The position numbers and the translations under genes are program-made. 64,000 bases of DNA from Paramecium tetraurelia (lineage: Eukaryota > Ciliophora > Oligohymenophorea > Peniculida > Parameciidae), in contig NW_001798982.1 in NCBI RefSeq assembly GCF_000165425.1, positions 195,369 through 259,368 on the forward strand. The letters are read 5' to 3'. This document shows, piece after piece, positions 1-64,000 of this stretch (the first letter of the stretch is position 1; each line of letters starts with the position of its first letter). The notes under the pieces were generated by a model. The model ran no database searches. It saw nothing but the letters and a program-made list of their open reading frames with translations, and was not told the origin of the DNA.

Positions 1-138
1 TATAAGTGCGGATTGGAAATGGCTCAAAAAAGTAAAGAATGTTTTTTATGTCGATAAAAAATTGTGTTCATTTATGAAATCTCCAATTTTAATGACGACC
101 TTATGAAAGTAGTAACAATAACTAAATTTAATTACTGA
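1..138 (+). CDS. C-terminal end of a RING-like zinc-finger protein (5' end outside window)
   Basis: The window opens inside a reading frame that runs in frame 1 from base 1 to a TGA at 136-138, passing one TAA read as Gln. The visible 45 residues begin with a Cys-Gly pair and continue with KECFLCRQKIVFIYEI. This spacing, an isolated Cys then Cys-x2-Cys-Arg followed by a hydrophobic stretch, resembles the last zinc-binding half of a C3HC4 RING finger at the extreme C terminus of an E3 ubiquitin ligase. The first half of the finger is outside the window, so the family call is an inference from a short match. Its stop lies only 25 nt from the stop of the convergent cyclase gene. Confidence 0.5.
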
Positions 139-163
139 TTATCTATTTTTAAATTAAATATAC

Positions 164-3100
164 TCAACTTTATTATTGTTTTTCCTAATTTGAATTTTCA
201 TTTAACTAAACAAGAAGTTCTGAACTTTTCGATCTCTTATTATAATACTAGTCAGTTATCTATTTTCGTTTTGTATTTCTAATACTTCCAGATATAGACT
301 CAGCTTATTTCTCTAGCACTAGTTACTCTGAAATAAACAAACTTGCTCTAGGTCTAGTTTAAGGAGATTCCTCTGTTTAAATGGTCTCATTTTCTTATTA
401 TTATTATTATGAATATTCTAAAGCCGTTTTAATAAAAAATTATCCAAAACTTAACATTGCCTTTGTATTTTACCCTAAAATAATCCTATTTTTGGGTTGT
501 ATTGAATTCTCAAACATATGAGTAAATAGTAATAGTTAGCTTTATTTTAAAAATTTAGAAATTAATATTTTAAGTTCTTCTTTTTTTTGTTTCTGCTTAT
601 TTTCTACAACAGATTACTTAAAAAAACTATTGATTGATAACACAGTGTTTCTTTTTTAAGGTTGAATGATACTAGATTTATTATTATTATTATTCTTATT
701 TGTTGTTTACTTTTGCTAATAATTATTCATTTCAGTTCCTAAACTCATATCATAGAATTCTTTAAAGTTGGCAATTGGAAATTAGATTTTCCCAAAATTA
801 TTAACAAATTCATCATAAGTGGCTTTGACTCTCATAAATTCAATATAAATGGTCCATTCTTCCATTAATTCTTCGCTTGATGCTGAAAAATAGAAATCTC
901 TTCGCGGCATTAATTTTTATCTTTTAAACCAATTACCTGTTCTAATCTCAAAAGCATACTTTTAATTAACTTTTTCTTTGTCATTAAGTGGAACAATCTA
1001 ATAGATACTACTAAGAATGATAGTGGCCAAAGCATTCTATGGTTATCGATGATAGTCTTATTCACTATAATAATATTTTAATTCTTTTTAGGTCATTAAA
1101 CAATATCTTTCTGCCCAAGTGACATTCTTATCTGATTTCTTTTTCAACAAACCAAGTTTGATATTGTTAGTTTTAGCTATTAATTTAGTCTATATCGATT
1201 TGATTATTATAGATCTTTTGGCTTTATGAGATAATTCTAATCCCCTTGGTTTCAGGTTTGATTAACTATGCCACTTTTATTCAGCCAGAATCCAAGTATG
1301 CTCTAATCTTTGGGCTTCCAATTTTTCATCAATTTCAAACTAAGATGGAATTTCTTATAATGCTTGTGCATAATATTTATGCAATTCCCTCCGTTAAGAG
1401 TACAGTAATCGTTAATAGATTATTTCTCTTAGGAATGGTTTAGCAAACCTGTAATACTTATTCAAATCATTAAGTTCCATGGTTTCAATGATTTCCAACT
1501 CTTCTAAACTATTTAAAATCTTAATCAAATTTTCTTTTTAGATGACTTCTTTGAATGGTTGTATCTTATTAAGTGTTTGTACATCAAAGATGTCTCCAAT
1601 AACAGAGGCTACCTTAAGTATCAATAAATCTAAGCACCCCACCTTGTCCAAATAGGGTGAATTAAGTCTAAACTTATTTAAGGGAGCCTCTAGTATAATA
1701 AACTCATCTAGATTCAATATGTTTAAGAGGGAATCATTTACTATAACTACATCTTATTATTTATTATCGACAACCAAGTAATTGCACTTCAAAAATTTTT
1801 CGATCTAGATTAATGTATAAATTAATTTATACTAAAGTAATGAAGGTGAGCGGGTTGCCTTGGGTTTTTCGATAGAGGGTTTACAAGAAAAATTCTTAAG
1901 TATTTGATTGTATTAATTAATTTTTGATGTATTCGTAATGCAAAATGTTTTTGTCTATTGAATTGGATGGTTCTTGATTCTTTGAACATCTAATCTTATT
2001 GATACGAAATAAATCAGATAACAAAACCTAATAGTCATTTAATGAAATATTGTTGAAACTTATGTGTTCAAAATTGCTGAGATCATTTAATTTTGACTTT
2101 ATTGATTCGAATCCCTCTTCAATCATTTGAATTTGAGTTTGGTGTTATTCTTGAAATTAGAATTGCTCAAAGTAATCGTGTCTGAATATAAATATGAGCA
2201 GGATAAATTAATTGTGTTTCATAAAGTGTCTAATGATTTTTAGGGATTCTTCATCAATGTTATGTCCATCATCTAGAACGAAGATTTACTTATGATTGTT
2301 GGTGATAGATTGAAATTTCTTGAATAATAAATCTAGACCTTCTTTGACTAGTTGAATATCTAAGGTTTCTTAAGAATCGTTTGTATTTTTAAATTGATTA
2401 TCAAATAGTTAGATTTAACTAATCGGTTGAAAGTCAAAGAGTTATATGAGTTGATCTTATTGTTAATTGAAAATTTCATTGAATAACTAAATGTCATACA
2501 CTTTATTTTATTTGATGGCTATCTACTTCAGGAAATGTTGGAATATAATTTTGATAGCATACAAATATTATTGTTCCTTCTGCAAAAAGGAACACAATCT
2601 AATCTATACAAAGTGAAAATTCTCCTAAAATAAGTCAATGCTTTGTTTAACAGAATAGGATTTCCCAGATCCTTAATTTCCAGAAACTTTCAATAATACA
2701 TTCGATTCATTTTGTAGTTGAAATTATTGAATTCTTCTTTAGATTAGTCTTAAATTACTAATATCAAATAAATAATTATCGAGAAGCCTTGGAAAGAAAG
2801 GGTTATGAATTCTAATTTTATTCAACTCCAAATTGATTTCTGGGTAATAGATATTGACTTAGTCTGCTTTTCCTTTAACCATAACTGATTTATAAAAAGA
2901 AATGTTCATTTTATATGAAGCTTCCTTTGATGTTTCAACATCAAGTAAAATGGAATGTTGATCATCTTTACATGCAATTTACATGAGTCTAGCTGCAAGA
3001 TTAACAGCATCTCCTATAACTGAGTATCTATAGATAAAATTGATATTTTTAATACTCTCTTCTAGAACCACTAGTTCCGACTACACCAGCAAAAGTGCAT

Positions 3101-4273
3101 CCAGTTGATATGCCAATTTTACATCCACAATTGATTGCATCTAATTCCGATTTCATTGTTATAGCAGTCATCACAGCTCTGGCAGGATCATCCTATTTAG
3201 CCATAGGAGGTAGACCAAATACTACAATCAATGTTGATCCCTTGTCATCCATTAAGATTTTATTGAGAGATCCTTAGAATGCATATATTGATTTTTATAC
3301 TGTTTCTACAACTTATTAAATATGACTTAACCCATTAGAAGTGAGAGCTGCTGACAAATCAATACTCAAATTGATAAACATTATTGTTAATATTCTTAAT
3401 TCAGAACTCCATTTTTCCTAATCTACCTAAATTTATACGAATACTTACAAAGATGTATTACTATAAGGCAGCAGGAATGTATCGTATTAATTGACTCTTA
3501 ATTGATTCGAATGATTGAGCACTAATGTTACTCTTAATTAAGAGAGCATTTGAAATATTCTATACCTTAGCTCCTTTATTGAAGTTCACAAAGTAAGACT
3601 AACGATCCTCCACTTTTATACAATTATAATACTATCCCACCATATCGAATACATCCTTGGATATTATCACTTAGCCTCCTTTAGTGGCACAATGTTCACT
3701 CTCAAATGCCTAGATCAAAGCCTAACCTGTTGCTAGAAATTCATTCCTATTGAACACTCCTCCTACATATAAGATGTTGATATCTCCTACTCCAAATCCT
3801 ATTTTGACAGATAATTTTATATTCTCTAGGATGAAGGTATCATTTAATTTAGCCTAAATATCTAAGGCACTTTATATTCCTTATCGCAGTAGGATTTTGA
3901 GTTACTCGCCTTTATCATTTTATCCTGTTGGAGGTGGCCATACTACTATAATAGCATCGCCTGCAAATTTGAAAATGTCACCTCCACTTTTGGATATTGA
4001 TTTAATCAATAATTCCATGTATCTATTGATTGCAAATGCTATCACTTCTGATCCCTCCGGTCCTATTTTAGAGAGTTGTTCTGTTAAGTTTGTGAATCCA
4101 CAAATATCTGCAAACATGATGACACTCTTGAATGACTGGATTTCTGGAACATGCTGTTTAATTCCCTTGATCTAATTTTCAAGTATATGCTAAAACACCA
4201 GAGCTGGTATGAAGCCTAATATGGATTGAATCTTAACATTGCTTTATAGATTAACATTCTATTAATTTATCAT
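164..4273 (-). CDS. Soluble-type (ADCY10-like) adenylyl cyclase with two class III cyclase domains and a P-loop ATPase region
   Basis: Makes cAMP from ATP, judged by family. The ATG at 4273-4271 starts MINQQNVNLQSNVK, and the frame then runs to a TGA at 166-164 through many TAA/TAG Gln codons, giving about 1,330 residues. Cyclase domain 1 (about 3.9-4.1 kb) has FADICGFTNLTEQ and GGDIFKFAGDAIIVVW, including both metal-binding Asp positions, and follows mammalian ADCY10 closely. Cyclase domain 2 (about 3.0-3.3 kb) contains VFGLPPMAKQDDPARAV, then GISTGCTFAGVVGTSGSRRE and YSVIGDAVNLAARL across a 28-nt intron. About 2.65 kb encodes a Walker A motif, GNQGSGKS. The C-terminal 200 residues are Gln-rich with no recognised domain. 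No N-terminal membrane segment is seen, unlike many ciliate cyclases that are fused to a K+ channel. It stands head to head with the histidine kinase array. The two-cyclase core is firm; minor intron borders are not verified. Confidence 0.85.
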
Positions 4274-4517
4274 ATTAATTTATATATTAATTTGCCATCA
4301 CTTTTGTGTTCTAACTTTTATTATTTGTATTTCTGAAATTCACATTTCTAATATATTTAGTTCATTAAACTGTATTGTTACTTATTACTTCAAGAGGATA
4401 AAACCTGTATTTTCAGCATTTTGGGGCTAATTTATAAATTTAGAAAATTAGAAATCAAAATAAACAGAATAATATAGTTTATATTGTTAAATGATGTTTT
4501 TACCCTTTTCTATAAAG
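4274..4517. promoter_or_regulatory. Divergent intergenic region between the cyclase and histidine kinase 1
   Basis: This 244-nt AT-rich gap separates the start codons of two divergently transcribed genes, so it must hold both promoters. No specific box is identifiable by eye. Confidence 0.4.
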
Positions 4518-7446
4518 ATGAATCGAATATGTTTATATTAATTTATGAATTATTAAATACTGTTTTATACACAAATCATCCAAAACATCTGGTGGATTAT
4601 CGGGTCATTGGTTTTTTATGATCCTAATGAATATTTCATTTGTGGTCTATCTATAGCAATCATCATTATTCGGATAATTCTAATTGTATTGGAGAAATGG
4701 GTGAAGGAAACACTCCTATATCAAATTTTATATTTGCTCCTTAATTGTTTGTATACGGAAGTAAGTATAAGAATGCCGATGAATAATCCCTTTGTTAATC
4801 ATTCAAATTCAATCATGATTATAGCCAACTATTGTTATGCAAACACAGATTAATAGCAGAATATTCAAATTATATCAAAATTAGGATTTCCAGTTTATTC
4901 AATTCTAAGAACGCTTTCCATCACATTCATTTAATCCAATTATACAATATTGGAAAGCTGTCTCATCAATCTGATATTTTTATGCCTCGTTACCCAAGAC
5001 TTGATAATGTCTAAGATCGATGGAACCTAAAGTGCTACAAAGTAACTTAATTTAAGTGATCAACATAATTTCAATTCTCAATTTATGACATTTGTTCAAT
5101 AAGATTCCAGAAGACAGTCGTTTGGAGCATCCTTCAAAAAAAGCAGGACTCATTATTCACAATAACCTTAGGAGAAACAAGAAGTCTTTTCCAGCATTCC
5201 TTTAAATAATAAACCTTATACAACCGAAGACAATATAAGGAACTAATTTCCATCAATGCAGAAGAAAAAGAGTTTTAATAAAAAAATTTCAATTGTTAGT
5301 GTGGATAAAGCAGATCAGCCTCTTCACACATTTTTCTAGAATTTAATAAATAGTATTTTCTCTGCAGGAGTAATAATATTGAATTAAAATTAAAAAGTAA
5401 CCTTTATGAACAATAAGTGTGAAAAATTACTAGGATAAAGAGGAACTGATAAAGTGTTGGACAGCATCAAAAAAATTATACTAGAGAATTCTTTATTAGA
5501 AGAAGATGAATCACCTTTAACATCCATTCCTCCTCGATCTTAGGCTTAGATGAATAAGGCAACATTTGAACGAATTCTAAAGTAACATCGGAACAATCAA
5601 TAAGAGTTAAATATCTTTGATGCCTTTTTGCATCCTCAAAACTACTTAAATTCACTGTATTAAACAGTTTCTCCAAACTATGAATTTGATTAGAGGAGTA
5701 GTATGTCCGAATCATTCAATGAGACATTTGTCCAAAGGAAAGATGTTGTTACTTATGAACACATCATGAATCAAGAGGGGTGCCCTCTTAAGAAGTTAAG
5801 AATCGTAATTATTCCCACCTATATGACTTCTTCTTAGCAGGATTAACTTTCTTAACCCTCATTACAGAAGGTCCTCATTAACAAGGCTACCAACATAGAT
5901 GCAGTTCAGCCTATCATTGTTATCAAAATCAAGAATATAACTAAGAAACACAAAATTGAGCAGATGAATAAGGAAAAAGAGACTCATAATTCACTACTAA
6001 AATCCTTTTCTCATGAGTTGAAAACACCGTTAAATAGTTGTTAGGATATGTTACTGATCATTAAGGATAGGATACAGGATTAAAAATTGTAAGTTTGTGT
6101 TGAAATAGCTCATGTTTCAATTATCTTTCTTATTCATTAAATAAATGACATTTTAGATTATGCAGCTATGTAATCGAATACTTTTAAATATAGATATACT
6201 CTATTTAACATGTAAGAGTTGATAGAAGATATTAAATATATTTATAACGGTTAATTGGAATCTAAGAAAATAGAATTTAATATCAAAATAGATGATAGAG
6301 TGAACAATTTGAATATACGATCTGACAAATAAAGGATCATGCAGGTACTTATCAATTTGCTAAACAACTCTAGTAAATTTACTCCTCAAGGAGGTAAAAT
6401 AGTACTATCTATCAAACCAGTTGAAAATCACCTTATCAAAATTTAAGTGAAAGACTCAGGCATTGGCATTGGAACTGAATAACTGTCAACCTTAAGAAAG
6501 GTTCTGACCAGCTCTATGGGAAAGAGTCTTCATCGTTCAAGAATTAAGAAGAGTCTAGGATTAGGATTAAATATTTCTGCCAGAATAGTCGAAGGATTAG
6601 TTTAAAAGTATGATGGCACTCTAGAAATCAATTCCAAACACAAAAATTAAGGAACTAAAATATATTTTAAAATAGAATACCAAATGTCCTTCAGAGACGA
6701 AACTCTAAGAAATCCGATGATCTCTGAATACACTAACAAACATAACACTTATAAATAAATGATCTCATAAAATGAACCTAGTCAATTAGAACAGGGAGGT
6801 TAGAGTTTGTTAAGATAATATTCAGAGAATTCTAAAAGTCTTGAACAGATGTCTCCCTCTAAACAGAGTAAAAACACAAAGAGTAGATTCTACAAATTAA
6901 TGCCAGCAAGTTAGACTGAGAGTTCCCTTGAAATGGTCGACAATGCTGTATATAATATAGAATTACCAATAAGTCCTGATTATTTTAGATACAAATCTCA
7001 AACCTAAAGTCGCACTTGCTAATTGTGCACTCAATGCATTCAAGTTTTAATTGTGGATGATGTCCCATTCAATTAGATAGCACTGAAGGCATTATTGCTA
7101 CATTATTATAAAATATAGGCAGATTAAGCATATGATGGATATTAAGCCATAGAGATGGTTAAGAAATAAACATTAAAGCACTGTCAATATTATGCTTTGA
7201 TTTTTATGGACATTGAAATGCCAGGAATTAATGGATTCTAAGCAACAAGAGAAGTAATCAAATTTATTTATTATATATTAGATACTTGAAATTACATAAG
7301 CCTCTACTGAGATTGTGATGTGTTCAGCTTATGATACGGAAGAGAACTTTAGGGAGGGAGAGGAGGTGGGAATATCTGAGTTCTTACCAAAACCTGTTCA
7401 CTAAAAAGACTTGGAACGGATTTTAAGACAATTTAGTTTGATATGA
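4518..7446 (+). CDS. Hybrid sensor histidine kinase 1 (membrane, HisKA-HATPase-REC)
   Basis: A two-component hybrid kinase: ATP-dependent autophosphorylation on His, then transfer to its own receiver Asp. The start MNRICLYQFMN is followed by a hydrophobic N-terminal region with the motif QNIWWIIGS that all four paralogues share (about 5-6 membrane spans). The H-box is FSHELKTPLN, with the phospho-His codon at 6012-6014. The N-box is VLINLLNNSSKFT, G1 is DSGIGIG and the G2 region is GLGLNIS. The C-terminal receiver has LIVDDVPFNQIALK and the phospho-acceptor Asp in FMDIEMPGINGF (codon 7209-7211), then CSAYD and FLPKPV. An intron at 7254-7281 (28 nt) splits the receiver at the same place as in the other copies. 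The gene ends at TGA 7444-7446. A phosphorelay partner (HPt protein) is not seen in the window. Confidence 0.9.
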
Positions 7447-7669
7447 TATATTTTTTATTATTTCTCCACTTATTTTAGATTGTTATTAAGGTAGCATGTA
7501 AATGGGCGTGTACGAAAAGTATAAATTAATCAATTTAAATAATAATTTATCTGATTAAATTAGATCTGTATGAGCTAATTAATAATAAGTATAATACTGT
7601 ATTTGCTATTTGTAAAGAATTTTCACATATTTAAATAAAATAAAATCAATATTAGGATAAGCCCGGATA

Positions 7670-10488
7670 ATGAATCATAAATACATTTTCCTTATACAAG
7701 TTATTTAAAACATCTGGTGGATTGTCGAAATGTAATTTATTAAAAAGTCATCAAATTACACATATTATTTTTTGTGTTCATTATGCTTAACAACAAGGTT
7801 ACTTGCCTCTATAATATACTTAAAAAAACACTAGAAGTACGACCGATTTATTCTCTTAACTACTTTAGCCAATAATGTTTGCTACACTGAGGCCAATATT
7901 AACTTTGAAAGCCAGAATTTATATTTAAATCATATCAACACTTTAGTCATCCTTCTAAATTACATCGAGGCCCAAACACTAATAAAACATTAGTAACTGG
8001 ATCTGCTCTCAAGATTTGCATTTCCTACTTATATCCTAATAAGATTGATCTCCCTAATATTCATATAGTTTGATATCCAACTCTGTGAAGCTACTACTTT
8101 GATGGCCTTGTTTTTATTTGTGTACTTTTCAAAATAGGATGACGCTATGCATTAAACACAATCTCATCCAAAATTAGACCAGTCCTTATAAAATTGTTCT
8201 GTCTCTATGCATTAATCGTAACCCAAATAAGAAAAGCGCCTCACTTAAAATTCAAATAAACTCATCCTCTAACCTGACAAAAACTCATAACCCAGAAATA
8301 GTATCTAAATTAACATCAAAGACTCTTACAGGGAAGAAAGTGCTCCCATTCCTACATTTCATTCTAAACTTAGACCAGGCTTCAAAAGCTAATATTCACA
8401 TTTAGTAGTCGACAGAAATGACTCTTAACTATAAAATTTCTATTAGAATCTTGTCAACGTTTTGCCAGAAGGAGTTATAATGTTAAATAAGTTTTAGCAA
8501 ATTCAATTCATTAGTTCAAAATGTGAAAAGCTATTGGAATGTGATGGGAAAGAAAGAGTGCTAGAATACATCAAAAGGTGTCTGGCTAATTGCGATTTAC
8601 CAGAGGATGTTTAATCGATAACAAAAACAAGATGTAAATTGACATAAAGAGTTTTGGAAGAAATAATCAGAATTTATAAGTAGAATTCTCAGGAATTAGA
8701 TATTTTTGATGTCTTATTGAATCCGAACAAATACATCTAGGCCTTGTTTTCGGGATAGAACGGGTCATTTGAACAAGAGAGAAGTAGTTCTGGTTCAATT
8801 TATTTTTCTGATCCTTCTCAATTATAGGAACACACTTTTTGCTTTGAAGGCTCAATTGATAAGGAGAAGTGTGATCAATCTAAGAAGCTTAAGTTTATTT
8901 TGGTTTAAACTTCAATGACGTTGAGTTAATAGGAAGCCATCTCATAGAATGGTTTGACCAATTCAAAAAAGTAGAATACGAACGATATGCCTCAACCAAT
9001 TCTTTTGATCCTAATTAAGAATACCACACATAAGAATAGAGTGAGGGAATTGAAAAAGGAGAGATTAATTAACAACTCACTCTTGAAGTCCTTTTCACAT
9101 GAATTGAGAACTCCTTTGAATAGTTGTTAGTATATGCTGAATCTGATCAAGGAGGTCTCAAAAGATGAACGTATAGAGCAATACCTAAACACAGCATAAA
9201 GTTCAATTAAATTATTAATCTACTAAATAAATGATATTTTAGATTTTGCTGCTATGTAATCAAAGACTTTCTCTTATCATACAACTTCTTTTTGTATCAA
9301 GGATTTTATTTAAGAGATCCATGAGTTGTATGATCAACAAGTAAGTTATAAAAATATCAAACTAGAAATCTAATATGATTAATCTTTATAAAATCAATTT
9401 TTCATCAATGACAAACAAAGAATTATGCAAGTCTTGGTTAACTTATTAAATAACTCTTGTAAATTTACAAAGCCTGGTGGTGAGATTCTTATACTATTTA
9501 GACAAATGAAAGGCAATTTAATCGAAGTGTCTGTTCGAGATAACGGAATTGGAATCTAATCGAATAAGTTGGAATAGCTTAGAAAATCCTTCTGTAAGCC
9601 CTCCTCCTAAATATGTTAAGATTCTGGCCTTGGATTTGGTTTGAAGATAGCTGGGAAAATCATCAAAGGATTAACCTATAATAAAACATACTTGGACATC
9701 AACTCAAATACCAAAAGTGGAACCCAAGTTTCTTTTCTATTTTAAAACTAAGAAATCATGAATTAGGAATGCTTACTATCTCCATAACAAAGTAATATCA
9801 CTGGTAGATTTGAAATATTGTCTCCTGCCTCCTCCTCCCATCTTATCCCAAAATCAGAATCCTTGATGAAAGGTCTGCACTAGAAATTTGAAAGTCCCCA
9901 GAATGAATCAACCATCCTTAAAGAACAATTAGAAAGTCCCAGAATCAAGGACGACCAACAAAGTTCAGTGGTTATTCCGATAAGTTCTTATCTTTTCAAA
10001 GATAATCTTACTCAAAAGAATAAAAAACAGAGTTCAATATTATCTTTTTAAATAAATGCCAATAACAATTGTGAAAGTTGCTCATAAATCCTAATAGTTG
10101 ATGACATACCATTCAATCAAATTGCATTCATTTAGACATTAAATTATTTCAAAATAAACGCCGAGTCTGCTTTTGATGGGTACCAAGCCGTTGAGATGGT
10201 GAAGTAGAAATTGACCAAACACTGCAAGTTCTATAGATTGATATTCATGGATATTGAAATGCCAGGTTAAAACGGTTTTTAGACTTCTAAAATTGTAAGA
10301 GTACTTCTTTATATAATTAGATCTCGTAAATGCCTGGTGTCCAATCAATAATCGTTATGTGTTCTGCGTACGATACTCTTGAAAATTATAATTGTGCCCA
10401 ACAAGTAGGAATAACTGAATTCTTGCCAAAACCTGTAAATAAGAAAGAGTTAGATAAAATCCTAAAAAAGTATTTATTCAAAATTTGA
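7670..10488 (+). CDS. Hybrid sensor histidine kinase 2
   Basis: Second copy of the array, starting 224 nt after the first. The start MNHKYIFLIQVIQNIWWIV matches the N terminus of copy 1, and a polytopic membrane region follows. The catalytic region has KSFSHELRTPLN (His codon 9098-9100), VLVNLLNNSCKFT, DNGIGI and SGLGFGLKI, so all kinase boxes look intact. The receiver reads LIVDDIPFNQIAF, then FMDIEMPGQNGFQ, CSAYD and FLPKPVNKKE. A 26-nt intron at 10295-10320 lies in the receiver just after the phospho-Asp loop. The protein ends at TGA 10486-10488. Its product probably sits in a cellular membrane with the kinase domain in the cytoplasm. The ligand is unknown, because the N-terminal part is nearly all membrane with no large outer domain. 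Confidence 0.9.
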
Positions 10489-10703
10489 ACAAAGTTTTAA
10501 TCTATGTATGTTTTTACTAAAGAATTAATAATTATTAATAAAGGAACAGTTTTTATTATCTGACTCAAAATTAACATTTTGATCCCTTATTCTTAAATTT
10601 TGAATCCTTAATTAAATATTTTGGTTTATAACAAAAATCCTAATTTTTTTAAAACTCTCAGTAATTTAATTTGTTTAATAAATAGAGACATATTTATTAC
10701 TTC

Positions 10704-13599
10704 ATGAAACTATTCAAAGTACTTGCAACTCATATAATATTGATTGCCAATATTCTCCAAAGTTTGTGGTGGATGATAATGGCTTTATATTTGATCTAAC
10801 CAAATGACTACATAGTGTTTTATTTACAAATAGTGTGTGTCACCATGAGGGTTTTATAATAAATATTGATCGCCAGAAATTATGGTTTGTTTTTATTTGT
10901 GCATATAGTATCTCTTTTTTACTACGTGACGTATATTGAATCTTTGCTGCTATTTCAGAATGATTACTCATTGGGCATCTTCTCAAACAGTTTATTAATA
11001 ATTGTTACTTACAATTCATATTTGAAATTTGCAGTTTAAAAGTGGAGTTAGATTTGTAAGTTGGGACTTCCATTTTATATTATATTAAGACTAATCTCCA
11101 TCATATTTATTACTTTTAGTTATTATTCCCTAGAAAGCCTATTAATAATAATCATTGTTTTAGTTTAATATTTGTTAACAACAGATTAATAAATTGAGCG
11201 AATTCATGTGAACAATAACTAAGAAAAAGTCAAACCTAAAATAAATGCCAGAGTGCCAGAATTATAATTGAAAATAGTGGAAGAGAAGGAATCGCCTCAT
11301 TATCTGCAACAATCTTTACTAAAATCCTTAAGCAGAGCCTCACTGATCCAAACACCACTGAAAAGTTAAAGCATTTTGATGAAAGACCAACAAAGCGATT
11401 CGAAAATGGGATTATTATCAAATTTAACCAATTTATCAAAATCCAACAAGAATAACAAGGGTTCTAGTTCTGAAAAATCAGATTTATAGTTACACATATT
11501 TTACTAAAACCTTATCAATATATTTCCATAAGGCATTTTGATATTGAATCAATTCTAATAAGTCAGTTATATGAATAATAAATGTGAAAAACTATTGGAA
11601 TGTTAAGGAGGGGATCAAGTGTTGGAGAAGATAAAGATATGTGTTAACGATGCCAAAATGTCAGACAATGAAAGTGAAGTCTCTAACTTTTTGTAAACCC
11701 CAAAACAAAATAAGTAAATTAATTAATACACTCTCCAAAGGATAGTTAAGAAATTACAGAAGGAAAACAGAAAAGCAGACGTTCTAGATATTATGCTCTA
11801 CCCTTAAAAATACTATGGAATTATAGATTAAAAAGCAGAGCCATGTAGTTAAGAAGATTCAAAAACTGATTAATTGACATTCCAATAGTAGGTGTTTATA
11901 TACGAATGGTTAATGGAAACTGAATCACTGAATAAAATCAATTAAAAGAAACTCAAATTGGTCATCATCCCAACATTCATGACTGGTCAACAGTAAGAAT
12001 ACATATCTCTTCCATCATAAAATAAGTGTTCCAGTAAATTGAACATCTAAATTAGTAATGATGCAGAAATACCAGTCCTTCTCATCATGATTAAGAATAT
12101 TACTAGTAAACACAAGTATCAATAAATGAAGGATGAATAAATTATTCACCATAGTCTTATCAAATCATTCTCTCATGAATTAAGAACTCCATTGAATTCA
12201 TGTTAACATATGTTAAGCCTTATCAAGAATTAAGTCATAGAAAAGTCTGTGTTAGAATATATTGATATAGCCATGTGCTCTATTACCCTATTGATCCATC
12301 AGATTAATGATATACTTGATTATGCTGCCATATAATCATACTCGTTCTCGTATCGCATAAATAAATTCACCATCAATTAGATCATCCAAGAAATCGAGAA
12401 TCTCTATAAAATATAAATGAGACACAAATAAATCAGATTCAGTATTAAAGTTAAACAGTCTTTGAGAGAAGCAATCATTTCTAATGACAAATAACGAATT
12501 CTATAGATACTGGTTAATTTATTAAATAATGCTGCCAAATATACAAAAGAGGGAGGGAAGGTTAAACTCACTATCAAGTAAAGTAGATAATACTATATTA
12601 AAATATAAGTGAAGGATAATGGTATTGGAATTGAAGATGATAAGTTAACCTTGATTCAAAATAGTTTGAATGGTAATTTGGAATTTGGTGCAAGATTAAA
12701 AACTCAACAAGTTACTTAAAAGGCAGGATTAGGCTTAAATATTGCAGCTAGATTGGTAGAAGGATTGGTTGAATAAAATAATAATTAATTGTTCATCAGT
12801 TCAATTAAAAACCAAGGAACAAAGGTCTAATTTTAAGTTTAGAATCTCATAAATGCTTCAAATGATTAATTTTAATCTAACTTAGTATCCTAATTGACAG
12901 GAAGATTCAATTAATCAGGTATTTAGGGAACATTAAGTGAAAGAAAATTTGATGATAGATTGCTAATTAAGGCTATGAATTAAGATAGTTAATTTTAGGA
13001 GAATTATGTCTATGAATCAGAATCATCTTTGAATACTCCTCAATTAAATGATTATGCTAAACAACCTTAGATATCTTTACCTATAAGTCCTGAGTACTTC
13101 TCTCATAAATTCATTTCTTCATATAAAAACATTTTGCGTACAGATACAATTCAAAAGTCAACTTCAATGTGTGATAAGTGTGTTCATGTTTTGATTGTTG
13201 ATGATATTCCATTTAATCAAATAGCACTCAAATTGATGCTCAAACATTACCAGTTGGAAGCAGATCAAGCATTCGATGGGTTATAAGCAATTGAAAAAGT
13301 GAAAGCAAAATTTTCGGAACATTGTTCTACTTATAAATTAATATTCATGGATATTGAAATGCCTGGCATCAATGGTTTTCAAACTAGTAAACAAGTAAGA
13401 TTCCTTAGTTCTATTATAGATCAACGAATTGACGAAGTAGCAATCAATGATCGTCATTTGTTCGGCCTACGATACTTAGGAAAATTTTATTGAAGGACAA
13501 AAAGTTGGGATCTCCACTTTTCTTCCAAAACCTGTAAAGTAGGACGAATTGGAAGTAGTGTTGAAGTAACTCTTTTAAATTAAAAGGAATTTTTTTTGA
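10704..13599 (+). CDS. Hybrid sensor histidine kinase 3
   Basis: Third copy. Its start, MKLFKVLATHIILIANILQS, leads into the LWWMIM version of the shared N-terminal motif and several hydrophobic segments. The kinase core has KSFSHELRTPLN (His codon 12174-12176), LVNLLNNAAKYT, DNGIGIE and AGLGLNIAARLVEGL. The receiver holds LIVDDIPFNQIAL and FMDIEMPGINGFQTSK, with a 25-nt intron at 13395-13419, then VICSAYD and FLPKPVKQDE. The TGA is at 13597-13599, and the next paralogue starts 125 nt later. Between the membrane part and the kinase is a Ser/Gln/Lys-rich linker. Phosphorylation-dependent signalling is inferred from the family; no substrate can be named. Confidence 0.9.
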
Positions 13600-13724
13600 T
13601 CTTTTTATTTATTATATAATACTTCGAACTTCTTAAAGCCCTTATTTTCGTCGGTTCAGTAATTTTTTCAACTTAATGATTGATTATTCAGAATATTTTT
13701 TGCTAGAAATATTTAATATTAATA

Positions 13725-16705
13725 ATGAATACGAACATAATTTTAATTTTAGAAGGAATGTAATGCATATGGTGGATAACGTTATGCATCATTTTCTAAT
13801 AAGATCAATACATTATTATCATAGGATTGTCTTCTGCGTCGATCCTCATTAAATTAGGATTGTTACTGCAATTTAGAAAAAATTTAAATTCAAGTAAACT
13901 ATTAGCGATGCTATTACTAATCCTTGTTGATACTGTTATCTACACTGAAATAAATCTACTCTATTACCAAGTTTTTAATCCTTTTTCTCATTATACTAAC
14001 ACACTGTTCATAGCAACCAATACATATATTATTAAAGAAATTGTGTCTAAATAAATCTCATATCAATTGCTCATGTTATTTTATCCATGTTACATTGTGT
14101 TGAGACTATTCTCAATTGTTTTTATTAACTTTGATTATACAATTTTAGAAAGTGTAATAATCATACTGGTTTTTGTAATTGCTAATTTTGCAGGTGAGAA
14201 ATCTCTAGTTTCTGCTAAAATTCGCTTAACTTAACAACTGAATGATGATGAACAAACAGATCGACATATACGTGATATTAAATTTTCAAAATAAAAATAA
14301 AATGAATTTAGCCATTTTAATGAATAGCTCAAAGACAAACTGAAGCTTAGGAACCTTAGCATTCACTCCAACAAACCTCAATCCTACAATGATTTGTCTT
14401 CCATCGTTAAATAAAAGGAATCTATTGATTTAGATAAATCAGACTCGTAATTTAGATTTTCCTTAGCCAAAATTTTGCAAATAATACCAGATGGAATAAT
14501 TATTCTAAATAAATAATAGAAATTGCATTTTGTCAACAAAAAATGCGTTAAATTATTGTAATGCAAGAATGAAGAGTTAATACTGCCAAAACTTAAAGAT
14601 TGTTTAAGAAATCAAATTATCAATATGGATAATTGTACACTTAATCAACAATCTTAAAATAACAGAAAAACTGAAATGAATCAACAAGTCTTGGAAGAAA
14701 TAATAAAAAAGGCGTAATAAAATAAGGTTTAAGTTGATATTTTTGACGTGCTACTGAATTAGAACAAATATTTGTATTAACTTCATTAAGGCACCTATGA
14801 TGGAGAGAAAAGCAGTATTGATGATTCTCGAGTCTCACAAAATAATTAAAATCAATATCATTTCAACCTTTCTTTAGAATCAAACAAATCCTTGAAACTT
14901 AAGATCATACAAACACGTATGTCTAATTAACAATTAGATTCCATTCTATAAAATGATATACAGATCTTTGGAGATTAAATGAATCAACCTGTTTTGGTGT
15001 TAATTATATAAGATGTCACCTATAAACAAAAATTCCAAAAGGTTGAACTTAAAAATTAATAATTCTGTCATCTCCTTAAAAAATAACTGTTTCAATTAAG
15101 AACTCCTCTCAATTTGAGTCAACAATACTTAAGAATTGTTAGTGACGTAACTAAAGAATAAGAATAAGAAGTTACTGAAGGATTAGAATTGCTCAAGTGT
15201 TCGACTTCTTTTCTTCAATACTAAATTAACAATATTTTGGATTTTTTATCATACCAACTTAATGAGTTTGCATATTTTTTCTGCAGATTCTAGATCAATG
15301 ACTTAATAGATGAGATTGAATAAGTGTTTATTCCTTATATATTTCAAAAGAAGATCTAATTTTAAATCAGATTTTCATCAAGTCTGTCCGATAGGTATTT
15401 CAATTCAGACAAATTGCGAATAGTCTAAGTGTTGTTAAACATTCTAAATCATTAATGTAATAACATTATAAAGGGAGGAGAGGTGGGTCTAACCTTTCTG
15501 GCTAAAGATGATTTAACCATTTAGGTAATTGTAGAAAATAATTCAGTGCAAGAGAACAGAAAGAAGCAATTTTCATTTAATTAAATAATGCTCAAAAGTC
15601 AAGAACTTGACAGCTGTTATGGCTTGATGATTCATCCAGAACTAGGATTTGGATTAAATTTAGCAGCCAGATTAGCATCAGGTTTAATTGAAGAGAACAA
15701 TAATGTAGAAGTATTATCGAATTCGGTTGATGGTAACAGCATAAGCTTTTTGATTCAGGATCGAATAAATAAAAAGGAATAGGATTCAATATTATAAAAA
15801 GATTAAATTTAAATATTCAATAAAGAATAGGATTACATTTTGGATAAGGAATAGGATCTAATGTTTAAAAAGTAATAAAATTAAATTTTGGTTAGAGGAT
15901 AGGATCGAATTAATGAAGATTAATATGATTAAATATACGAAAAGGACTAAGATGAAATGTTTTAAAAGGAATAAACAAGAAATCAATCCAATACTGGTGG
16001 ATTTATGACTAGGAATAAATCTTAATCCGAGTAACAAGAAGACAATTTTATTGTTAGAAAATATTGCTATTAGGATAACACTAATCAGTATGAGAATTCA
16101 GAAAAGCTCGTATAAAAGTCTGAAGGTTTGAAGTCATATGAAAGTCCAAACGTAATTGAGGATCACAGTGAACGAATAATCATACCTTAATCAAATTATT
16201 TTTAATTTAAATCTTTTGAAAGTCCAAGGTAAATAATAATAAATAAGACATTTTCATTTAAAATATCCACCTTATAATTACATGAATGCAACTCTACTTG
16301 TAAAAAGATTTTGATAGTTGACGATTAGATTTTTAATCAGATTGCTCTCAAAGCTACTTTAAATCGTTTTGCAATATAATGTGATTAGGCATATGACGGT
16401 TATTAGGCAATCCAAAGAGTGAAGGAAAAACAGCAAACCTCTTGTCCATTTTATGATATCATATTTATGGACATAGAATTACCAGGATTGAATGGATTTG
16501 AGACTACGAAAGAGGTAAGTTTACTTGTCTATATTAGATAATGTCGATGGGATGCAAGAAGTCAGCAATTGTAATTTGTACAGCTTACGATACAAAGGGT
16601 AACTTAATGTAATTTGAACATTCTGGGTTATGCGATTATCTACAAAAACCAATACTTTAAATTGAACTACTCTAAATTCTCAAAAAATATTAATTAGTTA
16701 AATGA
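13725..16705 (+). CDS. Degenerate hybrid histidine kinase 4 (no phospho-His, receiver retained)
   Basis: Fourth copy, starting MNTNIILILEGMQCIWWIT, again with the shared Trp-Trp motif and membrane spans. At the H-box the sequence is KKQLFQLRTPLN where the paralogues have KSFSHELRTPLN, so the acceptor His is replaced by Phe (codon TTT 15090-15092). The N-box is reduced to NILNHQCNNI and the G1 box DxGxG to ENNSV, while GFGLNLAARL survives. The receiver is well kept: LIVDDQIFNQIALK, FMDIELPGLNGFE, TAYD and LQKPI. A 23-nt intron at 16515-16537 is at the conserved receiver position. The frame is open throughout, so this is a maintained gene, not debris. It probably acts as a pseudokinase or as a phosphate sink or scaffold for its neighbours. 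Its stop overlaps the next start codon. Confidence 0.85.
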
Positions 16706-18384
16706 TTATTGTTTTATTATGTCTAATTACTTTCTGTAATTCAATTGAGATATATGTTAATACGATAAGACCTAAAGATAATCCTTCAGAGACTTACACG
16801 TATTACGAGTTGCCGTATTGTAAGCCGAGTGATTTTGAGGAAGTGATTGAATCCTTGGGACAATCATTATCTGGTGATAAATAGATGACTTCAGTTTACA
16901 AGTTCAATTCAAAAGAGAAAATAGAGGATAAACAGGTATGCGACAGAAATTTTACAAAAATGGAAATGAGGAAATGGATTGATGCAATAGATTAAGAATA
17001 TATGATAGAGTTTTATTTGGCTGATTTTATAATGCATGATGTAGTGGGCAGATTTTATGATGGGCAATATTATCTAAAGAATAGGATCACATTTAATCTA
17101 TATGTGTCGAACGACTCTCGATTGATGTATGCTAATATCACAAAGAATGAGACAGATTTTATATCAATAAATTCATAAGATGAGAAAAAGGAGATTGGAT
17201 TCTACTATACAGTCTAGATCAAATAGTATATTGAGACGATGGTCGTCCATGATCACAGTGTCAAGTGGAATTTGTTAATATTCAAAAGCATCTTAATATT
17301 AGTGTTAGTCATAATAGTTAGCCAAGTGTTGAGGAGATCAATATTAAATGATTACAGCAATATCCCTGATGAAGAGAATGAGATTGAACCTCAAGGCTGG
17401 AAGGCAATCAAAATTGAATCTTTGATGCCTCCAACCAACCGCATAGTGTTTTCTGCTTTACTTGGAACAGGCATTCATTTCTTGATAACAATTCTGATTT
17501 TGTTAATATTGGGGTCATTTTATTTGTTTGAGACTCATAAGGGGTCTATAAAATCAGCAGGAATAATCATATATAGTTTTGGCGGATGTAATTGAATGTG
17601 TTATTAATTTGTTTAGTAATCAATGGGTATTATACGGGGAAGTTCTATAAGTTTTATGGAGGCAAGAGTTGGTTACTGAATTTGTTCATAGCAGCAGCCC
17701 TTTTTCCGATATCTGCAATGTCAATTCTTTTTATTATTGATGTGCTTTCATTTTTGTTCGGAACAACATCCACCTTCTCATTTACAGCAGTATTTTCAGT
17801 TGGATTCATTCTAACAGTAGTGTACTTGCCCTTAACTTTGATAGGAGGCGTTTCAGGTCGACTGAGAACCATAGACGAGTTGTTCGAAAAAAGGTTGAAG
17901 AAGAAGGTGCTCATCTCTAATTATTAGTTCCTATCAAGTGGATGCTTGTATGGAATTGTGCCTTTTATGTATATTGAAACATTTAAGTTATAGATCGATC
18001 ATTATGGAGCTGTATTACATTTTGGAAAGTACATGGAGTGATCAATAATTTGAGTAATACACGTTGTTGATCTTTTCCTACATTCAATTATTGATTATAG
18101 TGGGTTGTCTATCTATTATCCAAACTTATAAGCAATTGAATCAGGGCAATTATAATTGGCAATGGATATCATTCATCAATGGAGGACAATGTATCATATA
18201 CATCTTCGGATTTATCTTCTTTTATTATTACTTTGTGAATATGCATGGGTTCTTTTAATTTTTGTTTTATTTTGCAGAAAGCATATTGGCATGTTTTGTC
18301 TTATGGTTGATGTTGGGATTTGTGAGTTATTGGATATCATTGAAATTTGTGATTTATATTTATTCATAAAATAAAATTTAATGA
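16702..18384 (+). CDS. TM9SF / nonaspanin (EMP70) family membrane protein
   Basis: Nonaspanins are nine-pass endosomal/Golgi proteins involved in membrane protein sorting. The start gives a signal peptide, MIIVLLCLITFCNS, followed by the family's lumenal signature IEIYVNTIRPKDNP and TYTYYELPYC. After the lumenal domain come MPPTNRIVFSALLGTG, a block of membrane segments, LIGGVSGRLRT, the late motif MELYYILESTW and NYNWQWISFINGG. Two introns restore the frame: 17588-17616 (29 nt) and 17969-17993 (25 nt). The TGA is at 18382-18384, and length (about 540 residues) fits the family. The ATG lies on the stop of kinase 4 (ATGA), so same-strand coding regions overlap by 4 nt. No alternative downstream ATG would keep the signal peptide. 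Confidence 0.88.
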
Positions 18385-18632
18385 CGGATATTAAACTTAA
18401 ATATTATTATGTAACAGAATGGATTTCTAAAACAATTAATAATATCACATTTCTTTTAGTTAATTTGCACTGAAATTTATAAGAAATTCTAAATATTCAT
18501 TTTGCAATTCTTTAATGATTTATGAAAACTACTTTGTATATTATTTAAAGATTGTAATAGATCAGAGTGTTTATTAGAATTATACATATAATGATATGAA
18601 TATATTCTTATTTAATAATTAATTTATTTATC

Positions 18633-19629
18633 ATGTCAATAACTGTTTCAACTTGTTAGCAAATTTGTGGATCACCACTCAATCAGAGTACTGCTAAAAA
18701 CTTATGGACATTTTCTAAATCAGACAGATTTGGCAGTCTTGCAAATCCTGTTAAGTAATGGAATGTGAATTTAAAATTAGTTGTGGGAAGGCTTTCTATG
18801 ACTTACCAACTCAGATTGATAAGCGATCGGCTGGAATAGGCAAAGGAACAAAGTAAAAAGATTTAAATATTTATAAAAGAACTGATTTTACAAAAGTAGC
18901 CTTTACAACTCCATCTCCATAATAATACAATATTACAAGTGATGTTGACGTCAATCAAAAGAAGGGGAAGGGAAATAAATTTGGCATGAGTAGAGAGAAG
19001 ATGGCAAGCACAGGAATTCTAGGAAATTTAAATTCAAAGACTCCAGGTAGATTTACCGTATATCATCGTAGCTCCTGGAACCTATGATTTGGGTTCAACC
19101 TTGAGCGACGTACGTTACACAATGAGACAAAGACCCAAGACCAATTTTATGGTTTTAACTGGCAAAGAGATCCCAGGACCAGGAACTTACGAATCACTAC
19201 CAGCTGTGAATCCAGTTGGCAAGTATCCCATATCAAAATACAATAACTCTTGCGCCACCTTGTTCAATCCCAAGAATTCTAGGAGATTTGTTAAGGATTT
19301 TTGTAAACATCCAATAACTTATTAGAACAGCCACTAACTTGTATGCTCCTGGACCAGGAACTTACCCAGTAGACAAGACAGGAATTCAAAAGGATGGACA
19401 TTATTTTATTTCAAAATTTCACTCTTCGACGATGTTAGGAGTTTTCCAAAGGAATCCAGAAGAACAGGATCAGTCGGCAAAGGTACTATGATTATTATGA
19501 ACCTTTGCATCAGCTGGAACACCAGCCCCAGGCAGTTATAGGTTGCCATCCGAATTCGGGTATTACGAATCAAGAAACAAAGCCAATAGAAGTGCAGGAG
19601 ACATGGGAGAAACCAAACCTTAATAATGA
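18633..19629 (+). CDS. SHIPPO (sperm-tail PG-rich) repeat protein 1, with an apparent 1-nt frameshift
   Basis: Proteins with PGPGxY repeats (ODF3/CIMAP type) bind ciliary and other stable microtubules. The start MSITVSTCQQICGSP is followed by repeats including APGTYDLGSTLSD, IPGPGTYESLPAV, YAPGPGTYPVDKTG and PAPGSYRLPSE. Four introns are inferred from frame and motif continuity: 18755-18780, 19047-19071, 19303-19330 and a 31-nt intron near 19482-19512. Between YFISKFHSS and PKESRRTGSVGK no GT-AG intron fits. Instead the frame changes by one base at the run GTTTTCCAAA (19441-19450), as if one C were missing. Downstream the protein reads well to TGA 19627-19629. It is either a sequencing or assembly error or a recent lesion. 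The next SHIPPO gene is at 25.6-26.5 kb on the other strand. Confidence 0.75.
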
Positions 19630-19949
19630 TTATCATATTAAATATGAAAATATACGTTTTGATTTAAGTACTTAAATCATTTTTAGAAATGACTTTTACT
19701 ATATCAGATGACCATATGGTAATTCTAAGATTCTTAAATCATTAGAAACTATCATTTTTTGAAACAAAGATGAGAATAGTTTGTAAATACTCTATAGTTT
19801 TGTAACTAATTTACACTCTTAAGTAAAGTACTTCCAAATTTAAATGACTTATATACTTATTGATATATTTTGTTGCAATTTTGGCTACTAAAATTAATGA
19901 ATCACATTAAATAAACATATAATTTTATTAATAAATATTTAACGACTTC
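19630..19949. other. Intergenic, no gene seen
   Basis: 320 nt of AT-rich sequence between the SHIPPO gene and the next coiled-coil gene on the same strand. No open frame with protein-like composition, repeat or RNA motif was recognised. Confidence 0.5.
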
Positions 19950-22024
19950 ATGGATTAACAGATATCCTACTATCAAACTCAATAATTCCAAGAACCCAAT
20001 CAAGATCCACATAAATCTCAAAGGGCCTAATCCAATACAAGGGATCTCTTGACATCTCCCAATATTGTCTATGTCACCAGAACCATTCCCCAACAACAAA
20101 CTCAACCACCTATCAGATTGGAAACCCAGCAATTGAAACCCTCATAATCTTAATATAATATTAAGGTCTAAGAGATAGTTAAAGTGGTTGAGCCATCCAG
20201 AGAAGAACTTGAGTTTTATAAAAATAAGTGTTCCCTCTATGAAAAGTAAATCCAAGAACTTACAAATGAAGTCCACAGACTCAAAAGCACTTGTCAAGAG
20301 AAAGTCACCTATATTGAAGACACTCATAGAGTCTAACAATTAGAAACCAATCTATAATAATATTAAATTGAACTCAATAGAGTAAATACTCTCCTTAGAG
20401 AAACTACAAATGAATCAGAATAATTAAAGATCAAAGTATCTCAAATGACTCAATAATTTATGGCAATTCAACAGAATCAAGTTGAATATGAGAGAATTAA
20501 AAAGAGTTCTTAGGACAATGAACAATATTGGTAGAATGAAATCCAAAGATTAAATGTACTTGTCTCTCAAAGTCAATCCCAATTACAGTAAATGCAAAAG
20601 ACCTTAATTGAAAGTAAAAAGTACGAACAATCATACATCCAATAGTAATAAGTACAAAATTAATTGACTACTGAACTTGAAAGAATTACTGCACTACTTA
20701 AACAGAAATCAGAAGAATATGATCAATCCAAATAAACATACATTAAAGAGATTGAGATTCTGTCTAAACGTTTGAGAGACTCTGAATCAGAAAATTAGGA
20801 TCTGAAGAATAGAGAAATCAATTACAAATAGAGCATTGAGAATTAATACAGGGAGAATTAAAGTCTTTCAGATAAATATATGAATGAATTGCTCAACAAA
20901 AATGAGGAGATTTCTAAACTGTAATCCATTATTCAAACACTTCAAATGACTCTATAGGATACTTCCAAATATCAGGAGTATGAAATCAGATCTAAATTAT
21001 AAAATGAAGAAATTAACAACCTAAATCAGAGAATCAGAATTAAATAGGATGAATTAGACAAATGTAAATAATAAATAATGATTTATCAGAATTAGTTATA
21101 AGAGCATCAAAAGTATACAGATTATGAAATCAAATATTAAAATCTTGCTTAGGAATTTGATAGAGTCAATAATTCATTAATGATCAAACTATAAGAAAAT
21201 GATCAATTAAGAAATTGCATAGCCAAATTATAGATCACTCTTAATGATCATTACAAAGTTGATGATTATGAAAACAAAATTGGATTATAAAATCAAGAAA
21301 TCGATAGATTACATTAAAGTCTCCAACACAAAACTGAAGAAATAGACAGACTGGCAAATGAAAATAGTAGAATGTCATAAATAATGAGATAAAGAAATGA
21401 GGAACTAGAAAATTTGAAATTCAAATTATAAGATATAACTTAATTGAAGGAATATCAATAGAAGTTTGCTTTACTCAGCACTGAAATTGAGAGATTGACT
21501 GTTCAATTGAGAAATAAGAATGAGGAAATCGAAAAAGTTAGATAACAATTTTCTTAGTTCTAATTAAGTGAAGCTCACAAATTAAAAGAGTTAGAATAAA
21601 AGAACGTAGTTTATTCTACAGAAATAGAGAGATTGAGCAATTTATTGAAAATTAAATTGTAAGAGATAGAATCAAATAAAATGAGCATCAAATAATTATA
21701 AGATGAATGCGAGAATCAAAAGTTTAAATTAATCAATCAATAAGAAGTAACAACTTACAATGAAAGAATTACACAGCTTAATCAAGAGGTTGATTCTTGG
21801 AAGGCCTAATTTATTAATTTAAATAGAGAATACCATAAACAATAAGAATAGCTTATATTATCAAATGCTGAACTCGATACTTTTAAGAAACAGAAAAATG
21901 GATCTTTTAGAGTAAATAATATTTCTATTTAATTTAGGTTGAAACATACGAAATTGTCAAAGAAAATCAAAATTCTAAGATTTCCTAATATCAGTACGGA
22001 ACATTAACCACTAGAAATATATGA
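19950..22024 (+). CDS. Long coiled-coil protein, unknown
   Basis: I do not recognise the family. The first ATG of the frame gives MDQQISYYQTQQFQEPNQDP, a short Gln/Pro-rich head of about 90 residues. From VEPSREELEFYKNKCSLYEK onward the protein is an almost unbroken heptad-like Glu/Gln/Lys/Leu coiled coil of some 580 residues. Recurring phrases such as EIERL and NEEI with regular Leu spacing suggest a parallel rod. One 26-nt intron (21912-21937) lies near the 3' end; after it the protein ends RVETYEIVKENQ...TLTTRNI at TGA 22022-22024. A structural role in basal bodies or the cortex is common for such proteins in ciliates, but nothing in the sequence proves it. Confidence 0.8.
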
Positions 22025-22126
22025 GTATCAAAAATTATACTATTAAATTATATATAAATTAATTATTTATGAATTGGTTAAAGAGTCCTGATAGATATAT
22101 CTTAAATTCTATCTTTAAATTATTAA

Positions 22127-22312
22127 ATGAATTATAAAAAGGTGGTTGAAATGGAAATTAGCTATCAAATATGTCATCTGATGTATAATACACTTAGTAT
22201 AAAAATTAGAATACAAGTCAAAGGATACAAGGCCGATTATTTTGAAAGATTGTAATAAAATTTAAATAAGCAAGACAATAACAATAACAGCAATAAGATA
22301 AATATATATTGA
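22127..22312 (+). CDS. Small hypothetical protein
   Basis: A 61-codon frame with a protein-like composition: it starts MNYKKVVEMEISYQICHLMY, contains IQVKGYKADYFERLQQN and ends in an Asn-rich tail at TGA 22310-22312. No family is recognised. With a single stop codon in an AT-rich genome, open frames this long arise by chance, so confidence is limited. It begins about 100 nt after the previous gene. Confidence 0.35.
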
Positions 22313-22640
22313 CTAATATGAGTGATAATTATTTGAATTAAGGGAAGTGAGTAAAATAGTATAAAGGGAGAATATATAATTAAAATTAAAATTATTAAAT
22401 AAATTTTTAAAATATATTAAAGAATTGGCGATTATTTTTTCTGTTTCTGTTATTAAATAATATTAGATTTCTATAGTCAGGAAACAATCAGAAACAAATA
22501 TCATAACAATGAAGTTATGTATTTTATTTTTAGTTTTTTGATGAAAAATTTATACTATATAATTCCGTTTTTATTTATAATATAATATCTGACTAACTAA
22601 TAATCATGATGAACTTAAAATCTAAGATAATATTAAATAT
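22313..22640. other. Intergenic, nothing recognised
   Basis: 328 nt of AT-rich spacer upstream of the next gene. It contains several short A/T runs and no supported open frame. Confidence 0.5.
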
Positions 22641-23346
22641 ATGAATCGAATCAGCTCTTCAGATTAGACTTGTTAACTCAGTTTAAAACAACAATCTAAA
22701 GTTTAATGTCCATTTAAGCCTAAAATACCATATGATTTCTAAAATACATTTTTTTAAGCTTTCGGTTAGGTGAGCTATCTGAGAAAGTAATCTTAAGATC
22801 GTTTGAAAAATAATAATCTCAAGATCGATAATAACGATAAATAGTGTTGTGAAAAATTTGAATAAATATCGCAATATTATGAATCTACATTACAATCTCA
22901 AATTGCTACTATGATCTAATTAAATGAGCTAATCGATTAGCATACAAATCTTCTGGAATCATATTTGAAAAAATAAAAAGCTCATGTTGATTAATAAAAA
23001 TCGCCATTTGTTTTTTCAGAATAAAAAGATTCCACTTAATAATGGAAATAGAAATGGGAACAGGAGAACATGCTAAATCATCAAAGAGATTAAAAAATAA
23101 AGTTTTAATATTAAAATATATAAAATTAGCGAGTTGAAAAATAAGATAGAAGGCCTTAAAGAAGTGTTGGTGAAGACTGATAGTTATACAATTACTTTGG
23201 AATTGGAATCTTGGAAAAACAAATATGAAAATTTAGTGAACATTCACAAGGAAACAGCAGAGAAACTAAAAGGATTAGAGGATGAGTTGAAGTAAATGAA
23301 TTAGACGATGCCAATTGATGAAAGTCTTTAATCAGTAGATATTTGA
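22641..23346 (+). CDS. Short coiled-coil protein, unknown
   Basis: The frame starts MNRISSSDQTCQLSLKQQ. After a basic, Gln-rich head it becomes amphipathic (KQCCEKFEQISQYYESTLQ, then ELIDQHTNLLESYLKKQ). A 28-nt intron at 23102-23129 joins DQKI to NELKNKIEGLKEVL; reading straight on would hit a TGA shortly after. The C-terminal half, TLELESWKNKYENLVNIH and AEKLKGLEDELKQ, is a clear coiled coil ending at TGA 23344-23346. The length is about 225 residues. It lies between two other coiled-coil or kinase genes. No function can be assigned from sequence. Confidence 0.65.
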
Positions 23347-23509
23347 GTTATATTATAATTAGAAGAAGACTACAGTAACTACTAATAGAAGACGGTTAAC
23401 CAAGAAAGTGGAGAATTGAGGGTTAATAAATTGATTTAACAATATAATTTTAAATTGTAGAAATAATGCATAATAGGTTTATAATGTATATTTAACGTGA
23501 TAATAAAAT

Positions 23510-24736
23510 TCATTTGATAAGAAATGTTCGATTTAATGAAGATCTTCTTCTTAGATTTTGTTCATAGTAGTAATCGTCAAAAGCATTTAGGTTTTGAGAG
23601 ATCAAGAAGCCTGTTTGACTTATGATTAGTTGATTTTCTTGATCTTCATAATGAATTTGAGAGACATCGAAGTTGTCGTTATTCAATGGTACATAAGGTG
23701 CTTGTAAGACTTTATTATTTAGTTTATCCCAAGGATAATCTCTAAGCCATGGATGATTTCTTACATTTGTTAATCTATGAGATGGCTTTCGTTATATCAA
23801 CTTATTGATAAAATCAATAGCATCCAAAGACCAACCTTCTAATTTCTGTTTGATTTGAGCCTACTTAGCAAGAATAGCATCCCTGATTTCTTTTCGATTT
23901 TACCCATAATAAGGCCTTTTCCCGAGCATTAATTCATATGCTATCACTCCCAAGGAATAATAATCAGCTGGTATACCGTGTTCCAAACCGCACATGACTT
24001 CTGGGGCCATATATCCTGGAGTTCCACTTGTATCAATTTGCATATTGTCCAATTTCCTTGCTACTCCCAAATCTGTAATTCTGACATAGCCTTTGGAGTC
24101 TAGGACTAAATTTTCTGGTTTAAGATCTCTGTGAATAATGCGACGAGAATGTAAATATTCCAGACCCACAAGGACACAACAAACAATGAACTCTTATATT
24201 GGTCAAATTATACTTGTTTATTCTTCATTAAATCTTCTGTTTCGTCCCAGATGATATCTTAAATCTCCTCCCTGTAAGTAATCCAATACTAAATAGATGT
24301 TCTGTTTATCTTGGAAGGCTGCAATTGCATTTACAATAAATGAGTGATTGAGGTTTTGTAATAATCGCAATTCATTGATAACTGAAGCCACACTCCTTTT
24401 ATAGATTACTAAGGCCTTGCTCATTTCCTTCATGGCATAATATTGTGATTTGTAAGTGACTTTCCAAACCTTTCCGAAACCACCAATCCCAATAACATAT
24501 TAAAGTTGAAAATGTTTTTTGCTCAACGAAGGGAGTATAGTCTGTTACATTTATGGTTGCTTTGTAGCGTATTCAAATGAATTGTGCCTAGAATTCAAAA
24601 CTAATCTGATGGGAGAGTTATTCGTCGTCTTCTTCTCTTTTGAGTTGTATCTGGTCTGGTTTTCTGGTTTAAAGAGAACTCTTCCTAAAGAAGATCCTGG
24701 TTTTGAATTTCTATAGGGGGAAGTATGTTTACGCAT
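23510..24736 (-). CDS. AGC-like serine/threonine protein kinase
   Basis: The start MRKHTSPYRNSKPGSS opens a basic Ser-rich tail of about 75 residues. The kinase domain then begins with the glycine loop GIGGFGKVW, the VAIK-like lysine in YYAMKEM, and LVLDYLQGGDLRYHLGR in the hinge. The catalytic loop is HRDLKPEN, the Mg-binding motif is DLG (TDLGVARKL) rather than DFG, and the activation segment ends SGTPGYMAPEVM. ADYYSLGVIAYELMLGKRPY follows. A 21-nt intron at 24193-24213 is needed between NEEQT and FIVCCVLVGLEYLH; it is near the lower size limit. The order of motifs, the DLG and the ELMLGKRP segment suggest the AGC group (YANK/STK32- or GRK-like). The C-terminal tail of about 90 residues ends at TGA 23512-23510. 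All catalytic residues seem present. Confidence 0.85.
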
Positions 24737-24929
24737 ATAAATTTATTTACTTATTAGTTTTTTTACAAATATATTGATCAATTTTAAATAGAGTAATATT
24801 TGTTGAATGCTTTCCTTCCTCTCAAACTATTCCTTGATCTCCTGATCTTCCTTAGATTTACCATGCAATTAATAATATTCGAACAATAAATAAGACAACA
24901 AATTAATATTATTTTATCATAAAATTAAT

Positions 24930-25546
24930 ATGAATTAGTATGGATTGAGTGAAAAATTATCAGAGGAACAGAAAAGGAAATTACATGAGTTGCATCTCAT
25001 TTAATAGAGAGAATTGGGTGAATTAATTAGAAGACATCAGTAGGAATAATTGATGATATTTGAGCAATGGAAAAAGGAAGAACAAGACTCTCACAATCAA
25101 TCCAAAAATTTTTCTATTAAAGATGACAAAAACTCCATTTTCAACTACAAACCCTATACTCTCAGCTAATATAAACTATTGAAATTGTAACCCATTTTGA
25201 GAAATCCAGGACAAGGACTGGGTCCCACATTATCGATCGAGAAATGGCAGCAGCAAAAGGAGAAAATGGATAGGATGCTTGAATTTGCAGAGCATGTATC
25301 ACCTTAACATATCTAAAGGTCAAAGCAGAGCATAGACACTTTAAATAGAAAATTTCCAAAAGCTAACCAAAAGAAGTAACTGTTCGATAAAAAGGCTTAG
25401 AATTTGCAAGGAACATCTTGAAACCTATTGAACCTTCTCCTATGAGAAAAAAATCAATATCAAAAAATTCAGTCGAGAATGATGAATTATTAGAATATGA
25501 ACTGAGAAATCAATTATTAAAAGAATAGATAGGTAAAATGAAATGA
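24930..25546 (+). CDS. Unknown charged protein, conserved-looking C-terminal block
   Basis: No family recognised. The protein starts MNQYGLSEKLSEEQKRKLHE, a helical Glu/Gln/Lys-rich region. After a Tyr-Pro-containing linker it has LRNPGQGLGPTLSIEKW. A 23-nt intron at 25296-25318 is required to join LEFAEH to VKAEHRHFKQKISKSQP; without it the frame soon ends. The following GLEFARNILKPIEPSP and a short Glu/Leu-rich helix end at TGA 25544-25546, about 197 residues in all. The alternation of helices and a compact block suggests a small scaffold or axonemal protein, but this is speculation. It converges on SHIPPO gene 2, with 71 nt between their stops. Confidence 0.6.
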
Positions 25547-25617
25547 TTTCTTTTCTTTTCATGTAAATCAATAAATTACATGTATCCACTAAAATGAAGT
25601 GTATTTTTAAATTACAA

Positions 25618-26491
25618 TCATATGAATGGTCTCTTCTCTCCTGGCTTCGTTATAAATTCTCTCTTCTTGGAAACCCTATCAAATGCCGAGTTCTACTCAT
25701 ATCTGCCAGGTCCAGGAGTGAAACTCAAAGATGAAAATGGACTCCTCTTCTCACCTATCCCCTAGGAGATTTTCTAATTTCACTTCGATGTATTTCTTAC
25801 TGAAAATCGATTAGGAACAATCAATGAAATTTGAGGTTAATAAGTCTCTGGCCCAGGAACACCATTCTCTCTTTGATCATTGAACATCTTCCCTTTGCCC
25901 TTCAATTAAAACTAATATCTATGTTGACCCAGATCTTGACGTACATTATATTCTCCAGGACCTCAATTTACTCATCATTTTAGTACCTGGCAAGAATTTG
26001 GCCACCTCAGGAGCCTAATGTTTATTGTAAGGGAGGTATGTCTTCGAGTAAGCTTCCCATCCCAAACCAAATGATCGTTTCAATTGATCCATCCCAGGCT
26101 CTTATCCCACTCGATATCTATCAGGACTCGGGAAATCTTTGGCATTCACCTTTTGCCATTCATATTGAAACACCTTCTTATTCCCAAAACCTTATTGAGT
26201 GTATCTGAAATATTGATAAAATTAATGTTTACAACCTTTTTCCCAATTGTGATGGTAATTCCAATTTGGTTGGCAATTGAAATTGAGATTGAGTGTGAAA
26301 CCTATTTGCCTTAGGAAACGAGATCAAAGGGGCTGTATGTCTCAAAGTGCTCGATGAGATATTTGTACTCAATCCAACATTGTTTTGGAATAGGGTGTCC
26401 GTACTAAAAAACTGTTGACTACTTGTATTGGTTTCTCCTGGTTCGGTATTTACTCATAATAAATGCTTAATTTTCTACCTTTATGTTACAT
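25618..26491 (-). CDS. SHIPPO (sperm-tail PG-rich) repeat protein 2
   Basis: Another PGPGxY-repeat protein, probably microtubule-associated. The start codon is at 26491-26489 (MQHK), followed at once by a 26-nt intron (26453-26478) and EPGETNTSS. Further inferred introns of 25-31 nt join LGKR to YTQQGFGNKK, FLPG to PGEYNVRQDLG, and PNRFS to KISQGIGEKR. Repeats seen are EPGETN, EPGMDQ, GPGEYN, VPGPETY and TPGPGRYEQ. The gene ends ITKPGEKRPFI at TGA 25620-25618. Unlike SHIPPO gene 1, an intact frame can be reached using ordinary short introns only. About 250 residues. One splice junction near 26.2 kb has two equally good donors. Confidence 0.75.
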
Positions 26492-26671
26492 TTAATAATT
26501 AATTAATAATGAAATTTTTATAAGTGTTAATGCAAAGTATTTGAATAACCGTAAGCCAAATACTTCAGAAATTGTGTATATCTTATACAATTATTGTGTT
26601 ATTCCATCAGATTAATAATATAATTATCAATATAAAAATAAAACAGAAAATTTGTTTATAAATAAAATTTC

Positions 26672-28305
26672 ATGAGTCAGTTGAAATTTGTAAGATCGAA
26701 GAGTACCTCTAGATCAAATCCTTTGCGCAGATTAAAATAACAATTAAAGCAAGTTTAGAAACCTGGGAAACTCTATGTCAGTGTTGGAAGAAGCAGGTAA
26801 TCTCCATAACCCAATGAAGAATTACCCATTTCAACGCCAAGAAACAAGATGGATTTAAAATTACTTTAACTGCATCAGATCAATGAGAATACTGTTCCAC
26901 TGTAATAATCGGTTGGATGGCAATCGTTGCTTCCCTTGTCTCATGATGTCAGGATAATCAACGATTCATATAAACCACCAAATTCAACTTAATACAATGG
27001 AAATTGGAGGAATATTGACAGCAATTAGCACTACTACACTCAAACCAATTATTGTCGTTCCAAACAAAGTGAAAGTGCAAAAACAGATAAATTGTATACC
27101 TATCAAGTCCAATCAACCAAATTAAATTCATCCGATCAATTATCAATCTCTGCAAATGATTCAAATACTACTTCCAAATTCAATTTCAATTAAATCGCAC
27201 TCAAATAAAGCTAAAAAATTAATTAATAATTGAGCTCAGATACGAAATAATGCAGATTATACAACTCCACTCATTCAAATACCAACACAAAATTCAAAAA
27301 TGAGAGTGAGATCTCTGAATAAAGTAACAAATAATAAAAAAATGAAAAATTTGAATCAATCATTTTAGACATTTATCCAACATCTGCAAGAATGAAATAA
27401 ATTAAGACTAAACCTATTATTGAACAAAATGAAGATGAAGAATTATAAGGAATGAAATGTAGTACTCAATCATCCTAAAAGGAAATACCAAAGTTTTATA
27501 GTGAAATTTTATGTGATGGATCACTTTTTTTAAATGGACCTAAAAGATTTAAAGATACAGAAATTCAAACTAATTTCACTCAATCTAATAATATTGAAAC
27601 TACCAAAACTTCTCAATTGAGTTAAACTTGCAAATCCACTACAAATGCTTCTGTTTAAACAAAATCAAAGAAAAAGAATTTAGGTTTATTCTAATATCAA
27701 CTTTCATACTTATCCCCAAAGACAGATAAAAATTTCTTAGAGAATGATTTAATATCGTTAGATGACTTTTAATCATAAATTGTCTATGAGACTTAACAAG
27801 AAAACAAAAACAAGATGAAAAATTAACATTTCCAAGAGATTGACATTAATAATAAGTAATATATATATACTTATAATTTAGATCCTAAGTTTCACTTTAA
27901 AAGGGTAATATTTATTTGTCAAATCAATTACTTTTGGATCCTGAGGATGATTCATAACCTTTCTACTTATAAGCTGAACCCAAAGAAATTAATTCTAATT
28001 TATTTGATAAGAAATCCAATAAATAAAAGAGTATTTCTAAAGAGTTGGCACATAATAATAGTTGTACAAACCTTTCAAAGGGTAAAATCGAAAAAAGTGC
28101 TTCATTTTAAAGTGTAAATTGTTACAAAGACCATTTAAAAATCCTAATAAATTAGAGTTCTCAAAATAATTGTAAAATTGATTAGAATTAATCTTACTTA
28201 GTTTAAGATAATAAAACCAATAAATAAAGATACCCACTGAGAACTTCATAAAACAATTAGAGTACAATGAAACAATAAAAGTCAAAAATAACAAAAAAAA
28301 AATGA
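26672..28305 (+). CDS. Large hydrophilic Asn/Ser/Lys-rich protein, unknown
   Basis: The frame starts MSQLKFVRSKSTSRSNPLRR and runs about 535 residues with low-complexity composition: Asn, Ser, Gln, Lys and Thr dominate. No membrane segment or known domain is visible. A 26-nt intron at 27856-27881 joins DINNK to SQVSLQKGN, after which the frame continues LLLDPEDDSQPFYLQAEP and ends in a basic tail KSKITKKK at TGA 28303-28305. The basic ends with acidic middle patches suggest an intrinsically disordered protein. It is divergent from SHIPPO gene 2, with 180 nt between starts. Confidence 0.65.
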
Positions 28306-28721
28306 ATTATAAAAGACTTATTTAATAACTGTTACTCTGAAATATTTTTATATAAGTATACAATTAAATGATCTTGAATTGCAAGACGAAATGATTAAAT
28401 CCAATTTCCCCTTTCTATAATTCTAAATGGCAAAAATCTTTTTTTATAATAATAATATTATATATTAAAAATAAAAGGATCCCTTTCTATTACCAAATAT
28501 AGATTTGCATATATAAATATCCTTTTTGGAATGTCTTACTCTCTATATATTAGTTCATTTTTTTAAACATAACTAACAATAGAATTGAAAAATAAAAAAA
28601 CAAAAGAAATTATACTGTAGTTTCTCAGAAATTCAAATTTAATTACTTAATAAAAAAGATACTCTATTTAATTTTTTGACGAATATAATGAGCGTAAATT
28701 TGTAGATTTGATAAATATACT
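28306..28721. other. Intergenic between convergent genes, nothing recognised
   Basis: 416 nt, very AT-rich, between the stops of two convergent genes. It contains A and T runs but no supported frame, repeat family or RNA gene. Confidence 0.5.
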
Positions 28722-31700
28722 TCAGAAACTTAACATCTTTTCTTAAATTTATCTAAACTTCAGACTAATTGCTTGGAGTGGAGAATTGAGCATACCCTAG
28801 ACTTATTGATCTAGATAATAAACTTTGTAAGTTTTCTAAAGTAATTTATAGGTATAACAACAGGATTCCCAATTTTGTTTATTGAGTAAACACCTATCCA
28901 CATATTGAAACAAGGATTTAATAAATTTATCATACTAAAATGTATATAAATGGGGATAATACTCTATTAGATTTGATGAAACAAATCTTCATTTAAATTT
29001 TGTTGTTGGCCCATTTCTCTTTCAATTCAACTACAATATCATCAAGACTTTGATGATCCAACAATCTCTCTTATTAATCTGATTAGAAGATCTACAGTTC
29101 ATCACTCACCAAGGTAAATCTCTGTTTTGACATTAACTTCTAATTGTCATGATAATCAGCTTCAGAATAAAACAATTTCAGACTAAATGAATAATTTACT
29201 TGAATTAGAGTTTCATAAATGAAATTCCATTGCTAGAAGTTGATGTTACCCTTATTTGATGTATCAATAGATTCAAATAGGAATTTATATTTATACGAAG
29301 TTCTGTTTTTGAATTTACTGAATATTGTTAAGAATTGGTCCATTATTAAATCGAATTCTGTTGGAGATGGGTTATTTTTTAAATAAGCTAGATCAGATTA
29401 ATATAACTCATTAGTTATTACTTCCATCTCCTCTTCTGTATAATGATTTTAAGTAAGCCATTCTTGAAGAGCTTAAATGAAATTACTGAATATCAAACTA
29501 GGATATTCTTTACAGATCTCTAATATTTATAAGTACGTGTTGAAGTCTTAGACATCCAATTCGGCCTTAAGGAAACGTACAACAATCTTACAAGTTGAGT
29601 GTCGATGTTCATAATATAAAAAACTCTTTATCATCCTCTTATATCGGTTGCAATCGCTTAACTATGACTATCCAAATCGAAAAGTGATGTGCTCGTAAAG
29701 ATGAACATGCAAAGGTGTATTTGTATTGTTGGGCAATTGTCGTTATACTAATTCTGTGTAATGCTATAACAGAGTCCCAATTGTATATAGACCATTCATG
29801 TTGCTTTTATTAAACTTCCTGAGTACTATAATTTTAGTCAAAAATTACTTTGTTTAAGAACTGCAGTTGAATGTTATGCGGATTTCAAAGGGCAAGTGTT
29901 TATTCTTAGCTTCTTCTCCAATGTTAACTACGGTTTTTGGGTCTAAAAGTCAAATCTTAATAAGGAAAATGCATTTTCATCTTTCTCTAATTAATCTTCA
30001 TCCTCTGATACACTCCTATACGATTCTTCGTCAATGTCTCTCAAACCTTTGGGCATATCGACTTCTATTTCAAATGACTTTTGAGCTTTCAATGTTTTGT
30101 TATTGTTGGTAATTTATTTCATGGAATTTATTTACAATTGGGATTGAAAAGACACTTGGCTTGCTCTGATAGGAGACTGCTTGGAATACAATTGAGAACT
30201 ATCTTCTCTTTAAGGACTAACAGAAATTCTTGAGTCAACTAAGGTGTTTTTCTTCCTCATTTCTTTGAATTCAACTCCATCTAAGACCTTATGTAGATTG
30301 GCTTACTATTAAATTTAATTAATGATGAATTAAGGAGCATATCGTATGATTCGTACTAGAGATTATTAATAGAACTCTGAGATTTTTCTATCATCCTCAT
30401 ATTTAATCTAAAATTATTTGATGATTTGCATATTATTAGTAAATATCGATTTGATATCATCCAATTCAACTTGTAACTCTTGTTTTTCAATTGTAGCATC
30501 TATCACAGATGATTATTGATTTAGGACTATCTTCCAAATTTACATATAATTTTATAAGGTCTCTCTATTAATCTACCTTAAGTACTCCTTAAATTTGGAT
30601 AAATCATTAAGGGCAATTTCGTTTCTTATATTTAATGTATCTACAATTTGATTTATCTGTTTTTCTTGACGATTCATCTCATTATTAATCAAATTCAAAT
30701 AGTGTGGATCATTAGATAGGAGTTCCTAATATGGAAAATAAAATTGCTGGAACTTATCAATGATGTCATCCAAATCAAGGTAAGCATTCTTTAAAATCAT
30801 CTATTCATAAGGATTCCTGATTAGTTTATCCCTTTTGATTTGATATACACTGACTTGTGTTTCTTAGTCAGTAGAATTAACCTTCACTTAAATCTCCTCA
30901 TCAATTTATCGCTTCTACTTGTGAGTCTAAGTAGCAACATTAATCAATTAGTTATCGGATGTGCTTATGCATTTATCAATTGTTCTTACTAAATCGACAA
31001 CCTAACACCCCTTATCTTTGATCACTAAGTCCAATGTATGATCAAAGTAAAAGTCTTACACTTACAAATTCTTATACTAGATTTCCATGGTTTTAATATG
31101 ATTTTCACATTACTTTTTAAAGAAGTCATAAATTTTTTGTTGACATTATTCTAAATCTGGAGGATAATTGATTTGTGATGATTTCAATTCGATAATTTCC
31201 AATAGGTAATGATCCTTGTCATAAATTAATTCTCTTATTTATTTTTCTCTTCTAACGTCCTTCTTTCTCAAATATTAATTTTCCTTATTCATTTATAGAT
31301 TCATTTATTGGATTTAAAGTAATTCTTCTTTCTATTGTTGAATCTGACATAGTTGTTTTTACATAGCTTCCTAGTACCACTCATGCAATTTATTGATTTT
31401 ATCTAAACTCTACTACTCAATTTGATTTGCCTTACCATTCAATCCCTCCACAACATATTGCACATTTATCAAAAAGGAATCCCAAATTTTTTTGAGACAT
31501 TACCCAAATTCAAACCCCTTTTATTGCAATTGTCTCTGTAACTCTAACATTGATCCACTAAATATTACTTCTATTTTATTGTAGTATTCTTAAAATGATA
31601 AATTGCTCTGAGTTTATTAGACTTGCTATATCATTAATTCCAACCATTGAGCCAATTGCACAATATCTCTTCGTATACTTTTGTTATGTAAATTAACATT

Positions 31701-32062
31701 CTAAGCATCATGATAGTTTATGGCCTGAGTGTTTTTCTTGTTCACACTGATGGTTCTCTCTTTCGATCTCAATCTTCGTGGAGTAGTCTGCTGATAAATG
31801 ATATCGTCAATATTATTTCTGCTTCTGGTTTTATCTCTAGAATAGTGCAATAATCCTACTTGATCAACAAGTCCTTTATTTGATAAGTTATAGTTTGTTG
31901 TTGGACATTTGTCAGATCGTCCTTGATATTCTAAAGCCTATTTTATTATAAGTATCTATTGTGTAATTGCTGCGTGAATGGGAACAGTTTCTTAAGTTCG
32001 ATGTCATTAAGAAAATGAGAACTACTTGATCTTGAAATATCAATATTCAAATTGCCTCTCAT
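28722..32062 (-). CDS. Large coiled-coil protein with a C-terminal helical/EF-hand-like region, unknown
   Basis: About 1,090 residues. The start is placed at MRGNLNIDISRS (32062), needing a rather long first intron of about 35 nt to join the main frame; the exact N terminus is uncertain. From SIRRDIVQLAQWLELMIQQ to about residue 550 the protein is mostly coiled coil. A Ser-rich linker follows, with EVDMPKGLRDIDEE. The C-terminal 350 residues are globular and helical: KSFLYYEHRHSTCKIVVRFL and FESIDTSNKGNINFQQWNF, which looks like a degenerate EF-hand loop (D-x-S-N-K-G-x-I). A 23-nt intron near 29.84 kb and a 28-nt intron near 28.95 kb keep the frame. The end is QIQEKMLSF with TGA 28724-28722. 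Its stop to the giant gene's stop downstream is not shared; both genes run on the minus strand, 43 nt apart. Confidence 0.75.
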
Positions 32063-32105
32063 TTATAATTTATAATATTTACATAAATATAATTAATTAA
32101 TTAAT

Positions 32106-35100
32106 TCAAAAGTTGATATCCTCAACATCGATCTAATCATCAATATATGCATCTGATATATCTTTCGGATGATTTTTGTTGACCTGCTGCTTCTTCTTGA
32201 ATTCCAATTTATTCGATCTGCCCCCCACCTTCTCATTTTTCTCCAACTTCTACAAATACACCTTTTCCAATTACTGCTGCTTACTCTCCTTCTTCACCTA
32301 AAAGTTCTTAGTGAAATCCACCTATGCCTATCCACTATAAGATTATTCATCGTTGTTCTCATCGCCGAACTCAAATTCCAAGGGTTTCACCTTCGCCTAT
32401 CTGTAATTCTATTGCGTCTTACTCTGAGTAGGCAAACGAATCTAGAAATCTGAGGCTTATTCCTCCTCGAATCTTTAATTCAGCTAATTAAACTCTGAAG
32501 GCGAAATCTGATTCTCTTACCATTCCTGATCAGACATAGTATGAATTGAATCGTTTGAATCAAAAATATTCTTAATCTGACCTTCCTTATCGATCTTCTC
32601 CTTGCTTATTTATTCTCTCTTTGCCTTCTTCTAACGGTTCTCCACTTTCATCTAGTAAGGCTTAGGTTTTATTTTTTGGATTTGAATTTGATCTTGAAAT
32701 ATTTCTTAATCTTCCTCTTCTTCGATTGCTCTGCTGTCCATTAAAATTTGAATTCTATGTTAATCCTTTGATTCTTCAGTATCAAATTAAGGCTATTAAT
32801 CTGGAATACCTAATTGTAACTAAATATTATCAGAATCATCATCCTAATTGTTCTCATGTGAAGGTTCTCTAAGATCATTTAGTTTAGTTTTTGGTTTGAA
32901 TTGATTTGAAGGAATGGAAGGATAATCATCAATGTTTTGTTTATGTATTTAATTAAAATCATCACTCTTAGAATTAATTGATTATTTTTAAAATGATTCT
33001 ATAAAATATTTTTGTTATTATTGATTTTATTATTATTATTATTATTGTTATTATTGCAGTTATTATATATATTATTATTAATCTATCCCTTTCTATTAAT
33101 ATACAAATGATTAAGTTAATGGTTTATCTTAATTTGAAACCTATTATGTATATTATCCTTATTATGCTAGATTGGTTTATACACTCAAGGATTCACGACT
33201 ATTAGATTAATGTGATTATAATGCTCTATTGCCTTCATTGGCAAATTGAGCAGATTTAGCAAGCTATTAGACTTATGAATATTATAATGATTATGTTACT
33301 TCTCTCCTAGATTATGAGGATTTACGATTTGATGGCAAATTGTTATCTCCTTAATTATTTGACAATTGTGATTAGTTCTTTTTGCAAAAACTATCTGCTT
33401 TCTCAACTTATTAGTTAATCTATTGAGGATCATTCTCGTTATCATACTCGTTTTCAAAAGTTGGTACTATATTATAATGATCAGGTGGATAATCTTAAAT
33501 TTTTTATAATTGCAAGGTTTTCTATTATTTTGAAGGACTTTTGTTCTTCTCCTCATCAAAAATGGACAGTTAACTGTTTTCATGTGGTTCTTCTGAATCC
33601 TAGATTTAACTAATATCTTTTAAAGGACTTTGACTTTGATCATTGAAGGAATTCTAACAATGTTAACTGGATTGAGACTTTACAGAACTGAAATTCTCAG
33701 ATCCAGGAGAAGCATATGGAGGTTCATCATCAGGATTCTCAAATTAATTATTCTGAACAGTCTTATAGTACACAGTATGTTTGAGATTGGAGGGAACAAC
33801 TTATTTCTAAGGAAATTGCTAAGACCTATCGCTTTCCTAATGAAACACAGGATTAGAATTCTTATCACTGAGTATTACGCTTATCCCATTTAAATTACAG
33901 GATTGTTCTTGTGATTGCTCATGAGATTTCTATTTGGTAATATCATTCTCCTGGTTGACTGCTTAAGCATCCAAATCCGAAATGTCAATCTTTTATTCAG
34001 CTTGTGATTTCAAATCAAAGGGATGTTGAAAGAATCCGGAAATTTCTTACCTCTCAATATTCTATTTAGATTCATTCAAATAATAATTTTGGACGAATTC
34101 ATCGAAAAATTGTTCTCCCTTTTAAGTTTCCCAAATTAACAGTAGAATATTGGAGAAAGTCACTATAAGTGAATCTATGGCGCTAATAAAAGTCTATGAA
34201 TTAAATGAATTTTCGTAATAGGCTATCAAGGCACAACTAACAATTATTGGAATATTGACTAAGGTAATGTAAAGTCCATTTAAACAATTAAAGGAAAAAA
34301 AGGGTTTGATGTCCACCATCTTGGCTTTGAAAAACGTAAAACCAAAGTATCGACTCATGATGAGTTTGTAGAGGGGATACGCTAATATCAAGGACAATGA
34401 AATCAAAATGTAATTGGTAATCTTATTTTTCAAAGTTGAGGCCTGCCACCTCATGAAATCCTAATCACTCCATATCTTTTATTTAACCAATAGAAGGTGA
34501 GCAACATTAAATAGCCAATTCAATACAACACTACCAACTAGAATCCAAAAGTAATACATATCATTGTATTCATAATAATCGTGCAATAAAAATAACACAG
34601 TCAACCATGATGACCATATCAAAGGAGCATTCAACCCTAGAATTGAGCCAGGCATATAAGTTTCATTTCTGTATTATTTAGAGACTAGCACAGAGATAGT
34701 GAAGAAAGTGAATAATATCACATGGGGAACCGGGACATATCGGTTTGGTCCCATATTGGTAATGACTTCCTGTGGTATCAATTCGCAAAGTAACCCTTTA
34801 GGTTGGTAACTGTTAGGACACTCTTCCTTACAAGCACCTTCAATCAAGTAATGCGTGCTGGTGGATTAATTACATTAGGTGCAATTATTTAAAGATGTGC
34901 ATACAGCACAAGTACTTGGACACTGGATGCATTTACCACTAGTAACATCACCAAAATAGGTATCTGAACATTTGGTAACACAAACAGTTCCATCTAGAAA
35001 TTATGGTGTTGTTCCTTAGACTTAACATGATGTACAGGTCTATGCACTACCATTACAAGTTAAGCAATTAGATGAACATTGGAAACATTCTTGATTTACA

Positions 35101-38100
35101 GCATAATAGTTAGATTAACACTATTGAATGCAAGTGAAATTAGAAAAGAAGTATGGTTTAATGCAGGATGAGCACAATTGTTGTCCATCTTTCAATTCGC
35201 ATGTTTGGCAACTCGAATTGCATTTCAAACAGGAAGTTTGATCAGCATCTACATAGTACTAATCTCCGCATGTTAATACACATTATGATAGTTTTAGTAG
35301 GAATCCATCTGAACATTTGACACATGTTTTATCATCTGGACATTGGCTGCATCCTGATATACAGGACTTACATTGCATTTGTTCTTCATTTATAAAGTAA
35401 CCAGATGGGCAATCTGCTCTACATGTTCCTGACAAAGAATATTAACCAGGTTAGCATTCAGTACATTAATCATTGGTAATACAACTTATGCAAGTGGCTG
35501 GACATAATTCACACACTAAAACCTTGCTTGAATTATAAGTCTAATAATATCCTTCTTCACATCCTTTGCTGTAACATTTATGATCATATAATGGGATATT
35601 TGGTTAACATTTTGAACAGTAAGAGGAATTCATGGAACATAAAATACATTCACTATCACACTTTTCACATTTATTATTTGAATTCAAGGGTAAGTAATAT
35701 GTCTCTCCACATGTGTCAACACAAACACTATCTTGGTACTTATAAGTGTCAAAACATTTATCACAAATTAGAATATTGTTAATAGGTGAACAAGTTTAAC
35801 AGTGATTTGGACACTATTGGCAAGAATATTCTTGCTCATTCTAATAATACCCATCTCCACATGAGTCTACACAAGCATTTGATTTCATATAAATGTACTT
35901 AGATATGATGGATGGATAACAGGTCTGACATTAGAGATTGTCAGATGTAATTATCTTGCAAGTCCTACAATTATTCAACTGAGGACAAAATAAATTAAAT
36001 TGAAATGCTCCATTTACTGAACTATCAACTAAATAGTTAGTATTATCTATTTTTCTATATGTTTTAATCGTAAATGTTCTTGGTTACTATTCATTTTGAG
36101 GAGTAGCAATTCCATTAACAATGACGTTATATTGTAACTGATTCGAGTCAAAGGGCCCTGTGATAACTAGAATATTATTGGATTAGACACTGCAGTCCAA
36201 TTTATTATTAGATGTATCCTTACAAGAATAACCAGATGATGGTAGATTGAATGGAAATAATATATGAATCTAATAAGTGCCTTCTATCAATCCATTTTGT
36301 AGAGCAAAATTAAATTAATAGACTGCATTCTAAGCTCCATAATATTATTTATCAACAATCAATTCAGTTTATGTAATATCACCATATTAAGAATTACTAA
36401 TATAAGGACCTTGTTGATAACTCATCAACCCATTCGTTGATTTAGTTGAAAATTCAAAATCCTAACTCTTGGTCATAGTGTCTTTGCATTTGATGGTTGA
36501 AACTGTTAATTTCAAAGTAGTTGGCAACAAGACTTAATCAGTACTTTCAATCAGTACATCTAATTGATTAGAGGATATTTTAGTGCAAGTTTTGATGACA
36601 GCTCCTTGTAATTTACACAATGGATTATTGTTGATCATTAAATCACCAACTTTGACTGTCATTTAAATAGGATAGAATTGAGGAGTCTTAGTTTTGATTG
36701 TGAATTAAAAAGTATTGGAGTACCCATTTTTGAATGGTTAATCTGATTCTATAATGACTAATCCGTCAAATGATGATCTAGTATTAACTGAGTATCCTTA
36801 GACATTGGAGATTTTGTCTATAATATTATTGAATTAGTCATAAGAAGTAAATTTGAAGTAATTAGTTTAACTTGTATCAAATGGATTTCTAATTTGAATT
36901 GATATTGAATTAATAATAAATTGTTTTGAAGCCTCTAATGATGATTAAATCTTGAATACTAAAACCTAGTCCTAAATTGTAGTGATTTGACAACCATTTG
37001 AGTCTATATTACATGTTTGAGTATTTTGATTCACAAATTTGATCTCCTAAGGAATTTCCATTCTCAAAGTACCTGATGCTGGAATACTATTCTTAGGTGT
37101 TATTTTCAATGTGAAATAAGAATAATCTCCAACTATATCCAAACTACTTCCTTGTCGTTCGTATTGAGCATTTAGAGTTCCAGGAGTGAATGAAGGTGTC
37201 TTATATTGAAAGTTAGTCATTTTATCTACTGAAAATCCATTCTACATAGTCTAAATGTATTATATGGTGATAGTGGAAATAGTAGAAATTGGATTCAACA
37301 CATTCTAAATAGCTATGTTATGTGTGCCAACGGTAGTCAGACACCCTCCTATATCAATATAATCTGCATTAACAACTGGGATTGCTACAGAATTATCGCA
37401 ATAGCAGATTAGATTTGAGGATAATAGTGTTTGAGCTAATGCTATCCTTACGAATCCAGCTGAATTCAATGCATTCTTGATTGTAACACCAAAAGTATAT
37501 TTCGTATAAATGTTAATCTCGGTTGAATCAATACTTAAACTGGCTGTCAATTGATCATTTTAAACTGAAATAGAGGGAAAGAGTATCTAATACTGTAACA
37601 CATCATTGGAATCCTTGAAATCTATTTATGATTGAATGGGCTAAGTGTTGCCCATCACTTTCAATGCTTCCATATATAGTTTTATTGAAACATCCTTAAC
37701 AGCTATTGCTGAGGGCATTTAAGCCTTAATCAAACTCGGAGTACTCACTGTGAGTGCTTCCAATAAGCCTATTGATACAGTGGACACATAGCCTTTCACA
37801 GTAGAAGTTGTAACGAACTCCCCGTTGCTTAAAATCGAAACTTCGATTAGAGGATTTGCACTAAAGGTAATAGGCAACATTATGTTTTCCCAAATCATTT
37901 ATAATTTATCAGTGTTTGGGAATAAGCCGGTTGTTGAATTAGATGAAAACACAACTGAACCACCATATGGTTAGAAGTTACTAATCTGAATGTTATCGCA
38001 AGACTATTCAGCAAATTATATATTGAAATTTCCAATAGGTTTGTTTGTGTGTGGTCCTTTCACATTACTACATTTTATTATCAAGCTGCCTGCTGCCAAA

Positions 38101-38436
38101 GAAACGCAGGTGAATTTTTGATTATTTTGGGTACACGTTATACTTTGAGTGGTCTTTTATAATGTTAATCAAACTTACTTCCCTGCAAGTAGTGGTTCCG
38201 CTGATTAAAGGTGAAATTGAAGGTGAACCACTCCAAAAAGTTGGAAATGTTATATCCACATTACCAGAAGCAGATATTGGAAATTCAAATTACACAGACC
38301 CGTCTGTTTTATATGCATAACTACTTAAGGCTGTTCCCTTTATTGTTGAACAATCCAATGCTATAATTATCATTATATCTCATTTACATGCTAAGGCAAC
38401 ATTCAAAATTTGAATTATGAATAATGAAATATACAT
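32106..38436 (-). CDS. Giant cell-surface receptor-like protein: beta-rich ectodomain, furin-like Cys-rich repeats, multipass membrane region, Gln-rich tail
   Basis: About 2,090 residues. The start gives a signal peptide, MYISLFIIQILNVALA, interrupted at its end by a 27-nt intron (38361-38387); a 25-nt intron lies near 38.15-38.18 kb. Residues up to about 790 are Ser/Thr/Asn-rich, beta-type sequence with scattered Cys (no named domain). Then from about 36.0 to 34.8 kb come repeats with the furin/EGF-receptor Cys pattern: CQTCYPSIISK, CQQCPNHCQTC, CSQCPDDKTCVKC, CPSTCAVCTSLNNCTQC. At 34.2-34.75 kb follow several hydrophobic segments, for example HVILFTFFTISVLV and NYILISLSLILAYPLYKLIM. The remaining 660 residues are a cytoplasmic tail rich in Gln, Ser and Glu, with a poly-Gln run, ending at TGA 32108-32106. 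This architecture is common in ciliates; ligand and role are unknown, and several frames rest on TAA/TAG as Gln. Confidence 0.8.
33003..33075 (-). repeat. Poly-glutamine trinucleotide run in the giant receptor tail
   Basis: On the coding (minus) strand this is a run of TAA and CAA triplets (ATT/TTG repeats on plus) coding about 18 Gln residues with one Leu and an Asn. Nearly all are the reassigned codon TAA. Confidence 0.8.
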
Positions 38437-38561
38437 TTATATAAAAATTTTATTAAAATATTAAAAATCTAATTTTAATATCCTTGAAAGGCTTAAAACT
38501 AAATATTACTTGAAGTAATTTCAATTTTTCTATAATCCCTTTTCTATTTTATATATCCACA

Positions 38562-38861
38562 ATGATTTCTCGACAATCCAAAGTTTAAAAAAGTAGACAG
38601 CAATTTCAGTCCTTTCTCCAATTATGTTCTAATTTCATTCAATAAGCTCTCAATTCTAAAACTTAAGGCACCATACATATTTACTAATGCACTCAGTATT
38701 CGTGAATCCAAAAGCATGACATAGATGAAAATTCTTTTATTGATTAATTATTTTCTATATCAGTAATCTAGAGTATCTATTTAAATTACTCTTTTCGAGA
38801 ATTAACCACAGATGATCATCCTCTTTAATTATTGAGTAAAGTTTTAATAGAAGACAAATGA
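38562..38861 (+). pseudogene. Small reading frame interrupted by one in-frame TGA
   Basis: Starting at ATG 38562 the frame reads MISRQSKVQKSRQQFQSF for 47 codons, meets TGA at 38703-38705, and then continues in the same frame with equally protein-like sequence (KHDIDENSFIDQLFSISV, FRELTTDDHPLQLLSK) to TGA 38859-38861. No GT-AG intron of usual size removes the first TGA while keeping the frame. It could be a decayed gene, a short real protein with a chance extension, or a sequence error. No family recognised. Confidence 0.35.
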
Positions 38862-38912
38862 ATAAATGAGAGCCAAACATAAAATGAAAATAAAATCAAT
38901 TTTTTTCCAAGG

Positions 38913-39137
38913 TCAAGTGCTTATTGAGATTGATCTTTATAAATTGTGTTTTTAGAGAGTAATATTCACTTCACTTGGACAATCAGTTGCTCTAAATTAA
39001 AGATAAAGAGCATAATCGTCAAAAGTGACTTTTTTTAATCTTTTTCCACAACTTCTATTAACAGGTGACAAAAGCGAATGGTGATGCATATCCCCACTAA
39101 CACTTGTGATCTAATTAAACTTCGGTTTCTTAGGCAT
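38913..39137 (-). CDS. Small basic hypothetical protein
   Basis: A 74-residue frame starting MPKKPKFNQITSVSGDMHHH and continuing SCGKRLKKVTFDDYALYLQF to TGA 38915-38913, without an intron. It is basic with one His-rich patch. It lies between two interrupted frames, so it could be real, or part of a decayed locus. Composition looks more protein-like than random AT sequence. Confidence 0.4.
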
Positions 39138-39616
39138 TTTTAATTAATTTAAAAAATAGAATGTAAGAAAATCAGTTGTAATTGGTTAAATTCTCCTGAT
39201 TGAATTAATTAGATAAAAACCGATTATTGATACATTCCCAGTGATTTCACATATATATTATTTATTTATAAATTAATTATTTAGAGAAAATAAACACATC
39301 AATATTTCAAAGAAGATCCCTATATAATAGAACTAAATTGGATTATCTCATTTAAAAGGAGCTTTCTCTGCAAACTATTACTGTTTTAGAGATGGTGCTA
39401 TTAAAATAAACTTGAATTCATCCAAAACCACTTATATGTGACATGAAATCTTCTAAGTTCTTATCACTGTGTATTAGATTTGTGATTGTAGTTAAGAAAT
39501 AAAAAAATTAATAATGCCAACATTTATTCACCTTCATTTCAAAATACATACTAGATTTCTTTTTTATTAAACATTTATATTACCGATGTGTCAAATGATA
39601 TTTTAAATTAAATTAC
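39138..39616. other. Gene-poor AT-rich stretch
   Basis: 479 nt with no supported gene. A segment near 39340-39480 is slightly less AT-rich, but no tRNA, snRNA or snoRNA motif could be established by eye. Confidence 0.4.
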
Positions 39617-40350
39617 TCATTTTTGAATCGATATTTGTAAAATTTCAATTAAAATCATATAGCATTATTAAAGCGTTTGATTAGCTTAGCTCTATTTGCA
39701 GGATAAAAAGTAAGATTTACAAAAATAACACAATATCGAGCAATTATAGATATGCTAGAAATCATTTTTTACTTGACTCAGAGGATCATTTAATAATAAA
39801 TCGATATCATTCAAATCTTCTTATAGTATGTCTAAATAGTCTGATTAATTAATGAAAAGCCTTGAATTCCTTTAACAAAAGAGAAATTGTTAATTAAACT
39901 TATTCTAAAAAATTAATTAGTTAATTGTCATAAATAATTAACAATACTCTAATAAAAATCTAACATCACACTGTATTGGGAGTACTGTTCAAAATACTTA
40001 AACAAAAGGTTATCAGCTAACACCAACTTGATGTAATTTTCATCCTTTAAAAAGCACAGAAAAGAGGGTTTAATTGAATTAAAATGATACAAACATCAAT
40101 TCGGTCTTAATAGATGTATCTAAAAGCTATTCATTTCTTATTTTAATATTAAAGTTGATTTAACAAATATTTTATAATAAATAATAGGATCAAGTGGTAA
40201 TACTGTAAATCTGGTTGTATAGATTCTTAGCAATCCAATAATCCTCTGAATTATTGGATTTGGGATTGAATTGACGTGAGATTCAGGAATAATGAATATT
40301 AGTGGAAGGAGTAAATGGGAAGTGAGAAAAATTATAATCAGGAATTTCAT
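39617..40350 (-). pseudogene. Cluster of protein-like fragments broken by TGA: candidate decayed gene or unusual multi-exon small gene
   Basis: Three consecutive minus-strand stretches look coded but do not join simply. From 40350: MKFLIIIFLTSHLLLPLIF, a signal or membrane start, to a TGA at about 40088. In the same frame beyond that TGA: KDENYIKLVLADNLLFKY and FEQYSQYSVMLDFYQSIV, to TGA 39930-39928. Then in another frame from 39931: SDYLDILQEDLNDIDLLLND and on to TGA 39619-39617. Fragments two and three could be joined by a 38-nt GT-AG intron, longer than usual here. No normal intron removes the first TGA. Possibly a relic of a duplicated gene, as expected after whole-genome duplications in this genus; not proven. 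Confidence 0.35.
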
Positions 40351-40489
40351 TTATGATGAAATATAAATTTTTATATTAAAGGAGTTTAATATATTAATGA
40401 TTCTTTTTAGATTCAGTTTTATTTAATTGACAAAATATCTGTGTATTTTAAGTTGAATCCAAAAACATTGATCAATTATTAATTTTTTC

Positions 40490-41544
40490 ATGAATCCATT
40501 CTAATAGATTCCCACTTTAGCATAACTTTAATACTGTCCCTAATTACAATAATTGTAATAGCTTTAACAGCTACAAGTATATTTTTATATTGCTACCCTT
40601 AGTATTTTCATTTACTCTGTGCACTCTAAAGCAATGCTGCTAACCAACCAAATCTATAACTACCTTAACTCAATCCTCTTTAACAAATATCTCTTCTCTC
40701 TTAATCCTCTCAAAGAACAATACCAATAATCCAATAACCTGACATCCGAACAAAGAAGAGTCAATCAGAAAGAGTTTTACCAAAGCAAAAGAAAGAGAAT
40801 GAAATTCTGAAACAATTTACGCCTGATGAGATCTTGTAGGAGCTCAAATAGTTATTGGAATATCTCTGTAAAGAGGAAATTAAGGTATTGGAGGAGGATG
40901 AGAAAATAAAATATAATGTAATATTCAATTTTAATAACAATTACTTTAGATCTTGACCAGAATAGACGATGGATTAATAGAGTCACTGATCAATAGATAT
41001 CAAAATCAGAAAAAGACGAAAGAAGAATAAATAAAATTTATACTTAGGAAGTGCTTTAAATTTTTGAAATAAAAGATGAACTTAAACGAATTAACAATGA
41101 GTGCTTATGAAATTGAGAAGGTGTTCTACAAGGAGTATTTTGCTTCGAGTGACAACATCGAAGAATTAATCCCCTTTAGATCTGAGTCTTCTAATAAAAC
41201 CATGAATACATCATATTTAAAGAAAATTTTCTCGTCTGAGAAATTTTATGAAGGCTATCTGTCTTATCTTGGTAAATAAGATAGTTAAACTTAATAGAAA
41301 ACTTTGATGAAATATGGGATCAAGAAAACAATGAGAAGATCTAAAACATGGCTAAATAGGTGCTGAAATTCATAGCTTCTGGTTAAATCGATGTATATAA
41401 TGTATCAATCCTAAATAGAAAATATCGACATACAAAAGAGTGCCCTGGATTTTGTCGATGAAATAACGTTGTTATGAATTGGCTGCTTCTTTGAAAGCAT
41501 ACCATGAACAAGAAGAAATCTGTAAAAAAGTGAAATAGGAATGA
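40490..41544 (+). CDS. Unknown protein with Gln-rich N terminus and helical C terminus
   Basis: About 310 residues after removing four introns. The start is MNPFQQIPTLAQLQYCPQ, followed by a run of LQQ triplets. A 26-nt intron (40577-40602) leads into YFHLLCALQSNAANQPN. Further introns are 40918-40949 (32 nt), 41272-41297 (26 nt) and 41393-41418 (26 nt); each is needed to keep the frame open. The central part has ENEILKQFTPDEILQELKQ and IDDGLIESLINRYQNQKKT, and the C-terminal part NFDEIWDQENNEKIQNMAKQ and RCYELAASLKAYHEQEE, all amphipathic helices. It ends at TGA 41542-41544. No domain recognised; soluble by appearance. Confidence 0.6.
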
Positions 41545-41672
41545 CGATATTTTATATATAATTCAAAAATGCAACAAACAACGCTTTTTTAAAAATTTAA
41601 TTAATATTTATTAAAAGACAATAAATTTTCATTTAATAATGGTTTTGATATATATGTTAAATGAACAATATA

Positions 41673-43421
41673 TCAGGGTGTCAATTTTGACAAAGGAGCT
41701 CTACCTTTGTGTTCCTTCATTGAAGGATGGAAGCTGTCCTTTCTCCATTGTTTCATATGTCTTCTGAGATTGCAATTGGGACTGTCAGAACAAGGTTCAT
41801 TATCATCAATTTAATCGAACATAGCAGCCAAAGTCCATGATGGTTCAACGCCATTAATCTTTCCTGTTTCAATCAAACTAAGAATATAGACAAATATAGA
41901 TACGTATCAGAAGGTACTCTGTAACCAACAGCGAATAATTCTTCGACGTAAAGTCCCAAAAAGCATTAAGTGGCATAAAATTTGTTTTTATTATTCTCAT
42001 CGAATTCCTTTGTACAGAATTCATCAAAATACTCTAATTATGTCCAAGTGTAATCATTATCATCATTAAACAATTTAGATACAAAATCGGCTGATCCTGC
42101 AGCATAGACCTTAGATTCAGGTGAGATTTTTGGGATATAGGCTTCTTGAATGTTACATTAATCGCATGTAGAATTGAATCCAATTAAATATAAGTCGATT
42201 AAATCTTTGCAATCATTTGGATTACCAGTACCAACAACTTCAACCTCATCATTGAATTTGTCTTTGTATCCTTTGAGATAGCAAGGATTTTCGAAACTTG
42301 CTGATCTCTTGTGTAAATTGTGTAAAAACTTATTGATCTAGATTCTGGCTTGATCTTATCCAAAATACAACCATGAATGTGAATACAATGAAATGTTATA
42401 AACGGTGGTATCAAAAGTATGATAATCTGTTCCATATTCATCATCGTATGACAAGTAATATTGATCTTATTCAGTGATTTCGTCAGCCAATTAAGTACTA
42501 GCACCACCAATATCAATTGTTGTATAACTTTCTCTCAATTTTCCTTATTCATCAATGTTGCTATTAGCGAAATAACCCTTCAAATAATTGACAGATAACC
42601 ATAAATAAGCGCCCTAAATTTGATTTAAAATTTACCTCGTCTTTTCCACTTATTATTCTTGCCCAATCTGAATTTTCAAACAAATATCCACTCTCCCTCA
42701 AAATTCTTCTAACCTCTTCCATGACATCATATTGTTATCCCCAATCTAAAATTCTCATGCCTGCTGTAGCTCCAAGTAAAATGGGTGTTCTATGTCTGAT
42801 TTCCTCTTCAACATGTTCATTTGCAAAATCTAACAATGGTTGTAAATAGTCCTTGATTCCAGCAATATTATCTCCGAATTGTGAGATTCCTGGGTTAACC
42901 TTGACTGAAGGGGCCTAACAATTAAAATAATTTGAATACCTATTGTGTTATTTCAATCTCTGGATTTGCATAATGGAATAATCTGCAAGGCCAAGTATAA
43001 ACAAACACTCTTGTACCTGAGCTTCCTGCGTCAAATATCACTCCTTTGCAAGTTTGTTATTCTACTGGTTCACTTTAACCCCCAGTAGTACCACCATTTG
43101 AACATGAACCGCCATTATCAGATCCTATTTTCGGTTATATTAAATACCTTCGTCACCATTGCCACTTTATCCACTATCTTCTCCTCCATTTCCTTAGCCT
43201 TCTTCTCCGTTTCCTTGACCTTCTTCTCCATTTCCTTGACCTTCTTCTCCATTTCCTTAGCCTTCTTCTCCATTTCCTTAACCCTCTTCTCCATTTCCTT
43301 GGTTTTCTTCTCCATTTTCCTTTCCTGTTTCGTCTTCTTGACGATGACCCAAAAATTAAACTCTTCTTGCCTGAGCAACGGCCAATAATAAAATAAGCAA
43401 TATTGCAAGATTCAACTTCAT
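41673..43421 (-). CDS. Apyrase / ectonucleoside triphosphate diphosphohydrolase (GDA1-CD39 family)
   Basis: Hydrolyses nucleoside tri- and diphosphates in the secretory pathway or outside the cell. The start gives a signal peptide, MKLNLAILLILLLAVAQA, followed by a repeated linker of GNGEEGQ units. The apyrase conserved regions follow in order: IFDAGSSGTRVFVY (ACR1), LLGATAGMRIL (ACR2), ISGKDEGAYLWLSVNYL (ACR3, split by a 22-nt intron at 42614-42635) and TIDIGGASTQLAD (ACR4). Introns of 23 and 25 nt near 43.12 and 42.93 kb also keep the frame. No C-terminal membrane anchor is evident; the protein ends APLSKLTP at TGA 41675-41673, so it may be secreted. Length is about 550 residues. The repeat linker is unusual for the family. 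All phosphate-binding motifs look intact. Confidence 0.9.
43178..43320 (-). repeat. 21-nt tandem repeat coding GNGEEGQ units
   Basis: About six near-identical 21-nt units inside the apyrase gene. On the coding strand each is close to GGAAATGGAGAAGAAGG plus a Gln codon that varies between CAA and TAA. They form a Gly/Glu-rich linker between signal peptide and enzyme domain. Confidence 0.85.
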
Positions 43422-44030
43422 TAAATAATAAAAATAATTCAAATTTCCACACGCGTTTTACGATTTGAGATATTCTGATTTGTGTTAAGTCTTATAATAA
43501 TAAAATAAAAATAACGATAATTGTATTTATAATTTGTAGGTTTAAATATTTAACGCTAACCCAATTCCTACTCTATGTCATATAGAAACACTTTAAATCC
43601 TCTTGGCACATCAGTATCCATAATATAAGAATTAAAAATAAGAAAAGCTTATTTAAAGCTTACATACTTACATTTCAAACCTCTGTTTGAAGATATTGAT
43701 TAAAACCCACCAATATAAAATACAATCATGGCCTACTATTTTAAATGTTGGTGGAAAATGAGAATTCATAATGCATGAAAAGTTTAAGAGATTACCATAA
43801 ATAAGGTAAAATTTTTGATATAATGATTATAATATTAATTAGATTCTTGCTTTTATTTCAAATTAAATTTAAATTTTCATTTATATAAAATTCAGGAATT
43901 TAGAATAGTTTATTTATTCCAAATTTAGCATTTTATATTGTAATTAATCAGTAATAATTAGGCAACTCGTGCTATAAGAGCTGACCGCTTAATCAAATCA
44001 CAATTCATAATAAATTAATCAAAAATTAGA
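43422..44030. other. Divergent intergenic region with one weak ORF
   Basis: 609 nt between the starts of the apyrase (minus) and the dehydrogenase (plus), so both promoters lie here. A minus-strand frame from 43729 to 43439 contains MDTDVPRGFKVFLYDIEQ and is open for 96 codons, but open frames of this size are expected by chance when only TGA stops. I do not call it a gene. Confidence 0.4.
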
Positions 44031-44847
44031 ATGGAAGCAAAAAGAATTGTTTTGATAACAGGTGCCAACAGAGGTTTGGGATTAAAACTAGCTGAAGTAC
44101 TTGCAGAAAAATACTCTTTGATATTGACTGCTAGAAAACAAGATGAATTGGAAAAAACTAAACAAAACTTAGAAAAGAATTTCTAAAATCTTGAAATCAA
44201 GACTCATCTGTTGGATGTCAGTAGTAAGGAGAGTGTGAGAAAGCTTAAAGATTGGCTTGTATCACAACACTTAAAGATCGATGTACTTGTCAACAATGCT
44301 GGAGTGAACTAAGACCCAAGAAAAATCATTGATATCAACTTGATTGGAACCATTGATGTGACTGAGTAATTACTTAGTACCTTGAAGGATGATGGAAAGG
44401 TAATTGTGACCATATTAATTTATAGGTTATATTGATCTCATCCATCCTAGGAAAGTTGGAAAACCAACCATAAGACTTAAAAGAGACATTATTGAAAAAA
44501 AAAACCAAGGAAGAAATTATTTAGCTTTCAGAGGAATTTATCTTAAAAAACCAAGAATATTTGACTGTTTATTCAGCCTCTAAAGCACTCTTAAATGCTT
44601 ATGGTAGATATGTTTTGAGTGGAATAGTCAAACCAAATTAATCAATCTACTGTATACATCCAGGATGGTACACTAATTAACTTATAAATTAAGGATTAAA
44701 ACTGAAATGGGAGGTCCTTAAGCTCCAGGTACACTTGATGAGGGAGTTGTAACAAGCTAATTTTTGATCAAGGATCTACCATTCAAGAGAGATGAGAAGT
44801 ACCATGGAAAGTATATTAATGACAAGGCTCAAGTGGAAGATTATTGA
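44031..44847 (+). CDS. Short-chain dehydrogenase/reductase (carbonyl reductase-like)
   Basis: NAD(P)-dependent oxidoreductase. The start MEAKRIVLITGANRGLGL carries the TGxxxGxG cofactor motif TGANRGLG. Next come LTARKQDEL, LLDVSSKES (the D that contacts the adenine) and VLVNNAGVNQD. After a 26-nt intron (44400-44425) the protein has VILISSILGKLENQ with the catalytic Ser, then YSASKALLNAY with the catalytic Tyr-x3-Lys. A second 26-nt intron (44668-44693) restores HPGWIKTEMGGPQAPGTLDE, typical of carbonyl reductases. The TGA is at 44845-44847; the length is about 254 residues. The large insertion between Ser and Tyr is seen in CBR1-like enzymes. Substrate unknown. Confidence 0.88.
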
Positions 44848-44885
44848 TTATGAATTATCAAATATTATCAATAATCGAGAAAGAT

Positions 44886-45130
44886 ATGCCTAAATTTTAA
44901 AATAGTATAACTCTAAAATATTTCATTCAATAACAACTTGAAGAAATTGATTAAAAGAATAGAAAATAACAAAACTATTTCTTAACTTACTATAAAGAAA
45001 TTAAATTTGGAGATCAATTTCAGTTGTATTACACTTATAAAACAATACATGATTTATCCAAAATTTCCTAAATAATTCAGTTTTTGATGAAGTTCAAATT
45101 TTGAATAGAATATTTGGATTAATTAATTGA
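44886..45130 (+). CDS. Small hypothetical protein
   Basis: A frame beginning 38 nt after the dehydrogenase stop: MPKFQNSITLKYFIQQQLEE, then NYFLTYYKEIKFGDQFQLYY. Read straight it ends at TGA 45102-45104; a 29-nt GT-AG intron starting near 45080 would give HDLSKISQIIQIFGLIN and end at TGA 45128-45130. Composition is protein-like, but no family is recognised. Confidence 0.45.
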
Positions 45131-45233
45131 TGGCCTGGAATGGAATGCCCACAAAGGAAGGTAATAATAATAATGGATTATCTCATTTAGTGATGACTAT
45201 TTTATTAAATTAAATCTTTTATTAAAAAATTCA

Positions 45234-45545
45234 ATGGCAAGAGGTACTCCAGCAATCGGTAAGAGACATCAAAAGACTCATACTTTTTGTAAAAGATGTG
45301 GCAGATAGACTTTCCATATTTAAAAAAATAGATGTGCATCATGCGGATATCCAGCTGCAAGATTGAGACTTTGTAAATTCATAAATTGAATAATAGACAG
45401 CGGATGGGGAGAGAAGGTCGCTAGAAGAAGATCTACTGGAACAGGAAGAATGAGATATTTGAAGTCTATCGCTAGAAGAGCTAAGAATGGTTTCAGAGCT
45501 GGAACATAAGCTTAACCAAAAGTTAAAAACACATAAAAAAAATGA
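45234..45545 (+). CDS. RPL37: 60S ribosomal protein L37 (eL37)
   Basis: A component of the large ribosomal subunit that binds rRNA near the exit tunnel. The start [19 protein letters not shown] is followed by the four-Cys zinc ribbon [20 protein letters not shown], then [20 protein letters not shown] and the family signature [20 protein letters not shown]. One 24-nt intron (45373-45396) splits a Tyr codon. The stop is TGA 45543-45545, giving 95 residues, the usual length. Most of its codons avoid TAA/TAG, but a few Gln positions use them. The match to eL37 is clear throughout. Confidence 0.95.
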
Positions 45546-45661
45546 TTTAAAATCAAATGCTTAATAAATAGTACATCAATATGTTATGAGCCTTCCCATC
45601 CCTACTTCTTAAATTCAAACCTTAATTTTATTTTAATAAAATGAACAACACATATATAATA

Positions 45662-46333
45662 TCAACAGTATCGTTAATCTGGTACATCAATCATAAAAAT
45701 GCATGCACATCCCAGCAATACCAACAATCCAATCAAAGCCTTTTGTTTTTGGTACCATAAAATCCCAACAAAAAACCCTCCGAAATGAGCAGAGTAATCA
45801 ATATGAGTGTGAGGTTCAAATATCAATAAGATCTAGATGCAAAGCACTATCAGTATTCCATAGTACTTTTCTTAAGGCTATTTAGTTTTTATCAAGTATG
45901 CCAATTAGTAGCCCAGAAACCCAAATATAGCTCCGCTTGCCCCAACTCCAGTGGCTGTTGGGAAGTAGAGTGCACTAGCAATATTACCACCAATTCCAGC
46001 TATAAAGTACAGTAATAAGAAATCCTATGTTCCGTTTCTATTTTCATATGAATAACAGAGCAACAATTAACTAAGTAGATTGGATAACAGATGACCATTT
46101 CCTCCATGTAAAAAGATTGGATTGAATAATCTGTGGAAATGATAATGATATTTAATAGATGGTGTGTGCTTAGATCCAGCATAATATAAAATGCAAAAGT
46201 GAGAAACTCCTTTGATTACCATTATGACTGCTTAAATAGTTATTTGGATCATTGAAATAACAATGGTTGCATTAATTCTGAATTCTTTTTTCTGCCTATT
46301 GCTGAAGAAATCATCATCATTATATAACATCAT
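45662..46333 (-). CDS. Rhomboid-family intramembrane serine protease
   Basis: Rhomboids cut transmembrane substrates inside the bilayer. The start MMLYNDDDFFSNRQ opens a short cytoplasmic tail and the first membrane segment. Key motifs follow: NPIFLHGGNGHLLSNLLSQ (loop and TM2 with the His/Asn positions), GIGGNIASALYFP, and TGVGASGAIFGFLGY with the catalytic Ser of GxSG. TM6 has YSAHFGGFFVGILW with the catalytic His. The frame is open without any intron from 46333 to TGA 45664-45662 (223 residues), an uncommon case in this window. There is no mitochondrial targeting sequence of the PARL type, so an endomembrane or surface location is more likely. Confidence 0.9.
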
Positions 46334-46407
46334 GATTATTTAATAATTATTTAATTAGACAATGAATTTAATAGAATTTTAGATTATTGATAAACACTTT
46401 GACTAAG

Positions 46408-48340
46408 ATGGAAATAAAACAGTAGAATACCTAGACAGCCAACATAATGTTATGTATTGAGTAATTCTATGTAGTGGTAACGGATAATACTAAAATTTCT
46501 AAAAAACCGGCACATGGACAGAAGTAATTGAAGTTTATGGAGAACACATTATAATAGCAAAAGGAGATTATAACCAGGATAAAAAATAAGGAAAGTGGAT
46601 ATATTCTATTAACGATTAAACCTTGTATTTAATGAACTCTATTATTAAGAGGGACCAAAACATATAAACAAGACAGAGAAATCGGAAATTCCTTTAGCTA
46701 TTTTATTTATAGATAGCCAAACATTTCCAATAACATTTGGTATTTAGTTGAAGAATTTCTTCTTTATGAAGGGAAAAGAATTACTCAAAGTTACATTTTC
46801 AATTTTAATAAATTTATGTAAGATAACTAATTCCATTTAGATAATGTGGAAATTATTTGATGGGAGGTAGAAAATAAGGAAAATGGATAGAATTAGAGTA
46901 AAACTCAATTATATTTGATCAATAAAAATAAATATATAGCTTTATTTGTTCTGAAGGAATATATGCTGATGGAGTGAAAGAGGGAAATTGGGAGTCAACA
47001 TTATATGAATAATATGAACATCAAGTTCATACTCATCTTGTTTCAAAGGGTGAATATAAGGAAGGCAGGAAAACAGGAAATTGGACAGAACCAATTGGAT
47101 ATTCATCAAAAGCAGCTATGTTAACAATCATTAAAGGAAATTATAAAAATAACCAAAAAAATGGACACTGGTCATTGGAAGATGGATAAAAGGATTTATA
47201 TCCAGATGAAGATTATGATCATGAGGGAAATTATGATGAAGATAAGAAAATTAACAACTGGAGGGAAATTAGAATTTATTAGAACTTTCATGTTGATTCC
47301 ATAATGTATATATCAAATATAAACATAGACGTATCTAAGATGAAGGCCAGTATAACAATTATGGCCAGAGGGATGAGGAATGGACTTCTTCATCATCTGG
47401 ACACAGTGGAAAATGCTGTTATTAAAATGGAGTACTAAATGGAGAAGCAGAATTATATGATTGCATTGGAAACTTTAAGATCGTTTTGTATTTTAAATAA
47501 TCTATAATCTAGAACTCGATCAAAAGGAGAATTCAATAATGGAAAGAAAAATGGGAGATGGAAAACATCAATTAATATTGATGAAAAATGGATATTATAG
47601 TAATTAATGCAAATATAATCTAGTGAAGTTGGTGAATATGATAATGATATTAAGGTAGGATTATGGCGAGAAAGCTAGTATTTTGATCAATACATTTTAG
47701 AATAGACTGAAAAAGATTAAGGACAGTATTACCATGGTTAATATTAGAATTTTACTAATTAAAGAAGGTCATTATGGAGAGGGTGGAAAAAAGAAAGATG
47801 AATGGACTTGGAGATTCAAATGTCTATCTGGAGATTACAATGAAAATTAAATCTTTAATATAATAGGTAGAGAAGTACACTCTGAAAATCAAATAAAAGG
47901 AAATATGATATTATTTGAGAAAACATTTGGTAGGTATTATGCCAGATGTACTATTTTATTAAATCATAGTTTACTTTTGTGATATATTTGATGGCCAAAT
48001 TTTAAATGGGTTTAGAAATGGAGAATGGAAATTCTCAGTAATATAAGACCTTATTTAAAAAGAAATCAACTCAAAAGATACTGACTCTGAAAATGAATAA
48101 GAATAAAATAATGATGATGAAGAACATAATAGTAATAATGAAGAAGAATAAGAAGAACATAATGATAATAATGAAGAATAAGAAGAAAATAATAATGATA
48201 ATGAAGAATAAGAAGAAAATAATAATGATGAAGAAAATGAAATCGAATAATAAAATTCTGGAGAAGAAGGTGATAATTAAGAAGATCCAGGAAGTTAAGT
48301 ATTTCAAATTTATTAAAATGGAATAGTTATACCTCCTTGA
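46408..48340 (+). CDS. MORN-like repeat protein with an acidic Asn/Glu tail
   Basis: About 570 residues. The start is placed at MEIKQQNTQTANI because a 26-nt intron (46449-46474) then joins it to GNGQYQNFQKTGTWTE; an upstream ATG in another frame runs into a stop. The body is a series of degenerate repeats of the form G-x-Y-x(4-6)-K-x-G-x-W: KGDYNQDKKQGKWIY, KGEYKEGRKTGNWTE, KGNYKNNQKNGHWSL, EGNYDEDKKINNWRE, KGEFNNGKKNGRWKT, VGEYDNDIKVGLWRE. This resembles MORN repeats, which often bind membranes or scaffold cytoskeletal structures. Six more introns of 22-28 nt are inferred, each preserving a repeat across the junction. The last 75 residues are almost only Glu, Asn, Asp and Gln. TGA at 48338-48340. 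Confidence 0.75.
48080..48265 (+). repeat. Imperfect tandem repeat coding an acidic EEQEENN tail
   Basis: Purine-rich repeats of GAAGAATAAGAAGAA and AATAATGATAAT words alternate here, coding about 60 residues of Glu/Asn/Asp/Gln. Several Gln are TAA. Confidence 0.75.
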
Positions 48341-48408
48341 TTATTAACATTATTAATAATTTAATATATTATTTTTTGTAAATAATTGTAAATTATATTA
48401 ATTTATAA

Positions 48409-50318
48409 TCATTCCTTGAATTAATCACTATTTTTATATCTTCTTTATTTCAATTCTTATTCTATTTACCAGGCTTTCTTTCGTTTTGGTTTGATCTCTG
48501 GCAAAGCTTCTTTGTTTTCAGCAGAAATATATTGATTAACCAGTTCAAAGTGTTTCTTGTCGTTTATTTTAGGAAAATTTAATAAACTTACTTACTTATT
48601 GTAATCTTATTATTTCGATTTATTGTCTTTAATCCCTTTTTTCTATTCATCTTTAAGTAGAAATTGATTCTCATTCAACTTTCGATTTGTATCAATATTT
48701 TGTTCAATTTTGATTTATCCATTTTCCAATTCTTTTACTAGAGAGGTTGGAGAACCTAATGCTAATTTCTTAGCACTATAATAACTGCTCACTCCAGCTT
48801 TTTCTTTCAATTCTCTCACGAATCTTTCATTTTTCTATTATTCCAACATCATCTCATATCTTTTTTATTCTTACTTAGCAATCTATTCAAGTGCTTGTTT
48901 TCTCTTTTATTTCTATTATTCTTCTTTATATCTTTGATTCCCCAGTCTCAGATGTTCTAATTAACTTGAAATTTTAACACTTAATTTTTCCAATTTTTCT
49001 TATCTTTTTAACTCCGCTGCCAATTTCTATTCTATTACATTTTTCTAATGAAATCTAAGGCTTTCAATTAAGAATCCTTGTTTTTATCTATTAACATCCT
49101 CTCTCTAAGACCATTTCGTACCTTAACCTTCTTTCTTTTTCTTACATAGACTTCTAATTTCTTTTTTGGTGAAGATGTTCTTTATTTATAGTGAATTGAA
49201 GATCTCTGTTCCTTTTATGGTAAAGGTTATGTTATTTATTGTTAATTGTGTTATTCTTCAAGTCTTTCACAATCCTTCCTCATTTAATCTAACTCTTATT
49301 ATTTCTTTCTTTTTTGCAGTGTATTTGGAGTCATCGCCTCAATATGTTTTTTAGGATTCATAGTATTGAAGAAATCAAATAACTCCTTATTAATAGCGCT
49401 TTTTGTTCTTGGCTTCTTTTCTTTTTAATATCTTTGTGCACTCTTACACCCTCTCATTTTTACTTGCAATTTCTCACTTTCAATTTCAAAGGTTAAATTA
49501 AATTGTTTACCTTTTTTATTTTAGGTTCTTAAAGGAAAAATCATACTCTTAAAGAATTTGTCCCTTAATTGTTATTTGTGTAACTTTTCTTATTATTCTT
49601 ATTCTTGTTTTTTCAGCAATTCTTCTTATTTCTATTATTCCTCTATTTATTTCTATTTTGCTTCTAATTCTGCCTTCTCTTAATTGTTTTGGTCAGTCTC
49701 CTAATTCTCTTAGTTGGCGTCATTGTTTGATTAAGATGGATTATTCGATTATTAATTTTCTTGTACTTCCACTTTTGTTGTTCTTCTTTTCGTTGTTTTC
49801 TTTTTTTGATTGTTTCTTTAGCCCTAATTTTCAATATTGTCTTCCTTTTATTATTTTTATTCTTTAAATTATCCTTACTCTTGTTAATTCGCCCTATTCG
49901 ATTAAATAATTTCTTTTTCCTATTTAACTTCCTTATTATTGGATAGTTGAGCATCCTAGCTATTTTCAATTGTTTGATCATTAATGGAATTTTGCTGATT
50001 TCCCTTGTTTTCCTATTATGATTCTGACTACACCTATTTTTCCTACTATTATTCCTTCTCATTTAGAGCATCTAATGTTTCACCTTGTTAATCAGTGTCT
50101 ATTGTAGTTTTCTCCTTATTCAACTCTTACTACTGGTTATTTGTATTTTCAGAGGCATTATTAAATTATTCATTTTAATTTTCATCTCCATTTGATTACT
50201 CCTGGGCTGCTTGAGTCTTCTTACCATTCTCATCTTGTTATTCTTATTGTTCCTATTGCAAAACGGTTTGCTGATTATTTTAATTTTATAAAGGATCATC
50301 ATTTTCATTTTATTGCAT
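48409..50318 (-). CDS. Gln-rich, coiled-coil protein, unknown
   Basis: The start codon at 50318-50316 gives MQQNENDDPLQNQ, followed by some 230 residues of Gln/Asn/Glu-rich disordered sequence in which most Gln are TAA or TAG. Then come a coiled-coil (EEQQKQEELLKKQEQEQ), a more globular stretch (FPLRTQNKKGKQFNLTFEIE, KELFDFFNTMNPKKHIEAM) and a C-terminal block FTIKGTEIFNSLQIKN, ESLRFHQKNVIEQKLAAELK, REDVNRQKQGF. Joining the middle to the last block needs a frame change; the only GT-AG pair found would be a 38-nt intron near 49.29 kb, longer than normal here, so that junction is uncertain. The end is DQFKE at TGA 48411-48409. About 620 residues. No domain recognised. Confidence 0.6.
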
Positions 50319-50549
50319 AATTTATAATAAATAATATTAGAAACCAATAAAATTCACATATTGATTTCAATTTAATCAGTTTTTTATGAATGCTTTGAAT
50401 CAAATTGAATGATGGAACCTTCATTCACACTGTTCATTAACTAATTTTCAATTATCTATTAAAAGTCTTTAACAATAAACAAAGATCTAATTGGCTTATG
50501 TTCATTTAATTGTATAGCCGAAGTGTTGCCCCTTGAAATTCAATTACAC

Positions 50550-51529
50550 TCAATACCTTTAAGTATTTGGACAAGTCCTCCTATGTCCTGAATTGCATTA
50601 AGAGTCTAGTTATCTGGCACTACTCTTCTAGCTAGGCAAGGGCAATGGTTCTCTCGCATGGAAGCTGTCTCCTTCCTCTACATCTGCCTCCTCTTACTCC
50701 CATTCAATTTCCTTTTTGGTCACAACAGGTTTTGGAATAGCTGTTGGAACGTTTAATTGAGTTTATTGTAAGTAATTTCTGGACATGATATTTGTTTACA
50801 GATTTGTTTGATTGGATGTACCTTCTTGCAACTTCTTAGAGGATAATTTCTACTCCTTTTGCCTTCTGCTTAATACAAAATCATATGTAGTTATGTTATT
50901 GCATCTAAAGTAGATGTGCATAACTAGTAGAAAACTGATAGGAATCATTAATATAATAGTGACTCCCATGTACACATAGCTGAGTATATTATTCAAAAGT
51001 ATAGTAATGATAATTACAGTAATTAAATAGAGTTCCATAAGTACTATTAATATGCAAAAGTATTTATAATTTCTTAATCCTATACAATTATTTAACCACA
51101 CACAATGATGATCGAAGAGTTCTGTGCATCTATTGCATTGTTTGCAATGCTTCGATGAGGCATGAACATAAGCATGACAAGCCTTGCAATAGCAATTCAA
51201 TTTAGATTCATATTTGATTCTATCATAATAATTATTTTTCATTACTTCTTCTCCTTAAGTTAGTATTAGGTATATATCTCCGGATCTGTAGGATCTATTT
51301 TTGTTGTAATAAACCAAAATATTAGGTTGAAAAATGAAAAAATCGTAATCAAAATCCAAAGTTGATTCTTATAAATTTGAATTTATATTTTTACATAATC
51401 TAAGGTTTGAAATAAGATTATAATGTAATGTCCGATGTATAGAATTGCCACTCCAATTTAATAATAATTTATTCCTGTTTTGCACTGGAATCCATGTCTA
51501 TTCACTATATTTTAATTACTTTAATTCAT
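50550..51529 (-). CDS. DHHC-type protein S-palmitoyltransferase
   Basis: Attaches palmitate to cysteines of membrane proteins. The start [19 protein letters not shown] includes the family's early HGFQ motif, then two membrane segments ([34 protein letters not shown]) and the loop [11 protein letters not shown] 26-nt intron near 51.22-51.24 kb leads into the Cys-rich domain: [39 protein letters not shown] with the catalytic DHHC Cys, and RNYKYF. Two further membrane segments follow ([39 protein letters not shown]). The hydrophilic C-terminal tail of about 115 residues ends at TGA 50552-50550. Length about 317 residues. All zinc-binding and catalytic positions are present. Confidence 0.92.
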
Positions 51530-51751
51530 AATTAATAATATATATCATAATCCGATAAAATAATTATTGGCTCATTCAACAGGGTTTTATTTGAAAATTT
51601 AAAACTTTTAAAGAATATTGTTGTCAACTTGATTCAAACCATTAATTTGAATTTAACAATCACTTAAATCTCCATTTATTCTATTAATAAACTCGAGTTT
51701 ACAACTAGTCTCAAATTTTAAGAGTATACTCTATAGTCATTATTCTAAATT

Positions 51752-52045
51752 TCAATATATATTGTGATTAGCAACTAATTCTAAATAATCAAACTTTTGA
51801 TATTCTAATCTAAATAATTTATCTAATATTACATACTATTGATTGTTTAAAGAGATTTCTCTATTCATCAACTCCTCCTTCATATAGTTTCTTTCTTAAA
51901 GCTACTTAGTTACAATCAATCTTAACATTCCTTAGTAAGTAAAATTACATTTTGATTTATTATAAACTTCTATTTTACAACTTTAATGAATTGACAGTTG
52001 TTCAAATAACTTCTTATTTACTACCGAAACCTAATTGAAGACCAT
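51752..52045 (-). CDS. Small conserved-looking hypothetical protein
   Basis: A 97-residue frame without introns, in the gap between the divergent DHHC and RCC1-kinase genes. It starts at the first ATG after an in-frame TGA: MVFNQVSVVNKKLFEQLSIH, continues CKIEVYNKSKCNFTYQGM and LRLIVTKQLQERNYMKEEL, and ends LDKLFRLEYQKFDYLELVA...NIY at TGA 51754-51752. Six Gln are TAA/TAG, so a standard-code search misses it. Amphipathic spacing and low Asn-run content look like a real protein. No family recognised. Confidence 0.5.
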
Positions 52046-52399
52046 GTGTTCCAGGTTTCAAATCCAATGTATTTAAAAATAAGTATATTGTACTCGAACA
52101 TGCTTTTATTAATGTGCTATTGAGACAATTCCTTGGAAATTAATGTATTCAAAAAATTAATTGATATTATTTAAAAGTGCACATTCATTAGTAGTTTTAA
52201 GAGTTGGGTTGCTTTATGAATTGATAGCAATATGACAAAAGAATAAATATGGGAATTATTGATCTCCTCAATATTGTGATTTCAATGTGCTTGATAATTG
52301 TTGTGTGTTTTGAAAATGGATGAACATTTATATAGATTATTAAATTTATGTAAAATAACAATATAATTAAATTTGAATTTCAAAAATAAAGTAACTAAT
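52046..52399. other. Intergenic, presumed promoter of the RCC1-kinase gene
   Basis: 354 nt of AT-rich spacer between divergent starts. Nothing beyond A/T runs was recognised. Confidence 0.4.
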
Positions 52400-54933
52400 A
52401 TGAGATTAAATGACTTGACAGAATCTAGGAAGATGTTGAAACAATTTAAGGATAAGGATGTCAGACCGCCAAGGTCATATAGTGATTTCTCGAAATCCCC
52501 AAGATAATTGTAGTTAGATACAACTCAATTGTATTCGTGGGGTAAGATTGTTATTTAATGTAGGTTTAAATACTTGTGGTTAACAATTAAAGAATAATAA
52601 AAACATAACTCCACACTATTAAGGAGTGACATTATGTTCTGCAGGAGAAAATCATACTATCATAGTGAATAATAAGAATGAAGTTATAGGGTTTGGTGAC
52701 AACTAATTTGGGTAATTGGGATATGAATCAAATACTCAACCGAAATTGAGTCCCATATTCAAAGATCAAAGGATAACTAGCGTAGTTTGTGGAGCTGAAC
52801 ACACATTTATGTTGACAGCTAAAGGCGAAGTTTATTCTTGGGGTTTAAATTTGAAAGGCCAATTAGGTTTGGGTTGTTTCGATAACATAAGTCAGCCCAC
52901 TCTCGTATATGGGTTATTACCATTTGGTAATAGTAATGGGAAGGCAAGAGAACAATAATAGGGTCATAAGCGGATGAAGAGTGCCAATGAAGGGGATTAG
53001 TCTACATCTCCAGGATTGAAGGAGAGATCTTCATCAATCGACAATATAATGGAGTAGCTTGTGATGATGAAAGAAAAGATTAAATAGAAGAATACGAATG
53101 AGAATTTATGTTAGATTCTATTATAAAATGACGAAGCAGTTTAATAAGTCGCATGTGGTGCATTACATACTTTAATATTGACTAACAAGAATAGAATTTT
53201 CTCTTGTGGTTTTGGTGAATCATATGCATTGGGACACTAAGAGAATTAGACAATAAGTGAGTTTAAATTAATTTAAAATTTATATCATTTTAAAGTGGAG
53301 AAAATTAGTTGTGGCTTAGCACATTCAGGTTGTATCATTGAAGGCGGAAAACCTTATTTATGGGGTTTTTGCAAATCCAATAAAGAATTTTACAAATAAC
53401 CAACTCAAATCAAAATTGTAGATGAATTCAACAATTAGTAATGCGTATTGGACATGAAGATGGGTGAAATGTATACCTTGTTTTTAACAAGCAAAGGTGA
53501 AGTATACTCTATGGGAGATAATATTCAAGGGTAATTAGGAAATGATTTAAACAGTTCTGATGTGCCTATTAAAATTTTGGGTTTGCCATTGATATCACAG
53601 ATAGCAGCAGGTAGAAATCACAGTCTGGCTTTGTCTGCAGATTACAAATAAATATATGGATGGGGTTCCAATATCTATGGATAGTTAACGGGATAGCCAA
53701 GTGTAAATGGAAAGGGAATCATCTTACCTAAATTGTTATTCACAGTGCCTGAAACTCAGAGAATTGTTTGTGGTAATTTCCATTCCATTCTGTTATCGCC
53801 ATCATATCTCGAGATCATTTTGGATGAAAATGACAATTCCAATAAGGAGTAGGATAAATTGAATGAAGAGGTTGAAAAATATAGGAATGAATAAGAAATA
53901 CTAAAATAATAAAACATTTAATTACAATAAAAATATGACAGGATGAAAAATGAATTGTTATCGAAAAAGAAAGTGAAAGACTAAAAAGTGTAAACAACAG
54001 AATCGTACATTTAAAGGCAAATAAAAAAACAACAATCTAAATTTGATATTTCAGCATTGGAGATCTCCCCAGAGAGACCAATCAAACATAGAATATTTCA
54101 ATCTAGTTTGGACATAGATTTCAATGACATTATGTTAGAGAAACAAATCAGTGAGGGAGGCTATGGAGTGATTTATAAAGCAAAATGGAGGGAAACTACA
54201 GTAGCTGTTAAGATGTTTAAGATAGATGGAATGAATGAGAATCATATTAGAGATTTTCTATCTGAATGTCATGCCATGGAGGCTTTGAGACATCCAAACA
54301 TAGTAATGTTTCTAGGTGCTTGTACTAAACCACCTAATCTAGCTATAGTATTGGAATATTGTTAACGAGGGTCATTATGGCAGGTGATATAAAATCATGA
54401 TATTCATTTGACTTGGGAAGATCGAAGGAAAATGGCATTGGATGCTGCAAAAGGAGTGTTGTATTTGCATTCATTCAACCCTCCCATTCTCCATAGAGAT
54501 TTGAAAAGTTTAAATCTGTTGTTAGATGAAGCATTTAGAACCAAACTGGCTGATTTTGGTTGGACCAGAACATTATCTAATTATATGACTAGCAAGATTG
54601 GAACCTATCAGTGGATGGCACCTGAAGTAATCGCAGGATAAGTGTACACAGAAAAGGCAGATGTGTTCAGTTTTGGTATCATCTTATGGGAAATTGCTGC
54701 CAGAGAACCTCCTTATAGAAGTACTTAATCCAATTTATGAAATAGATATCACTGGATTATAAGTGTCTTTGGATGTTTTGAATAACGATTTTAGACCAAC
54801 TATTCCGAAGAAGACTCCTGAAGTCTTTACACGATTGACTAAGAGGTGTTGGGATAGAGATCCAGAGAAGAGACCTTCTTTTAAGGAAATCATAAAGGAA
54901 CTAGAAATGATGAAATTCCCATAAGGAGTGTGA
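52400..54933 (+). CDS. RCC1-repeat protein fused to a TKL-type protein kinase
   Basis: About 825 residues. The start is [16 protein letters not shown]. After YSW, a 22-nt intron (52542-52563) leads into GLNTCGQQLKNN. RCC1-like beta-propeller blades follow: [98 protein letters not shown] and [21 protein letters not shown] coiled coil ([10 protein letters not shown]) joins these to the kinase: [14 protein letters not shown] glycine loop, [25 protein letters not shown] and [10 protein letters not shown], which is typical of tyrosine-kinase-like Raf/MLK kinases. A 25-nt intron (54721-54745) lies after EPPYR. The end is at TGA 54931-54933. All catalytic residues are present. The propeller may act as a partner-binding or regulatory module, as in NEK8/NEK9, though those are NEK kinases. 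Confidence 0.9.
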
Positions 54934-55023
54934 TAATTAATATTATATGATTTATTTCTATAAAATTAATCTAAATCTAAACAACATCTCCTTTATTATT
55001 ATTAATTTTATATTTTCAATTTA

Positions 55024-55391
55024 ATGGCAACAGGTTTGAATTTATGCTATCAAAAGGTGGTCAAATTTTGAGATATAATGGTGGCACATGTTATGCCATG
55101 TGTTAGGATGTCTTCTCATGGTACAACCCATCAATCCAAATTTGTTGGAAGGGATGTGATTATGCTACTGGGAGAGTGAATGATCCAGTTTTGAGATAGG
55201 AAGCAGAAGATATGTGCAAAAGATATACAGCAGAAGCCATGTGGACCAAAAAGGGAGAATTGGGTATCTAAACAATACAATTATTTTAAGACAACATTGA
55301 AGATTTAAGAATACATGCTGACATGTTCCCAGAAAACCCTAGGAATATTTATAGAGCATGCTTGGCAGGTGTTCGTAGATAAAAATATTGA
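55024..55391 (+). CDS. Small Cys-containing protein, unknown
   Basis: After MATG a 23-nt intron (55034-55056) leads to GQILRYNGGTCYAMCQDVFS and WYNPSIQICWKGCDYATGRV. The rest, EAEDMCKRYTAEAMWTKKGE and FPENPRNIYRACLAGVRRQK, is helical and charged. Total 113 residues, TGA at 55389-55391. The C-x3-C and C-x3-C spacing with many aromatic residues suggests a compact disulfide- or metal-stabilised fold. There is no signal peptide. Codon use and intron are normal, so it is likely a real, conserved small gene. The family is not recognised. Confidence 0.7.
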
Positions 55392-55439
55392 AATATTAAA
55401 ATATATAAATAAACATATATAAAACAGTATTACTTATAT

Positions 55440-57538
55440 ATGTTCATACCAAATACACTCAGAAACACCAAAATCAATCTCCAAACCTTGAATAACTTGG
55501 ATTTCGAATTGATGCAAAGGAATTCTGATTTGGAGACCTTGCAATCCTTCATTATTCCCTTACAATAGTAATTTCATCGACATATTTAGAGGTTTTACAA
55601 CTGAGCGTGAATTTAAGGATTCCGTCAATACCATCAAGTATTTGAAGTTGACTTATCTCATGCAAATGATGTTGCTATATTTTGAATACACTAAACAATA
55701 TCAAGAAACAACCATCGATCAAATCTTCAAAGAAGAATTCAGACTAGACTCTGAAATCAGCGAAAAAGAGCATATCCTAGCCAAATCCAAAAAGAATATC
55801 ACCAAATTAAAACTATAACTATCCTCTGCCAATAAAGAATTGAAAAAAATCAAATTGGATGCCTCCAAAAAGGAAACTGTATATGCATGTCTATATTGCA
55901 CTGGCAAAGCATTCATTTCCATCCCTCTCCTTGAAGCACATTATTAAAGACATCACATAGATAAATTTGAAAAACCAAAATAAAATTTCTAGGAAACTCT
56001 ACTTACAGTTCAAACCCTCTTATTGCAATAATAAATTAATTCCATGATCAACAATCAGAACTAACAGGACTTCATGTTGCAAACCATGTAATAGGCCTAG
56101 TTTATGCAACAACAAGCAGAGGATTCTGATTCTTCCTAGGACGAAGATCTTGAAGACGAAAAAATGGATGATTATCAAATGAGACAACTTAAGTATGAAT
56201 TTGAATAGAAGAATCTTGTGCTTTAACAATAAATGGAATCGCTACAAAATTATATAGCAGTTCATAGACCTTAAGAAATTCTAGATAAAATTGAGTAAAT
56301 TGAATACAGAATTGATAATCTCAAGATTCCTGAACCTGTTAAGGTGGAGGAGAGATTACCTACTCCTCCCCCTGAAAATTATAGTTACAATGCAGGACCT
56401 CTGGAGGATGAAATCAGTGAAATTGCTGATGATATCTATGATGCTAAGGATCTGCAATAAGAAATTAAAGAGGATGTTACCAATGATTCTAAGAGTGATG
56501 ATGATTAAAAGGAACCCTCAGTTATTATTGATAACCAACAGGAAGCAGCTTTTCTGCAAGAGGAAAAAGAATTTCATCATATGGTCAAATCAGTGAGGTA
56601 AAAGAAATCTTAAATTACAAAAGAATTGACGGATCATTTCAGAAACATACAATTGGATAATGAATTGGAAAGGAAACTTAAAGAAGTATTGAATGTGAAT
56701 ATGAATGAAATCCAATTTAAAAGTGAAGTAAATTTTATTGAATTAACTAATTTAGAAAGAATTGGAGGAATATTTAACCTAATTAAATGGAACTATTTTA
56801 TTATCAGATAAGAAATAAACAGAAACTAGAATAGCTGATCCAGAATTAGAAGAAATCAAAAAGCATGATGGACCCAATGTTATTCAGATGGATTCTGATT
56901 ATGATAATGATGGAGACGATACATCCAAGGTATAATAGTAGAAGGACTTTAAAGGCAGATTGGTTAAGAAATAAGGAAAAACAGTTATTGAATAATCAAA
57001 AAATGTTCGTTTTTAATAGATAGAAACACCACCATCAAGTTAATCAAACAATTCTGAGGAAGAATATGATATTAATCAAAAAGTGAAAGAAAATGTAAAG
57101 GACTTTAAACAACATGGAAAATCATCCAAATAAGAACCATAACAATTAATGAAAATATAATCAGAAAATAAGATAAGAAATTCTTAGGATAAAGAATAAA
57201 TTTCATAAATATTGCCACTAGAAAAAAAGTCATCTACATAATCTTAACAATAAAAGCATTAATAATAATAATAGTAATAATAATAACAATAACACCAATA
57301 ATAATAATAATAGTAATAACTTTCAAGCAAAAGAAAAAGTAGTTTTGAAGATTCAGAAGAATTTTAAACAGAAAATATACAAACTATCTTCTAAACAAAA
57401 AAACCAGCATAAATATCTCAATTTGGTAAGTCTTAAGAATCTGAGATACCACTTCATTAAAATGTTATTAGATCTTAACAATAAAAAAGTTCAATAATAA
57501 AAAAATAGTTATATAATGACAGTGAAGATGAATTTTGA
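55440..57538 (+). CDS. DZIP1/Iguana-like zinc-finger protein
   Basis: DZIP1 proteins act at the basal body and ciliary transition zone. The start MFIPNTLRNTKINLQTLNNL is followed by the short N-terminal region typical of the family (DLETLQSFIIPLQ, intron 55568-55589 of 22 nt, FKDSVNTIKYLKLTYLMQMM). A coiled coil leads to the single C2H2 finger CLYCTGKAFISIPLLEAHYQ followed by RHH, which fits C-x2-C-x12-H-x4-H. Beyond it are coiled coils, acidic stretches and PTPPPE. A 28-nt intron (56728-56755) joins FKSE to KELEEYLTQLNG. The C-terminal third is disordered with a long poly-Gln tract and ends YNDSEDEF at TGA 57536-57538. About 680 residues. The domain order supports the call; a proof of orthology needs a search. 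Confidence 0.75.
57241..57321 (+). repeat. Poly-glutamine tract written mainly with TAA and TAG
   Basis: Within the DZIP1-like gene, about 25 consecutive codons read almost entirely as Gln with two His and a Lys. They are encoded mostly by TAA, some TAG and a few CAA. The mixture of synonymous codons means the tract is not a pure triplet repeat. Confidence 0.85.
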
Positions 57539-57867
57539 GATTGCCTTAATTATATTATAAATTGATTAAACAAATTAATTATTATTTTTAAAGATTCTCA
57601 TTACTTATGAAATAATTTATACTTGTCCAGATATCAATCTATTATCAAATTTTACTTTGTTCTTTTTAACAACAACATATTCTTAAATTCTTTTAATGCA
57701 CTCGATTCTGTCGGTGCATAACTAATAAATCCAACGTATATCCCTCCTCTTTAGTAAAAATTCCGTAAATTCGTTCTAATTGATGCTCATAACTAAAGTT
57801 GATGATCATTTATTGTAATTACCAGAGTTGTAGCTACAATATTGCATATTTATTTTTATCAATTATA
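57539..57867 (-). other. Intergenic gap with unresolved coding-like signal on the minus strand
   Basis: 329 nt between two plus-strand genes. On the minus strand one frame reads GGIYVGFISYAPTESSALKE and on through FKNMLLLKRTK to a TGA, which resembles the second half of an RNA-recognition motif. The other two frames are also open for long stretches, and I could not find a start and intron that make one consistent gene. It may be a small gene, an antisense exon or chance. Confidence 0.25.
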
Positions 57868-60800
57868 ATGAATAATTCAACTTCCTCATAGCAAATTGAA
57901 CCAAAGAATAAGCCTCTCATACAGGATCATTCCAACATTTTCTAAATAGAAAAGCGATCAACTTCAAAGATGTTTTGGAACAAGAGAGTAATTCAATTAT
58001 CGAATGGCATGCTTAGTTATTTCAAAGTTCCAAAATGTAAGTTAAAATTTGATTTATGAAAAATAGAGTTGAATGAATTAAATAAGATGCAGCCCAAGAT
58101 ATCAGTGATAATAGAGAATATATTATACATAGGACCTCCAGAAAAAGCAAAAAAGTAAAATTCAATAGAAATAACATTCATGGCTAAAGATGCAATATTC
58201 CCTTCTAAAGTGAAAAATAGGAGCACAAACATTAGTGTTAACAGTAGTTATGGAAGAGACTTGATGGCTGCTCAACAGCCAATAGTAATCACAAAGAAGA
58301 AGGAAATCATAATTTGGGAAATTGCATTTTCAAAGCCAGAGATTTTAAAAGAGTTCACTCAAATAATTGATAAAGTGAAACATCCAGAAAAATATCAATA
58401 ATAAGAATAATCATTGCCAAGATAGTTTTAGCAATCATTACCTTAACAGCCATCTTCATAATAATCCGAAATAATAAAACAGAAAAGCAGTATTCAATAA
58501 CAATTAGATACCAATGAGAAAGAGAATTAATAAAGGGAAGTTCAACAGATTTAGTTATAATTAGAAAAATAAAGGTCTGAATAACAATAAAAGTAGGAAG
58601 AACTATAAACCTAGTTGCAAAAAGAGAAGGAGATTCATTAGACCGAATTGAGGAGTAGAATAGAGAAGGAGTAGTACTTAGAACAAGAAAACTAAATTTT
58701 ATAGAAGAAGATTGAGGAATAAACAAAATAAGAATAGTTGTTATTGAATAAGGAAGAATAAAAGAAAAATTTACTTAGGAATAGAATCAAGACTGCTTGG
58801 AATTATAATTATTTACAAGCTATAGAATTAGCTAATATGAAGGATCCTAAAACTATAGAGGAATGTATCACAAATAGTTTTGTGTTGCATGAATCAATTG
58901 GAAGAATGAGAGATCATGCGATGGATGTTTGTTAAACTATTATTGATGAATTATGTTTGCCTAATTAAATGAAAACGATTAAGCCTACAGATTGTTTAAA
59001 TGAGGATAAATACATAATGTATAGTTAACAGGATAATACCATTGATTTTGGAGATGATTTCTATAGTTATGATGGATTATTCATTAAATTGTCATTCTGT
59101 CAATTGAAATCTCAGGAAATTCATACTCAATAGGGGAAGTAAGAGATTTAAATTTATGAAGAGTCTCAACTCAAAGCTTTGGGGAATGGTATTTATTAAT
59201 AATATTCAAGATAGAATTTCGGTATTTGTCTTTATTAGCTGAATAGATTGAACTATTGATTTAGGAAGAAAACAATTACCCTTTGAGGGTTCCACTCTCT
59301 TGTATAATAGATTACAAAGGAATTAGAGCATTTGTTTTAGCAGTTCCTCCAATTGATGATTCAACTTTAATTCATGGTCCAACCTTTGATGGTTAATTTG
59401 TAACAAACAATGCAATCTAACAATATATGAATTAAATAAGTATCAGATTAAATCTGAAATAACATAAGTTTTTTGAAGATGAGATGATTAGTAATGTGAT
59501 ACCAATGAGTTTATTTTAGGAAGTCCATAAAATCAACAAAGATTACATCGAATTAAGATGGATAGAAAATGAATAGAATATCAATGAATTCCCACCTTAG
59601 AATCTATCTTTATATTATCTATTAAAATGTGGAGATTTGATGCCTGTTATTCTATTAGAAAATGTTTAAAACACATCCAGATTGAGACCAGAACTCGTAA
59701 GAAATTGGAACCAAGCCTTTAAATTCTGATGCCTATTTGAAATAGATCCAAGCTCTTTGAAACAGAAGCAGATTATAATGAATTAAAGTAAGCATCTAAC
59801 TGTCTGCAAAATTTAACTATTACATGACTTGATTACCAAATTTGAATCCCTTGAATTTCTACCAATTGATTCAAATCAATTAAGTGAACAATTACACCAA
59901 TTGGGTATCAACATTAAATATATTGGCAAAATTTGTTAGATGTGTTAATTATAACATATTAAGGATCTATGTGTATGCGATATGATCAGCAGAGTTTGCA
60001 AAAAAGTGTTGAGGAATAATGTAGCAGATTTAATGAAAAATCTTAAATATTAGTTATCTCAAAAATTACAGAGTGATCAATCTAATATTTTGGAGTTTTC
60101 CATGATCTAAGAATTAAATACTAAAGATGTTTAAGACATCAAAATTATATTAGAATTGTCATCTAAATTGATAAACGAAAGTTGTCTGGACTTTTTGAAT
60201 CTACTATTAGGTGTTGGAAAAGAATCTGACATATTTTGGATTTAAATCATTTAAAAATAGATTTGGTATGATTATTCATATAATCTTGATGTTACTTCTA
60301 GATATTCAATTTAATACAAAGGAATGTTGCTATATTGTCTACAATAGTAGTGCGATATATCCTTTACCATTTCCCCAGCCTTAATCAACGGGATGTTTAA
60401 GGAATCCTTCCCTTTAAAAGAAAAACCTCAATTCAATGTCCAATCCAAGGCTTATTAATTGAATACATCAAAAATAGCTAGAAAATCGAAGAGGAGAAAT
60501 ATAATGAATCAGGAATAGTTATTTTAATCTATCAAATGGTCTTTGGAATTATGTCTTATACGCAAAGAAGGAGATGAGGTCTTCGCTAACCTTTTATGCG
60601 AGGAGAGCTGTGAGAATGCTAATAAAGCCTTATGTTTTACTAAGCCTGGCCATCCTAGTCAAATTAAGCCCTTGTTGTAAATCATATAGACTAACATGGA
60701 CAACCTAGAAACAGCCCTTTAATACTTTGAATAGATTCTCTAAATACTAGATTCCTACTTTGGATCTTCACATCCTTATTATTTTATCATTTACTCTATT

Positions 60801-61274
60801 TTTGGACATTATCTAAAGGAAAGCGGGTATTTCAATGACACCTTGAATTTATACGAAAGTGCATTGCAATGTGCCATCCGCTTATTTCAGAGTCATCCTT
60901 GCATAGCTGATATCTATTCAGATATTGGTTAATTGCACTTTTACAAAAAGGACTATGATAACGCATCTGTCAATTACAACAAGGCAATTTCAATTTACGA
61001 GAAATGCAATCAATATTAATCCTTTAAGTATGCCAATATCCTTTTGCTTTAAGGACAACTGCTCTACAATCAATAACAAAATGAATAGGCAAGTGGGTAG
61101 GTGGAAACTGCCATAGACATATTGTATCAATTTGAATATTCCTAAACAGATCTCCTGATTGAAGCAATCAAGTTGCTTATTCAGATTTGCATTTCATAGA
61201 ATAATTAGGGTAAAACCAACTAATTGAACTTGCAACTCCAACTCCTGTAGATGAGACACTCTATTATGCAATGA
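57868..61274 (+). CDS. PH-domain, CLU-like, TPR protein (clustered-mitochondria family) with a damaged segment
   Basis: CLU proteins are cytoplasmic, bind mRNAs of mitochondrial proteins and affect mitochondrial distribution. The start MNNSTSSQQIEPKNK leads to a PH-like N terminus (KMFWNKRVIQLSNGMLSYFK; intron 58037-58066, 30 nt) and a Gln-rich coiled coil. The CLU core begins around HESIGRMRDHAMDVCQTI. A 26-nt intron (59189-59214) joins LKALGN to EFRYLSLLAEQIELL; then come VPLSCIIDYKGIRAFVLAV, LRPELVRN and HQLGINIKYIGKICQ. TPR-like helices near the C terminus include SHPCIADIYSDIGQLHFYKK. Between LRPELV and LITKFESLEF the frame contains a TGA (59727-59729) and may carry three successive +1 shifts, described in the findings. 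It ends at TGA 61272-61274, about 1,115 residues. Confidence 0.75.
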
Positions 61275-61375
61275 GATTATATAATTCATACTTTATATAT
61301 ATATATTTATAGATTTTACTAGAACATCAGACAGAATTACAATTATAATATTAATTTAAATTTGAAATAAGTGCG

Positions 61376-62286
61376 ATGAGATTTCACTTCGATCCAAACA
61401 ATGCTAATAGAATTAAGTAGTAACAACAAGATAAACAGCAGAAGTAGCCAAAAATAGAATTACCAGACTCTTAAAATATGGCCCAAACAATTTCGGTGGA
61501 ATTGCCAAATGAAAATTCAAATATGGTAATCTCAAATTAAATTCAGGAAGTACATTCAGGCAATGATTAATAGAGATTACCATCAGAATTGAATAAAAAC
61601 TTCTATGAACCCAAGGAAACATGGGAGAAATTACCCGATTATCCCTTGGTTTACTAAGATCTGAAGGTTCCTGAATGCAATCAAAATGAAATATATCTCG
61701 CCTTATACGAATAATGTTTTAATGAGGAAATTGCAAAATTCAAAGAACATTATTCATCATATAAGGAACTAATTTTTTACTGCGAAAAAATGCAAACGAT
61801 GATGAACTAGTTTCTTACAAAGGAGAGACTAATGAAGGAGAAATATTGCCAGCCCACTCAAAAGGACTTGCCCTATCTTATCAAGAAATTAGAGTATCAA
61901 TAGCAGATTAAAGAGTATGAAAAGTCAATTGAGAAATTCATCAAAGCACAGTCAAAAATCAAACTCATTTTACAGAATGACATCTAACAACATGTCAGTA
62001 TACAAATGATTAATCATATCTCTTATGATTAATCTTCGAATCATGAGATATTTCATCAAAGAATAAATGAGTTCTTGGAAAAAAATTAAAATTTAAAAGA
62101 ACAACTACTGGAGAGAACCACCTAACACGTATAAATTTCAATTAATCTAATTAGTTCGTGAAGTTATCGAATGATAGCAAGAGAATATAGGAGGAGAATA
62201 AGGAAATTTAAAGACAAATTTAGATGTTTGAATAAAATTTAGGAAAAAATACAGATTAATTTTAAGTTTTGAATTGTTTCATTTGA
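61376..62286 (+). CDS. Coiled-coil protein, unknown
   Basis: About 295 residues. The start MRFHFDPNNANRIKQQQQDK is Gln-rich. A conserved-looking block follows (NKNFYEPKETWEKLPDYPLV, QDLKVPECNQNEIYLALYEQ), then a long helix with YLIKKLEYQQQIKEYEKSIE and FHQRINEFLEKNQNLKEQLL. A 25-nt intron near 62130-62154 joins ERTTQH to FVKLSNDSKRIQEENKEI; without it the frame ends early. The gene ends NCFI at TGA 62284-62286, overlapping the last 8 nt of the convergent membrane-protein gene. No family recognised. Confidence 0.7.
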
Positions 62287-64000
62287 ATTCTAATTATGTA
62301 CTATTAACATTCATTGGGCTTTCATTTTGCATTATTTAATTAATTTCAATTGATGCTCTAAACATACTTGACCCAGCAAAGTTTATGACTTTGGTTGAGG
62401 CGTACTCTTCATAAGTTTCCATCTGGGATACCTTCAAAGAGGTGAGACAATTAAAGAAAACTGAAAGGAAAAGTGTCGAGATGATGATTATCAAAAGGAT
62501 CGAAATCTTGCTCAGTTAATATGAAGAAATGACGCACATTCCATCCAGCATCTTATTTAAATCTTCCTATTTTTATTAATAACAATAACTACTTTCATAA
62601 ATGTACAATTTGTAGCCTTAAGTAGACTACTCAAATTGGACAGCGTTTTTTGATAGACATCAGTAAAATCTGAATGATTCTAAATATACTGATAAACTTT
62701 CTAATTCAAATCTAAGTTTTAGGAAACAAATTAAGATTCTAATAATTGCATCTTAATCCATCCTTGAGCCTGTATTTGATAATGCATTTTTAATTTTTAG
62801 AACAGATCCTATTAATCCCAACAAGAGGCTGAACTTGCTGTGATCAAATAAGAGGGATGCCAACACATCTATGAATTATTGAGATCCCCACTCCTTTTTG
62901 GAGTAGATTAATCCGAACATCTTGTGACTTATACTTCTGCGCAGTTCTCAGTGTTTTTGAATGAGTTAAACTCATCAATAACTTTTTGGAACTCCTCCTT
63001 CTCAGTAAAGTTTAAATCTATAAAAGTGCCATCTACAATTGAAGATATAGTCTGAGAGTTATTATTCAATTTCTATAGATATAACGTCTGATTAGAATTG
63101 AGTCTTTCTATTTCCTATAAGACATCGCTTTCACTATTGATGTAGTTTCTGATATCTTTGAGTCTTGAAATCAAGTTTAGTTAACTATAAATGTTTCCAT
63201 CGCCATAAAGACAAGAGTGAATAGTTTGTTTAGTTTATGGGAATTCAATGATGTTTTAGTTTTCAAAAAACTTTTCATTATTGGTAATGCCATCAAAGTA
63301 TATACATAGCTCTTTGGATAATTGAGAGTTGGAATACAAGAAGAAATTGATGATTGATATTCCAGCCAGGATAATATTGCATAAGAACCAGAGGATATCT
63401 ATATACTTTCTAATCTTCAGATGCTTGTTTATCAAAAATCCAAGCCACAAAACGATTTGAATAAAATTGAAAAGCATTAAGGCAATTAATAAGCCGTTAA
63501 TTGATTTTGAGTAATAGTTCATATCATCAGTTACTTGTTGATGGAAATCAATAAGTAATTAAGCATAGTTTAGAATTTAATTGTTAATGGATGATAACTG
63601 TTACTTGGCTTTAGCGAATAAAGATGTTAATTTGGAATCCCTAAGAGTCAGTGATGAATTCTCCAAAGACCCAAATCTTAGCAATATGTTCCCAAAATAG
63701 TCTTGGATCTCATCCACTTAACTTGTTAAATAGATTCCACTTTCTTCTTTCTTGATTAGATCATATTATGCAAGATATGTAAGGTAATTTTCATTGTCCT
63801 TTGTAGACAATAAGAAATCTATCTATAAATTATATATAATAAGATATGTACAATCTTCGATTTCGAGAAATAAGACTCGGCAGCTGAGATGGTATTAGTT
63901 CCATTCGAGGATAATTTGATGGGAAGAGGAGATTTAGGCTGGTTTCTCTTAAGTCTATTATTAATGGTAGATATACTTGTCATTAAATTCAATAACTTCT
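62279..64000 (-). CDS. Polytopic membrane protein, 3' part (5' end beyond window)
   Basis: The minus-strand frame is open from the window edge to TGA 62281-62279, about 565 residues. It begins within a hydrophilic region (EVIEFNDKYIYHQQQT, LEIEDCTYLIIYNLQIDF). Two adjacent membrane segments follow: KSINGLLIALMLFNFIQIVL and IDILWFLCNIILAGISIINF. A Cys-containing ectodomain of about 300 residues comes next (CLYGDGNIYSQLNLI, NCAEVQVTRCSDQS, MCWHPSYLITASSASCW). After a 26-nt intron near 62.52-62.55 kb is a last membrane helix, SKISILLIIIISTLFLSVFF. The pattern of hydrophobic pairs around a large coiled and Cys-bearing loop recalls the prominin or tweety type, but no motif proves it. It shares 8 nt with its convergent neighbour. 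Confidence 0.65.

Follow-up and report, generated by a model that had tools for sequence, protein, structure and literature searches.

Autophosphorylation of hybrid histidine kinases requires the phospho-accepting His, the N-box Asn and the DxGxG motif, and the locus described here raises the question of what a member of this family could do once all three are gone. The histidine-kinase family is reported to be greatly expanded in ciliates (excerpts of PMC3341644; further background in parts of PMC9430884, PMC9981736, PMC10946202 and PMC4029085). A head-to-tail row of four hybrid histidine kinases occupies ~4.5-16.7 kb of the window, the 64,000-nucleotide stretch of Paramecium tetraurelia DNA analysed here (from the contig called C29 below). 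An earlier reading of the letters alone (the sequence-only reading) had proposed that the fourth, copy 4, is a maintained kinase stripped of its phospho-His and ATP boxes but not of its receiver.

The array and the gene model of copy 4

Window genes decode with the ciliate nuclear code (table 6); the DNA is A+T-rich and introns are 20-30 bp, all as expected of Paramecium. The array and the parts of copy 4 are as follows, in window coordinates:

4545..7446, + strand: copy 1, His-bearing hybrid kinase (end per spliced model)
7670..10488, + strand: copy 2, His-bearing hybrid kinase (end per spliced model)
10704..13599, + strand: copy 3, His-bearing hybrid kinase
13725..16705, + strand: copy 4 gene; exon 1 13725-16514, intron 16515-16537, exon 2 16538-16702, TGA 16703-16705; 985 aa
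13725..14200, + strand: N-terminal hydrophobic region of copy 4, probably multi-pass membrane (limits approximate; judged from sequence and family alignment)
14463..14591, + strand: core of a weak PAS-like match in copy 4 (PAS_8, E 4.7e-4; 20.4 bits, below the Pfam cut-off of 21.8)
15006..15296, + strand: degenerate DHp (HisKA-like) region of copy 4 (limits approximate; Pfam HisKA match absent here, present in the C173 orthologue)
15297..15761, + strand: degenerate CA (HATPase_c-like) region of copy 4 (limits approximate)
15820..15934, + strand: linker repeat of copy 4, KEQD-rich coding, 24/48-bp imperfect tandem; missing from the C52 and C173 copies
16299..16705, + strand: receiver (REC) of copy 4 (start approximate; complete once spliced)

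Copy 4 is a membrane-PAS-degenerate kinase-receiver protein of 985 residues, whose PAS-like region probably extends to about residue 430. The frame had been described as open over 2.9 kb; the coding sequence is indeed intact, but a 23-bp intron (GTAAGT...TTAG) within the receiver must be spliced for the part with the switch Lys, and splicing restores the segment with CTAYD and LQKP. The end coordinate, 16705, is exact. The intron position is common to copy 4 of C29 and of two further contigs, C52 and C173, and all three frames are full-length. C52 and C173 copy 4 are shorter by about 50 residues at the KEQD-rich linker; since neither has the repeat, it probably expanded after the C29-C52 duplication. 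Some short introns that the splice script called in the N-termini or linkers of C29 copies 1 and 2, C52 copies 2 and 3, C91, C173 copy 1 and C86 may be spurious, and the script probably left an intron unspliced in the C179 and C75 models; the copy 4 models are free of such problems.

Downstream, the first ATG of an EMP70 (nonaspanin) gene (window 16702-17595) overlaps the copy 4 stop (ATGA, 16702-16705), as it also does on C52, and a genome search matched these two places only; we infer that this ATG is the true EMP70 start. Elsewhere in the window, a 747-aa open frame at 19848-22091 has strong AT skew (0.245 in 20001-22000) and no Pfam match to E 0.01, and an ORF at 52440-54740 joins RCC1 repeats to a protein kinase domain.

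Orthologous copies and related arrays

Searching the 69-Mb, 231-contig assembly with copy 4 gave at least 52 matches (45 of 195 candidates scored), and among the matches scored two are orthologues, C52:88566-91460 and C173:447254-449884. The proteins measure 985 (C29, the window), 936 (C52) and 923 aa (C173); identity is 74% over 927 positions for C29-C52 and 48% over 911 for C29-C173. The tree groups them as (C173,(C29,C52)) with support 100/100, a clade unaffected by the long branches that come together between it and the copy 2 clade; copies 3 of C29 and C52 pair at 100/99, and C173 copy 1 pairs with the C86 member at 100/100. C29 and C52 are colinear, the upstream PH-domain gene and the downstream EMP70 gene having orthologues that flank the C52 array. 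The C173 and C86 arrays would stem from an older duplication, an origin that rests on the arrays and the tree because neither flanking gene was matched at C173 or C86. From what is known of Paramecium, we take these array duplications to be whole-genome duplications.

Among the four possible arrays (C29, C52, C173, C86), copy 1 was found in three, copy 2 in two, copy 3 in three and copy 4 in three, so that copy 4 has been retained as often as its active siblings. Neither C173 nor C86 yielded a copy 2; copy 1 is absent from C52, and the 4 kb expected to contain it showed no relic; and the 6 kb inspected on C86 hold a single family member, of the copy 1 clade. Copies 3 and 4 adjoin on C29, C52 and C173 (gaps of 125, 118 and 94 bp, respectively, from the copy 3 stop to the copy 4 ATG) and neither was found on C86: they occur together or not at all, a pattern that linkage alone can explain.

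Loss of catalytic residues in the kinase core

The residue comparison uses 14 aligned family members: copy 4 from C29, C52 and C173, and 11 His-bearing relatives. The positions of interest in the window copy are:

15090..15092, + strand: Phe456 in the phospho-histidine column (codon TTT; His in 11/11 relatives)
15438..15467, + strand: degenerate N-box NILNHQCNNI (Asn column, His576; Lys column, Asn579)
15534..15551, + strand: degenerate DxGxG (G1) box, ENNSVQ
15645..15653, + strand: retained G2 motif GFG (G641 and G643; sequence GFGLN)

Where copies 1-3 have an H-box of the form KSFSHEL(K/R)TPLN, copy 4 has KKQLFQLRTPLN; Phe takes the place of the phospho-His in each of the copy 4 proteins and in none of the 11 relatives, which bears out the His-to-Phe change that the sequence-only reading had placed at 15090-15092. 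The three proteins keep the H-box Pro, and none deviates from LRTPLN next to the lost His. The ATP boxes had also been called lost, and this holds for two of them. In the N-box, quoted correctly as NILNHQCNNI, the Asn column reads His, His and Tyr and the Lys column Asn, Asn and His in C29, C52 and C173, respectively; the DxGxG site, ENNSVQE against KDNGIGI in copy 3, has its Asp changed to Asn, Asn and His and its Gly residues to Ser, Ser and Glu and to Gln, Gln and Leu. The N-box Asn and DxGxG are gone from 3/3 copy 4 proteins and from 0/11 relatives, but the G2 box does not fit the claim, its two glycines being kept in all three copies. The residue table thus agrees with the earlier statement that copy 4 lacks what autophosphorylation needs, and since His, N-box Asn and DxGxG are lost in all three copies, the protein would not be expected to autophosphorylate. 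A substitute phospho-His near the H-box, of the kind suggested for RcsD, was considered and rejected: His449 of the C29 and C52 proteins is Glu in C173, which leaves no conserved candidate adjoining the box.

Error or chance as the source of the His loss is excluded, as two further genomic copies, on C52 and C173, share it. The C173 protein is also informative about the order of events. Its H-box, FSFELRTPLN, is the canonical box with the His alone replaced, and it still matches Pfam HisKA (E 2.9e-6) and faintly HATPase_c (E 0.023), which the C29 and C52 copies do not; a near-canonical box with a HisKA match suggests that loss of the catalytic residues came first, followed by erosion of the boxes on the line to C29 and C52. 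In the window, copies 1-3 pass the cut-offs for HisKA, HATPase_c and Response_reg; in copy 4 only Response_reg does (E 3.5e-11), PAS_8 and Diguanyl_cycl_sensor falling below theirs. A profile of the three copy 4 cores nevertheless matches histidine kinases in the PDB (best 4jas, E 1.2e-9; 16 distinct sequences to E 0.01), chains of RetS among them, which makes it plausible that the core would form a helical dimer stalk. The NCBIfam LuxQ match scores best over residues 449-595, with an E-value that covers the whole protein including the receiver. Judged by its residues, copy 4 is a pseudo-histidine kinase: it is homologous to histidine kinases, has lost the catalytic residues and yet persists as a gene. 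The preservation of three copies makes a non-catalytic role alongside the active siblings probable.

Selection on copy 4

Constraint was estimated with a pairwise codon model (own script, GY94 with F3x4, table 6). Between C29 and C52, copy 4 has an overall omega of 0.127 (927 codons; 2dlnL against omega = 1 of 318), beside 0.093 for copy 3, 0.078 for copy 2 and 0.043 for the pair C173 copy 1-C86. By region, copy 4 gives 0.218 (TM, the highest of the seven), 0.031 (linker 1), 0.109 (PAS), 0.080 (DHp), 0.108 (CA), 0.107 (linker 2) and 0.101 (REC), rough values given that dS runs from 0.43 to 9.1 across regions of this pair; all are well below 1 (smallest 2dlnL 33.2). Pairs across the older duplication were not used because their synonymous sites are saturated. 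The proposal that the gene is maintained therefore stands, with purifying selection and a His loss common to the orthologous copies within the genome, and the dN/dS check that had been suggested for its kinase and receiver parts finds 0.097 (DHp+CA) and 0.101, with no relaxation across the gene.

These results bear directly on the idea that copy 4 is a decaying pseudogene or an assembly artefact. Pfam does fail to detect HisKA and HATPase_c in the window copy, and the C29 and C52 copies are more eroded than that of C173; against this stand three full-length copies with omega well below 1 in all seven regions, and the contrast with C52 copy 1, which is gone with no relic detected in 4 kb. Intact frames and omega rule out pseudogene status, the sequence-error alternative fails on the C52 and C173 copies, which carry the same loss, and we consider decay or error extremely improbable.

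How strongly is the dead core held? For DHp+CA, omega is 0.097 for copy 4 (bootstrap range of 60 resamples, 0.015-0.168), 0.082 for copy 3 (0.039-0.129), 0.116 for copy 2 (0.078-0.161) and 0.025 for C173 copy 1-C86 (0.007-0.048); because the ranges overlap, the dead core can be taken to have been recently about as constrained as the cores of the two active sibling pairs (copies 2 and 3), and the range of C173 copy 1-C86 overlaps that of copy 4 as well. The receiver of copy 4, at 0.101 (0.036-0.205), is if anything under weaker constraint than those of its active siblings: 0.032 (0.014-0.079) for copy 3, 0.044 (0.016-0.102) for copy 2 and 0.010 (0.004-0.025) for C173 copy 1-C86, the last without overlap. 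One array with and without catalysis offers a natural contrast for studying selection on a dead kinase core.

Over the older duplication the picture is different. C29-C173 identity of copy 4 is 56% (TM), 44% (PAS), 45% (DHp), 41% (CA) and 62% (REC), against 43, 68, 77, 68 and 73% for copy 3, lower in DHp and CA, higher in TM and nearer in REC; the use of C173 copy 3 as a same-age control rests on its adjoining C173 copy 4, because the tree does not resolve it as sister of the C29 and C52 copies 3 against C91, C179 and C75. Positions at which the 11 His-bearing relatives never differ retain their residue in every copy 4 protein in 7/10 cases for TM, 8/24 for PAS, 16/35 for DHp, 13/31 for CA and 36/44 for REC. 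Clades 1, 2 and 3, each scored against the other His-bearing members, keep 24/35, 24/30 and 24/26 (PAS), 35/40, 35/40 and 35/35 (DHp), 31/37, 31/37 and 31/38 (CA) and 44/48, 44/48 and 44/47 (REC), an approximate comparison as the reference sets differ. Across the older duplication, copy 4 has preserved its membrane region and its receiver best.

A core so constrained could itself be the working part, as an allosteric partner that pairs with or docks on an active sibling or a phospho-receiver and alters its activity, as DivL does on CckA and RetS on GacS, phosphotransfer to its own receiver being secondary. The recent DHp+CA omega, close to those of copies 3 and 2, is in keeping with this, as are the invariant LRTPLN next to the lost His, the RetS chains matched by the core profile and the precedent of DivL, a His-less core that senses a phosphorylated receiver (excerpts of PMC4211667). 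Such a role sits less well with the C29-C173 comparison, in which the core, measured against copy 3, has diverged more than any other part of copy 4 and the receiver is its most conserved part, and a purely allosteric core would not need a complete set of receiver catalytic residues; we regard it as possible, on the unlikely side.

The receiver and the proposed function of copy 4

Two positions of the copy 4 receiver matter most here:

16470..16472, + strand: Asp916, expected phospho-acceptor
16646..16648, + strand: Lys967, conserved receiver (switch) Lys, in exon 2

The receiver motifs are VDDQ, FMDIELPG, CTAYD and LQKP, and the catalytic set (Asp, Asp, phospho-Asp, Pro, Thr/Ser, Lys, Pro) is kept in 3/3 copy 4 proteins, in line with the intact receiver described earlier. 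The DDxPxN Pro (position 869) is lost in all three, and at 8 of the 44 receiver positions where the relatives never vary, one or more copy 4 proteins carry a different residue.

We hypothesize that copy 4 is a maintained membrane pseudo-hybrid kinase whose receiver is phosphorylated in trans by an active sibling, most likely copy 3, and give this reading about even chances. Copy 4 would have arisen within the tandem hybrid-kinase family, lost its phospho-His and Mg/ATP boxes before the older of the two array duplications, and then have been kept as a protein after catalytic loss. Its core would now be a probably folded, probably dimer-forming stalk that links membrane and PAS input to the intact receiver. 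Copy 4 would associate with one of its His-bearing siblings, and the receiver would, as the most likely step, take the phosphoryl group from that sibling's His in trans. The natural candidate is copy 3, whose stop lies just upstream of copy 4 on C29, C52 and C173. The outcome could be a second, separately regulated receiver output or a phosphate sink. The sequence-only reading had suggested that copy 4 could accept or drain phosphate from its neighbours or serve as a dimer scaffold, and both roles are plausible. We count against this proposal the nominally higher omega of the receiver, the TM region having the highest omega, the loss of the DDxPxN Pro, the 8/44 receiver changes, and the failure of Pfam to find an HPt that would carry phosphate beyond the receiver.

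The lost Pro is also compatible with a receptor or scaffold that works independently of phosphorylation, in the manner of the ethylene receptors: membrane input would pass to a protein that binds the receiver or the core without His-Asp chemistry, possibly with Ser/Thr kinase activity, which has been reported in vitro for subfamily II receptors. The combination of architecture and losses resembles that subfamily, and some receivers with an intact Asp, such as that of ETR1, were found not to be phosphorylated (excerpts of PMC4972365). The retention of Asp, Asp, Asp, Thr/Ser, Lys and Pro in 3/3 copies, however, points to selection on phosphorylation chemistry, and no Ser/Thr kinase model matched in the domain searches of copy 4, which leaves this alternative unlikely in our view.

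Related kinases and HPt candidates in the genome

Pfam HisKA has 124 matches genome-wide, counted per exon and not per gene. A DNA pattern for the H-box, left open at the His codon, hits 56 genomic places. His is encoded at 50; the other six comprise C173 copy 4 plus five places that are no more than expected by chance, a reversed control pattern giving 6 matches. The one of the five that bears Phe, C162:268668, has no family-like kinase in the surrounding 1.7 kb. Other eroded pseudokinases could be missed, because the pattern is strict and fails on the C29 and C52 boxes.

Could pseudokinases be common in this genome? Twenty receiver places without a nearby HisKA match were picked by eye among 50 scored of 229 candidates; the 8 inspected all have His, N-box Asn and DxGxG, which speaks against the idea, and two of the other 12 (C160 and C175) have a His-bearing H-box ~0.9 kb upstream. 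Eight intact-His hybrid kinases are missing from the Pfam HisKA matches, a possible cause being non-consensus H-boxes (e.g. SHEFGTLLN, NHKLKTPLN) or an intron-split domain; when run on unspliced DNA, Pfam may undercount the histidine kinases of ciliates.

For HPt, Pfam gives 0 matches genome-wide beside the 124 for HisKA. An HPt-motif pattern has 11 genomic matches against 2 for its control, and none of the 6 inspected by eye is HPt-like; small introns could hide an HPt. Either the HPts are very divergent or intron-split, or phosphotransfer ends at hybrid receivers. A more radical version of our proposal, which we think rather improbable, is that copies 3 and 4 form an obligate kinase-pseudokinase pair, copy 3 providing the phospho-His and copy 4 a dedicated receiver output, within a ciliate two-component network that may lack the HPt step. 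If true, signalling would run through receivers on membrane pseudokinases instead of a soluble phosphorelay.

Comparison with known systems

Copy 4 is a new case within a known functional class, that of ETR2/EIN4, DivL and RcsD. ETR2 and EIN4 carry receivers and, like copy 4, coexist with motif-bearing paralogues. They also combine a membrane sensor, a cytosolic sensor and a kinase core largely without signature motifs (excerpts of PMC4972365 and PMC3485614). Unlike copy 4, they are a plant family with an ethylene-binding TM domain and a GAF domain; none of the copy 4 proteins of C29, C52 and C173 has a GAF match up to E 1, those of C29 and C52 showing weak PAS instead. Because the nearest relatives of copy 4 are kinases of its own genome, its origin would be separate from that of the plant ethylene receptors.

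To our knowledge DivL of Caulobacter has no receiver, unlike copy 4. In both, an aromatic residue replaces the phospho-His (Tyr550 in DivL, Phe456 in copy 4), PAS domains are present, and autokinase activity is absent, as measured for DivL and expected for copy 4; DivL still binds an ATP analogue weakly, whereas copy 4 is without N-box Asn and DxGxG (excerpts of PMC4211667). The enterobacterial RcsD likewise has a pseudo-histidine kinase domain and partners an active hybrid kinase, but it may use another His (excerpts of PMC3762810), for which copy 4 has no conserved candidate beside its H-box, and its output is an HPt where that of copy 4 is a receiver. RetS of Pseudomonas, also bacterial, is a hybrid kinase that acts on another kinase by blocking GacS autophosphorylation (excerpts of PMC4866733).

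Among the top-listed open-licence papers, screened by title and abstract start, no report of a ciliate pseudo-histidine kinase was found, and little on the wiring of the ciliate family. Preserved via two duplications, copy 4 offers a testable entry to how sibling kinases pair and where their phosphate goes; beside the systems above, it would add an independent example, from a eukaryote other than a plant, of a receiver kept and a kinase discarded.
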